From Hyella patelloides LEGE 07179 (GTDB lineage Bacteria > Cyanobacteriota > Cyanobacteriia > Cyanobacteriales > Xenococcaceae), in assembly GCF_900659865.1 (NCBI RefSeq), contig NZ_LR213786.1, forward strand, positions 1-48,148: 48,148 nt of DNA, written 5' to 3'. A program made the position numbers and the translations under genes. This document shows positions 1 through 48,148 of the stretch, one piece after another (within the stretch, counting starts at the first letter, position 1; every line of letters begins with the position of its first letter). Under the pieces are notes generated by a model. The model was given only the letters and a program-made list of their open reading frames with translations, was not told where the DNA came from and did not search any database.

Positions 1-66
1 CAAAGCGGGAAATAATTCACTCACTTGGATTTTTGGCGCAATAAGAGTTAAAGGTTTAAGTTCCAT
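1..66 (-). CDS. 5' end of an unidentified gene running off the left edge
   Basis: On the minus strand an ATG at 66-64 opens 22 codons that stay open to the window edge, reading MELKPLTLIAPKIQVSELFP and two more residues. The residue mix looks coding. No Shine-Dalgarno sequence is visible upstream, which is common in cyanobacteria. The fragment is too short to assign a family. Confidence 0.4.
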   Translation of the reverse strand, partial: MELKPLTLIAPKIQVSELFPAL

Positions 67-194
67 ACGATTTCGGTTACGAATACTCTCATTAACTCAT
101 CTTTTAGCTTAACCGAACAGTATTGGGGCTAAAGTTTCCTCAAAAAAAACGACCTAAATGGCTCTATTTCTGGGTACAAATTGCTTTGATTTGG

Positions 195-365
195 CTACCA
201 ACTATCGTTTAAATCTGGCACATAACGATCTTCATAGTTTTCAATTAAAACCCCAATAACCTCCATTAATGAAGCCAGAGGATGAGATTCGTCTTCTCCC
301 ACTTCATCTATGTAAAACGCAATGGAAATCTCAACCAATAAAATAATTAATAGTGTACCTATCAT
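195..365 (-). pseudogene. HigA-like antitoxin remnant (56 codons)
   Basis: A minus-strand frame from an ATG at 365 to a TAG at 195-197 encodes 56 residues. Its second half (about residues 20-50) reads EVGEDESHPLASLMEVIGVL followed by IENYEDRY. From memory this resembles the segment before the helix-turn-helix in HigA-type antitoxins, where a HPL...LMxxxGxLIExYE pattern recurs. The first 18 residues are hydrophobic and do not fit such a protein, and the DNA-binding domain is missing. I read it as a decayed antitoxin fragment with no toxin partner beside it. It could instead be a small expressed protein. Confidence 0.35.
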
Positions 366-487
366 GAAGAAAAACTATAAAGCGATCGCACTTTTCAAAC
401 TTAACTGCTAAAATACTTTATAGTTATCTCATCATCAGAACTATGGTTACATCAGGTAAAAAGCTTATCATCGAAGAATTCTTTATT

Positions 488-521
488 TAGCAATGAATTC
501 GCGATCGCGAATTCATTGCTA
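488..521. repeat. 34-bp perfect palindrome centred on a HIP1 site
   Basis: The 17 bases 488-504 are the exact reverse complement of 505-521, with no loop. The centre is GCGATCGC (501-508), flanked by mirrored GAATTC sites. It lies 50 bp beyond the stop codon of the minus-strand permease gene and could act as a cruciform, a bidirectional terminator or a protein-binding site. There is no T-tract typical of an intrinsic terminator. Confidence 0.8.
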
Positions 522-570
522 GTTATGACAGTAATCACTATATTAAAGTATGGGGAATCAAAGATTGTAT

Positions 571-1596
571 CTAATATCTAATTCTCGGATCGATATAAGC
601 ATTAATTAAGTCGATCGCAATACTAGCAAAAACCACAATAATTCCGAAAAATACCATAATACCCTGTACTGTGGGATAGTCTCGTAGTGAAATCGCCTCG
701 TACAAACGGTTCCCTAAACCTGGCCAAGAAAAAGTTACTTCTGTTAAAACTGCACCACCAAGCAAAGCAGCAAAGGTTAAACCCAAAACCGTAATCACGG
801 GAATTAGGGCATTTTTAAAAGCATGAGAGATTAAAATAGTTTTTTCAGGGATTCCTCTAGCTCTAGCTGCTTCCACATAGTCTGCTTTGAGGGTTTGCTT
901 TAAATTAACCCTAACAATGCGCTCAAAAATCCCACTCAAGAGAATTCCCAAAGTAACACTAGGAAGAATCAAATAATAGAGTGTAGTACCCAATAACTCG
1001 ATATTTCCTGTTAATAAACTATCTATAGTGTATAAACCCGTAACGTTAGGGGGAGGAGTCACATTGATAGGGAACCTTGTTCCCAAAGGAAACCAGCCAA
1101 GCTGTACGGCAAAAATTAACTGTAATACCATCCCTACCCAAAATAAAGGTAGAGAATAGGTAATAATACCAAATAAACGCCCAAAGATATCAAATATCGT
1201 ACCAGGTTGCGAAGCTGCGATCGCGCCTACTCCAATACCTACTGTCACCGCCACTACCATACTAAAAAAAGCTAACTCTACCGTAGCGGGAAAATACTGT
1301 TGAATTACATCCCATACAGGTAAACCTCTACTTGTAAGGGAGCTACCCAAATCAAACTGAAATAAATTACCTAAATAATCAAAATATTGAACTATAAGAG
1401 GTTTCGTTAAGCCTAATTGTTCTCTTAAAGCAATTTTCGCCGATTCTGGTGCGCGAGTCCCCAAAATTGCATCCGCAGGATCTCCTGGTGTTGCTCTTAA
1501 TAGCAAAAATACTAAACTGGCTATGGTTAGCAACATTAAAGGAGCCAAAAGCAAACGAACAAAAATATAGTATTGTAACGCCCTTGAACGAGACAT
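571..1596 (-). CDS. ABC transporter permease, DppB/OppB family
   Basis: This is a 341-residue inner-membrane permease of the peptide/nickel (DppB/OppB/NikB) type, the usual length for the family. It has an N-terminal membrane anchor (about residues 12-34), the family segment RATPGDPADAI after it, and further hydrophobic helices at about 108-130, 135-165, 205-225, 265-290 and 310-330. The EAA loop that docks on the ATPase starts at residues 242-244 (EAARARGIPEKT). The usual partner permease, ATPases and binding protein are not in the window, as is common for cyanobacteria, where these genes are scattered. The substrate is probably an oligopeptide but cannot be told from the permease. The start is ATG at 1596, preceded by 118 bp of non-coding DNA. 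Confidence 0.93.
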   Translation of the reverse strand: MSRSRALQYYIFVRLLLAPLMLLTIASLVFLLLRATPGDPADAILGTRAPESAKIALREQLGLTKPLIVQYFDYLGNLFQFDLGSSLTSRGLPVWDVIQQYFPATVELAFFSMVVAVTVGIGVGAIAASQPGTIFDIFGRLFGIITYSLPLFWVGMVLQLIFAVQLGWFPLGTRFPINVTPPPNVTGLYTIDSLLTGNIELLGTTLYYLILPSVTLGILLSGIFERIVRVNLKQTLKADYVEAARARGIPEKTILISHAFKNALIPVITVLGLTFAALLGGAVLTEVTFSWPGLGNRLYEAISLRDYPTVQGIMVFFGIIVVFASIAIDLINAYIDPRIRY

Positions 1597-1714
1597 TCTT
1601 AAAATTCAGTTATTGGTTAACAGTTCCATCCCGTCTCATCAAGCCAGATAGTATCAAGCGGGATAATATTATCAGTTATCAATTATTACTCAATAGTTGT
1701 CAACTATAGCTGAG

Positions 1715-1978
1715 TTAAGAATTTTTTCCTTCCTCAGAAGTATGCTTCCCAATATTTAACGCTTTTTTACTACGCTTGAGTTCTTTCCACAAAGATTTAA
1801 TTTGTTTATATGCCTCATTGGGAGGTAATTTGCCTCCAGTTTCTAAATTACAGATGTAACTAATTTGTTGAGCAAATTCTTGTAAATTGGCATTAAAAAC
1901 TAAATTCTTTGGTTGAACTTTGCCATGATAAGGGCTTCGGGGATATAAAAAATCATTCTTATCGTTGTTGTTAATCAT
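1715..1978 (-). CDS. small conserved cyanobacterial protein (DUF7219-like)
   Basis: This is an 87-residue soluble protein. The core, FLYPRSPYHG near residue 10 followed by NLVFNANLQEFAQQISYI and LETGGKLPPNEAYKQIKSLW, matches a small family I recall from many cyanobacteria (probably DUF7219). The function is unknown. The C-terminal third is Lys-rich (KELKRSKKAL) and predicted helical. There is no signal peptide, metal motif or membrane segment. It lies upstream of the ABC permease on the same strand with a 118-bp gap, so co-transcription is possible but not shown. It is coding with good confidence; the family name is from memory. Confidence 0.7.
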   Translation of the reverse strand: MINNNDKNDFLYPRSPYHGKVQPKNLVFNANLQEFAQQISYICNLETGGKLPPNEAYKQIKSLWKELKRSKKALNIGKHTSEEGKNS

Positions 1979-2201
1979 AGTTGATTCGTGGGTTTATTAA
2001 TGATAATTTTGGACTTTTTAGAGATAAAATCGTTCAGACACTCAAATTCATTCGTTAAATCAGAGTTATCCCGTCGTAAAAGTGATGGACTAATGCATCC
2101 TATAGGAAACAAATGTCTTACAGATTTATTCTCTGTTGTGCCTACTGATATTAAATACCTCTATTAGTTGGATGTCATTACATCTTCTTATTTTAGTCGA
2201 T

Positions 2202-2231
2202 CTTAATTTTACATTAACCTTCTCTTAACCT
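2202..2231 (+). promoter_or_regulatory. candidate Pho box (three 8-bp repeats, 11-bp period) before purC
   Basis: Three octamers occur with exact 3-bp spacers: CTTAATTT (2202-2209), ATTAACCT (2213-2220) and CTTAACCT (2224-2231). The cyanobacterial SphR/PhoB box is described as tandem YTTAAYYW octamers with 3-bp spacing; two of the three fit fully and the middle one differs only in its first base. The block ends 25 bp before the purC ATG, with AGGAG at 2243-2247 as its ribosome-binding site. Functional binding is inference. Confidence 0.45.
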
Positions 2232-2256
2232 TAAAGTATCTCAGGAGTAATTTTCA

Positions 2257-2988
2257 ATGTCAAAAATCGCCAAACTATACGAAGGAAAAGCCAAAATACT
2301 CTATTCAACAGAAGATCCTGAAATTTTGCTCTCCGTTTACAAAGATGACGCTACAGCTTTTAATGCTCAGAAAAAAGGCACAATCAAAGGTAAAGGAGAG
2401 ATCAACTGCACCGTTGCTTCGGCTTTATTTCAATCTTTAGAGACTAATGGTATTGCTACCCATTACATTGACTGTCCTACTCCCAATCAAATGCGGGTTA
2501 AAGCCGTGAAAATAATTCCTGTAGAGGTAGTAGTCAGAAATATCGCTGCGGGTAGCTTGTGTCGGCAAACAGGGTTAAAAGAGGGAACAGTGTTACCCTG
2601 TCCTTTAGTAGAGTATTATCTTAAAGATGATGATTTGGGCGATCCTTTATTAACACGCGATCGCCTGTTCTTATTAGATATTGTAACCGAAGAGCAACTA
2701 TCTACTATCCATAAGATGGCATTAAAAATTAATCAGCATCTTCAAGAATTTTTTAATCGCTGTCAGATTACTCTGGTAGATTTCAAACTAGAATTTGGTT
2801 TTGATTCCCAACAAAAAATCATTCTGGCTGATGAAATTAGCCCTGATACTTGCCGTCTTTGGGATCAAACAGAAACCGATCCCCAAGCTAGAGTAATGGA
2901 TAAAGACCGTTTTCGTAAAGATTTAGGTCAAGTAGAATCAGCTTACTCAAAAGTTCAAGAAAGAGTTTTAGCTGCTCTTAATATATAG
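2257..2988 (+). CDS. purC: phosphoribosylaminoimidazole-succinocarboxamide synthase (SAICAR synthetase)
   Basis: PurC condenses CAIR with aspartate using ATP to form SAICAR in cytoplasmic purine synthesis. The 243-residue length is normal for the bacterial enzyme. The N-terminal LYEGKAKILYSTEDP holds the nucleotide-binding loop. It is followed by KDDATAFNAQKKGTIKGKGE near residues 29-48, then the conserved VEVVVRNIAAGSLCRQTG (about 90-107) and LADEISPDTCRLWD (about 192-205), which carry substrate-binding residues. The start is ATG at 2257 with AGGAG nine bases upstream. It appears monocistronic. A candidate Pho box lies directly upstream, an unexpected regulator for a purine gene. Confidence 0.97.
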   Translation: MSKIAKLYEGKAKILYSTEDPEILLSVYKDDATAFNAQKKGTIKGKGEINCTVASALFQSLETNGIATHYIDCPTPNQMRVKAVKIIPVEVVVRNIAAGSLCRQTGLKEGTVLPCPLVEYYLKDDDLGDPLLTRDRLFLLDIVTEEQLSTIHKMALKINQHLQEFFNRCQITLVDFKLEFGFDSQQKIILADEISPDTCRLWDQTETDPQARVMDKDRFRKDLGQVESAYSKVQERVLAALNI

Positions 2989-3226
2989 TAGCTATTAGCA
3001 GTTAGCCTTGAGCCGTTAGCTATGAGGTTTACTCTTTTAAAGGTTAAAACTACCACTATTCACTTTGATACAAACTATCTAATAGTTAATAGCTGCTTTA
3101 GGAACAACTATCACATAAAATTAGTCACGATTGCTGAGTGTGGTACAGCAAATTAACTGGTACAGCAAACTAAACTGTACTCAATCGATACATGAGACAA
3201 AAAAACTGTTCAATGATAAATGTCCA

Positions 3227-5806
3227 ATGAACAATGTTAAAGTATTGATTGCTTTATTGGGTGTGTGGAAAAATCTGAGGATCAAAACAGTGCGTTTATC
3301 TCCTACTCTTGTAACTATCTTAGTAACATCATTAAGTTGCAATGTTACTTTATCTGCCAAAGCAGAAACTCATGACCAAGAACCAGTTGAAGAAATTACT
3401 CCAAAAACAAAAATTTACCCAGTCAAACAGCCTCCTTTACTGGTTGAAAGACCTATAGTATTAACAAATTCAGCAGATATAGTATTACCTCAACAAGAGA
3501 TAGTAGAAATAGAGCCGAAGAAAAACAATTTAGGAAACTCTCACCCTAATTGTAGGACAAAAGTAGCTACTAACACCCCACAATGTAATTCTCAACGTAA
3601 ATCTTTGACTACAAAATACCAAGATCGAGACACTAACAATGGGGCTAATAAAACCAAAATAGTAGCTCAAAAATCTTCTGGAAAGACTACCACTCCAAAA
3701 AATCAAATTTCTTCTAAAATTGCCACAAAAGAAGCTCTGGCATTACAAAATTCTAGTCTATCTGTAACTCCTTCAGAAGAGACACAACTCTTAAATCATC
3801 AAAGTTTTTCTAAAATCGCGACAACGAAAACTTTAGTATCACAAAATCAATTTCCCGAAGAAACTCCTGTACCGGAAAATCAAATCCCTATTGAAACCCC
3901 GACTCCCGAAGAAACTCCTGTACCTGAAAACCAAATTCCTATCGAAACCCCCACACCAGAAGAAACCCCTACACCAGAAGAAACCCCCACGCCTGAAAAC
4001 CAAACCCCTACAACCTCTCAAGAACCCAGAGTATTAGTAGCAGAAGTAGCTGTAGTAGGTGTAGAAGAAGAATTACAGGATATAGTTTATGCCAACATTA
4101 ATACCGAACCAGGAAGAACTACTACTCGTTCTCAGCTTCAAGAAGATATTAATGCAGTTTACGCCACAGGCTTGTTTCAAAACATCGAAGTAACTCCAGA
4201 AGATACGCCTTTAGGGGTTAGAATCACATTTTTGGTTGAAGCAAATCCGACTTTAAGTCAAGTTATTATCGAAACCATTCCTCCCGATGCAGAACAACAA
4301 GTTTTGCCTCCAGAAAAACTAGAGGAAATATTTAGCGATCGCTATGGAGAAATTCTGAACTTGCGAGAACTCCAAGATGGCATCAAACAAGTTAATGACT
4401 GGTATTCCGAAAATGGTTACGAACTCGCTCAAGTTGTGGGTTCTCCCAGAGTAAGTCCTGATGGTACTGTAACCCTGGTTGTTGCAGAAGGAGTCATCGA
4501 AGATATTCAAGTCCGATTTTTTGATGAAGAAGACGAACCTACAGACGGAAAAACTCGTGACTTCATAGTGACCCGTGAAATTGAACTCCAATCAGGAGAC
4601 ATCTTTAAACGAGATACAGCACAAAGAGACTTACAACGAGTATTTGGTTTAGGTGTTTTTGAAGATGTACGTCTCTCCTTTAGCCCAGGAGAAAACCCCA
4701 GTAAGGTAATTGTCAATGTAGATGTAGTAGAAAGTAGTACTGGTTCGGTAGCTGCTGGTGCTGGTTTTAGTTCCTCCAGTGGCTTGTTTGGTACAGTCAG
4801 TTATCAACAACAAAACTTAGGTGGCAATAATCAAACTCTGGGAACAGAGTTTCAGTTAGGGGAAAGAGAATTACTCTTTGATGTTAGTTTTACTGACCCC
4901 TGGATTGCTGGCGACCCCTACCGCACCTCTTACACCATTAATGCTTTCCGCCGTCGTTCTATTTCTTTGGTATTTGACGGAGATGACGATGATATCAGAA
5001 CTGAAGATGGTAATGATAGCCCCAGAGTAGTTCGTACAGGAGGAGGAGTTAACTTTTCTCGTCCCATATCCCCCACTCCTTTTGAGCGAGGAGAATGGAC
5101 TTTATCTACAGGTTTTCAATACCAGCGTGTCAGCATTAAAAACGAAGATGGCGACGTTTCCCCTATATCAAGAGATGAGGATGGAAGTGAAAATCTAGCA
5201 TTTAGCGATAGTGGTAACGATGATTTATTTATTTTCCGCGTTGGCGCAACTCAAGACAAACGAAATAATCGTTTACAGCCTACTAGTGGTTCTCTACTCC
5301 GTTTTGGTGTCGATCAAACCGTTCCCCTTGGTTCTGGATCGATCTTTTTCAATCGTTTTCGGGCTAGTTATAGCTATTATGTTCCTCTAAATATAATTCG
5401 TTTTACAGAAGGGCCTCAAGCTTTAGCTTTTAATGTTCAAGCAGGAACAGTTTTAGGGGATTTACCCCCTTACGAAGCTTTTGTCATTGGTGGTAGTAAC
5501 TCGGTTCGTGGTTTTGCAGAAGGAGAAGTTGCTAATGGCAGAAGCTATTTCCAAGCCACCGCAGAATATCGTTTTCCTATCTTCAGAATTGTTGGTGGCG
5601 CACTATTCTTTGATTATGGAACAGTACTCGGCACAGATGCAGATGTTCCTGGCGAACCTTCTATTCGCAGAGAACTCCCTGGAAGTGGTTTTGGTTATGG
5701 ATTGGGAATTAGAGTTAATTCTCCCCTAGGCCCAATTCGAGTAGACTATGCGATTAATGATGATGGAGACAACCGCATTCATTTCGGTATTGGTGAAAGA
5801 TTTTAA
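3227..5806 (+). CDS. outer-membrane assembly protein BamA/Omp85 with a Pro-rich linker
   Basis: This Omp85-family protein inserts beta-barrel proteins into the outer membrane. I place the start at ATG 3227 (859 residues), because it opens a signal peptide with hydrophobic core SPTLVTILVTSLSCNVTL; the frame also stays open upstream to a TTG at 3131. A long low-complexity periplasmic region follows and ends in a Pro/Glu/Thr repeat. POTRA domains come next (for example TRSQLQEDINAVYATGLFQN, then two more ending near AQRDLQRVFGLGVFEDV). A 16-strand-type barrel follows from about SSTGSVAAGAGFSSSSG, with the lid-lock element GGSNSVRGFAEGEV. The protein ends in Phe (GERF), the outer-membrane sorting signal. 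Three POTRAs plus an extended N-terminus is the usual cyanobacterial form. It seems to stand alone. Confidence 0.95.
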   Translation: MNNVKVLIALLGVWKNLRIKTVRLSPTLVTILVTSLSCNVTLSAKAETHDQEPVEEITPKTKIYPVKQPPLLVERPIVLTNSADIVLPQQEIVEIEPKKNNLGNSHPNCRTKVATNTPQCNSQRKSLTTKYQDRDTNNGANKTKIVAQKSSGKTTTPKNQISSKIATKEALALQNSSLSVTPSEETQLLNHQSFSKIATTKTLVSQNQFPEETPVPENQIPIETPTPEETPVPENQIPIETPTPEETPTPEETPTPENQTPTTSQEPRVLVAEVAVVGVEEELQDIVYANINTEPGRTTTRSQLQEDINAVYATGLFQNIEVTPEDTPLGVRITFLVEANPTLSQVIIETIPPDAEQQVLPPEKLEEIFSDRYGEILNLRELQDGIKQVNDWYSENGYELAQVVGSPRVSPDGTVTLVVAEGVIEDIQVRFFDEEDEPTDGKTRDFIVTREIELQSGDIFKRDTAQRDLQRVFGLGVFEDVRLSFSPGENPSKVIVNVDVVESSTGSVAAGAGFSSSSGLFGTVSYQQQNLGGNNQTLGTEFQLGERELLFDVSFTDPWIAGDPYRTSYTINAFRRRSISLVFDGDDDDIRTEDGNDSPRVVRTGGGVNFSRPISPTPFERGEWTLSTGFQYQRVSIKNEDGDVSPISRDEDGSENLAFSDSGNDDLFIFRVGATQDKRNNRLQPTSGSLLRFGVDQTVPLGSGSIFFNRFRASYSYYVPLNIIRFTEGPQALAFNVQAGTVLGDLPPYEAFVIGGSNSVRGFAEGEVANGRSYFQATAEYRFPIFRIVGGALFFDYGTVLGTDADVPGEPSIRRELPGSGFGYGLGIRVNSPLGPIRVDYAINDDGDNRIHFGIGERF
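3854..4010 (+). repeat. 51-bp in-frame tandem repeat coding the Pro/Glu/Thr linker
   Basis: Inside the Omp85 gene two near-identical 51-bp units begin at 3854 and 3905, each coding PEETPVPENQIPIETPT. They are followed by shorter TPEETPTPEN copies to about 4010. The units differ mainly at third positions, so the peptide is conserved while the DNA drifts. The repeat sits just before the first POTRA and may be a flexible spacer through the peptidoglycan. Confidence 0.85.
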
Positions 5807-6212
5807 TCGGGTAAAGCTCTCTAAGGAAAGAGGAACAAAATTGATGGTTGATGGTTAATTGTTGATTGCCCACTACTATTGTTTAAAGGTTTTCAATTTT
5901 TATCTCACCATGAGGCAATGCCATAAAACTTTCTTCCTTGTTTCAACAATTCTCTTTCCCTGCTCGGTAATTTTTGTCTGGGCGAATGACGGGAGGAAAT
6001 GCGGTCACGGAAAAGCGCGCTGTCTTACAACAGTCCTCTACGGAGGGAAACCCTCCTGCAAGGCTGTTGCGCTATTCCACTCCCGTGTTGACCATTCCCC
6101 CGTACGACTCCTGATTCTTAACTTATTATGATTTGAAAAGCCATTCAACTCACATTTGAGGGGATCATCTACACTGGAATTAATAAAAGCTAGTAGAAAT
6201 GACAGTAAAATT
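5807..6212. other. intergenic region holding a GC-rich structured island
   Basis: This 406-bp gap has an AT-rich start with short TGGTTGATGG-type repeats, then a GC-rich block at about 5990-6115 that contrasts with its surroundings. In that block CAACAG (6028-6033) pairs with CTGTTG (6064-6069), and GGAGGG (6042-6047) pairs with CCCTCC (6051-6056), giving a nested stem-loop. The reading frames crossing it are low-complexity artefacts. It looks like one copy of a non-coding interspersed repeat. Confidence 0.6.
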
Positions 6213-6593
6213 GTGAACAATCGCTTTAATAAACTATTACAATACGACTTCTCTGGATTAGGTTGTTGGCTAACCATTATTGCCATTGCCCTCCTTACTA
6301 GTTCTGTTGGTTTGGGCTGGATTATCAATGGCTTTTTTATTTTGGTTGCTTTGGCTTTTATTGCTCCTATTCTGATTTTTTGGGGGGTGCAATGGTGGCT
6401 AAAACTTAATTTTGTTCAAGATAATTGTCCTGTATGTAATTATGAATTTACAGGATTTAAAAATTCGGAATTTCAATGCCCTAGTTGTAGTGAACCTTTA
6501 AAAGTTACAGATGGGCATTTTGCTCGCATCACACCTCCTGGCATAATAGATGTCGATGCAGTAGAAGTCTCGGTACAGCAAATTGACGAGTGA
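6213..6593 (+). CDS. small membrane protein with zinc ribbon
   Basis: From GTG at 6213 this encodes 126 residues. I prefer this start to the TTG at 6156 because the recognisable protein begins NNRFNKLLQYDFSGLGCW, as in cyanobacterial homologues I recall. Two hydrophobic helices fill about residues 19-65 (LTIIAIALLTSSVGLGWIIN and the next stretch). A C-terminal CPVC...CPSC pair (residues about 79-103) forms a probable zinc ribbon. The tail HFARITPPGIIDVDAVEVSV is typical of this uncharacterised family. The function is unknown. The zinc ribbon after a membrane hairpin suggests a cytoplasmic protein- or nucleic-acid-binding module tethered to a membrane. Confidence 0.75.
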   Translation: MNNRFNKLLQYDFSGLGCWLTIIAIALLTSSVGLGWIINGFFILVALAFIAPILIFWGVQWWLKLNFVQDNCPVCNYEFTGFKNSEFQCPSCSEPLKVTDGHFARITPPGIIDVDAVEVSVQQIDE

Positions 6594-6644
6594 TCCCGCG
6601 CTTAATCTAGGCGTAACCGAACGCGCGATTCGTGAAGAATCAAA

Positions 6645-7085
6645 TTAATTTTTATCCGTAGATATCCTAAGAGTAAATTGGTGACGTTCTCCATAGCGAT
6701 CGCCAATATAAACATTATAAGTTCCTGCTTCCCAAACGCCAGATATTTCAGGATTTAACCCTGTATTCATATCTCCTAAAACACAAAAACTATCATCTGC
6801 TTTTGGTCCGATAACTAAGAGAGTGGGTTGTCCTCCGTTAACTTCGACAAACATTCGCATATAGTCAATGCGATTCGATAAAGATAATGTATAACTGGGA
6901 GTATTAGCCACAAAACCACAGTTTTTACTGTCCACTGGACCTCCAGAGTTACCCCGAATAGTCTGGTTATGGGTATCTGATTTTGGTGCAGCTAGTGTTG
7001 CACTGTTACTAAAAGTACTAGCAACGATTGTGAGCAACATTATAGTTTTCATCCCAAAGGCTAACCAAAATTTCATATAATTCAT
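6645..7085 (-). CDS. secreted protein with a PPC-like beta-sandwich
   Basis: This 146-residue protein has a clear Sec signal peptide: hydrophobic FGMKTIMLLTIVASTF followed by a small-residue region ending about residue 33 (TLAAP). The mature part has CGFV and FCVLGD cysteines that could form a disulfide. Segments YTLSLSNRIDYMRMFVEVNG and WEAGTYNVYIGDRYGERHQF resemble bacterial PPC-type domains, where a final Y(N/T)VxIGDR strand is common. It is probably periplasmic or extracellular and of unknown role. Its 3' end faces the zinc-ribbon gene (51 bp apart), and GATTC/GAATC at about 6628-6642 could form a weak shared terminator. Two in-frame ATGs (residues 1 and 4) are close together. Confidence 0.7.
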   Translation of the reverse strand: MNYMKFWLAFGMKTIMLLTIVASTFSNSATLAAPKSDTHNQTIRGNSGGPVDSKNCGFVANTPSYTLSLSNRIDYMRMFVEVNGGQPTLLVIGPKADDSFCVLGDMNTGLNPEISGVWEAGTYNVYIGDRYGERHQFTLRISTDKN

Positions 7086-7271
7086 ATTAAAGACAACAGC
7101 AAATACTAGGAAAAAATTAGTAAACTAGTGAACTAAGTACAGAACATCGCTCTATATGAGCGCGATTATGGCAAAAAGAGGTTTTGAAGAAAAACTTCAG
7201 AGACTTCTGTTTATTTTTAGCCTGTATTCTCTTAATCAATACCTAAACTTCCAATTTCAGCTTAATAAACA

Positions 7272-7370
7272 ATGAGACGCGATGATCCTCAAGTAGTTCC
7301 AGTTTATCAACAGTCACTTATTAGTAGTTCTGCTGAGCATTCCAGATTCTCGAAAAAAAATTGCGAATAG
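7272..7370 (+). CDS. possible 32-residue peptide or gene-start remnant
   Basis: An ATG at 7272 opens 32 codons (MRRDDPQVVPVYQQSLISSS and 12 more) ending at TAG 7368-7370. The composition is protein-like up to an eight-A run (7353-7360), after which it ends. No ribosome-binding site is evident. The start resembles the charged and Pro-rich N-termini seen before the membrane anchor in chain-length proteins, so it may be the decayed beginning of a former upstream copy. This is speculative. Confidence 0.25.
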   Translation: MRRDDPQVVPVYQQSLISSSAEHSRFSKKNCE

Positions 7371-7440
7371 ATTAAGAGATAACAGAAAATAAGAATAGTC
7401 TGTGTTAAACCATATTTAGTATTGAAAGTTGATTTTTTGG

Positions 7441-7470
7441 CACTAAGTTTCTCCTTCTAGGAGCTTAGTG
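7441..7470 (+). other. stem-loop in the leader of the BY-kinase gene
   Basis: CACTAAG (7441-7447) pairs with CTTAGTG (7464-7470), and CTCCT (7451-7455) pairs with AGGAG (7459-7463). This gives 12 base pairs interrupted only by a TTT bulge on one side, with a 3-base loop. It lies 340 bp upstream of the gene. It could be a terminator, a processing site or a regulatory RNA element; it lacks a long T-tract. Confidence 0.5.
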
Positions 7471-7810
7471 TAATTAAATAGAAAATAGTAAAAAAGATTA
7501 TTAGGAGTAAGCAACAAATAACAAAATTTTAGAATCTTTTGTGTATACCTACTCAGTAACTTTTTCTAGTCCTATATTTTTAGGAATATTTGGCTAGCAA
7601 TATTTAATTTAAAATGGTATTTTATTATCAACAGATCGATTTTATTTGATTTAGGCAAGCTTAAAAAAATTATCGATTTATTCATGATTTTTACGGACAA
7701 CTTTACTGAAACTTTAAACATTACCCTGGTTTTATAGATTATAAATTTCTATATAAGGGAAAAAATAACAGAATATCTATTTATAACTAATCGGCAAAAT
7801 AGTTGGACTT

Positions 7811-10033
7811 ATGGTAAATTCACTGACAAATAATGGTGGTTCGCAGCCAGATAATTCTTATCCTAATTATGGGTTAGAGGAATCTAGAGAATCTACTGAT
7901 ATTGAAATAGCAAGTTATTTTCAAAAATTAAAAAGACGATGGAAGCCAGCTTTAGCAGTGTTTTTACTGACAGTGGTAAGTACTTTTGCTGCCACAAGTC
8001 TCCTAGAAGAAAAATATCAAGCTGAAGGAAAGATACTTTTTAAACAAAAAAACAATCTGCTTCCCGTAGGAGAAGGGGTAGGAGAACTTACAACTTTTCT
8101 TAACAACCAAACTCCTCTTTTAACCCAACAAGAAGTAATTTCTTCAGCACCAGTCCTACAACAAACTATCGAAATTCTTAAATTAACTAATGAAGAGGGA
8201 GAAACTTTAACTGCCAAAGATTTGAGAAGGAAGCTACAAGTCGGTCTGGTTGGTGGTAGTGATGTTATTGAAATTATTTATAAAGACTCAGATCCCATTC
8301 AAGCATCTCAAGTAGTTAACACCTTAATGGATGTCTATATTAAAAATCAAGTTCGCAGTAACCAAGCAGAAACGGAGAATGCAGACAGTTTTGTAACCAC
8401 GCAAATTCCTCAAGTGGAAGACAAACTGAAACAGAACGAATCAATACTTCAAGAGTTTCGCACTAAACATAAAATTGTCGATCTACAAGAAGAGAAAAAA
8501 GTCTTAGTTGCAGAATTAGGAACTTTAAATCGCCAAATTGCCACTACAGGTTCTCAGCTAAAAGGGACTCAAGCACAAACAGCAAGTTTACAAAAGCAAT
8601 TGGGTCTTAGTTTAAATCAAGCGATCGCTGTTAGTCAGTTAGGTAATTCTCCCACAGTTCAAAGCATACTTACCGAATTAGGTAATACCGAAATTGAATT
8701 AGCCCAGGAAAGACAAAGATTTAAAGACTCTCATCCCAGTATTTCCAGTCTCTTAGAAAAAAAAGCTAACCTTCGTCAAGACATAGAACAACAAGTGGCT
8801 CAAGCCGTAGGTACGGGAGTTAAAGTCTCTGATGGCTTGTTACAAGATAATCGTTTCCAAGAAAATCCTTTAGAAAAATTTATTAACCTGAAAATTGAAG
8901 AACTTAGCCTACAGCAGCAACTAAGCTCTACCTATGATTACCAGCAAGCTTATCTCAAAAGAGCCGAACAACTACCCAAATTGGAACAAAGAGAAAGAGA
9001 GATTAACCAAAAGGTAGAAACAGCCCGCTCAACTTATGAAAACTTGTTGAGTACTCAGCAAGAGTTACAAATTCTGCGTAACAAGCAAACGGGAAATGCG
9101 GAAATTATCGAACAGGCGATCGCCCCAGAAAACGGCAGTACTGGTCGTATGGCATTAATGTTGTTAGGTATCCTCATGGGTCTACTACTATCTAACCTGA
9201 CAGCGATTTATCTGGATATGCAAGACCGCACTATCAAAACGATCGCCGACATCAAGAAAAAATTACCTTATAAAGTATTAGGTATTGTCCCTATTAATGA
9301 GCTATCCGATAGACAAGGAGTTCTTGTGCAACAAGAGCCTGATTCCTATGCCAGCGAAACTTATCGTATGATTCAGGCAAACTTGAAATTTATGACCACC
9401 CAAAGACCCCCCAAAGTGATCTTAATTACAAGCTCTGCACCAGGAGAAGGAAAATCTACCGTGACAGCTAATTTAGCTGCTGCGATCGCTCAATTAGGTC
9501 GACGAGTTCTTTTAATTGATGGTGATTTACGCAAATCATCTCAACATCAACTATGGGGAGTTAGTAATCAAGTCGGCATCAAAGACCTTGTAACTAATCA
9601 AGCATCCGTGAGAGATGTCGCTTCTAAACCGATGGCAAAGCTAGACCTCCTTACTTCAGGCATGATTCCTCCCAACCCTTTGGCACTGTTAGACTCTAAT
9701 GAAATGGGCGAGTTAGTTGCTAAAGCACGCAAAGAATACGACATTGTGTTAATTGATGCTCCACCCCTCCCAGTTACCGCAGATGTTTTAACTATTAGCA
9801 AATTGGTAGATGGCATTGTCTTTGTCAGTCGCCCTGGAGTTATAGAACACGAAAGTGCGGAACTGGCAATAGAGGCTTTAGAATCAACTAGACAGAAAGT
9901 TCTGGGTATGGTTATTAATGGTGTTAATGGCAAAGAATGTGACCGCTACTCTTACTCAGCGAAGTACGGTAAGGGTTATTTTTCTGATAAGAAATCCTCA
10001 GACAAGACTAAATCTTCAACAATAACTGTTTAA
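7811..10033 (+). CDS. polysaccharide co-polymerase fused to BY-kinase (Wzc/GumC type)
   Basis: This 740-residue inner-membrane tyrosine autokinase controls chain length and export of exopolysaccharide. A Wzz domain starts after the N-terminal tail, with TM1 at about 46-64. A long periplasmic coiled coil (about 190-430) follows, then a GumC motif and TM2 near residue 450 (LMLLGILMGLLLSNLTAIYL). The C-terminal BY-kinase has Walker A APGEGKST (543-550), Walker A' VLLIDGDLRKS and Walker B IVLIDAPPLP. The tyrosine cluster at the tail (Y713, Y715, Y719, Y723) is the expected autophosphorylation site. All catalytic motifs are present, so activity is likely. The gene leads a set with wzy- and wzx-like genes. 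No Wza-type export porin or initiating glycosyltransferase is in the window. Confidence 0.95.
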   Translation: MVNSLTNNGGSQPDNSYPNYGLEESRESTDIEIASYFQKLKRRWKPALAVFLLTVVSTFAATSLLEEKYQAEGKILFKQKNNLLPVGEGVGELTTFLNNQTPLLTQQEVISSAPVLQQTIEILKLTNEEGETLTAKDLRRKLQVGLVGGSDVIEIIYKDSDPIQASQVVNTLMDVYIKNQVRSNQAETENADSFVTTQIPQVEDKLKQNESILQEFRTKHKIVDLQEEKKVLVAELGTLNRQIATTGSQLKGTQAQTASLQKQLGLSLNQAIAVSQLGNSPTVQSILTELGNTEIELAQERQRFKDSHPSISSLLEKKANLRQDIEQQVAQAVGTGVKVSDGLLQDNRFQENPLEKFINLKIEELSLQQQLSSTYDYQQAYLKRAEQLPKLEQREREINQKVETARSTYENLLSTQQELQILRNKQTGNAEIIEQAIAPENGSTGRMALMLLGILMGLLLSNLTAIYLDMQDRTIKTIADIKKKLPYKVLGIVPINELSDRQGVLVQQEPDSYASETYRMIQANLKFMTTQRPPKVILITSSAPGEGKSTVTANLAAAIAQLGRRVLLIDGDLRKSSQHQLWGVSNQVGIKDLVTNQASVRDVASKPMAKLDLLTSGMIPPNPLALLDSNEMGELVAKARKEYDIVLIDAPPLPVTADVLTISKLVDGIVFVSRPGVIEHESAELAIEALESTRQKVLGMVINGVNGKECDRYSYSAKYGKGYFSDKKSSDKTKSSTITV

Positions 10034-10173
10034 ATTGCTTTCATTATTGGTCAGTTTAAAAGGTAATCGTTTTTACTCTCTTTTATCTTTTACCGACTAA
10101 ATTAATAATCGTGATTAGTTCTAATTAGGCGTTGCCTGTTCCCTTTAATCTTCCTAGACATAGTTTTCACTCC

Positions 10174-11460
10174 ATGTTGAACACTCCCTCTTCGTTATTC
10201 AAAAATTTTGAAGCAATCTTTGTGCGATTGTCTCTATTTCATATGTCTAGTGCGCTGTTCCCCTTGATTCTTTCAGGGGGTGCTAGTGAAGGAGATGGAG
10301 TTGACATTAATACTGTTGACCTATCTTTAATAGCCAAGATCAATCTTCTGATTTATTTTGTTGCCTGTGTTTTGTTAGTATTACGCTGGAAAAAAGTTCT
10401 AATTTTTGCTTCTAAAAATATCTTTTTTTGGCCATTTGTTATTTTTGCCTCTTTTTCTTACTTTTGGTCATCCATGCCAGATGATACCTTTAGAGGTGTT
10501 GTTTATGGTTTAGGAACTACTGCTTTTGGAATTTATTTCGCTAGTAGATACAACCTCAAAGAACAATTAAATCATCTAGCATGGACTTTAGGATCGATTC
10601 TTGGTTTAAGTACTTTATTTGCGATCGCTATTCCTCATTATGGCATAATGGCGGGAGTTCATGAAGGTGCGGTTAGAGGGATTTATACTCACAAAAACGT
10701 ATTTTCTCCCATAATCGTATTATCTGTAGTTGTGTTTTTCTTACAGGCTATCGATGCCCAAGAAAAAAAATGGTTGCAGTGGGGATTATTCGTTCTGAGC
10801 ATCGCTTTTGGTATCATGTCCCGTTCTAGTACTGCTTTGGGACTGATGGTGGTGATGTTATTTCTTTGCTTATCCTACCGCGTTTTTCGCTGGCGATATG
10901 AAATTTTGGTTTCAGCTATCTTGCTAATTTTAATTGTTGGCTCTGGCGGACTTTTATGGTTTGTTGAATTTGGCGGTGCCGAGCTTTTATTCGATACTTT
11001 AGGAAAAGATGCAACCTTATCTAGTCGGACAGAAATTTGGGCTTATGTTTGGGATTCGATTCAGTTAAAACCCTTGTTAGGTTATGGTTTAAATGGCTAT
11101 TGGCATGGTTTAGATGGACCTTCTGCTTACGTACAAAGAGCAATGAGAGTCAGAGTTCACTATGCTCACAATGGGTTTTTGGATATTTGCGTCAATTTTG
11201 GCTTTATTGGTTTTACTTTATTTATTGCTAATTTGTTGTTGGTTATTAGTAAATCATTATCTCTATTACGTAAAAGTAATGCTGTAGCTGGTTTTTGGCC
11301 TTTACTGTGGTTAACATATCTTATTTTGACTAACTTGACAGAAGGTAGTTTATCTAGCCTTAACACGATGACTTGGGCATTGTATACCACGGTTAGTTTC
11401 TCTTTAGCAGCAATTCGTGAGAACAAAAGAGAAATAAATTTTCAAAGAGCATCAATTTAG
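10174..11460 (+). CDS. O-antigen polymerase/ligase family membrane protein (Wzy/WaaL type)
   Basis: Starting from ATG 10174 (428 residues; the frame is also open from a TTG at 10132), this is a polytopic protein with about 11 hydrophobic helices. The Wzy_C signature region is visible: LSSRTEIWAYVWDSI, LLGYGLNGYWHG and VHYAHNGFLDICVNFGFIG, whose His and Asn sit in the large periplasmic loop characteristic of O-antigen ligases and polymerases. It joins repeat units or transfers the finished chain. Beside a BY-kinase co-polymerase, a Wzy-type polymerase of exopolysaccharide is the likeliest role. It lies 140 bp after the kinase gene on the same strand, probably in one transcription unit. Wzy and WaaL cannot be separated by sequence alone. 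Confidence 0.88.
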   Translation: MLNTPSSLFKNFEAIFVRLSLFHMSSALFPLILSGGASEGDGVDINTVDLSLIAKINLLIYFVACVLLVLRWKKVLIFASKNIFFWPFVIFASFSYFWSSMPDDTFRGVVYGLGTTAFGIYFASRYNLKEQLNHLAWTLGSILGLSTLFAIAIPHYGIMAGVHEGAVRGIYTHKNVFSPIIVLSVVVFFLQAIDAQEKKWLQWGLFVLSIAFGIMSRSSTALGLMVVMLFLCLSYRVFRWRYEILVSAILLILIVGSGGLLWFVEFGGAELLFDTLGKDATLSSRTEIWAYVWDSIQLKPLLGYGLNGYWHGLDGPSAYVQRAMRVRVHYAHNGFLDICVNFGFIGFTLFIANLLLVISKSLSLLRKSNAVAGFWPLLWLTYLILTNLTEGSLSSLNTMTWALYTTVSFSLAAIRENKREINFQRASI

Positions 11461-12020
11461 GCGTTGTATTTTTATGGATTGCTAGAGGCTTAAGGCTATA
11501 AAAAAATAGGGTTGGCTGATAACAATTCTCATTGTTGGACTTTTGTCCCAAAACTCATTGCTAATTCGGGATATTTAAGAGTTACGTAGCCCACGTATAG
11601 TACCACCGCTAAGCACCCACACTTTTATACTCTTACCCCACAAGGGTAGGTTTTTGACGAGTGAACCTGCTGTCTATCACGGATATATCGAAGTGTCTAT
11701 CACGGATACCGCTCCGCATATATCCCTTTAGGGACACCGAAGGGATAAGGTTTCCTCGTGCTGTCGGAACGCCCTAAAGGACTCGCTCCCCGTCGCGCGA
11801 CTCGCGCGTCGTGACTTTCAATGGTTAAATTGAGTAGGGAAGAGCAGGAAATGGGAAAATAGGGCGGATTTTTTGAAGATTTTAACCTGACACTTATAGA
11901 GATAAAATTCAAAAAGCCGAAGCAAGCTACACCAAACAAAATGTGCAGTATCTTCGACTAGAAGGAAAAGTTAAGGAAACAAAAACATAACTTTAGAGAC
12001 TTTTTTTAACGACAATCTCC
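11461..12020. other. 560-bp gap with repeats, a GC-rich island and coding remnants
   Basis: This gap holds two copies of GTGTCTATCACGGATA-like sequence (about 11670-11685 and 11693-11708). A GC-rich island at about 11705-11820 contains small palindromic pieces (GTCGCGCGAC, then CGCGCGTCG) and the AGGGACACCGAAGGGATA pattern often seen in cyanobacterial interspersed repeats. A minus-strand frame over the island is a repeat-derived artefact. Two small coding-looking remnants at 11821-11990 follow. The gap separates convergent wzy-like and GT2 genes, so neither promoter should be here. Confidence 0.55.
11821..11990 (+). pseudogene. decayed small gene, possibly an antitoxin
   Basis: An ATG at 11821 opens MVKLSREEQEMGK and stops at TAG 11860-11862. 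In another frame, 11886-11990 reads 34 residues with a coding look (for example TYRDKIQKAEASYTKQNVQY) ending at TAA. The first piece resembles the start of CopG/BrnA-like antitoxins (KLSxEEQE). Together they may be the two ends of a small gene broken by frameshift or deletion. Identification is weak. Confidence 0.25.
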
Positions 12021-12971
12021 TCAATTTGATGGACTGTACTCTGATGAAGCAGTAATATTTTTGTATTCTTGATAATAAAGGTTTAATAAACCCCCCAAAG
12101 TTCCCAAACCTCGAAAAATATAGAGTAGAGCTTTGGCGATTGCAACTTTCCCCAATAATAAAGAGGGTATTAATCTTAAAAGACCAATCATAATTAGGGC
12201 TAATCCTTTGATGACACGTATCGATTGAAGAATCAAAGAAGGATATAGCTCTCTCTCATAAGAACTGTAATTGCTCCAAGTACGATAACCACGGAATAAA
12301 ATCCATTTGAGGTTGGTACGAGAATAAGGAATCCAATCATCAACAACTGCCTCGTCTGCCCAGACAATTTTGTATCCTGCTTTATCGAGGGTTAAAAATA
12401 AGTAAGCATCTGAACCACCAGCAATGGCAAAACGGTTATCAAAAACAGGATTTAATTGACGAAATATTTCTGCTTTGACTAAAACATTATTGGTAAAAGC
12501 TACCGATTTTTGTTCTCCTGTGGGGAAACGAGGAGGAGTAAAAAATCCGCCTTTAACGATCCAATTGGGAACTTTTTGATCTGGAAAATAAGGACTTGTT
12601 GGTCCTGTAACAATATCTGCTTTATACTCTTTTTGTACTAATAATAAAGTTTCTAACCAGGAAGGTTTTGGTATTTCATCATCATCTAAAATAGCGATAA
12701 AGTCAGCGTCCTCAGAAGCTAGAGATACTGATTTATTACGGGCATAGGTAATACCCCGTTGAGTTTCTACATCTGTTTTGAGTGTCCACTGAAATCCTGG
12801 TTGTACCTCGGCACAAATTTGAGCAGCCAATCCAGCAGTGTCATTATCAACGACTATTACTTCAATATCAGGACGCTCTATTTTTTCAAAGACTAGTTCA
12901 TTTAAACCTTTTAATAAGCGTCGCAATCCTCGATCTCTTTTATATGTAATAACGCAAACAGAAATTAGCAT
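12021..12971 (-). CDS. family 2 glycosyltransferase with C-terminal hydrophobic region
   Basis: This is a 316-residue GT-A fold glycosyltransferase. The N-terminal strand and loop [20 protein letters not shown], then IEVIVVDND near residue 37, are the nucleotide-sugar binding start. The metal-binding motif is LDDDE at residues 95-99. A later ED/QRxxRW-like acceptor region is represented by [14 protein letters not shown] at about 230-243. The last 60 residues are hydrophobic ([20 protein letters not shown]), suggesting membrane association. It probably adds a sugar to a polyprenyl-linked exopolysaccharide intermediate. It is transcribed opposite to the neighbouring wzy- and wzx-like genes, so it has its own promoter in the 823-bp gap to the right. 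Donor and acceptor are unknown. Confidence 0.9.
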
Positions 12972-13794
12972 AATTGGATAAGAGCTTTTAATTAATAAAG
13001 TAGTTAATGTGTATTAAGCTAGCATACCAACGTACTATAATAGTAATGAAGTATGCTTGTTAGATAATTTAATGATAAATAGTAAAGATCGCGTTTATCG
13101 AATGGGTAAAGTGCAAAATTAATCTTGGAAAAGAAAAAGGAAGGTTGACGAAGAAATATCAACACACGGAAGAATTAAAGTGTATCTTACAAGTATGAAG
13201 ACTATTACATACTTATTATTATACATACTACTCTTAACTTTTTTTCTTGGTTTAACTTTAGAACTTTAGACTATTTTTTCTCTTGGCATTAGCAATAATC
13301 AATGCAGACTCAAGGAATTATTTGTTTACATAGTAGTTGCAATTAATAGTAATTAGGTAATGATATCATGTTGTCTTTCGGTTATTACGTAGTTCACTAT
13401 AAATTAGTTAAAAAAACATAATAGCTAATTAATTTATTTGATTTAAAAAAAATATTGTCTCTTATTGTGAAAAATGTAAAAATTGTCTTTGAAATTCAAA
13501 AATAAGAATATGAGATTACTGTTTTACAATTTAGATAAAATATCTTTACCTATTGATTAAATTAGTTTATAGCGATCGCTATAAGCATTAGCTATAAGTA
13601 AAAAATCTGGTCAATTTTCCAGCTTTTTCAGAGGAAAACATCATCGTCACCGCAAATTAAGCAATTAAGTTTTCTCATAAATTAGAAAATGCATATATTT
13701 ATTAGTAGATAATCTTGATGCAAACAACAAAGAAAAACCACAAAATTACAGTTAAAATTAACCTTAAATGAATATTCATACAATGAAATAATAT
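12972..13794. other. 823-bp AT-rich divergent intergenic region
   Basis: The gap lies between the divergent GT2 and flippase genes and must hold both promoters. It is extremely AT-rich, with no frame long enough to call. An 18-bp perfect palindrome centred on HIP1 lies at 13567-13584, followed by GCATTAGCTATAAG, a partial echo. No transposase trace is seen. The length, and the base composition compared with its neighbours, suggest a regulatory region or former coding DNA that has decayed. Confidence 0.5.
13567..13584. repeat. 18-bp palindrome centred on HIP1
   Basis: TTATAGCGATCGCTATAA is a perfect 18-bp palindrome with the HIP1 octamer at its centre. It lies 211 bp before the flippase start. 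It may be a protein-binding site or simply a HIP1 site with chance-extended symmetry. Confidence 0.7.
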
Positions 13795-15120
13795 ATGAAT
13801 TCAAACATTGTCGAAGTAATTAAAGTCAAGATTGCTCAGATTACAAAAAAAGGCTTATTTAAAGATGCTTCTTGGATGTTAATTGCCAGATTAATTAATG
13901 TGGTTGTCCAAGCAGCTTATTTTGTTATTGTAGCTCGCGCTCTCGGAGCAGCCAATTATGGCTCTTTTGTGGGCGTTACTTCTTTAGCATCTCTATTATT
14001 TCCTTTTATTGCTTTAGGAAGTGATAATGTTTTGGTTAAAGAAGTTTCAGTCAACCGTCAAGTATTTTCAAGTCATTGGGGAAATACTTTATTAATTTTA
14101 GTTATTAATAGTATTTGTCTGACTAGTATTTTATTGTTAATATCTCCTCTTATTTTTCCTGATAATATTCCTTTACCCACAATTGCTTGTTTATTGGTGG
14201 CAGATTTATTTTGTTTGGGCTTACTTGAAGCTAGTAACAAAGCTTTTAGAGCCGTAGATTCGATCAAAAAGACTGCTCAAATGGTTGTTTTAAATACAGT
14301 AGGCAAACTGCTAGCTGCTTTATGTTTAGTTACTCTTTTTAAAAATATTAGCTCTACTGGTAATGCTAGCATTAACATCTGGGCAATTTTGTACCTAATA
14401 AGCTCAATTTTAGTAAGCTTTCTGTCACTGATAACTGTCAATAAAATAGCGGGTAAACCTCGGCTAAATTTATCAAGAATAAAATCAGATATTGGTCAGG
14501 GAATTTATTTTTCTATTGGAATGTCAGCCAGTAATATCAATAATAATGTCGATAAAACAATGCTTGCTAGTATGGCAACCTTAGAAGCTACAGGAATTTA
14601 TGGTTCTGCCTATCGCTTTATCAATATCGGAAATGTTCCCATCGCAGCTTTATTTAATGCTACTTATCCCAGGTTTTTTAAGCAGGGTGTCAAAGGAATT
14701 AAAAACTGTTTTGGTTTTGCTAAAAAATTGCTACCACTTCTTATTGGTTATGGTATTTTAAGCTTTGTCGCATATCAAGTTTTTGCCCCTTTAATTCCCA
14801 AAATTTTGGGTGCAGAATACGAAAATGCCATCTCTACTTTACGTTGGTTAGCAATTCTTCCAGCAATTAATGCTTTACACTTAGTAGCTGCGGATACTTT
14901 AACAGGATCGGGGTATCAGAAAATTCGCAGTATTATTCAAGTAACGGCTGCCATTCTTAATGTATCTCTGAATATTTGGTTGATTCCGACTCGTGGTTTG
15001 TATGGAGCAATTTGGGCAACTTTAGCTTCTGATGGAGTTAGATTGGTATGTTTATGGATTGTCTTATTTTACTTTTATATTGTGGAAACTAAAAATCGAG
15101 GCGAACAAGACGATCTCTAA
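13795..15120 (+). CDS. Wzx-type polysaccharide flippase (MOP superfamily)
   Basis: This 441-residue polytopic inner-membrane protein has about 12-14 helices and belongs to the RfbX/Wzx branch of the MOP exporters. The N-terminal pattern SWMLIARLINVVVQAAYFVI followed by ARALGAANYGSFVGVTSLA is diagnostic of oligosaccharide flippases. The C-terminal half shows the second pseudo-repeat, with KILGAEYENAISTLRWLAIL and LIPTRGLYGAIWATLASDGV. It flips undecaprenyl-linked repeat units to the periplasm for the Wzy-type polymerase encoded about 2.3 kb upstream. The ATG at 13795 follows an AT-rich leader without a clear Shine-Dalgarno sequence. msrB follows 97 bp after the ATG-to-stop frame on the same strand but is functionally unrelated. 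Confidence 0.92.
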   Translation: MNSNIVEVIKVKIAQITKKGLFKDASWMLIARLINVVVQAAYFVIVARALGAANYGSFVGVTSLASLLFPFIALGSDNVLVKEVSVNRQVFSSHWGNTLLILVINSICLTSILLLISPLIFPDNIPLPTIACLLVADLFCLGLLEASNKAFRAVDSIKKTAQMVVLNTVGKLLAALCLVTLFKNISSTGNASINIWAILYLISSILVSFLSLITVNKIAGKPRLNLSRIKSDIGQGIYFSIGMSASNINNNVDKTMLASMATLEATGIYGSAYRFINIGNVPIAALFNATYPRFFKQGVKGIKNCFGFAKKLLPLLIGYGILSFVAYQVFAPLIPKILGAEYENAISTLRWLAILPAINALHLVAADTLTGSGYQKIRSIIQVTAAILNVSLNIWLIPTRGLYGAIWATLASDGVRLVCLWIVLFYFYIVETKNRGEQDDL

Positions 15121-15217
15121 CTGTTTAAAGACAAGAATCTAACAGATGTTTAACACAGCGTTTCAATTTTTAGCAATAATAAGTAATTAGTACCAATCAA
15201 TAAAATTTTTGACAATC

Positions 15218-15634
15218 ATGACAACATCGAAAAACCAATTTGAAGTTCAAAAAACAGAGCAAGAGTGGCAAACTGAGCTAACTCCCGAACAGTTTAAGGT
15301 TTTACGCCAACATGGTACAGAAAGAGCAGGTACAAGTCCTTTGGATAAAGTATACGATGAAGGAACTTACGAATGTGCTGGCTGCGGACAGCCCTTATTT
15401 ACTTCTGAAACTAAATACGATAGTGGTACGGGATGGCCTAGTTTTTATGCACCCATAGAAGAAGCAACCGAAACTACTGTAGATCGTTCTTTCTTTATGG
15501 TGAGAACAGAAGTACATTGTAGTCGTTGTGGCGGACACTTAGGTCATGTGTTTAGCGATGGTCCTCGTCCGACAAATCAACGTTACTGTATGAATGGTGT
15601 TTCTCTTAATTTTGTTGCCGAAAAAGAGAGTTAA
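15218..15634 (+). CDS. msrB: peptide-methionine (R)-S-oxide reductase
   Basis: MsrB reduces the R-epimer of methionine sulfoxide in proteins, using thioredoxin. I take ATG 15218 (138 residues) over a TTG at 15209. Visible features: substrate region [20 protein letters not shown]; two zinc CxxC pairs, CAGC (residues about 50-53) and CSRC (about 99-102); [15 protein letters not shown] with the catalytic histidines; and [11 protein letters not shown], whose Cys is the catalytic nucleophile. The length is typical of the stand-alone enzyme. It is followed within 7 bases by a strong hairpin that probably ends its transcript. Confidence 0.96.
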
Positions 15635-15640
15635 ATATTT

Positions 15641-15666
15641 GTAGGGTGGGGTGTGCCTCGCCCTAC
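15641..15666. terminator. hairpin between convergent msrB and NTF2-like genes
   Basis: GTAGGG (15641-15646) pairs with CCCTAC (15661-15666), and the stem continues inward to 11 pairs, including two G-T, around a TGTG loop. A T-rich run (ATTTTTATT) begins a few bases later on the plus strand, which fits an intrinsic terminator for msrB. The GTAGGGTGGG...CCCTAC theme is also a recurrent cyanobacterial interspersed repeat, so it may be a captured repeat serving as terminator. Confidence 0.65.
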
Positions 15667-15684
15667 GATCGATTTTTATTATTT

Positions 15685-16068
15685 TTAACTGATATCTGTA
15701 ATTTGGCAAATTTTGCTATCTTTGAACGAAAATTCCGAACGCCCATCAAAAGAAATCTTATCCCCAGATTTGATTTCATTGGATAAGTCTTTAGCTGCTA
15801 CTCCTTCAAAAAAAATTTCAACCGATACTTGTTCATTATGTACGTCAAAATTCTTGATAATTTGTTGGCGTGATTTAAAAAGTACTTTGGATTGTTCAGC
15901 TATGACGCGAAACTCATCAACTCCTTTTGTATGACAATTAATTTTATTGTTAGAGATATTTTTGAATTCAATTGATGGGTGCAATAAAGATATCATCCCA
16001 TCAATATCAAATGTATTGTATGCAGCAAGATATTGCTTAATCAACTTTAACTTTTCTTCTTTTGTCAT
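15685..16068 (-). CDS. NTF2-like / SnoaL-type small protein
   Basis: This 127-residue soluble protein has the NTF2-like cone layout. N-terminal helices (KEEKLKLIKQYLAAYNTFDI) lead into DGMISLLHPSIEFKNIS, a common SnoaL start. Beta-strands follow (NFDVHNEQVSVEIFFEGVA; GDKISFDGRSEFSFKDSKIC). Such domains bind small hydrophobic ligands or catalyse simple isomerisations, so function cannot be assigned. There is no signal peptide. It is convergent with msrB and its promoter lies in the 106-bp gap to the PBP gene. The ATG at 16068 is the natural start. Confidence 0.7.
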   Translation of the reverse strand: MTKEEKLKLIKQYLAAYNTFDIDGMISLLHPSIEFKNISNNKINCHTKGVDEFRVIAEQSKVLFKSRQQIIKNFDVHNEQVSVEIFFEGVAAKDLSNEIKSGDKISFDGRSEFSFKDSKICQITDIS

Positions 16069-16174
16069 AGTTGTTTGATTAAATTTGGGATAGCGAACCG
16101 ATTAAATGGTTGTATTAAATCACATTTTACATAAACTATTAATATTAATAAATAATCCCTAACCACTAACAAAC

Positions 16175-18403
16175 TTAATCCACAAACTCTTGCATATATT
16201 TATTCCATAAAGTAGCAGCTTGCCAACTACTTCCATTAGTTGGAGAATTATCATCATTACCGAGCCAAATACCCGTAACAAAATCAATTTCTGGTACGTA
16301 TCCAATAAACCAAAGATCGACGTTGTTATCGGTTGTGCCTGTTTTTCCTGCTTCTCCTTCTCCTAATTTAGCAGCCCTTCCTGTGCCATCTTTGACTGCT
16401 TTTCGCATCATTTTTGTCATAGATCTTGCTACTTTTTTATCTACAGCTTCCTGACGGTTTTCAGGTTGATTATCAAAGTTATAAATTTCGCGACAAGTAC
16501 TAGAATCGTTGTAATCTGTGCAGTCTCCACCATCTAAAATCCTTTTAATTGCATGGGGACGATTCCAGACACCATTATTAGCCAATGCACCATAAGAGCC
16601 AGTAATTTCTAGGACATTGACCTCACTTTGACCTATTACCAAACCAGGAGCTAAAGTAAGGGGAGATTGAATACCCAAACGTTGAGCCATATCTTCTACC
16701 CTATTTAAGCCAACGTCTTGAGCTACTCGAAGCGCAACTGCATTTTCGGATTGTGCCAAGCCATCAGACATATCAATGTTACCGCTACTACGTTCGCAGG
16801 CTTTGTATCTCTGTCCTTTCCAAGATACGGGATCACAAGAATATTTTTTATTGGGCTTAATTCCTCTTTCCACAGCAGCAGCATAGGCAAAGATTTTAAA
16901 TGTCGAACCTGGTTGTCTTTTAGCTTGGGTAGCTCGGTTAAATTGACTTTCGTTATAATCCACACCTCCTACTAAAGCGACAATTTCTCCTGTTTCGCTG
17001 TTGAGTGTTACTAATGCGCCCTGAGAAAAACCCAACCGCGCCCCATCTTCGGATACTGCGTTACGCAGAGATAATTCTGCTGCTTTTTGCATGGTGGGGT
17101 TTAAAGCTGTCTCGACGATAAAATTGCCTTCTTGGGCGACATCTCTTCCCAGTAGAGTTTCTAGTTCATCCCAGACATAGCTATAAAAATAAGGAGCAAT
17201 GGCATTAGAAAAGGTGCGTTTTGCTTTGGGGCTGACTTCAATCCGCGATCGCCGTGCGCGATCTGCTTCCTCTTCTGTTATCATGCCACTTGTTTGCATT
17301 CTACTAATAATTCTATTGCGTAAACCCACTGCTGTTTCATAGTCTTTTACTGGGTTATAAGCATTGGGGGCGGGTAAAATTGCCACTAGAGTAGCTGCTT
17401 CTGATAAATCTAAATCGGCTGCGGATTTTTCAAAGTAAAACTGGGCTGCATCTTCAAATCCATATAAACCAACGCCAAGATAAACTCGATTGAGATAACC
17501 TTTTAAAATGGCATCTTTACTGTAAAAAGTTTCTAACTTTAGAGCAACTAACATCTCCCGCAATTTACGCCCTGCGGTGTTTTGTCGCCCCACTTCAGGA
17601 AACACACTACGAGCTAACTGTTGGGTAATAGTGCTTGCTCCTTCTCTTACTTCTGAGGATCTGAGATTTGTAACCACCGCCCTAGCAATTCCGTAAGGAT
17701 CGACACCAAGATGCCAATAATAGCGACTGTCTTCAGAAGCAACTACCGCTTGAGGAAGATAAGGGGAAAAATTATTCAGACTTTTTAATTCGCGATGGGT
17801 ATCTGTTGCCATAGGATTAATGGTAGTTTCTCCATCATCGGCATAAACCACCACAGGGCGAGTAGCTTCTCTAGGTAAAGGATATACTGCTATATTTGTC
17901 CATTCCATACCCAACCACACTATTATTAACCCTAAAAAGCCACTCGTGCCGTATAAAGAGTATCGCAGCAGTTTCATCCACAACGGAGGGGGATTGTAAT
18001 AAGTAATAGTAACGCTATCGGCTAATTCAGGAGGGCTAAGGGTAAAACTTTCTCCGTGAAACAGAGAAAAAGATTTAAAACGTTTTTTGCCTCGATAAAT
18101 ACCGTTAGTTGATTTTTCGTCTTTAATAATGAAAGAACGGGGTTTTTTGCTATTTCGGGTTAAAGAACAATGCTCTTGACTAACTACTGCGTTGCGAATG
18201 GTAATGTCACAGCGAGAACTTCTCCCTAGGTTATAGCGATCGCCATGTAAGGGATATACTTGTGGCTCTTGATCTCCATCTTTAATCCGAATTTCTGCAA
18301 TTTGCGCTCCTGCTTTTCGCCGAACATTATAGTTAACCTTGGCTTGAATCGCTTCTACTGCTTGAGTAATTATTTTGCTAACTTGAGATTTTTGGCTAGT
18401 CAT
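16175..18403 (-). CDS. class A penicillin-binding protein with N-terminal FHA domain
   Basis: This is a bifunctional peptidoglycan synthase (glycosyltransferase plus transpeptidase). I take ATG 18403 (742 residues); a GTG nine codons upstream is possible. A cytoplasmic FHA domain (about 45-130) has the phosphothreonine-binding pattern YNLGRSSRCDITI, VVSQEHCSL and STNGIYRG. TM is at about 149-168. The GT51 domain follows, with catalytic Glu224 in ASEDSRYYWHLGVDPYG and later REMLVALKLE and GYLNRVYLG. The transpeptidase domain has S500-TFK (SxxK), S552-EN (SxN) and KTG at 687-689. All catalytic motifs are intact. The FHA fusion occurs in cyanobacterial PBP1 proteins and implies control by a Ser/Thr kinase, none of which is in the window. 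Confidence 0.95.
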   Translation of the reverse strand: MTSQKSQVSKIITQAVEAIQAKVNYNVRRKAGAQIAEIRIKDGDQEPQVYPLHGDRYNLGRSSRCDITIRNAVVSQEHCSLTRNSKKPRSFIIKDEKSTNGIYRGKKRFKSFSLFHGESFTLSPPELADSVTITYYNPPPLWMKLLRYSLYGTSGFLGLIIVWLGMEWTNIAVYPLPREATRPVVVYADDGETTINPMATDTHRELKSLNNFSPYLPQAVVASEDSRYYWHLGVDPYGIARAVVTNLRSSEVREGASTITQQLARSVFPEVGRQNTAGRKLREMLVALKLETFYSKDAILKGYLNRVYLGVGLYGFEDAAQFYFEKSAADLDLSEAATLVAILPAPNAYNPVKDYETAVGLRNRIISRMQTSGMITEEEADRARRSRIEVSPKAKRTFSNAIAPYFYSYVWDELETLLGRDVAQEGNFIVETALNPTMQKAAELSLRNAVSEDGARLGFSQGALVTLNSETGEIVALVGGVDYNESQFNRATQAKRQPGSTFKIFAYAAAVERGIKPNKKYSCDPVSWKGQRYKACERSSGNIDMSDGLAQSENAVALRVAQDVGLNRVEDMAQRLGIQSPLTLAPGLVIGQSEVNVLEITGSYGALANNGVWNRPHAIKRILDGGDCTDYNDSSTCREIYNFDNQPENRQEAVDKKVARSMTKMMRKAVKDGTGRAAKLGEGEAGKTGTTDNNVDLWFIGYVPEIDFVTGIWLGNDDNSPTNGSSWQAATLWNKYMQEFVD

Positions 18404-18547
18404 GGTTCTTATTGAGCGCACCAGACGCACAGGCGCAAACTTATCTTAGTGTATTTTATCTCGCACACGATTAATTCTACAGAACTTACAATGGCGACAA
18501 AGATGATTTTTCCAGTTTTTTACTTATAGTTACTGACAACAAATTTA

Positions 18548-19453
18548 ATGAAGAGTTTCTCGCAACAACCAGAATTTTTATTTTTTGCTCAACATGGTTG
18601 GTCTGATAATGGCAATGATATTAGTAGATTAGCTCAAGCTTTAGTTTCCGACAAAACTTTGATTTTCGCTCCTAGTTTAGGCTTACTGAGAACCTATTGG
18701 CGTATTGAATCTTTAATCGAACAAGTAGCAAACCTAGCTAGGGAACAAATTGCTCAATACCCAGAAGTTCCTCTAAAAATTATGGGTCATTCTATGGGAG
18801 GATTGATTTGGTTAGAAGTTTTGAATCGTCATCCTCAGTGGTGGCAAAAAATTCATTCTTTAGTAGTAATCGGTTCGCCTATTGGCGGTGCAGATTTAGC
18901 TCGCATTATCGATCCTTTAGGAATTGGTATCGGTATTGCTAAAGATTTAGGCAAAAATCGTCGCGCTATTGCCGAAAAAATTGCTCAAAAAATTCCCACT
19001 CTTTGTATTGCTAGTGACTTGGGAAATGGTAGTGATGGTATGGTAAATCTCGCAACTACTAAATTTGCACACTCTCAGTTTGTTTGTGTCGATCGCATTC
19101 CCCATGCTCATTTAAAGTGTCATTTGAGCCTTGTTCCCATTATTCAGCAGTTTTGGTCAAATCCTCAGATAACTAGCCTTAAATCAGATTTAGCTACTAC
19201 AGTGATTCGACGCTTACAACGAATTCCTGGTATGACTGATGCCAGCTATCGTTATTTAGAGCGATCGCAAATAGCGAGACAACTTCCTCAAGGCATAGTT
19301 ATTCGCACCAGTAAAAATCTGGCAGGAATTACTCATGTTTTTGTAACTGACAATAACAAGCAATGTCTCTACGCTGGTTATGTTGGTTGGCTACACATTT
19401 TCGATTTGCAAAAAGCTCTCAAAAAATTGGAGCAAAGTAATTTCGAGAAGTAA
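18548..19453 (+). CDS. alpha/beta hydrolase, lipase-like
   Basis: This 301-residue cytoplasmic alpha/beta hydrolase has the oxyanion region FFAQHGWSDNG near residue 12. The nucleophile elbow is GHSMGG with Ser82, and VVIGSPIGGADLARII follows. A likely catalytic Asp lies in IASDLGNGSDGMVN, and a His in RIPHAHLKCH (about 193-202). The SPIGGAD and GSDGMV motifs recall triacylglycerol lipase/PGAP1-like enzymes. The extra C-terminal 80 residues (IRRLQRIPGMTDASYRYLER onward) are not part of the hydrolase fold and I do not recognise them. The substrate is unknown. It diverges from the PBP1 gene across a 144-bp gap that must hold both promoters. Confidence 0.82.
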   Translation: MKSFSQQPEFLFFAQHGWSDNGNDISRLAQALVSDKTLIFAPSLGLLRTYWRIESLIEQVANLAREQIAQYPEVPLKIMGHSMGGLIWLEVLNRHPQWWQKIHSLVVIGSPIGGADLARIIDPLGIGIGIAKDLGKNRRAIAEKIAQKIPTLCIASDLGNGSDGMVNLATTKFAHSQFVCVDRIPHAHLKCHLSLVPIIQQFWSNPQITSLKSDLATTVIRRLQRIPGMTDASYRYLERSQIARQLPQGIVIRTSKNLAGITHVFVTDNNKQCLYAGYVGWLHIFDLQKALKKLEQSNFEK

Positions 19454-19501
19454 TCGGTAAATACGATCTAATAACTGTGAGCTAAAAATTTAAAAAAATA
19501 C

Positions 19502-19532
19502 TTGACAATAGTAGGAGAAAACTTGCTATTAT
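19502..19532 (+). promoter_or_regulatory. sigma-70-type promoter of tRNA-Gln
   Basis: TTGACA at 19502-19507 is a perfect -35 hexamer. TATTAT at 19527-19532 is a good -10 with a 19-base spacer (GCTATT at 19525 would give 17). The tRNA begins 18 bases further on, the right distance for a short tRNA leader. Confidence 0.65.
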
Positions 19533-19550
19533 GTTTTAGTACGAAATTAA

Positions 19551-19621
19551 TGGGGTGTCGCCAAGTGGTAAGGCAGCGGGTTTTGGTCTCGCCATCCTAG
19601 GTTCGAATCCTAGCACCCCAG
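19551..19621 (+). tRNA. tRNA-Gln (anticodon UUG)
   Basis: A full cloverleaf can be drawn. The acceptor TGGGGTG (19551-19557) pairs with CACCCCA (19614-19620), with discriminator G at 19621. The D arm holds GCCAAGTGGTAAGGC. The anticodon stem GCGGG/CTCGC (one G-T) encloses the loop TTTTGGT with anticodon TTG. The T arm is CTAGG-TTCGAAT-CCTAG. The variable loop is short (4 nt). CCA is not encoded. The weak T1-A72 pair and UUG anticodon are classic glutamine identity elements; in cyanobacteria this tRNA is charged through Glu-tRNA-Gln amidation. Confidence 0.96.
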
Positions 19622-19794
19622 TAAAATAGGCTACAGATTAAAAGGTTAAATATAGAGTAAATTGGTGTTGTTTTTGCATTGAGGTAACGTATTATCAGCA
19701 AGTATGACATCAAAAACCAAAAGTAAAAAATTATCAACCTGTACTATGAAAAAGATACAGATTGATAGACAGTAAGTAAATAACAATTTGTATT

Positions 19795-20181
19795 CTAATC
19801 AAGCTGTTGTAAATAACTGAGTAAATCAGCCATTTCTTGAGTATTTGGTTGGAACTTTGGCATTGGTGGCGTTTTACCATTAATTACCTGTTCAATGATC
19901 TCTGTTTTGGACTTTCTCCTGGCAACGTTTTGTAAATTGGGCCCCACACTTCCATTTACTTGAGAAGCGTGACATCCCGAGCAATTAATCTGGAAAATAG
20001 CGTGACCTTTTGCTGTATCTCCCTCAAGAGGTAAAACTTCTTGAACGTAAGAAAGATAAGGGTCAGAATCTTGATGCCAATAGATACCCAGAAGACCAAC
20101 TGCGATCGCTATTACTAAAGTAACAACGATAATTAGTCGTTTTTGTGTCCCTAAAGGAGATTGGATTAACTGGTTATCCAC
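19795..20181 (-). CDS. cytM: membrane-anchored c-type cytochrome, cytochrome cM-like
   Basis: This is a 128-residue monohaem cytochrome. One N-terminal hydrophobic helix (about 15-34, RLIIVVTLVIAIAVGLLGIY) is not followed by a cleavage site, so it likely anchors the protein. The haem site is C67-SGC-H71, and Met107 in PPMPKF is the expected sixth ligand. GDTAKGHAIFQINCSGCHAS and MADLLSYLQQL are standard class I cytochrome features. Size, anchor and position beside petG fit cytochrome cM, a cyanobacterial protein linked to suppression of photosynthesis during heterotrophic growth. It is divergent from petG across 192 bp, so the two may share regulatory DNA. A soluble c6-type cytochrome is less likely because of the anchor. 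Confidence 0.85.
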   Translation of the reverse strand: MDNQLIQSPLGTQKRLIIVVTLVIAIAVGLLGIYWHQDSDPYLSYVQEVLPLEGDTAKGHAIFQINCSGCHASQVNGSVGPNLQNVARRKSKTEIIEQVINGKTPPMPKFQPNTQEMADLLSYLQQLD

Positions 20182-20373
20182 TGGTGATTTTGTTAAATTG
20201 TGTAGTTATATTATTTTTATTTATAGATAGCTTAAGATTTATAGCCAAACTAAGCAAGCATTTCTAGCTTATCTCAACCATAAACTTAATTACTATGTAT
20301 GCCTTAAACTTGGGTTTCAGGTAACATATACAATGTGTTAAGACAAATAAATTTATAAATAAGGAGAAACACC

Positions 20374-20490
20374 GTGATAGAACCTTTACTACTCGGTATC
20401 GTATTGGGTTTAACTGGAATTACTCTGGCAGGATTATTCTTTGCTGCTTATATGCAATACAAGCGCGGAAATCAGTTAGGAATAGACTAA
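20374..20490 (+). CDS. petG: cytochrome b6f complex subunit 5 (PetG)
   Basis: GTG at 20374 opens a 38-residue single-helix protein ([20 protein letters not shown], then [18 protein letters not shown]). This is unmistakably PetG, a small thylakoid subunit that stabilises the cytochrome b6f complex. A strong AAGGAG (20361-20366) lies 7 bases before the GTG and fixes the start. The 20-residue hydrophobic helix and the YMQYKRGNQ stroma-facing tail are conserved. Its TAA (20488-20490) overlaps the tail of tsaE (TAG at 20489-20487) on the other strand by 4 bp. Confidence 0.97.
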
Positions 20491-20996
20491 TCTACGGTAG
20501 TCGAAGCTAAACACAACAAAAAATCAAGATTGAGGTCGTGTTTTCCCAGTAAATTAAGAGTTGCTTGGCGACCTCTTTTTGCGTTGTGAACTAAATTAAT
20601 TTCTAAATAGCGATCGCTTTTGTAAGTTAAACGTTCTGACCATTCAATAGCCGTAATTCCTGGGACAACTTCTTCTCCTTCCCAGTAAATTTCAGGACAA
20701 ATTGTACTAACTTGTTCTTTTTCAAGACGGTATAAATCCAAATGATACAAAGGTAAGCGACCTTCTGTATACTCGTTCACCAATGTAAAAGTAGGGCTAG
20801 AAATCGGCTCTGTAATACCCAGGCTTTTACCCAAACCTTGAATTAAGGTAGTCTTTCCCGCACCTAATTCTCCTTGTAATAAGATGAGGCTACCTGCTGG
20901 TAAATGTTGGCCCAAAATATAACCTAGTTGTTCTGTGCGGTGAGAATCAGTCAGAAATAGGTCGATTGAACAACTACTCATAAAGTTTAAGCTCAT
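20487..20996 (-). CDS. tsaE: tRNA threonylcarbamoyladenosine biosynthesis ATPase TsaE
   Basis: TsaE is the ATPase that works with TsaB and TsaD to make t6A37 on ANN-decoding tRNAs. The 169-residue length is normal. Walker A is GELGAGKTT (residues 42-50). The switch-like region [14 protein letters not shown] and HLDLYRLE, with the conserved Asp, follow. AIEWSERL near residue 137 matches the family's (V)xWxExL motif. The ATG at 20996 gives a short extension, and a second ATG at residue 6 is possible. The gene ends exactly at petG, tail to tail. TsaB and TsaD are not in the window. Confidence 0.95.
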
Positions 20997-21033
20997 TAAC
21001 CAACTAAAACTAAGATTATTTGTTTCTTTAATT

Positions 21034-21258
21034 TTACTTAATATTTGTCACTCGAAAACCCATCTCACACTCGTATATTTTAGGGCGATCGCAATAAGGA
21101 GAGTTTTCTAGGCGATCGCTAATGGAATTTTCAACTAAATGACCACAACAGAGTTTTCCTTTCCGCCAACGGGGTAAACCTCCACTATCAGCCATCAAAC
21201 AGCTACTACAAACTTGTTTGGTTGATAGTACTTGTTGTTCTGTGAGAATGACAACCAT
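21034..21258 (-). CDS. small Cys-rich conserved cyanobacterial protein
   Basis: This 74-residue protein has cysteines arranged as CSSC (residues 17-20), LCCGH (about 37-40), C56 and C64, suggesting a small metal-binding fold. The segments LMADSGGLPRWRKGKLCCGH and YCDRPKIYECEMGFRV look strongly conserved. I recall similar uncharacterised cyanobacterial proteins but no name. There is no signal peptide or membrane helix. It lies 37 bp upstream of tsaE on the same strand and is probably co-transcribed with it, though a link to t6A synthesis is untested. Confidence 0.65.
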   Translation of the reverse strand: MVVILTEQQVLSTKQVCSSCLMADSGGLPRWRKGKLCCGHLVENSISDRLENSPYCDRPKIYECEMGFRVTNIK

Positions 21259-21707
21259 AGATTTAGCTTTTTTCTTACTCTATACTTAAATAGTAATTTA
21301 TATTTTTTTAAGATAGTAGACTAGTCTACATACCTTAACAGTCACCGTTACTCCGCCTTAAAAAGCGGTGCGCGGGGATGGGGGGACTTCAACAGACCGC
21401 AATCAACTGTGGTCAGCAAAACATCAAACCAGAAAAGTCCCCCCTATCCACCCCTGCCGATGTTTCCTCGGCTAAGGAACGCGCACCAAGAGAAGACGGA
21501 GACGGCACGTGACCGTTGGTCAAGCAGAAGTGAGCGATTTAGAAGCTTTATGAGATCGCGTTGCTGTTCCTTGATTATTTGATTTTTTGTAGATTTCCCC
21601 ATTACAATCAGATATTAGAAAGTAAAAAATCAAGCAGAGGAAAATAATTAGCCATTAGCAATTAACAACTTATAAACAATAATTAACAATTAAAAATCAA
21701 GCAATTT
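21259..21707. other. 449-bp gap with a GC-rich inverted-repeat island
   Basis: A GC-rich island at about 21335-21520 sits in AT-rich DNA. GGATGGGGGGACTT (about 21376-21389) pairs imperfectly with AAGTCCCCCCTATCC (about 21438-21452). GTGCGCGGGG near 21368 faces CGCGCAC near 21480, and CAGTCACCGTTACTCCG near 21340 faces GGAGACGGCACGTGACCG near 21500. The nested order suggests one long imperfect hairpin of about 180 bp, as in a MITE-like or REP-like element. The remaining DNA is the AT-rich leader of glk. No transposase is present. Confidence 0.6.
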
Positions 21708-22730
21708 ATGTTATTACTAAGTGGTGATATTGGAGGAACAAAAACCATTTTAAGATTGGTAAATGTTGCCTCTGATAAAGAATCGTTTAACACTATTAAA
21801 GAAGCAAAATTTGTAAGTGCTAAATTTACTGATTTAGTGCCAATGGTGGAGCTTTTTTTGAGGGGAAATAAGCTGGAGCAGCCCCAAACAGCTTGTTTTG
21901 GGATCGCGGGTCCTGTGGTTAATAATACCTCTAATTTAACCAATCTCAATTGGCAGTTAACCGCTTCAAGATTGGAACAAGAATTAAGTATCGATAAAGT
22001 CTACTTAATTAATGATTTTGCTGCTAATAGTTATAGTGTCTTAGATTTAGAAGAATCAGAACTAGCAACCCTACAAACAGGAAAAACTATTAAAAATGCC
22101 CCTATTGCCGTGATTGGTGCAGGCACAGGTTTAGGAGAAAGTTTTTTAATTACTCAAGACGGTAAGTATCATGTGTTCCCTTCAGAAGGAGGACATACAG
22201 ATTTTGCACCTCGCAATGAATTAGAAATACAGTTACTAAAATATCTGCAAAAAAAACTCAATAAAACTCATATTTCTGTGGAAAGAGTTGTTTCAGGACA
22301 AGGAATAGTTGGTATCTATCAATTTTTAAGGGATACTAATTTTGCAGCCGAAAACCAAGAAATTGCTAATCAAATAAAATCTTGGGAAACTAACTCAGAA
22401 CAGAATATAGATCCTGCTGCGATTATTGCCCAAGGAGCTAAAGAAAAACAAGATACTCTGTGTGAAAAAACAATGATAATCTTTATTGAAGCTTATGGGG
22501 CAGAAACAGGTAATTTAGCACTCAAAATGCTGCCCTATGGTGGCATTTATATTGCAGGAGGAATTGCAGCAAAAAATTTATCCTTAATCAAAAAAGGGAG
22601 CTTTTTAAAAGCATACAATGATAAAGGAAGAATGAGTAATCTTTTAACAGAAATTCCGATTCATGTCGTTTTAAATCCCGAAGTAGGTTTGCTAGGCTCT
22701 ATTCTGTATGCTTTAAAAACAAACATTTAA
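21708..22730 (+). CDS. glk: glucokinase (bacterial ROK-less Glk family)
   Basis: Glucokinase phosphorylates glucose to glucose-6-phosphate with ATP and allows use of glucose from glycogen or uptake. The 340 residues are the usual length. The phosphate-1 motif is GDIGGTKTILRLVN at residues 6-19. INDFAANSYS near 104 carries the catalytic Asp. GAGTGLGE (about 139-146) is the phosphate-2 region, SEGGHTDFAPR (about 158-168) is the glucose-binding loop, and GGIYIAGGIAAKNL (about 283-296) is the adenosine loop. The start is ATG 21708 after an AT-rich leader. It seems monocistronic. The product convergent from the right belongs to the signalling island. Confidence 0.95.
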   Translation: MLLLSGDIGGTKTILRLVNVASDKESFNTIKEAKFVSAKFTDLVPMVELFLRGNKLEQPQTACFGIAGPVVNNTSNLTNLNWQLTASRLEQELSIDKVYLINDFAANSYSVLDLEESELATLQTGKTIKNAPIAVIGAGTGLGESFLITQDGKYHVFPSEGGHTDFAPRNELEIQLLKYLQKKLNKTHISVERVVSGQGIVGIYQFLRDTNFAAENQEIANQIKSWETNSEQNIDPAAIIAQGAKEKQDTLCEKTMIIFIEAYGAETGNLALKMLPYGGIYIAGGIAAKNLSLIKKGSFLKAYNDKGRMSNLLTEIPIHVVLNPEVGLLGSILYALKTNI

Positions 22731-22836
22731 TTGCACCGATCTCGATTTAGTAAAGATAGCCGAAATTGCTTTAGAGACTGTTTGTAAATAAAATATTAAA
22801 AATATTAAGCAATAACCTCATTCCCAACAGTCTCAA

Positions 22837-24150
22837 CTATAAACGTTCGCAATAATCCAATTCGGAAAAAGTCAGTTGAAAGCTAGTACCCTGGCTGAAA
22901 TCTACCTCTATATCTCCTTCTAACTGTCTGGTTAAAATACGAACCAGTCTTAATCCCAAAGAATCCGTCTTATTAAAATCAAAGTCTTTGGGAACTCCCA
23001 TACCATCATCTTTAATTGTTAAAATAATCTCAGCATTATCCGTGCGTAGCAAATTTATCCAAACATTACCTTTTTCTCGATCGACAAAAGCGTGTTCTAA
23101 GGCGTTAGTAATTAATTCATTAATAATAAGACCACAAGAATGAGCTGTTTCAATATTGAGATTAATGCTTTCAGTATTAACCTCAATATTAATACTTTTG
23201 TTTTGGTTGACATGAGAGTCAGATATCTTGGCTAATAAATCTTTTATATAAATACTGAGATCGATTTCTTGAAGATTATCCGAACGATAAAGTTGCTCGT
23301 GGACTAATGCCATTGAATAAATCCGCTCTTGGCTATTCTTGAACATTTTAATAATTTCAGGCTCGTCAATATAACTAGCTTGCATCTCTAATAAGCTAGC
23401 AACGACTAATAAATTATTTTTGACTCGATGATAAATTTCTTTGAGTAATACTTCTTTCTCTACTAAAGAATTTTTAAGTTTAATTTCTGTTTGCTGATGT
23501 TCTAAAACTTCTTGCTTTAATTGTTGATTACTTTTGGCTAATAAAACAGTGCGTTCTTTTACTCTTGATTCTAGGTCTTCATTGAGTTTTTTAAGAGCTT
23601 GTTGAGCTTTTATACGATTGCTTGCTTCTTGTTTTAATCGATGATTAATTAGGCTTAATTTCTTTTGTATTATTTTCCTATGTTCAATTTCAGCAATCAG
23701 CGCATCGTTCTGTTTTATTTGCACATGGCTCATGTGACGTAGTCGTAGATGTAGTTTAATTCTTGCTAATACTTCTTCTGGCTGAATTGGCTTGGTTACA
23801 CAATCTACTGCCCCTACTTCAAATCCTTTAATTTTATCTTCTGTGCTGGATAAAGCAGTCATAAAAATTATAGGAATATCTTTGGTTTCTGATTCATTTT
23901 TGAGACGACGACAGGTTTCATAACCATCAATTCCAGGCATTAAAATATCTAATAAAATAATACTTGGTTTGGCGTATTTTGCTCTTTTAAGGCTACTTTC
24001 TCCATCTTGAGAGACTAAAATTGTTAATCCATAATCTTCTAGATAATCAACAATAACTGATAAATTAGTGGGATTATCATCGACAATCAAAATGTTGTGA
24101 TCTTTAAGATTGAATGGAGCATTAAATTCAGAATTAGTTGTAAAATCCAT
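22837..24150 (-). CDS. response regulator-histidine kinase (REC + HisKA_2/HATPase)
   Basis: This 437-residue cytoplasmic protein starts with a receiver domain (about 18-135): acidic pair D24/D25, phosphoacceptor D68 in ILLDILMPG, and K120. A coiled coil (about 140-225) leads to a HisKA_2-type dimerisation domain, EIYHRVKNNLLVVASLLEMQ, with His241, and an HATPase_c domain (ELITNALEHAF; IKDDGMGVP; SLGLRLVRIL). This REC-first kinase layout is typical of output kinases fed by an upstream sensor. The gene begins 3 bp after the CHASE hybrid kinase gene on the same strand, so the two are almost certainly co-transcribed and may form one phosphorelay. Confidence 0.92.
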   Translation of the reverse strand: MDFTTNSEFNAPFNLKDHNILIVDDNPTNLSVIVDYLEDYGLTILVSQDGESSLKRAKYAKPSIILLDILMPGIDGYETCRRLKNESETKDIPIIFMTALSSTEDKIKGFEVGAVDCVTKPIQPEEVLARIKLHLRLRHMSHVQIKQNDALIAEIEHRKIIQKKLSLINHRLKQEASNRIKAQQALKKLNEDLESRVKERTVLLAKSNQQLKQEVLEHQQTEIKLKNSLVEKEVLLKEIYHRVKNNLLVVASLLEMQASYIDEPEIIKMFKNSQERIYSMALVHEQLYRSDNLQEIDLSIYIKDLLAKISDSHVNQNKSINIEVNTESINLNIETAHSCGLIINELITNALEHAFVDREKGNVWINLLRTDNAEIILTIKDDGMGVPKDFDFNKTDSLGLRLVRILTRQLEGDIEVDFSQGTSFQLTFSELDYCERL

Positions 24151-24153
24151 AGT

Positions 24154-27100
24154 TTATTTTTGGGATAAATATTGTTCTACTAAATTGACAATTGCTTTTT
24201 CTTGAAAACCTTGACTTAACTGTTTTAGTTGACTGGCAAAGGGGTGATATTGCACGTCTAATTCCTCTAACGCGATCGCCCATTGGCGAATTTTTTTCAT
24301 ACTGCCTAACATCGCTAATTCGTATAAAGCTTCTAATTTTTCTTTTGGTGGCGCAATTAAGTCTGGGATTTTCGAGTTAGTTTGTTGGTAATTAATTCCA
24401 ATTGGTTCTGTTTTCTCTTGATGAATCCATAACAACTGCAAAGATTTTTGTAAAAAAATCAATAATTTCTGCTTATCGATCGGTTTAACGAGAAAAGCAT
24501 CACAGCCAGCAATCTGATTTTGTTTGGAATCAATTGTTAAAATGCTGCTAGAAACCGCAATAATCGGTGTGTGCTGAAAGTCAGGAATTCTACGTAATTC
24601 TTCTACCGCCTCAAATCCTGTTTTGATCGGCATTACTAAATCGGTCAAAATCAAATCTGGATTTACTTTTTGCGCTATTTCAATTTCTTGTTGACCATTT
24701 TCAGCTAAGAAAACCTCAAAGCCTAAAGGTTCAAGAATATTAAGCAGATGCAGGCGATTTTCTTGTTTATCATCTGCAACTAAAAGTTTGCGTTTTTCTC
24801 CTTGATAACCAACGATTGAGTCAGATTCGGCTAAATCTTCAATGACAAAATTTTTCACTATTGGCAAAGTAAGATCGAACCAGAAAGTTGAACCCATATT
24901 TAAGGAACTCGTAACCTTTAAATCACTATTCATGAAGTGTAGTAATTGTTGAATAATAGTCAGTTCTAAACCAGTTCCCGCAGCCTTATTATGGATTTCT
25001 CCAGATTGTTCAAAGGGTAAAAATATTTTGACTAATTCTTCTGGGCTGATTCCTTTACCCGTATCAATTACTTCAAAACGAAGAGTTATCAAATCTTGCT
25101 TATGAATGTCAGTTTTTGCTTGAATAGGCAAAGACTCACTAGGCTCACTAGGCTCAATAACTACGATTCTTAAAGTCACTCGACCTTGATTAGTAAATTT
25201 CAGAGCATTGTTTAATAATTCGAGCAGAATTTGTTTGAGTCTTTGTCGATCTGCCTCAATTCCTAGGGGTAAGTTAGAGGGAATTTCTGAGGTAAAGCTC
25301 AAGTTTTGCGCCATAGCTTGCGATCGCACAATTGCCAAAATCTCTTCTACAAAAGTGGTTATCTTAATCGCTGTAGGGGATAGCTTAATAGAGGTAGTTT
25401 CCATCTGGGCAAAGTCTAAAATATCCTCAATCAGCCCCAATAAATAGCTACCACTGTGTTCAATTGTGTTTAAGCTTTTGGTTAAATTCGATGAAGATAA
25501 AGTTTGATTATCAGAGAAAGTACTCAAATTCTTTTTTAGCAGTCTCACTGAACCTAAAATGCCATTGAGAGGGGTTCTTAACTCATGGCTCATATGAGCG
25601 AGAAAATGACTTTTGGTACGATTTGCCATTTCTGCTGAATGTTTAGCTGCTGCTAATTCGATTTCTGCTTGTTTGCGATCGCTAATATCGGCGATCATCA
25701 CCAAAATACCTTCACAATTACTGTTATAAGTACAAATAAGAGAAATATGAGCTATTGCCCAAAGTTTTGAACCATCTCGACGACAAAATTGCAGATCGTA
25801 GTCTTTGATAGTTTTGGAATCACAATTAAGAGAAATAGGGGAAGCTAAAGTTATCCTTTCTTGGTTACTATGGTCGAGAAAATCAAATAAAGATCGTTCT
25901 AAAATTTCCTCTAGCTCGTATCCCAGCATTTGACAAACTCTAGGGTTTACAAAACTGATTTTGCCGTGGATATTAAGCAGCAAAATACCTTCATTTGCCG
26001 TATCCACAATAGAACGATAGCGTTTTTCGCTTTCTTTTAATGCTATTTCGATCTTTTTTCGTTTTCGCTCGCTACCAGAAGCTTCAATGATATTGCTACA
26101 AGTAGCCATAAAAGGTTGTAAATACTCGACTAAGTCTCGATCGTAACCATCTGGTCGATTCGCTACCCCAACCATGCCTAACAAAAGGTTTTGGCTGTAA
26201 AAAGGCAATCCTAAAAAAGTGTTGAGTGGTGGATGTCCTGGGGGTAAACCACCCCGTCTGGGATCGGTTTGGGGATTGTTGGCAATTACAGGTTGACCCG
26301 TTACTATCACAGCACCAAATAAGGTGTTGAGGTTGTGAAATTCCATCCCCTGAACAGCATTCTCTTCGTACAATTTGCGTGTTGCTTCATCCCAAGCAAT
26401 ATTGGTAATAGCATGGGTTTTCAGATAGGGTTGACCCTGCATTTTCATATATGCCTCTTCTATATAGGGTTCTCCTCCATCTGTATAGAAAATTTCACCA
26501 ATAAAGCCATATTCACTATTAGTAATTTCTAAAAGATTTTCCAGTAAGCCATCAAATAAAATTGCTGGTTCACTATCCTTGATGAATCTCGACTGAGCTA
26601 AACTAATTCCCTGGAGTAAGTTATTGCTATGGCGGAGGTCTTCTTCAGCTTTTTTGCGATCGCTGATATCGCTTACTGTTCCTTCATAGTAGTTTTGATT
26701 TTGCTCTTGAAATAAACGAATACTGAGTGAAACCCATATTTTGCTGTTGTCAGCGCGATAAATTTGACACTCAAAATCTGCGATCGCAGTATTCTTGGCT
26801 AACTCTGTGGTTAATTTTTGCCAATCATGGGAATTAACAAAGAGTTGCTGTTTATTTATTTCAGCGATTAATTGTTCGGAAGAATCATAGCCATAAATAC
26901 TAACTAAGGCAGGGTTAACATTTACATATTTGCCATCCTGGGTACAAAGAAAAATCCCCTCGGCTACATTCTCAAAAATATGACGATATTTCGCTTCTGT
27001 GGTTTTTAAATCATCGGTTTTTTGTTTGACACTTCCTGCTAGCTGTAGTCCTTTAGTTCGTAACTTTTCTTCTAGGGTAATGCGATTGCTAATATAAGAA

Positions 27101-28131
27101 GTCAAAACCATTGTCAGTAAAATGCCCCCTCCTAAAACTCCCCAAGGATGCCAAGTGGTGTGTTGCAAGATGTACTTAGAAGTAGATTGAGTGACTACTG
27201 ACCATTGCTGTCCAGCAAAATTTAGCTTGTATGATTGCGCAATAGTACGATCGCTTTCGGAGTCGATAGTTTCTGGTGTTAAAGAAGGATTAGAAGCAAA
27301 TAAAATGCGGTCTTTAAGTGGTGCAGAATCGTTAATAATAAGAACATCAATATCTTGGAATTGATAGTCTTGTAAAGTTTTTTCGACGATATCTCCCATC
27401 AGAAATACTCCCAGAGCAAAACCTTCAAGATGCTTACGGCGATCGCTAATAGTCTTGATGGAGACATTATTTTGATATACAGGAGAGAAAACTAAAAACC
27501 CTTTTTTGGAAGATTCGTTGGTTTGAATTAAAGTAATGGGAGCAGTTGCGATCGCTTTTTCCCGATCCCTAGCCGTTTGTAATGCTTGTAAGCGACTAGG
27601 ATTAGAAGCCAGATCGAAGCCTAGTGCAGCCTGATTTCCTTTGTAAGGTTCGACAAAATAGACAGGAAAATACTCTATTCTTGATTTAGCTCTCACCATT
27701 TGTTTGCTAATGTCTTGCTCTCTAATGGCAAAATCTAAAAATCCATCTTGTTTAGCAGCTTGTTCGTAAGCCTTTCTTTCTTCATCAACTACACGAGGAA
27801 TCCATTCCAAAGCCTGAATTTGAGGATTAGTGGCTAAATAATTTTTGGTAAACTGTTGAAATTCTTGCCGAGTAACTTTATCTGAAGCACTATAAAAGTG
27901 GCTAATTGACCCTAGAATTTGTAAATTTTTGGCTACTTGTTTTTCAATTAATCCTGCAACTTGCGCTCCATCATACTCAAACTCTTGAGCAATTTTTTTT
28001 TTTCCCAAATCCCAAACTATCGTAAAAGCGATCGCAGAACTAACCAGACCAGTGACAAAAGTTAGTATTACACCATAAGAAAAATTTTTTCTACTATTAG
28101 TTTTAGATAATTTTTCTGGTCGTTGTTCCAT
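24154..28131 (-). CDS. CHASE-PAS-GAF-PAS hybrid sensor histidine kinase with REC
   Basis: This is a 1325-residue membrane sensor. TM1 at about 21-40 is followed by an extracytoplasmic CHASE domain (about 50-300, with LEWIPRV and YFPVYFVEP typical of CHASE) and TM2 at about 330-348. Then come PAS (about 380-495), GAF (about 515-690), PAS (about 700-820), HisKA with H849 in HMSHELRTP, and HATPase (NNALKF, DTGKGIS, GTGLEL). A receiver follows with D1164 in ILTDLVMP, then a 65-residue C-terminal module shared with the plus-strand hybrid kinase at 30533-33598. The ATP-lid G2 box reads GTGLELT rather than GTGLGLA, a mild departure. It leads an operon with the REC-kinase gene and is divergent from the REC-GGDEF-EAL gene. 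CHASE ligands vary and cannot be predicted. Confidence 0.93.
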   Translation of the reverse strand: MEQRPEKLSKTNSRKNFSYGVILTFVTGLVSSAIAFTIVWDLGKKKIAQEFEYDGAQVAGLIEKQVAKNLQILGSISHFYSASDKVTRQEFQQFTKNYLATNPQIQALEWIPRVVDEERKAYEQAAKQDGFLDFAIREQDISKQMVRAKSRIEYFPVYFVEPYKGNQAALGFDLASNPSRLQALQTARDREKAIATAPITLIQTNESSKKGFLVFSPVYQNNVSIKTISDRRKHLEGFALGVFLMGDIVEKTLQDYQFQDIDVLIINDSAPLKDRILFASNPSLTPETIDSESDRTIAQSYKLNFAGQQWSVVTQSTSKYILQHTTWHPWGVLGGGILLTMVLTSYISNRITLEEKLRTKGLQLAGSVKQKTDDLKTTEAKYRHIFENVAEGIFLCTQDGKYVNVNPALVSIYGYDSSEQLIAEINKQQLFVNSHDWQKLTTELAKNTAIADFECQIYRADNSKIWVSLSIRLFQEQNQNYYEGTVSDISDRKKAEEDLRHSNNLLQGISLAQSRFIKDSEPAILFDGLLENLLEITNSEYGFIGEIFYTDGGEPYIEEAYMKMQGQPYLKTHAITNIAWDEATRKLYEENAVQGMEFHNLNTLFGAVIVTGQPVIANNPQTDPRRGGLPPGHPPLNTFLGLPFYSQNLLLGMVGVANRPDGYDRDLVEYLQPFMATCSNIIEASGSERKRKKIEIALKESEKRYRSIVDTANEGILLLNIHGKISFVNPRVCQMLGYELEEILERSLFDFLDHSNQERITLASPISLNCDSKTIKDYDLQFCRRDGSKLWAIAHISLICTYNSNCEGILVMIADISDRKQAEIELAAAKHSAEMANRTKSHFLAHMSHELRTPLNGILGSVRLLKKNLSTFSDNQTLSSSNLTKSLNTIEHSGSYLLGLIEDILDFAQMETTSIKLSPTAIKITTFVEEILAIVRSQAMAQNLSFTSEIPSNLPLGIEADRQRLKQILLELLNNALKFTNQGRVTLRIVVIEPSEPSESLPIQAKTDIHKQDLITLRFEVIDTGKGISPEELVKIFLPFEQSGEIHNKAAGTGLELTIIQQLLHFMNSDLKVTSSLNMGSTFWFDLTLPIVKNFVIEDLAESDSIVGYQGEKRKLLVADDKQENRLHLLNILEPLGFEVFLAENGQQEIEIAQKVNPDLILTDLVMPIKTGFEAVEELRRIPDFQHTPIIAVSSSILTIDSKQNQIAGCDAFLVKPIDKQKLLIFLQKSLQLLWIHQEKTEPIGINYQQTNSKIPDLIAPPKEKLEALYELAMLGSMKKIRQWAIALEELDVQYHPFASQLKQLSQGFQEKAIVNLVEQYLSQK

Positions 28132-28629
28132 TAAGCTATGTCTTTATTAAAAATGTAGCCTTGAAATTTATTCTGGATTACTTTACTTGTTTTTTAAAAA
28201 TTAGATTGTATACTTACTCGCGATGCTTTATTTCAAGAAAGAGATTTAGCTAATCAGTATATACATGAGTTAATAATTCCCAAATCTATAGATAAAATTC
28301 ACAAAAATTATTTGATTAAATTAAAGATTATTTTTTTCTACAACCTAAGCTAAACTCTTGAGAAGAGGTTTAAAAGTTCTCAGTGACTGGATTTCAAGAA
28401 TATTGCTCAACGAAATATTCAGATTTTTCCGATTATTACTTACGTGTAACGTTTTACTATCAAGTAACAAAATTAATTTCTTACAGGATCGCTGCATCCG
28501 ATAGCCAGAATAATCAAGAAACCTACTTAAATTCAACTAATATTTAAAATACGTAATTTTTACAATGACATTATCTTTATGTATATTTTAAAATTCAATA
28601 ATAGGTATAATTTTTAAATATATAAATGC
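28132..28629. other. 498-bp divergent promoter region of the signalling island
   Basis: This AT-rich region lies between the divergent CHASE-kinase and REC-GGDEF-EAL genes and must carry both promoters. One plus-strand frame without a start codon (28198-28353) contains a coding-looking stretch, TRDALFQERDLANQYIHELI, and may be a remnant of an older gene. A minus-strand frame at 28345-28536 has no recognisable features. No binding site is recognised. Confidence 0.45.
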
Positions 28630-30468
28630 ATGAAAAATATTAATATTTTAATTGTTGAAGATGAATTATTAATTGCCGAAAATTTAGCAATGAAACTAGA
28701 AACATTAGACTACAACGTCATTGACATAGTTTCTTCTGGTAAAGCTGCGATTAAAAAAGTAAATGCTCAAAGCCCTGGCTTGATTTTGATGGATATTGCT
28801 ATCAAAGGAAATATGGATGGAATTCAAACTGCCGAAGTCATTCGCGCAAACCATGACATTCCAATTATTTTCTTGACAGCTTATGCTGATGACAAAACTT
28901 TAGATCGAGCCAGTAAAACTGGTTGTTACGGTTATATTCTCAAACCATTTAAAGACAGAGAATTGCACGCAACTATCAAAATGGCTTTAAGTAAACACCA
29001 AGAACAAACTGCGATTTGTGATTCATTACAAGCTACTATCTCTGAATATTCCGTCAAAAACCATAATACAAACATAGATAGTTTAACTCAACTTCCCAAT
29101 CAATTTTTTCTGCGCGATTTATTTGAGTATTTTTTGTCAGAACATGACAATGCATCTGCTTCAAAAATTCAAAAATCAGAAAATCAACCTAGCAACGTAG
29201 AGGAGAATCAAAAGTTACTAGCTATTATTTGTTTTAGTATCGATAGATTTGAACGTATTCAACATTCTTTAGGTAATGAAAATAGAGATTTATTAATTAA
29301 AGCTGTTGTAGAAAAGCTAACTGAATGTACAGAATATTTTCAGGATAAAAGTACTTCTGCTATTGTTCGGTTACAAAACGATCGATTTGCAATTCTTCTG
29401 TCTGAAATCAAACAAAAAGTAGTAGCAACTGACTTTGCTAATTTGGTTTTAGAAAGATTACAATCGTCTTTTTTGATTGATAATTGTGAGCTTTTTCTGA
29501 CTGCTAGTATGGGTATCAGTTTTTATAATGATGAAAAACTTGGTATAGATTTACTGTTAAATCAAGCTCAAAAAGCTATGAAATATGCTCAACAACAAGG
29601 AGGGAATAAATATAAGCTGCATACCCTATCATTAGACATGATAGTTTCAGATAATTCCAATAATATCTCTTTAGAAACTGATTTACATTATGCTTTAAAA
29701 CGCCAAGAACTTGAATTATACTATCAACCTAAAATCAGTCTTAAAACAGGTAAGATTGCTGGTGTTGAGGCTTTAATACGTTGGAATCATCCTAAACTAG
29801 GATTAATCGCCCCTAATAAGTTTATTTCGATTGCCGAAGCTAGTAGTTTGATCGAACCTTTAGGAGAGTGGGTTTTAGAAACAGCTTGTAAACAGACTAA
29901 AATATGGCATCAAGCAGGATTTAATTTTCTGAGTGTAGCAGTAAATTTGTCAGGTCGTCAATTTAAGCAATTAGATTTGTTTCATAGATTAACTAAAATT
30001 ATCTTTGATTCTACTCTTGAACCAGAATTTCTTGAATTAGAATTAACTGAGCAAATTTTGGTAGACAATGTAAAAAGGAATATTCAAAGACTAAATTTTA
30101 TCAAAAAATTGGGCATTAAAATTTCTCTTGATGATTTCGGTACTGGCTATTCTTCTTTAGGCTATTTACAACAATTTCCTTTTGATATTATTAAAATAAA
30201 CCAATGTTTTGTTGAAAATATCGATCGGAATTCTAAGAATGCCATTATTGCCAAAAGTATTATTGAAATGGCTCATCAGCTAGAGCTAAAAGTAGTTGCA
30301 GAAGGCATAGAAACCGAAGCAGAACTAGAGTTTTTGGCAAAAGATCAATGTGATGAAGTACAGGGAAATTTATTAAGTCGCCCTTTACCTGTTAAAGAAT
30401 TTTCAAAATTATTATTGAAAAACCAAGACTTTACTATTGTCAATCCAGAATCAATCGCAGCTTACTAA
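28630..30468 (+). CDS. response regulator with degenerate GGDEF and intact EAL domain
   Basis: This 612-residue cytoplasmic regulator of cyclic-di-GMP has a receiver at 1-120 (D55 in LILMDIAIKG, K105). A GGDEF-fold domain (about 150-335) has QNDRF at 249-253 in place of GGDEF, so it should not make c-di-GMP. The EAL domain (about 350-595) keeps the residues used for catalysis: E380 in VEALIRW, N439, E471 in ELTEQ, D501-D502 in DDFGTGYSSL, K522, E558 and Q578. I predict a phosphorylation-controlled phosphodiesterase lowering c-di-GMP, the second messenger that governs adhesion and exopolysaccharide. It is followed 64 bp later by the PhnD-type hybrid kinase, its probable input. Confidence 0.93.
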   Translation: MKNINILIVEDELLIAENLAMKLETLDYNVIDIVSSGKAAIKKVNAQSPGLILMDIAIKGNMDGIQTAEVIRANHDIPIIFLTAYADDKTLDRASKTGCYGYILKPFKDRELHATIKMALSKHQEQTAICDSLQATISEYSVKNHNTNIDSLTQLPNQFFLRDLFEYFLSEHDNASASKIQKSENQPSNVEENQKLLAIICFSIDRFERIQHSLGNENRDLLIKAVVEKLTECTEYFQDKSTSAIVRLQNDRFAILLSEIKQKVVATDFANLVLERLQSSFLIDNCELFLTASMGISFYNDEKLGIDLLLNQAQKAMKYAQQQGGNKYKLHTLSLDMIVSDNSNNISLETDLHYALKRQELELYYQPKISLKTGKIAGVEALIRWNHPKLGLIAPNKFISIAEASSLIEPLGEWVLETACKQTKIWHQAGFNFLSVAVNLSGRQFKQLDLFHRLTKIIFDSTLEPEFLELELTEQILVDNVKRNIQRLNFIKKLGIKISLDDFGTGYSSLGYLQQFPFDIIKINQCFVENIDRNSKNAIIAKSIIEMAHQLELKVVAEGIETEAELEFLAKDQCDEVQGNLLSRPLPVKEFSKLLLKNQDFTIVNPESIAAY

Positions 30469-30532
30469 TTTGATAAATAATGAATTAATTTTTGAGACTG
30501 ATTTCATTTAAAAAGAATGAAATATAAATTAA

Positions 30533-33500
30533 ATGAAAAATAATTGGCATATCTATAAATTTAAAATATTAGCAAGATTTCTATTTTTAATCGCAACCAC
30601 TTCAACTATCTTTTTTAAATTTACTCCTTTCAGTCTGTCTCAAGAGATATTAATACCAAATCAAAAATTAGAATTTGTCAAAAAAGCTGATGTCAAAAAC
30701 AACTCTAAGATTGAGACTATTAAAGTTGGTGTCATGGCTATTAGAGGTGTGGATAGAACACGCCAAAAATGGCAACCTACTATTGATTATTTAAGTGATA
30801 ATATTCCTGGTTATAAGTTTCAATTAGTCCCCTTAAAATTCGACAATATTGAAGAATTAATTACTAATAACCAAGTTGACTTTGTATTGCCTAATCCTGG
30901 GATGTATGTGGAGTTGGAATGGGTATATGGAGCAAGACGCATTGCTACTTTACAAAACTTGCGTTTGGGCAAACCCTATACTCAATTTGGCGCAGTAATC
31001 TTTCGCCATAAAGATCGCACCGATATTCAAGAGCTAAAAGACTTGAAAGGCAAAAGGTTTATGGCTGTGAGCAAAATCGCCTTTGGCGGTTGGCAGATGG
31101 CTTGTGAAACTCTAGATAAAGCGGGAATTAAATCTCGTCATCTTAAGGAAATTAAGTTTGGTGGCAGCCATGATGCTGTGGTTTATAGAGTTTTAGATGG
31201 CTCTGTAGATGCGGGAACGGTTCGCACCGATACCTTAGAACGTATGGCTCAAGAAGGGAAAATTAACCTGGATGATTTTGTCATTCTCAACCCGCAAAAG
31301 CAACATGGTGATAAATTTCCTTTTGCCCTAAGTACTCAATTGTATCCAGAATGGCCCTTTGCCATGATGCCTCATACTGATTCAGAGTTAGGCGAACAAG
31401 TAGCGATCGCTCTAATCGAAATGCCTTCTGATACTCCCGCAGCTAAAGCAGGGAAATATCAGGGTTGGACGATCCCTGCTAACTATCAACCAGTCCACGA
31501 TATCCTAAGACATTTAAAAGTTCCTCCCTATCAATATTGGGGGAACCTTACCTGGGGAGAAGCGATTTATCAATATCGTTATTGGCTGGGATTTTCTAGT
31601 TTAGCGATTTTTGGTCTTACCTATAGTCTGGTTTATCTAATACAAGGCAAACGAAATGAAGCAGGATTAATCCAGGCTCAGGAAGAATTAAGAAAGTCCA
31701 AGCAGCTTTTGCAACTGGTAATGGATAATATTCCTCAATTTATTTTCTGGAAAGATCGTAATTCGGTATATCTAGGTTGCAATCAAAACTTGGCCACAGC
31801 AGCAGGGATAGAAAATCCAGAGCAAATAGTGAATAAAACAGACTACGATTTAGCTTGGAAAACAGAAGAAGCAGATTTCTATCGAAAATGCGATCGCCGA
31901 GTCATGGAATCGAACACCGCCGAATTGGGTATTGTAGAACCTCAACTCCAAGCAGATGGCAAAAAAGCTTGGATAGAAACCAATAAAGTTCCCCTTCATG
32001 ATGCAGAAGGCAAAGTAATTGGTATTTTAGGTACTTTTCAAGATATTACAGTACGTAAAGAAGCTGAAGAAGCACTAAAACGATCCAAAGAAGAATTAGA
32101 ATTGCGAGTTGCCGAACGTACTAACGAACTGGCTCAAGCTAAAGAAAAAGCTGAAGTTGCCAACCAAGCTAAAAGCGAATTTCTCTCCAGTATGAGTCAC
32201 GAATTACGGACTCCTTTGAATGGTATCTTAGGATATGCTCAAATTCTCAGACGCGATCGCTCATTAACGCCTCATCAAAGTAAAGGTCTTAAAATTATCC
32301 ACGATAGTGGCAATCATTTATTAACACTAATTAATGACATTCTGGACTTATCAAAAATCGAAGCTCGTAAGCTAGAACTTTACCCTACAGATATTCATCT
32401 CGAAACCTTTTTGTCTGGATTAGAGGGAATCATCAAAATGCGAGCAATGGAAAAAGATATTAAGTTTCAATATCAAGCATTAACTCCTCTTCCAGCAGGA
32501 ATGATAGCTGATGAAAAGCGACTGAGACAAGTGCTACTCAATTTATTGGGCAATGCTGTGAAATTTACCGATTATGGACGGGTGACTTTAAACATTAGTA
32601 CGAAAAAAAAAGAAGTTGCAACTCTGGAAGAAAACAATAGTAATTTTCTTAACCGACAAACTTTTCGCTTTGAAGTCGTCGATACTGGAATTGGCATGAA
32701 TCCTCAACAGCTAAATAAAATTTTTCAAGCCTTTGAACAGGTGGGAGACAAAAAACGTCGTGAACAAGGAACTGGCTTAGGATTAGCTATCAGCCGACAA
32801 TTAGTTGAATTGATGGGCGGTCAACTTCAAGTTACTAGCGAATTAGAAAAAGGCTCGACATTTTGGTTTGAAATCACTTTACCAGTAGTAGAAACTCTCA
32901 AAAATCAAACAACCGACGAAAGAGAGCAACGTCAAATTGTCGGTTATCAAGGCGAAAGAAAACATATTTTAGTAGTAGATGACAAAGATGAAAACCGCCT
33001 CGTCCTACAAAATATGCTTGAACCTCTAGGGTTTAAGATAAGTGTGGCAGATGATGGTCAACAAGAGATAGATTTTGCCCAAAAGCTAAAGCCTGACTGT
33101 ATTTTGACCGATTTAGTCATGCCAGTTAAAACTGGGTTTGAAGCAGTTAAAGAAATCCGTAATCTACCTGAAGTCAAAGACATAGTTATTATCGCCATTT
33201 CTGCCAGCGTATTGGACATGGATCGAGAAAAAAGCCGAATTCTCGGTTGTGATTCTTTTTTACCTAAACCTGTAGATCAGATAAAGTTACTGGCTGTTTT
33301 ACAAGAGTATTTGCAGTTGGATTGGATTTATGAAGAGATAGAAGAATCCAGTTCCGATAACCTGACAACTACAGAGGCTAACTCTACTAAAATTTTGATT
33401 GCCCCGCCCTCTGAAGAAATGGAAATCCTGTACGAACTAGCCATGCTAGGCAGCATGAAGAAAATTCGCGAACGGGCTATATATCTGGAAAAATTAGACA

Positions 33501-33598
33501 AACAGTACGAACCTCTTGCTGACAAACTCAAAGAATTGGCACAGGGATTTCAGGAAAAGGCAATTGTGAATTTAATCGAACAATATTTGCCAAATTAG
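30533..33598 (+). CDS. hybrid histidine kinase with PhnD-like periplasmic sensor
   Basis: This is a 1021-residue membrane sensor. The N-terminal hydrophobic segment (about 11-34) precedes a periplasmic phosphonate/phosphate-binding-protein-like domain (about 60-325: IKVGVMAIRG, WQPTIDYLSDNIPGYKFQLV, VDFVLPNPGMYVELEW, GGSHDAVVYRVLDGSVDAGT). TM is at about 350-370, then PAS (about 390-510) and a coiled coil. HisKA has H556 in MSHELRTPLNGILG, and HATPase has GNAVKF, DTGIGM and GTGLGLAI. The receiver has D860 in ILTDLVMP. The 65-residue C-terminal module is the same as in the CHASE kinase. All kinase motifs are intact. PhnD-type sensors bind small oxyanions or organic anions; the true ligand is unknown. 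It probably signals to the co-directional REC-EAL protein and its own receiver. Confidence 0.94.
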   Translation: MKNNWHIYKFKILARFLFLIATTSTIFFKFTPFSLSQEILIPNQKLEFVKKADVKNNSKIETIKVGVMAIRGVDRTRQKWQPTIDYLSDNIPGYKFQLVPLKFDNIEELITNNQVDFVLPNPGMYVELEWVYGARRIATLQNLRLGKPYTQFGAVIFRHKDRTDIQELKDLKGKRFMAVSKIAFGGWQMACETLDKAGIKSRHLKEIKFGGSHDAVVYRVLDGSVDAGTVRTDTLERMAQEGKINLDDFVILNPQKQHGDKFPFALSTQLYPEWPFAMMPHTDSELGEQVAIALIEMPSDTPAAKAGKYQGWTIPANYQPVHDILRHLKVPPYQYWGNLTWGEAIYQYRYWLGFSSLAIFGLTYSLVYLIQGKRNEAGLIQAQEELRKSKQLLQLVMDNIPQFIFWKDRNSVYLGCNQNLATAAGIENPEQIVNKTDYDLAWKTEEADFYRKCDRRVMESNTAELGIVEPQLQADGKKAWIETNKVPLHDAEGKVIGILGTFQDITVRKEAEEALKRSKEELELRVAERTNELAQAKEKAEVANQAKSEFLSSMSHELRTPLNGILGYAQILRRDRSLTPHQSKGLKIIHDSGNHLLTLINDILDLSKIEARKLELYPTDIHLETFLSGLEGIIKMRAMEKDIKFQYQALTPLPAGMIADEKRLRQVLLNLLGNAVKFTDYGRVTLNISTKKKEVATLEENNSNFLNRQTFRFEVVDTGIGMNPQQLNKIFQAFEQVGDKKRREQGTGLGLAISRQLVELMGGQLQVTSELEKGSTFWFEITLPVVETLKNQTTDEREQRQIVGYQGERKHILVVDDKDENRLVLQNMLEPLGFKISVADDGQQEIDFAQKLKPDCILTDLVMPVKTGFEAVKEIRNLPEVKDIVIIAISASVLDMDREKSRILGCDSFLPKPVDQIKLLAVLQEYLQLDWIYEEIEESSSDNLTTTEANSTKILIAPPSEEMEILYELAMLGSMKKIRERAIYLEKLDKQYEPLADKLKELAQGFQEKAIVNLIEQYLPN

Positions 33599-33762
33599 TT
33601 AAAGTAGTTTTTAGTTAAAACTGTTCGCTGAATAACTGATAGGATATTTTAGCGCGATCGAGCAATAGTTCTCTAATAAGACTAAGACGAGGTCTAAAAT
33701 AGCCATTAATTCAATCCACATTCAACCATAAAATAATAAGTATCAAATCAGGAGTAATCATA

Positions 33763-34092
33763 ATGACCACTTACTATTACGTTTTAGCCAGCCAAAAATT
33801 TTTATTAGAAGAAGAACCTTTTGAAGAGGTAATTAAAGAAAGAGTTCGTAATTATCAAGAACAAAATAAAGAAATTGACTTTTGGTTAATCAAACAGCCT
33901 GCTTTTTTAGAAGCTCCAGAAATGGCAGAAATAAAAGCTAAATGTCCTCAACCTTCAGTTGCAGTTATTTCTACTAATAAACAAATGATTACTTGGTTAA
34001 AACTAAGATTAGAGTATGTAATTACTGGGCAATTTGAGGCTCCTTCTGAGTCTATTCCTGATGCTTTGGCTTCTTTGGAAACAGTTTCTTAG
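33763..34092 (+). CDS. ycf54: Ycf54 / DUF2488, Mg-protoporphyrin monomethyl ester cyclase factor
   Basis: This 109-residue protein matches the Ycf54 family almost along its length: MTTYYYVLASQKFLLEEEPF at the start, EIDFWLIKQPAFLEAPEMAE in the middle and WLKLRLEYVITGQFEAPSES near the end. In Synechocystis, Ycf54 is required for stable activity of the oxidative cyclase (AcsF) that forms the fifth ring of chlorophyll, so this gene belongs to chlorophyll synthesis. The ATG at 33763 has GGAG at 33751-33754. It is monocistronic, with a terminator about 54 bp downstream. Confidence 0.95.
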   Translation: MTTYYYVLASQKFLLEEEPFEEVIKERVRNYQEQNKEIDFWLIKQPAFLEAPEMAEIKAKCPQPSVAVISTNKQMITWLKLRLEYVITGQFEAPSESIPDALASLETVS

Positions 34093-34145
34093 AAGTTATA
34101 GGAAGTGAAAAAAGTCTTATTTAAAATAATTACCTAATCTGGTTT

Positions 34146-34183
34146 TTAGGGATAGCTTATTATTTAGCCATCCCTAATTTTTT
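34146..34183 (+). terminator. intrinsic terminator after ycf54
   Basis: TTAGGGATAGC (34146-34156) pairs with GCCATCCCTAA (34167-34177) with one mismatch, around a 10-base loop, followed directly by six Ts (34178-34183). This is the classic rho-independent form and sits between ycf54 and the convergent ispH gene. Confidence 0.85.
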
Positions 34184-34246
34184 GAATTTTGATTCCTTTG
34201 TAAAATCAAGACAACTGCTAGTTTGAGTAATCTTAAGTACTAGATG

Positions 34247-35455
34247 TTAAACAGTAGCTACTTGAGATTTAAGAGCAAAAATCTTTTCTATTGCATCAGC
34301 TACAACTTTATCAGGAGTAGAAGCCCCAGATGTTACTCCGACGACTATTTTACCTTCAGGTAGCCAATTTTCTTGGGTAGCAATGGGTTTTTCTAGGGGT
34401 TTATGTTCGATTTGATTGTTGTGTTTAATGCGTTCTGCACTATCGATATGATATGAGGTAAAACCTTTTTCAATGGCAATTTCTTGTAAATGAGTAGTAT
34501 TAGAAGAATTAAAACCACCAATAACCAACATCAAAGATAAATCTTCTTCTACTAGATTTAACATGGCATCCTGTCTTTCTTGAGTGGCATCGCAAATGGT
34601 ATTAAAACTCATAAAATGCTGATTTAATTCTACAGGACCATACTTTTTCAACATAGTTTGCTCAAAAAGTTTGCCAATTTGTTCGGTTTCACTTTTTAGC
34701 ATGGTGGTTTGGTTAGCTACTCCCAATCGTTGCAAATCCAAATCGGGATCGAAACCTTCAGAATATGCGTCAGTAAACTTGGTTAAAAATTCGGTTTTGT
34801 CTCCACCATTAAAGATGTAATCGGCAACATATTGTGCTTCGGTGAGATTTAACACGATTAAATATTTACCTGCAAAGGAGCTAGTAGCGATAGTTTCTTC
34901 ATGTTTGTATTTACCATGAATAATCGAGGTGTAGTCGCGTTTTTTGTGTTTTTCGACGGAGTTCCACACTTTGGATACCCAAGGACAGGTGGTATCGACA
35001 ATGGTACATCCTCGGTCATTTAGTAGCTGCATTTCACTAACGCTAGCACCAAAAGCAGGTAAGATTACGACTTCTCCTGAGTTGACTACCGAAAAGTCTT
35101 TTTTTCCGTTAACTACTTCAATAAAACCAACATTCATTTCTTGCAGACGTTGATTGACTGAAGGATTGTGAATAATTTCATTGGTAATCCAGATTTTTTC
35201 TGTAGGAAAATGTTGGCGGGTTTCATAAGCCATAGCAACGGCTCTTTCTACACCCCAGCAAAAACCAAAAGCTTCTGCTAAACGGATTGTGACATCTCCT
35301 CTGGTTAAAGTGTAGTTATTATTGCGTATAGTTTGAATCAAATCGCTTTGATACTCTGTATCCAATACCCCTGAGATTTCTGCTTCATGACCAAATCCTC
35401 GGCGATGATAGTTCTCTGACTTTTGCAAGGAACGCTTAAAAGCTTTAGTATCCAT
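34247..35455 (-). CDS. ispH: 4-hydroxy-3-methylbut-2-enyl diphosphate reductase (IspH)
   Basis: IspH carries out the last step of the MEP pathway, making IPP and DMAPP for carotenoids, phytol and quinones. I choose ATG 35455 (402 residues) because homologues begin [20 protein letters not shown]; an ATG five codons upstream is possible. The ~400-residue cyanobacterial/plastid form is longer than the ~316-residue enzyme of E. coli. The three [4Fe-4S] ligand cysteines are in [22 protein letters not shown] and [13 protein letters not shown]. Other conserved parts are [15 protein letters not shown] and [13 protein letters not shown]. It is transcribed towards ycf54. Electrons probably come from ferredoxin. 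Confidence 0.97.
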
Positions 35456-35680
35456 TTTGTGATCGTTCATTTAGTTAAACCCGCCTTTTACTTCAATAAT
35501 TTTAAGATTTAGTTGCACTGTTAACAATTGCAATCAGAAAGATGCAATCGTCCAACTCAAGCTTCCAGAATAAATTCTGAAGTTGCGGACTTCCCGAATA
35601 CGCGAAGTATGACAAGCTGTCTCTTGATTTTTCTGGGTAGTTAGGGCATTGATCGAGAAATAGCAGATTGAGATCGTTAT

Positions 35681-36589
35681 ATGGCTTATTTACTTCGTTT
35701 ACTTCTGGTTTGTTCGCTCTCGATTGTGGGGATGACTTTTTTCCCCAATAGTTCCAGTTTAGCGGTGTCTCAATTAGACAGCACAGATGCATTTAGTTCG
35801 GCTTTGGAAAGGGTGAATCAAGGTGATTATGAGAAAGCTCTGCAAGATTTTACTGCGGTAATTGATTTTCAAGATGATTTAAGAGGTGTTGCCTATAGCG
35901 ATCGCTGTCTGGTAAATTTACAATTACATCATTACACTGCTGCTAAGTCTGATTGTCTTCAAGCGATTGAATTCGCTCCTGATAATTGGGAGGCTCATCT
36001 TAATTTAGGATTGGCTTATTATCAATTGAAAGAGTATCAGCCAGCTTTGATGGAAAATCAACGGGTAATTAGGCGCAATCACCGCGATTATCGTGCTTAC
36101 TACAATCAAGGCTTGGTTTATTTTGCTTTGAATGATTACCCTAAAGCGATTAATAGTTACAATTCTGCTTTAAAATTTTCTGGTTTGATTCCCCAGGAAC
36201 AACAAGCCACTATTTATACCGAGCGGGGTTTGACTTATAAGAAACTCCAACGTTACGATCTAGCGATCGCTAATTTTAAGCAAGTTATTGATTTAAACCC
36301 ACAAGATGAGTATTCTTACTTTAATTTGGCTTGTGCTGCTTATGAAGGAAAAAAGACTTTAATTGCCATTAAAAATTTTACTGAAGTAGTGCGTCTCAAT
36401 CCCGATTTTACTCAAGCATATATGAATTTAGCCGTGATTTATCATCAACTAAGACAAGATAAATTGGCATTACAAAATACAAGAATTGTTATCCAAAAAT
36501 GTCAGCAACAAGAAGATAAAATTGGTCGACGAAATGCTCTTGCTCTAGAACAGTTTATTTTACAATCTCAACCTAGTAGAATAGCTTAA
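35681..36589 (+). CDS. secreted or membrane-tethered TPR-repeat protein
   Basis: This 302-residue protein begins with a hydrophobic signal (LLRLLLVCSLSIVGMTFF, about residues 4-21), so it is exported to the periplasm or thylakoid lumen. At least seven tetratricopeptide repeats follow from about residue 40 to 275, with the canonical A/G-Y-x-A pattern (NQGDYEKALQDFTAVI; LGLAYYQLKEYQPALMENQR; RGLTYKKLQRYDLAIANFKQ; MNLAVIYHQLRQDKLALQNT). It is a scaffold for protein binding with no enzyme motif. Its last 30 bp overlap the end of the DUF928 gene tail to tail. Secreted TPR proteins often sit near CHAT-CHASE2 and DUF928 genes in cyanobacteria (recollection), so it may belong functionally to that cluster. 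Confidence 0.88.
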   Translation: MAYLLRLLLVCSLSIVGMTFFPNSSSLAVSQLDSTDAFSSALERVNQGDYEKALQDFTAVIDFQDDLRGVAYSDRCLVNLQLHHYTAAKSDCLQAIEFAPDNWEAHLNLGLAYYQLKEYQPALMENQRVIRRNHRDYRAYYNQGLVYFALNDYPKAINSYNSALKFSGLIPQEQQATIYTERGLTYKKLQRYDLAIANFKQVIDLNPQDEYSYFNLACAAYEGKKTLIAIKNFTEVVRLNPDFTQAYMNLAVIYHQLRQDKLALQNTRIVIQKCQQQEDKIGRRNALALEQFILQSQPSRIA

Positions 36590-37411
36590 ACTTAAATCAG
36601 TAGTAACCTTCGATCGAAAACGAACTTCACCAATTAGAGGCTCTTGACTTAAATTATTTAAATCAACACCCGTAGAATTGAGCAGTTGATTCCAATCACG
36701 TTCTAGTTGAAGATTATTATTAGCTAAACGCATTTGAGCTACAGTGTTTAAGGCATCGTACCAAATAGACTCGCTTCCATAAATTTTATATGCTGGTATG
36801 GCTTGATTTTGAAGTCGAGCTTCCAAATCTGGAGAGGGAATGATTCTTTTAATCCATCCTTCTACAAAATTAGCAGTAGATGAGGATGAACTACCACAGT
36901 AAACTTTGAAATACCAGCGATAGGATTTATCAGCTACTAAAGATGGTGCTGTGTTAGGAAGGCTCAAACTAATCAAACCAGGAGTTTTAGGTAGGGTAAA
37001 GGATTGGCGATTAAGATCGTTTTCCTGTTCGTCTTGGAGAACAAATTCCCCAGCAGACACTTGTTGCGAAGAATAAGGCACATAAAACCACAGGGTAGGG
37101 CGATCGCTGATTGTCGTTCCTACATTGGTGTTAGGAATCAGGGCAGTGAGTGGTATGTCGCTGGTAGGGCATAGGCTGCGACTTCCTCCTCCTGTACGTC
37201 TTCCTGGTCTACCATCTCCAGAAAAATCGAGTTGGTTGCGCTCAGATGATTCTGAGGACTGCTCTTCTGTAGCTTGATTTTGGGAAGTTATCATTGCTCT
37301 AGATTGAGCTAAAGAATCAGCAAAGCAGATTATTAGTATGAAGATGATAGTTGCGATCGATAAATTGGTTAATAATTTTGATAGCTTCATTTGGTTCTGA
37401 GTTAAATTCAA
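36560..37411 (-). CDS. secreted DUF928 protein
   Basis: This 283-residue protein has an N-terminal signal peptide (LTNLSIATIIFILIICFADS; the second ATG at residue 8 is an equally good start). A polar linker rich in Ser/Gln/Glu and GDGRPGRRTGGGSRS precedes the DUF928 domain, which starts at CPTSDIPLTALIP and contains the typical RPTLWFYVPYSSQQVSAGEF, KSYRWYFKVYCG and FVEGWIKRI. Cysteines in CPTS and VYCG may be disulfide-bonded. The family is nearly restricted to cyanobacteria and has no known function; I read it as periplasmic. It is the last gene of the CHAT-CHASE2 cluster, 62 bp after the CHAT gene and separated from it by a strong hairpin. A periplasmic partner or ligand of the CHASE2 domain is a reasonable guess. 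Confidence 0.88.
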   Translation of the reverse strand: MNLTQNQMKLSKLLTNLSIATIIFILIICFADSLAQSRAMITSQNQATEEQSSESSERNQLDFSGDGRPGRRTGGGSRSLCPTSDIPLTALIPNTNVGTTISDRPTLWFYVPYSSQQVSAGEFVLQDEQENDLNRQSFTLPKTPGLISLSLPNTAPSLVADKSYRWYFKVYCGSSSSSTANFVEGWIKRIIPSPDLEARLQNQAIPAYKIYGSESIWYDALNTVAQMRLANNNLQLERDWNQLLNSTGVDLNNLSQEPLIGEVRFRSKVTTDLSLSYSTRLRL

Positions 37412-37440
37412 ACTTTAGGCACTGGTTGTTTTTGTCTTTG

Positions 37441-37484
37441 ACCGTGAGAGAGGGCGACGGCTAGTCGCCCTCTCTAATCACGGT
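37441..37484 (-). other. strong hairpin straddling the CHAT-CHASE2 stop codon
   Basis: AGAGAGGGCGAC (37447-37458) is the exact complement of GTCGCCCTCTCT (37464-37475) around a 5-base loop. An outer ACCGTG/CACGGT pair (37441-37446 with 37479-37484) extends the stem. The stop codon of the CHAT gene (TAG, 37476-37474) is inside the structure. No U-run follows in the minus-strand direction, so it is more likely a partial terminator, an mRNA-stability element or an inserted repeat tuning DUF928 expression. Confidence 0.75.
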
Positions 37485-39843
37485 GTTGACGGAATGTCGT
37501 CCAAAAAACTATCGTTCCTGCCATAGTTACAACCACCAAAACCGAAGCAGCTATCGGGAGCCATATTCCTTTCAAGAACAGAATGTAGCCAATTCCAGGA
37601 ATAACTAATAAAGTAGTGGTAACAGCAATTCCTCGATATACAGAAGAGATCAAATAAAAAAACCAAAATCCTGTTACTAGAGAACATCCCCAGAGTAAAA
37701 TAACTTCCCCCCATTCAGGTAACCATGTTAGTAAAGGGCGATCGTCTCGAACAGCACTTAAAATCTGACTCACCATATGAGCGTGAACTATTACTCCTGC
37801 TATTTCTGGCTGCTCTGCGGTGCGATTTGATGTGAAATGATAGTCTTTGAAACTGGGAGCGGTAGTACCGATTAAAATAATACGATCTTTAACCAAATTG
37901 GGCAGCTGTTTATCGAGCTTACCACTTAAAATATCGGATAAAGTTACGGTTTTGGCTACCCCAGGTGAGGCGCGATAGTTAAGTAATAGCTGATAACCCA
38001 AATCATCTACTTGATGATAGCCACCTGCCTGAGAATCTAGTTTCTTGAGAATAGTATCACCAATCTGCAAATCTCCTTGAGGATTGCGTTCAATTTCTTT
38101 CCCTTCTGGTTCAAAATAAGTTTGGGCAATTCGTAAACTAAAAGCAATATCAGCAGTGCAAACCGAGTTGGGATCCGTAGCCATACCCAATAGTTGACGG
38201 CGGATTACACCATCCGTATCCACAGGAAAATCGCTAAAGCTAACCCGCTCTTCGGGAACTCCATAGAAAGGTCTTGTACCAGACCTTTGATTTTGTTCTT
38301 CTGTACCTACTTCGCAGACAGTAATCAAGCTATCTTCATTTTGAATCAATTCAATTAAATCTGTACGACCATTGTCGAGGAGAAACTCACGATATATATC
38401 TAAACCGATAACTCTGGGTTGATGAGATTGTAGTTTTTGTAAAAGTTCTGCCAAGGAACGATCTGAGATTGATGTTCCCAATCTTTCTTGAAGTGGTTGA
38501 TTTTGTACGTCTGCTTCGGTCACGGTGACTACCAGCATTCGAGGATCAGGAGGTTCTGCTGGACGTGAATTAACTAAGCGGTCGTAGGTTGCTAATTCCC
38601 ATAGCTGTAATGCTCCTAGCTGTCGTAATCCCATAACTAAGGTAGTAGCGACAAAACTAGCTAGCAATAAAGCTGGCAAACTTAATTGACGATAGTTTAA
38701 ACCACGATCGCCTTTTAGGGAAGTATTGAAATCTTTCCAGGTGGGCGTTCGAGCAGCAGGATTTTGACAAATTACTGGTAGCCAAGTAGCACAGGGATAT
38801 TCTGTCTCCAGTGGCTCTAATTTTTCTCTGGCTTCTCTAACCGCAGTATATAAAGATTGTCCTTGAGAAAAGACAGCTAAAAAATAACGAAAGAATTCTT
38901 GAGCTACCTGATTTGGTACAGATTCTCGCATTACGATCACCTGGGGAATGTGTAAATCTGCTAGAGATTGTGCCAACCCCAAACCATCGCAGGAATTAAA
39001 GATTGCTAGTTTTAAACCCCGAGAGATTGCTCTTTTTAAACCATGACGTAACTGCTCCAGAGTAATAGTTTCAGTTTGATTAATAAAAATCCAACCTGTT
39101 TCGGATTCAGTTTGGCTATGTCCAGCAAAAAACAAAATATCCCAGCCTTGTTCTGCCCATAGCTGCTCGTTCAACTTTTGAAGCCCAGGAGATTCAAGAA
39201 AAACGGTAGTGGTATCAGGTAAAGTTTCAATTGCGCTACGGTCTGCCTGTAAATCAAGGTCATCGCTATTGCCAAAAATAGCTAAGATTCTCGCTTTTTC
39301 ACCAGAACTTGACTGTGGTTCGATGCGTCCGTATTCCAAGGTGCTTAGAGCAAGCTCTGCTTGGGGGTAATCTTCAAAAAAATTCCAGAGATGCCAAGGA
39401 AGTCTTCTGAGCAGAGGATTGTTTGTTTCGATAATTACTCTAATTTCTGCTTTGGGATTTAAAATGCGACTCAGTTTGCGATCTATCGGATGAAATGAGG
39501 CAGAATCTAGCCATTTATTGAATTGAGTGGTTAATTGCTGGCAGAGTTCATAGAATTCAACTTCCGAAAAATAGGTTATTCCCCCAGATTCGATTTTAAT
39601 TTCTCTGATTGAATGCCAACTTCGTTCTCGATAAAACTCTTGGTAGAGTAGTTTCCATTGTCGATATAGTTGCTCGATTTCTGGTGCTGGGGGTAAGCTG
39701 CCACGAATTTGCAATGGTTTGGGCGCAACAAATTTATCTGATAAATTCCTAACTGACATATTAGAGGAAACCTGAGCGGTAATCTCTCCAAAGCCATGTT
39801 GTAAATTTCCCGAACCCAAATTAATCGAAACAGCCCAACTCAT
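37474..39843 (-). CDS. CHAT protease-CHASE2 membrane receptor
   Basis: This is a 789-residue protein. The N-terminal ~370 residues are cytoplasmic and carry a CHAT (caspase-like) domain. The predicted dyad is H242 in DILFFAGHSQTE and C285 in LAIFNSCDGLGLAQSLA, both intact, with IPQVIVMRESVPNQVAQEFF next. A first membrane helix (about 388-407) leads to an extracytoplasmic CHASE2 domain (about 410-700: WELATYDRLVNSRP, VIGLDIYREF, VDTDGVIRRQ, IILIGTTAPSFKDYHFT). Three C-terminal helices (about 713-785) follow. CHASE2 is usually followed by a cytoplasmic output after the third helix; here only a short RQHRD-type tail follows and the output is N-terminal. I infer an extracellular signal gating protease activity. 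It lies 21 bp after the DUF1822 gene in a minus-strand cluster. Confidence 0.93.
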   Translation of the reverse strand: MSWAVSINLGSGNLQHGFGEITAQVSSNMSVRNLSDKFVAPKPLQIRGSLPPAPEIEQLYRQWKLLYQEFYRERSWHSIREIKIESGGITYFSEVEFYELCQQLTTQFNKWLDSASFHPIDRKLSRILNPKAEIRVIIETNNPLLRRLPWHLWNFFEDYPQAELALSTLEYGRIEPQSSSGEKARILAIFGNSDDLDLQADRSAIETLPDTTTVFLESPGLQKLNEQLWAEQGWDILFFAGHSQTESETGWIFINQTETITLEQLRHGLKRAISRGLKLAIFNSCDGLGLAQSLADLHIPQVIVMRESVPNQVAQEFFRYFLAVFSQGQSLYTAVREAREKLEPLETEYPCATWLPVICQNPAARTPTWKDFNTSLKGDRGLNYRQLSLPALLLASFVATTLVMGLRQLGALQLWELATYDRLVNSRPAEPPDPRMLVVTVTEADVQNQPLQERLGTSISDRSLAELLQKLQSHQPRVIGLDIYREFLLDNGRTDLIELIQNEDSLITVCEVGTEEQNQRSGTRPFYGVPEERVSFSDFPVDTDGVIRRQLLGMATDPNSVCTADIAFSLRIAQTYFEPEGKEIERNPQGDLQIGDTILKKLDSQAGGYHQVDDLGYQLLLNYRASPGVAKTVTLSDILSGKLDKQLPNLVKDRIILIGTTAPSFKDYHFTSNRTAEQPEIAGVIVHAHMVSQILSAVRDDRPLLTWLPEWGEVILLWGCSLVTGFWFFYLISSVYRGIAVTTTLLVIPGIGYILFLKGIWLPIAASVLVVVTMAGTIVFWTTFRQHRD

Positions 39844-39864
39844 CTTTAAATATCCTACAAGTAG

Positions 39865-40833
39865 TTACAAGACAAAATTTTCCTGAACTGTGACCTCATC
39901 AAGAGTGATTTCGAGCCTAAAGAGATCGCCTTGCTGACCGCTAAATCTACGTAATTGAGTATAGTTATTAAGACTACCAGATACAGTTTCTTGAAGTATT
40001 TTACCTGAAGGGGAAAGCATCTTTAATTTTAAGTTCTTGGGTAGATAAAGTGTTCCACTGCTAGGATATATTTGCACCAAAACATTAATCGTATCGTCTG
40101 GTTGAGTAGTTAGTGCCAATGCCAACACCACTGAATCTTTGCCTAGTTGTATTCCCAGGTCGATCGCCTTAGCCCGTTTAACTTTTTTTTCTGGTTGCTC
40201 CATGTCCCTCACTACTACTGGTTGAGCATAATTTACTTTAATTAAGGTTTCTACTGTCTGCCAGCCTATTGCTACAACTCCCTCAAACCAGTCACTAAGC
40301 TTAATAGCTGGCTGATGTGCTACTTTTGATACTAAAGAGAAAGAAGAGCGAGATACACTCTGTTTAAGCTGATGGAGATATTCGGGAAATTCTTCAAGCG
40401 ATCGCAGTTGAGCCAGAGGTATCTGTGCTGAAGCAGTAGTAGTAAATCCTAAAATTACGGCTTGTTGGAGAGAATGAGAAAGCTTCACTGCAACATAGCC
40501 AATTCTATCCGAGTAGACATCTGGGGGAATATCTAAATTTTCTGCATTTGGTAGTACAGGACGACACTCTAACTGACCTAATTGTGGTAAAGAGATGTCT
40601 GCCACGTCCAGAGATTTGAGTAAGAGAGGATTGAAACTATCACTATCGAGCAAATTAGTTTCAATTGACAAGCATTGAAGATAAAAGTTGACGGCACATA
40701 CAGCTAAAATATTTAGATACACTTGCTTGGCTTTAGCTGCACTATTTTGTAGCTGACTATATTTTTGCGCTAAATTGTGATCGATGGGACTTAGAGGAAC
40801 GGTAAAGGTAAAAGTTGAAATTAGCTCTTTCAT
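39865..40833 (-). CDS. DUF1822 family protein
   Basis: This 322-residue protein has the DUF1822 start: FTVPLSPIDHNLAQKYSQLQ, then KAKQVYLNILAVCAVNFYLQ and CLSIETNLLDSDSFNPLLL. A middle block follows, LGQLECRPVLPNAENLDIPP with DRIGYVAVKL. The C-terminal half (ALALTTQPDDTINVLVQIYP to the end) looks like a beta-sandwich. There is no signal peptide or membrane helix, so it is cytoplasmic. The family is known only from cyanobacteria and has no assigned role. Its gene is between the sigma-like gene (71 bp upstream) and the CHAT-CHASE2 gene (21 bp downstream), the tight spacing of an operon. Possible roles are a substrate, adaptor or inhibitor of the CHAT protease (inference). Confidence 0.9.
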   Translation of the reverse strand: MKELISTFTFTVPLSPIDHNLAQKYSQLQNSAAKAKQVYLNILAVCAVNFYLQCLSIETNLLDSDSFNPLLLKSLDVADISLPQLGQLECRPVLPNAENLDIPPDVYSDRIGYVAVKLSHSLQQAVILGFTTTASAQIPLAQLRSLEEFPEYLHQLKQSVSRSSFSLVSKVAHQPAIKLSDWFEGVVAIGWQTVETLIKVNYAQPVVVRDMEQPEKKVKRAKAIDLGIQLGKDSVVLALALTTQPDDTINVLVQIYPSSGTLYLPKNLKLKMLSPSGKILQETVSGSLNNYTQLRRFSGQQGDLFRLEITLDEVTVQENFVL

Positions 40834-40904
40834 TTTGGGTTATGGTTGGAAAATTAGGAATAAAATTTCTTCATAATTATTTGCTTGGGAATACCAGTAC
40901 AAAA

Positions 40905-41588
40905 TTACGCTTGTAAATACTTTTTAAAATAAGGCATCAATTTTTTCAATCGACGATTAAAAAAACTACAGAGTGTTGTCGGCGAAATATCAAACTCATC
41001 GGCAAGTTCTGTCCAATTTCGCTCTTCAATAAATTTTGCTTTAGCTAATACTTGAAAAGTTATAAATGGTCGATTTTTTACAAATTCTGACCCCATTAAT
41101 CTTTCTGGATCTTGTTCGATAAATTGCCGTAATAATACTTCATCATTAGAAACTTTTTGAACTGATAAACGCTCATCTAAATCATCTAAATTGGGAATAA
41201 AAATTGTCTCCTTTTGCCGAATTTTAGGAATGTTGGTGATGCCTTTTTTACGATAGTCATTAACTACGTTAATAAACTGTTTCTGTAAGCGAAAATTGAC
41301 CCAAGCCATTACTGGATGTTGAGGATTATAAAAATCGATACGATGGCAAACTTCTAGAAGAGTTCTTTGTAATGCCTCATGATAAACTTCTGTGTAAAAA
41401 TTGACTGACCAAGAACCATTTTGAGGATGACCTAATTTAGGAGATTGCCAAATTTCATTCACTAATCGACTAATAGCTAACTGTCTTTGACTACTCTGAG
41501 ATGGGTATTTTTGAGCTTCAATAGCCAATTTTTTGAGGTATTCTTCACGTTCTTTGCTATTTAAATTATTTTCTGAAAACTCACTCAC
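40905..41588 (-). CDS. sigma-70-like transcription factor
   Basis: This 227-residue protein resembles short sigma-70 family factors. A region-2-like part (about 60-120: EVYHEALQRTLLEVCHRIDF, then MAWVNFRLQKQFINVVNDYR) precedes a linker, and a region-4-like helix-turn-helix is at the end (about 188-222: NWTELADEFDISPTTLCSFF followed by NRRLKKLMPYFKKYL). Region 2 lacks an obvious strong -10 recognition helix, so it could be a divergent ECF-type sigma factor or a DNA-binding regulator derived from one. It appears first in the compact set sigma-DUF1822-CHAT-CHASE2-DUF928 and probably controls, or is controlled by, that set. No anti-sigma factor is seen; proteolytic control by the CHAT domain is an appealing but untested possibility. 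Confidence 0.75.
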   Translation of the reverse strand: MSEFSENNLNSKEREEYLKKLAIEAQKYPSQSSQRQLAISRLVNEIWQSPKLGHPQNGSWSVNFYTEVYHEALQRTLLEVCHRIDFYNPQHPVMAWVNFRLQKQFINVVNDYRKKGITNIPKIRQKETIFIPNLDDLDERLSVQKVSNDEVLLRQFIEQDPERLMGSEFVKNRPFITFQVLAKAKFIEERNWTELADEFDISPTTLCSFFNRRLKKLMPYFKKYLQA

Positions 41589-41716
41589 TATTAATACTTC
41601 CTCATGGATTTTCAGTCTATATACTGTTCTATTTTCTCAATAACTATCTTCTAATTGCTACAATACAAGTTAAATTAATAGGATTACTATACCTAGGCTT
41701 AACTTTTGTCTATTTA

Positions 41717-42343
41717 CTAAATAGTCTGAGAGGAAAAAATAGCATTCTTTAAAAAAGAAAAATTTTGTTTTTGCTTGAAATTAAAATGATAATTAGACAA
41801 GATATTTGAGCTTTCCTTACACTGTGTTTTTTTAGATAAACAGCTTTCTATATTAGTCGATATTTTTTTTAAAACATATTTAGTCACTAGAGAGCGACAG
41901 TTTTTTTTAGTAATACGACATTCGATTAATTTAGAAAGCTTTTTAAATAACTTTGGTGCAGCCACATTAGTAAAGTAATCAGAACTATAGTTATTTTCTC
42001 TGGCAATTTCACTATAGGTTTTGTTTTGCCAAACACCCTCTAAGATCAACACTTCTACTGTACCAGGAGATTTATCATACATCTCTAAGAACAAGATATC
42101 TAGAGTTTCAATAACCAGATTAAAACTCAGGGAGTAGACATATCTATCAAAAGTTTCTTCTATTCGATCCGTATCAGCAAAATCGCAACTAGAATGCTCT
42201 TGGTAATTAGATATCTTGTGATGAAAATCGGTTTTACTTGATTGGTTACTTAGCATAAAATTCAATTTTGGATCGTAAAATGCGATCGCTAAAATGGGAA
42301 AAATCATAACAGCTAGATCGCTTACTTGTTGCTTAGCTTGCAA
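41717..42343 (-). CDS. HTH protein resembling the vMAP-type N-terminal adaptor
   Basis: This 208-residue frame probably starts at the ATG at 42256 (residue 30), since the first 29 residues are atypical. Residues about 70-150 match a module I recall at the N-terminus of cyanobacterial vWA-MoxR-associated and NB-ARC/AAA conflict proteins: GTVEVLILEGVWQNKTYSEI, NYSSDYFTNVAAPKLFKKLS, then RITKKNCRSLV. In those proteins it precedes an ATPase or effector; here it stands alone with a Lys/Ser/Asn-rich tail (SNILSNYHFNFKQKQNFSFL). It may be a DNA-binding or adaptor component for the CHAT system, or a broken remnant of a larger protein. It is 128 bp upstream of the sigma-like gene on the same strand. 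Confidence 0.6.
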   Translation of the reverse strand: MQAKQQVSDLAVMIFPILAIAFYDPKLNFMLSNQSSKTDFHHKISNYQEHSSCDFADTDRIEETFDRYVYSLSFNLVIETLDILFLEMYDKSPGTVEVLILEGVWQNKTYSEIARENNYSSDYFTNVAAPKLFKKLSKLIECRITKKNCRSLVTKYVLKKISTNIESCLSKKTQCKESSNILSNYHFNFKQKQNFSFLKNAIFSSQTI

Positions 42344-42728
42344 CGAGCCAAGTTATCTTCTACTGATGATTCCGATTAAAATCCCAGTTGTTACGCAGGT
42401 TGTTACAAAAGTTTACGATTATCTCTTTGTTGACGCTTGTTCTAACGTGAGTTCGACAAAATTAAAAAACAGCAGGAGGTAGAGCTAGTAATGCCTTCGT
42501 CTCTAAATTCAGGGAAGGTTGATTCGGCAAAGAGGAATAAGCAATTAATCCAGCCATCAGATTAACTAGAAAATTCCCCATACTTCGATGCAAAAGATGC
42601 TCAATTTGGAAGATATTCTGGAGTTGGTCATTTTCCAAAATCAACACCCCAGAGCTACTTATTAGTACCTTAATAAACAGAATTATAGTACTATCTCACC
42701 ATACAATGCCATTTAGGTTTATTCAAAG
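42344..42728. other. 385-bp divergent gap containing a transposase scrap
   Basis: This gap lies between the HTH gene and the adhesin gene, which point away from each other, so both promoters should be here. Most of 42462-42647 is taken by a transposase remnant on the minus strand. A HIP1 site lies just inside the HTH frame at about 42282-42289. No operator is recognised in the remaining ~200 bp. Confidence 0.5.
42462..42647 (-). pseudogene. C-terminal remnant of an insertion-sequence transposase
   Basis: A minus-strand frame of 61 codons reads FQIEHLLHRSMGNFLVNLMA followed by GLIAYSSLPNQPSLNLE. I recall the pattern IEHxxHRSxxNFxVNLxxGLIAYxxxPxKPSLNL as the C-terminal end of a cyanobacterial DDE transposase. 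The catalytic part is absent and a stop lies upstream in frame, so this is a fragment. No terminal inverted repeats are visible. It marks an old insertion beside the adhesin promoter. Confidence 0.5.
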
Positions 42729-45700
42729 ATGAAAGAGATTTTTAAAACAGTATTTTTCTTATTTACTCTATTATTTCCTCTTAGTGCTACTGCTCAAATA
42801 ACCAGAGATGGCACCACTTCCACGACAGTTACTCTTACAGAAACGGGAGTACGCATCGATAATGGAAATCGCGCTGGCGGTAACTTATTTCATAGCTTTG
42901 ATGAGTTTTCGCTCCCCACAGAAAGTGAAGCTTTTTTCAACAATGCCAATGATATAACTAATATTTTCTCTCGAGTTACAGGGGGTAATATTTCTAACAT
43001 TGATGGTTTAATTCGTGCTAACGGTACAGCTAATTTATTTTTAATCAACCCCGCAGGAATTATTTTTGGAGAAGGTGCAAGTTTGCAACTAGGCGGTTCG
43101 TTTTATGGCAGTACTGCTAGTAGTATTGTGTTTCCCGATGGGGAATTTAGCGCGACAGATTTAGATAATCCGCCTTTGATTACGGTTAACGCACCTATTG
43201 GTTTAGGGTTTCGAGATAACCCAGCAGAGATTGTTAATACCTCTGTAGGTCGAAATCCCAACGGCGAAACTAATATTATTGATGATCCAGTAGGGTTACA
43301 AGTCCCTAATGGTGAAATTTTAGCTCTTATTGGTGGTGATGTTTTACTTGACGATGGTAATTTAACAGCAAAAGGTGGTCATATTGAAATTGGTAGTGTG
43401 AGGAGTGCTGGAGAAGTCGGTATCATTGAAACAGATATTGGCTTTACTTTAGATTACGATGGGATAGCTTCTTTTGATGATATTACATTACAGAATACAG
43501 CAGTTGTCGATGTTACTGCTAGTGGTGGTGGCAGTGTTAATGTTACAGCGCAAAATATAACATTAGATAACAGTTCAATTAGCTCTGGAATAGCTCCAGA
43601 TTCAACTTCTAATGATGCTCAAGCAGGAGATATTGTAATTCAGGTTACTGAGAATCTAACTCTAGATCGAAGCTATATTCTCAATCTGGTAGATGGAGTG
43701 GGTAATTCAGGCAAGATCGAGATTACCACTGGTTCGGTGGAAGTAAGCAATGGAGGACAAATTTCTTCTAGTACTTTTATCGGTCAAGGAAACGCAGGAG
43801 GAATCACTATTACTGCGAAAGGAGATGTGACTTTTGATGGGATTGATGATAGTACTGAAGCTCCTAGTGGGGCTATTAGTGTGGTTATACCAGGAGCAGA
43901 GGGAAATAGTGGGGACATTAAAATCTCTGCTGCCAATTTGAATCTCACCAATGGAGGGCTAGTTGATGCTAGTGCATTTGGTCAAGGCAATGCAGGAGAT
44001 GTGAGTATCACTACCAACAATCTGAATCTCACCAATGGAGCAACAATTGCTACCAATACATTTGGTCAAGGCAATGGTGGAAACATTGAGATTGATGCCA
44101 CCACAGTATCTGTGTTGGAAGGAGCATCTTTGGAATCTAATGTCGGTGGTTTTGCCAGAGGAGAAGCTGGGGATATTACGATCAAAGCCAATGATGTTGT
44201 CTTTAATGGTGGTTTTGCCCGAAGTAGATTGGAAGCAGGCGGAGAAGGCAGTGCTGGGGATATTCAGATTACTACTGGTTCGCTTTTAGTCACAGGAATT
44301 CCTCCAGAATTAATCAGTAGTAATATTGGTCAATTGGTTACTGCCAGTTTTGGACAAGGGGATGCAGGCAACTTAACAATAGATGCTAGTGGAGATGTGG
44401 TCTTTGATGGACTACGCAGCGATGTCTTCAGCCTAATAGGAGGAAACTTAGAAAATCCCAATATTCCTCCAGCAGAAGGCAATGGGGGGAATATTACAAT
44501 TAGGAGCAGCTCCCTATCAATTGATAATCAAGCTCGATTAGTCAACACAACCGAAGGTGTTGGGGATGCAGGTAACATCAATATTAATACCGATTCGTTA
44601 TCTATTAGCAACGGGGGAAGTTTATTGACGCAGGTCGATGGTATTGCCAGAGGTGATGCAGGTGATATGACAATCGAGACAGGAACAGTTGAGATTGGTA
44701 ATGGAGGAAGGTTGGATGCTCGTACTGCGGGAACAGGAAATGCTGGCAATATCATCATTAAAGCTGCTGGTTCTCTTAGCTTAGCGGGAGAAGATAATCT
44801 CGATAGCGAATCACAAAGTACAATAACCACAAGCGTAGGAGCTACAGCTATCGGTAAAGGAGGAGAGTTAAAAATTACGACTCCCCAACTAGAAATTAGA
44901 GATGGGGCAGCCATCAGGGCTGATGCGGAAGGACAAGGAAATGCGGGCAATATTGAAATTTTTACTGGTGATTTGACTCTGAGTGATAGAGGACAAGTTG
45001 TGGCTGGAACATTAGGGAAAGGGAATGCAGGGAACATTCGCATTGAAGCCAATTCGATTGATTTAGTCAATGGAGCCACCATTAATGCAGTGAGTCAATC
45101 GGAATCGGAAACTGATGATAGTGCTAATATCACTCTCGAAGTTGCTGAAGCTCTTACCCTCAGAAATAATAGTCTGATATCCGCTCAAGCCCTAGAAAAT
45201 GCTAATGGTGGAAATGTCTCCATCAACAGTGAATTTATTATTTCTTATCCCAGCAGTGGTAATGGTAATGGCAATGATATTCTTGCTAGTGCCGAACAAG
45301 GTAATGGTGGCAGAATCAGTATCACAGCAGAGTCTCTACTAGGAATTGAAGAACGTAGAGCATTTGACAACAACGCCACTAACGATATCGATGCTAGTTC
45401 TGAAGTAGACGGTTTAGACGGTACAGTTTCTATCGAAACCCCTGATAATAATTCTTTGCGAGAAACCACCGAACTATCGGATAACATCGTCTCCGCAGAG
45501 ATTATTACAGCATCTGATATTTGTTCGGCATCTGATATCGAAGATGTTTCTAGTCTTACAATTCAAGGACAAGACAGAGTGCCTCACGAACCCACTGCAC
45601 CCTTTGATGGCGATGCTTTAATTATTTATGGGGAACCAGAAACATTAGCTCTGCCTCAAAGTAATGGTAACCACATAGATTCCAATAACATTCCACATTA

Positions 45701-45854
45701 TGTAAAGCCAGTAGCATACAAAGATAATGGGGAACCAATTTATCTTGCCAGAGGAGTAATTAAACAAGAAGATGGAACTGTTATTTTAACTGCCGTTCCC
45801 CATCAAAATATCACGTCTCGAACTCCTGAAAATCCTTATGGTTGTGGTCAATAA
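42729..45854 (+). CDS. filamentous haemagglutinin-type adhesin (two-partner secretion exoprotein)
   Basis: This 1041-residue secreted protein has a signal peptide at 1-22 (VFFLFTLLFPLSATA), then the TPS/haemagglutination domain at about 25-140, with LFHSFDEFSLPTES and the N107-PAGIIFG-114 motif. A right-handed beta-helix follows, built of repeats of the form GQGNAGxIxIxxxxLxLxNGAxIxx (for example SITTNNLNLTNGATIATNTF), to about residue 890. The tail has the two-cysteine region seen in cyanobacterial relatives (ASDICSASDIEDVSSLTIQG and the final NPYGCGQ). It would cross the outer membrane through an FhaC/ShlB-type partner, which is not in the window. The role is probably surface adhesion or aggregation. 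It is divergent from the CHAT-CHASE2 cluster. Confidence 0.93.
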   Translation: MKEIFKTVFFLFTLLFPLSATAQITRDGTTSTTVTLTETGVRIDNGNRAGGNLFHSFDEFSLPTESEAFFNNANDITNIFSRVTGGNISNIDGLIRANGTANLFLINPAGIIFGEGASLQLGGSFYGSTASSIVFPDGEFSATDLDNPPLITVNAPIGLGFRDNPAEIVNTSVGRNPNGETNIIDDPVGLQVPNGEILALIGGDVLLDDGNLTAKGGHIEIGSVRSAGEVGIIETDIGFTLDYDGIASFDDITLQNTAVVDVTASGGGSVNVTAQNITLDNSSISSGIAPDSTSNDAQAGDIVIQVTENLTLDRSYILNLVDGVGNSGKIEITTGSVEVSNGGQISSSTFIGQGNAGGITITAKGDVTFDGIDDSTEAPSGAISVVIPGAEGNSGDIKISAANLNLTNGGLVDASAFGQGNAGDVSITTNNLNLTNGATIATNTFGQGNGGNIEIDATTVSVLEGASLESNVGGFARGEAGDITIKANDVVFNGGFARSRLEAGGEGSAGDIQITTGSLLVTGIPPELISSNIGQLVTASFGQGDAGNLTIDASGDVVFDGLRSDVFSLIGGNLENPNIPPAEGNGGNITIRSSSLSIDNQARLVNTTEGVGDAGNININTDSLSISNGGSLLTQVDGIARGDAGDMTIETGTVEIGNGGRLDARTAGTGNAGNIIIKAAGSLSLAGEDNLDSESQSTITTSVGATAIGKGGELKITTPQLEIRDGAAIRADAEGQGNAGNIEIFTGDLTLSDRGQVVAGTLGKGNAGNIRIEANSIDLVNGATINAVSQSESETDDSANITLEVAEALTLRNNSLISAQALENANGGNVSINSEFIISYPSSGNGNGNDILASAEQGNGGRISITAESLLGIEERRAFDNNATNDIDASSEVDGLDGTVSIETPDNNSLRETTELSDNIVSAEIITASDICSASDIEDVSSLTIQGQDRVPHEPTAPFDGDALIIYGEPETLALPQSNGNHIDSNNIPHYVKPVAYKDNGEPIYLARGVIKQEDGTVILTAVPHQNITSRTPENPYGCGQ

Positions 45855-46098
45855 TTATTAATTATCAGTAAGAGTTTCTCTTGACTGCGAATTCCAATCG
45901 AAAGCTTTAACTATATTACAAACCAGATCGAGTTTTTGCAACAGTACCCCTTAAACTAACTAAAGAGGGCTAATTTTATCAGCATTATATTAGTTTTGTT
46001 AGTTGTTTTTTTCAAATCTGACCAATATCATGATGAGTAGTGAGACTGGTTTGTTTCCTTGCTATCTGGGTTAAATCAAACATAAGAAGAAATATTTT

Positions 46099-47262
46099 AT
46101 GGCTGTCTCAAACTCTAAAAATTTTAAGAACAAGGCTTTAATTAATGATCGATTTGATTTACAAAACTGTGGAGGAGAAGTATTTGAATTTCAGACTTTA
46201 ATTGAAAATGCCCAAGTTATGATCTTGATTTTTCAAGATTGCAGAATTTGCTATGCCAATCCAATGACCAAAATCTTGACTGGCTACAACCAAGATGAAT
46301 TGTTAACTAATACCAATTTACGATCGCAGCTTCAACTTCATCAAAAATGCCCAATATCGGACTGTGGAAATCATGGTGCTACTCAAAGACAAGAGGTTAG
46401 ATTGTCAACTAAAAATGGCAAGGAATGCTGGTTAGACTGCTCACTTCGAGTAATTCAATTTGCTAAAAAGCCAGCTATCTCGATTGTGGCAGTCGATATT
46501 ACTAAACACAAACAAGCAGAACAGAAAATCCAGCAAGTCCTCGAACAAGAAAAAAAACTGGTTTCGATGGTTTCCCATGAATTACGGACTCCTTTAAATG
46601 TAATTTCCTTTTCCTCTAAACTATTAAAGAACTACGGCGATCGCTGGAAGCCAAGCAAAGTAAGAAAGTATCTCGAAAGGTTGCAAAGAGGAGTCGATAC
46701 TCTCAGTCTGCTAATTGACGAATGGCTGATTTTAGGCAAAATTGATACGGGAAAGTTGAAATTTGAGCCAAAACCATTCAACTTAGAACAATTCTGTGAC
46801 AATTTATTATCCGATCTCCAGTTAGGCGATTACCATACGAACTTGCACTCGAATAATTGTAAGCTAGGCGAGCGCAGTCCTCGGCAGATTAACTTTTTTA
46901 ATCAAGGAAATGACTCATTAGTAAATTTAGACCGCAGAATACTTCAGCTTATCCTCACGAATCTGTTAGAAAATGCGATCAAATATTCGCCTGAAGAGAA
47001 AGAGATTGATTTTACAGTTGCTTGTAGCCCAAAAAAGGTTATTTTCAAAATTAAAGACCGAGGTATGGGAATCAATCAAAGCGATCGACCGCATTTATTT
47101 CAACCGTTTTATCGGGGAGAAAATGTGGATAACATCCCTGGTAATGGCTTGGGACTGGCTATAGTCAAAAAGCTAGTTGAGCTTAGTGGCGGTCAAATTA
47201 ATGTAGAAAGTCAACTGGGAATAGGAACAGAATTTGTGATTTCTTTTCCGAAATCAGAATAA
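46099..47262 (+). CDS. PAS-domain sensor histidine kinase
   Basis: This is a 387-residue soluble kinase without membrane helices. PAS domain at about 30-135 (FQTLIENAQVMILIFQDCRI; the end VAVDITKHKQAEQKIQ marks its C-cap). HisKA has H160 in MVSHELRTPLNVISFSSKLL. HATPase_c (about 225-385) has N-box LLENAIKYSP, DRGMGI, and GNGLGLAIVKKLVELSGGQI. All motifs are intact. PAS cysteines (CRICYA, CPISDCG) could support redox or haem sensing, but no cofactor motif is certain. It is followed 58 bp later by a REC-AraC regulator, and they form a clear two-component pair. Its promoter is in the 244-bp gap after the adhesin gene. Confidence 0.94.
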   Translation: MAVSNSKNFKNKALINDRFDLQNCGGEVFEFQTLIENAQVMILIFQDCRICYANPMTKILTGYNQDELLTNTNLRSQLQLHQKCPISDCGNHGATQRQEVRLSTKNGKECWLDCSLRVIQFAKKPAISIVAVDITKHKQAEQKIQQVLEQEKKLVSMVSHELRTPLNVISFSSKLLKNYGDRWKPSKVRKYLERLQRGVDTLSLLIDEWLILGKIDTGKLKFEPKPFNLEQFCDNLLSDLQLGDYHTNLHSNNCKLGERSPRQINFFNQGNDSLVNLDRRILQLILTNLLENAIKYSPEEKEIDFTVACSPKKVIFKIKDRGMGINQSDRPHLFQPFYRGENVDNIPGNGLGLAIVKKLVELSGGQINVESQLGIGTEFVISFPKSE

Positions 47263-47320
47263 CCTATCCCACTAATCAATTCTTTAACCAAAATCTTAAG
47301 TGTAAAATGTGGAGCAAAAA

Positions 47321-48130
47321 ATGACCAAAGTATTAGTAATTGAAAACGAAGAACAAACTAGAGAGATGTTATTAGACTTCTTAGAGCTAGAAGGCTTTAA
47401 GGCAATTGGTGCAGAAAATGGTCTAGTTGGGGTAGAAAAAGCTCATACCCATTTACCAGATATAACTATTTGTGACATCGCGATGCCTAAATTAGATGGT
47501 TATGGAGTTCTTAGAACACTTCGTCAAAACCTAGATACAGCCATTATTCCGCTAATTTTTCTGACTGGTAGAAATACCAAACAAGAACTGCGTCAAGGTA
47601 TGGAATTAGGAGCAAGTGACTATCTGTTGAAGCCTTTTACTCCAGAAGAACTACTAAAAGCGATCGCCGCCCAACTCAAACGAAACAATATTTTCCAGCA
47701 GTGGTTTGCCGTCAAATCTGAAGATATCGCCCAGTCATCAGAACCAGAAATCGATGAATTTGCTAAATTTGCCACTTTATTTGCTTCTTGTTCTCAATTA
47801 AAAGCAGTCTATGAATTTATCAGCAGCCACTATCAAGAATCGATTAGTCTACGAGATGTCGCCAAACACCTCGGCTTTTCCCCAGGCTATTTAACTAAGT
47901 TAGTTAAAGATCATACAGGAGAACCGATTAATCAGTGGATTATCAAACGTCGAGTAACAGCAGCACGAAGTTTATTATTAGAAACAGAACAGTCAGTGGA
48001 ACAAATTGCCGAAGCAGTGGGCTATCAAAGTATTAATCACTTCTTCCGCCAGTTTCGTCAATACTATGGAGCTAGCCCGAAAGCCTGGCGTAAAGCTAAT
48101 CGTCAAACCTATTTTTCTTTGAACAAATAG
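47321..48130 (+). CDS. response regulator with AraC-type DNA-binding domain
   Basis: I take ATG 47321 (269 residues); a GTG four codons upstream is possible. The receiver (1-120) has D8-type acidic residues (VLVIENEEQ, here E/N substituted for one Asp), phosphoacceptor D52 in ITICDIAMPKLDG, T82-type FLTGR and K104 in LLKPF. A linker leads to a two-HTH AraC domain (about 165-262: SISLRDVAKHLGFSPGYLTK and the hallmark SVEQIAEAVGYQSINHFFRQ, then YYGASPKAWRK). It should bind DNA when phosphorylated by the upstream PAS kinase. The adhesin gene next door is an obvious candidate target, but this is only positional inference. The window ends 18 bp after its stop. Confidence 0.94.
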   Translation: MTKVLVIENEEQTREMLLDFLELEGFKAIGAENGLVGVEKAHTHLPDITICDIAMPKLDGYGVLRTLRQNLDTAIIPLIFLTGRNTKQELRQGMELGASDYLLKPFTPEELLKAIAAQLKRNNIFQQWFAVKSEDIAQSSEPEIDEFAKFATLFASCSQLKAVYEFISSHYQESISLRDVAKHLGFSPGYLTKLVKDHTGEPINQWIIKRRVTAARSLLLETEQSVEQIAEAVGYQSINHFFRQFRQYYGASPKAWRKANRQTYFSLNK

Positions 48131-48148
48131 TCGTCGAAGTGGGTGAGC

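Follow-up and report, generated by a model that had tools for sequence, protein, structure and literature searches.

The locus described here raises the question of what a CHASE2 receptor does with its signal when almost nothing follows its C-terminal membrane helices. It lies in a 48,148-nucleotide stretch of Hyella patelloides LEGE 07179 (the window), where an ORF with an ATG start encodes the 789-residue protein listed with its neighbors in Table 1. Pfam identified a CHAT domain (PF12770, clan CD) at residues 110–354 (53.6 bits, cut-off 24) and a CHASE2 domain (PF05226) at residues 399–725 (198.4 bits, cut-off 26.3), giving the order CHAT-TM-CHASE2-3TM. A first-pass annotation, made from the sequence by a model, had pointed to the N-terminal CHAT domain as the only output candidate. 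Our analysis agrees, as CHAT is the sole enzymatic domain found by Pfam in the protein and the last helix stops one residue short of the C-terminus. We propose that the protein is the receptor-protease of a relay encoded in a single operon, in which the sensor would act on CHAT, CHAT would cut the DUF1822 protein, and the cut would release a sigma factor. This reading, which we regard as plausible while somewhat short of probable, would make the operon a receptor-driven analogue of the Csx29-Csx30-CASP-sigma pathway.

Table 1. Coordinates of the receptor-protease, its parts and the neighboring genes in the window.
Feature	Position	Strand	Basis
CHAT-TM-CHASE2-3TM receptor-protease, 789 aa	37474..39843	-	ORF, Pfam CHAT and CHASE2, AlphaFold2 model
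Residues 1–175, N-terminal alpha/beta half of the protease module	39319..39843	-	AlphaFold2 model, fold alignment
Residues 185–361, predicted catalytic CHAT half	38761..39291	-	Pfam, fold alignment
Predicted catalytic His242 codon	39118..39120	-	conservation in A1 and in fetched CHAT ORFs
Predicted catalytic Cys285 codon	38989..38991	-	conservation in A1 and in fetched CHAT ORFs
Residues 370–388, variable CHAT-TM1 linker	38680..38736	-	conservation, length variation, pLDDT
TM1, residues 389–408	38620..38679	-	hydropathy, AlphaFold2 model
Predicted CHASE2 extracytoplasmic sensor, residues 409–709	37717..38619	-	Pfam, AlphaFold2 model
TM2–TM4, residues 710–788	37480..37716	-	hydropathy, AlphaFold2 model
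DUF928 protein, signal-peptide-like N-terminus	36560..37411	-	Pfam, 197 bits; N-terminal hydrophobic stretch
DUF1822 protein, 322 aa	39865..40833	-	Pfam, 222 bits; CHAT-module neighbor; AlphaFold2 model
DUF1822 residues 203–212, link, weak candidate cleavage site	40198..40227	-	pLDDT <50
DUF1822 R209 codon, near-invariant residue	40207-40209	-	R in 81/89 sequences
Diverged ECF-type sigma factor-like protein, 227 aa, GTG start	40905..41588	-	sigma70-ECF, E 0.0049

For a CHAT domain to serve as an output its catalytic site should be intact, and we examined this in an alignment of relatives. A scan of genome contigs yielded 57 loci with relatives; 49 of these, together with the window protein and two further genes of the Hyella genome (L006 and L008), make up the 52 rows of alignment A1. 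Omitted were L049 (identical to L044), L053 (broken frame), L057, L058 and L060 (without CHASE2) and the fragments L061, L062 and L066; L018 and L036 were retained despite a short C-terminus. The dyad proposed by the first-pass annotation, H242 and C285, lies in good CHAT context (AGHSQ from residue 240 and NSCDG from residue 283), and A240, G241, H242, F282, N283 and C285 are each present in 52/52 rows, so that the motif alignment leaves both residues at the catalytic positions. The His and the Cys are also found in 108 of 110 CHAT ORFs of differing sequence from the fetched loci, a set merged only where identical, so that a few entries are incomplete versions of the same gene from locus edges; the other two ORFs end before the site.

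The AlphaFold2 model of the receptor-protease, built from A1 (mean pLDDT 87.8, pTM 0.57), provided a second line of evidence. Using VIA-align, residues 1–375 of the model superimposed on separase (5fc2_B; Z 22.6, 317 residues, 4.3 Å) and residues 1–365 on Csx29 (8d9f_A; Z 21.0, 288 residues, 3.3 Å), and the best Foldseek match was Csx29 in complex with Csx30 (E 2.1e-9). Because the catalytic half comprises 177 residues, about 100 or more of the 288–317 aligned ones must fall mostly in the N-terminal alpha/beta half; residues 1–175 align, jointly with CHAT, onto separase and onto residues 420–750 of Csx29. No relevant solved chain matching the receptor or the CHAT module was found by sequence, and the placement of the dyad relative to that of Csx29 was judged by fold, spacing and strand position. 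The spacing between H242 and C285 is 43. A described H585/C627 dyad comes near to this, with a spacing of 42, and the H615/C658 dyad given for Csx29 has the same spacing of 43 (PMC10028731). These data support a CHAT protease with a separase/Csx29-type fold and its dyad in place, for which cleavage activity is predicted.

The same fold could be used without catalysis, with CHAT acting as a binding or scaffold domain under CHASE2 control. DdvA, a transmembrane anti-sigma factor, is presumably linked to Myxococcus DdvS. Residues 706–991 of DdvA (PDB 8rw5, 8rot) share the fold of the CHAT module at a Z of about 15, making DdvA, like the window protein, a membrane protein with a CHAT-like region (a likeness by fold) and indicating that CHAT-like folds occur in sigma control; DdvS is described in PMC12288465. 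A scaffold would have no need of a catalytic dyad, however, and the dyad is kept in 108/108 ORFs that cover the site, across several kinds of sensor. We therefore consider a purely structural role for CHAT very improbable, and proceed with the protease reading.

We next asked on which side of the membrane this protease would lie. Hydropathy and the AlphaFold2 model placed helices at about residues 389–408 and then at 710–730, 734–757 and 764–788. Over the 52 rows of A1, the mean number of Lys and Arg residues is 4.5 before TM1, 1.2 in the TM2–TM3 loop and 0.33 in the TM3–TM4 loop. The helix positions and these counts together predict that both ends are inside and CHASE2 is outside, which corresponds to the CHASE2 receptor layout of one helix before the sensor and three after it, and agrees with the cytoplasmic location previously assumed for CHAT.

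The first-pass annotation further held that the signal passes through TM1 to the protease, and on this point our data disagree. Conservation of the CHAT-TM1 linker is the lowest among eight regions of the protein, with a mean top-residue frequency of 0.38 versus 0.71 for CHAT. The span from W369 to R407 ranges from 30 to 91 residues over the 52 rows of A1, while a control span, E346–N361, is 16 residues long in 52/52, and residues 377–386 have a pLDDT below 50 in the receptor model. Given this variable length, low conservation and low confidence, rigid signaling through TM1 was rejected as unsupported, and the linker is better described as a tether than as a lever. A mechanical signal running through TM1 into CHAT would find some support in the helix itself, where a face of conserved small residues (S396 in 38/52 rows, T400 in 40/52, G405 in 42/52) and R407 (51/52) suggest that the packing of TM1 is conserved. 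In addition to the linker, the use of the same CHAT module by proteins that lack CHASE2 argues against this mechanism, and we judge it quite unlikely. A loose tether fits better with clustering or substrate recruitment than a rigid lever would, and CHAT may fold back to contact the membrane helices.

The position of the output had been presented as unusual for a CHASE2 protein, but it does not make this protein exceptional: 52 aligned proteins share the layout, three of them in the same genome, and it is already in print (see below). The Hyella genome contains nine CHASE2 places and five CHAT-module places. Pfam assignments cover eight of the nine CHASE2 places, the ninth being a short ORF (L009). 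Two of the eight have a C-terminal output, one a CHASE2-histidine kinase and the other a CHASE2-GGDEF-EAL protein; N-terminal extra domains are found in one AAA_35-CHASE2 protein and in three CHAT-CHASE2 proteins, including that of the window; and no clear output was seen in L003 or in L007, which has a UPF0014 match. The view that CHASE2 outputs are usually C-terminal thus holds for the kinase and the GGDEF-EAL protein, but not for the AAA_35 protein and the three CHAT proteins.

The CHAT module is likewise not tied to CHASE2. It stands ahead of a PBP-like domain in another protein of the Hyella genome (L080), of LysM in L039 and of cyanovirin (CVNH) in L032. Thirty loci were fetched as the best survey matches, 19 with CHASE2 and 11 without. 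In the 10 CHASE2-less loci that were scanned, some of them cut at the locus edge, four had nSTAND1, two had Peripla_BP_6 and one had TPR; another had pentapeptide repeats ahead of CHAT, and the remaining two showed CHAT alone. WD40 parts, named from sequence, are also fused to the module.

The receptor-protease gene is the third of four same-strand genes, preceded by the sigma-like gene and DUF1822 and followed by DUF928, with gaps of 71 nt (sigma-like gene to DUF1822), 21 nt (DUF1822 to receptor) and 62 nt (receptor to DUF928). In a survey of 117 genomes, the CHAT module was matched at E<=0.001 in 40, in some of them weakly. We used the 88 strongest places, which score about 114 bits or more and come from 37 of the 40 matching genomes; two split matches were merged, and second fragments and weaker places were omitted. 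Of these 88 places, 60 have a same-strand DUF1822 gene no more than 600 nt upstream, and the other 28 have none within that distance upstream. Viewed from DUF1822, 50 of the 110 places used have none of the 88 CHAT modules just downstream; the 110 were taken among the matches listed, with split matches merged and with omission of weak partial matches, which came almost exclusively from the small genomes of one family (f23). DUF1822 is upstream of 10/18 CHAT ORFs longer than 900 residues and of 5/13 shorter than 700, fragments included.

Comparison with other CHASE2 proteins separates the two flanking families. Among the 150 best CHASE2 places listed, just below which the window's own copy scores, a same-strand DUF1822 gene is found no further than 3 kb away for 14/18 CHAT-CHASE2 genes versus 0/132 other CHASE2 genes. 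For DUF928 within 2.5 kb, counted among the same CHASE2 places and the 150 DUF928 places listed out of a larger number, the counts are 15/18 versus 50/132. These results suggest that DUF1822 goes with the protease and DUF928 with the sensor. As DUF928 is found near CHASE2 both with and without CHAT, it is a possible extracytoplasmic partner of CHASE2.

The gene upstream of DUF1822 encodes a protein whose match to the sigma70-ECF model TIGR02937 (16.5 bits) is below the cut-off of 42.9. Within its family, 15/22 members, the window's included, match this model at E<=0.01 (best 1.7e-8), and 7/22 do not reach this threshold. A window-type sigma-like gene is found upstream of 26/48 DUF1822 genes in the scanned loci. 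Of the 22 loci without such a match, 18 have an upstream ORF, and 10 of these upstream proteins were compared with sigma70-ECF: nine match, eight above the curated cut-off. The upstream proteins of two Hyella loci (L078 and L080) gave no match at E<=0.01. In L060, a 549-aa ORF fuses a sigma70-ECF match (residues 123–233; weak, at E 4.7e-4 and 19.8 bits, below the cut-off) to a DUF1822 C-domain (residues 449–548), and a CHAT gene follows this fusion after 63 nt. A further Hyella locus, L081, has a clear sigma factor adjoining DUF1822 with no adjacent CHAT module, indicating that DUF1822 and a sigma factor can occur without adjacent CHAT. A profile comparison of the window sigma-like family with the L081 sigma factor found no relation (0.8% probability), so the basis for calling the window family sigma factors is the matching of single sequences to the model.

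The AlphaFold2 model of the DUF1822 protein (pLDDT 87.7) begins with an alpha/beta N-domain and ends with a beta sandwich at residues 217–321; between them, two disordered links, the second at residues 203–212, flank a short helical part. It shows no TPR. No signal peptide was seen in this protein. Fold matches were weak (best Z 7.0) and restricted to beta sandwiches of a common type, with match rows that mostly cover residues 216–322, and no known fold was found for the N-domain. A PDB sequence search with the DUF1822 alignment A2 returned nothing relevant, and neither this search nor fold matching linked DUF1822 to Csx30 or to any known anti-sigma factor. Within the second link, R209 is Arg in 76/82 copies beside CHAT versus 15/17 copies whose fetched stretch contains no CHAT gene. 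As the residue is kept equally without a CHAT neighbor, it does not track the protease and may be structural, and it was dropped from the central claim as evidence of a cut site. At this position the alignment is faulty for some of the DUF1822 rows that carry repeats.

We infer that DUF1822 would be both the inhibitor of the sigma factor and the substrate of CHAT. The sign of the interaction could be reversed: CHAT may act on DUF1822 or on another partner, with DUF1822 serving as an adaptor or co-activator of the sigma factor and cleavage either switching the system off or producing an active fragment. The L060 fusion is compatible with this, as it shows coupling of the sigma-like and DUF1822 parts but not its sign, and DUF1822 does not resemble known anti-sigma folds. 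On the other hand Csx30, the closest studied parallel, is described as inhibitory (PMC10028731). We consider a co-activator role unlikely and retain inhibition by DUF1822 as the proposed arrangement.

That DUF1822 and sigma genes accompany a CHAT module with several kinds of sensor also bears on whether the system kills the cell. In that case CHAT would cleave many host proteins, or activate a death effector, in response to invaders or damage, and the sigma factor and DUF1822 would merely regulate expression of the gene set. PMC8195603 casts the EACC2-caspase group as conflict systems and proposes that they are activated by autopeptidase action, and the nSTAND1 and WD40 parts fused to the CHAT module are in keeping with such a role. 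However, none of the nine ORFs scanned with Pfam in the operon and its neighborhood, two of which had no match of any kind, carries a domain of a toxin, pore or nuclease, and PADLOC defence models gave no match to the four operon proteins. Several of the sensors are extracytoplasmic ligand-binding domains, and DUF1822 and sigma genes stay linked to the module across genomes. A conflict or cell-death function therefore appears unlikely to us.

Returning to the relay, we suggest the following sequence of events. DUF928 and CHASE2 would sense something outside the cytoplasmic membrane, with the separase/Csx29-type CHAT protease tethered on its inner face and DUF1822, in the cytoplasm, inhibiting the ECF-type sigma factor whose gene precedes its own. 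Activation would most likely proceed via changed clustering or exposure of the tethered protease, and not by a rigid push on TM1. On stimulation CHAT would cut DUF1822, perhaps in a disordered link, setting the sigma factor free. The domain make-up, invariant dyad, separase/Csx29 fold and predicted topology, and the association of DUF1822 and sigma genes with CHAT modules bearing different sensors, underlie this scheme; the role of DUF928, the activation step and any cut site are what we infer beyond them.

A wider hypothesis, which we put forward with considerable doubt, is that swappable transmembrane receptors (CHASE2, phosphate-binding-like, LysM, cyanovirin and periplasmic-binding-protein-like) all pass their signal to a single separase-type protease, whose cleavage of DUF1822 sets an ECF sigma factor free. 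This would be an extracellular-signal version of Csx29-Csx30-CASP-sigma, possibly its ancestor, and EACC2 would be the pseudo-caspase half of a separase-like tandem. Should the relay mechanism be correct, cyanobacteria would use a separase/caspase-fold protease, instead of a kinase or cyclase, as an everyday output of membrane receptors to free sigma factors, and an outside ligand would reach transcription in a single step. It would also offer an explanation for the DUF1822 and DUF928 families and a wider context for the CRISPR Csx29-Csx30-sigma cascade. The main outcome here is the concrete receptor-CHAT-DUF1822-sigma model, which draws on linkage, with cleavage and inhibition as its proposed steps.

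The layout itself has been published. PMC8195603 (eLife 2021) describes proteins with a constant N-terminal EACC2 alpha+beta domain, a caspase domain and variable C-termini that include CHASE2, encoded next to ECF sigma and DUF1822 genes; a TRADD-N gene is the neighbor in one of two arrangements reported there. The window locus fits this description in outline: its receptor model has an N-terminal alpha/beta part, which may correspond to EACC2, ahead of a caspase fold; the variable C-terminus is matched here by CHASE2, PBP-like, LysM, CVNH, nSTAND1 and Peripla_BP_6; and the neighbors recur, with a weak match for the window's own sigma-like protein. Two differences stand out. DUF1822 is named there as a TPR protein, whereas our DUF1822 model has no TPR, and activation is proposed there to be by autopeptidase action, whereas we propose DUF1822 as the substrate. 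A whole-word search of the PMC8195603 text did not find the word 'CHAT', and a literature search pairing CHASE2 with the CHAT domain found no paper.

Other caspase-fold proteins of cyanobacteria share parts of this arrangement. HetF of Anabaena, for which protease activity on PatU3 has been reported, has an N-terminal CHAT domain followed by a TM segment, as in the window protein, but is described with one TM segment and TPRs and no CHASE2 (PMC8406250, PMC12288457). Orthology was rejected, as the window protein scored 22.1 bits against a HetF model (NF045509) cut-off of 1200. In a Trichodesmium protein CHASE2 is joined to a caspase-fold domain, as here, but that domain is annotated as metacaspase p20 and not as CHAT (PMC2853523).

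The closest mechanistic parallel is the type III-E CRISPR system, in which Csx29 is reported to cleave Csx30, the inhibitor of the ECF-like CASP-sigma (PMC10028731). As described for that system (PMC10028731, PMC9729208), Csx29 shares the CHAT1-CHAT2 fold and dyad spacing of the window protein, its pseudo-caspase CHAT1 (PMC10028731) being the counterpart of our N-terminal alpha/beta half, and its locus likewise combines an ECF-like sigma factor and a third protein. Pfam found no match in the 789-residue protein to the TPR feature that precedes CHAT in Csx29/Craspase. The two systems differ in their input, which for Csx29 is RNA, received via Cas7-11 and the TPR part, and for the window protein would be a membrane CHASE2 receptor.

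Since the product of the DUF928 gene in the window operon begins with a signal-peptide-like N-terminus, and we found DUF928 accompanying CHASE2 proteins whether CHAT is present or absent, DUF928 could act in the periplasm, either as a partner or as a ligand. On the other side of the operon, a gene for a TPS-secreted adhesin is transcribed divergently. As TPS genes were also present in 20 of the 66 scanned loci, this adhesin gene may be a target of the operon's sigma factor. The small ORF next to the sigma-like gene, on its upstream side, had no Pfam match; it may resemble a helix-turn-helix part of cyanobacterial NTPase proteins.

At L080, another locus of the Hyella genome, a sigma-like gene and a DUF1822 gene lie on the same strand as a CHAT-PBP_like_2 ORF, ~5-6 kb downstream of it, and at L060 a CHAT gene lies directly 3' of an ORF that fuses a weak sigma70-ECF match to the DUF1822 C-domain. 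The AAA_35-CHASE2 protein is a further CHASE2 receptor whose extra domain is N-terminal, and a search of it for a C-terminal output found none. The CHAT-CHASE2 gene at L053 is either a degraded copy or an assembly error.

Features of the window and of the retrieved loci
Feature	Location	Coordinates
DUF928 gene	window	36560-37411
Small ORF, 208 aa, TTG start, immediately upstream of sigma-like gene	window	41717-42343
TPS-secreted adhesin gene	window	42729-45854
CHAT module followed by PBP_like_2 (phosphate-binding-like) sensor	L080 (Hyella contig C8)	4453-6585
AAA_35-CHASE2 protein	L001 (Hyella)	1165-3828
Single ORF, weak sigma70-ECF match plus DUF1822 C-domain	L060	38-1687
CHAT-CHASE2 gene in two overlapping ORFs	L053	6001-8345

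DUF1822 itself occurs in several forms. One subfamily is CHAT-less within the retrieved stretch of each locus (L112, L113, L114, L116-L119, L121, L136 and L072), and its Hyella member (L081, the same gene as L072) adjoins a clear sigma factor. Other variants (L123, L127, L129, L130, L135 and L138-L140) carry an insertion that by eye resembles HEAT-type repeats and is absent from the window's DUF1822. Most small genomes of family f23 encode an ORF, usually of 800-1300 aa, weakly matching DUF1822 positions ~1-160; none of these is among the 40 of 117 surveyed genomes with a CHAT-module match (E<=0.001, some weak). Among known systems, a CHAT fold is found in the transmembrane anti-sigma factor DdvA (PDB 8rot and 8rw5), where it occupies residues ~706-991 (Z ~15).
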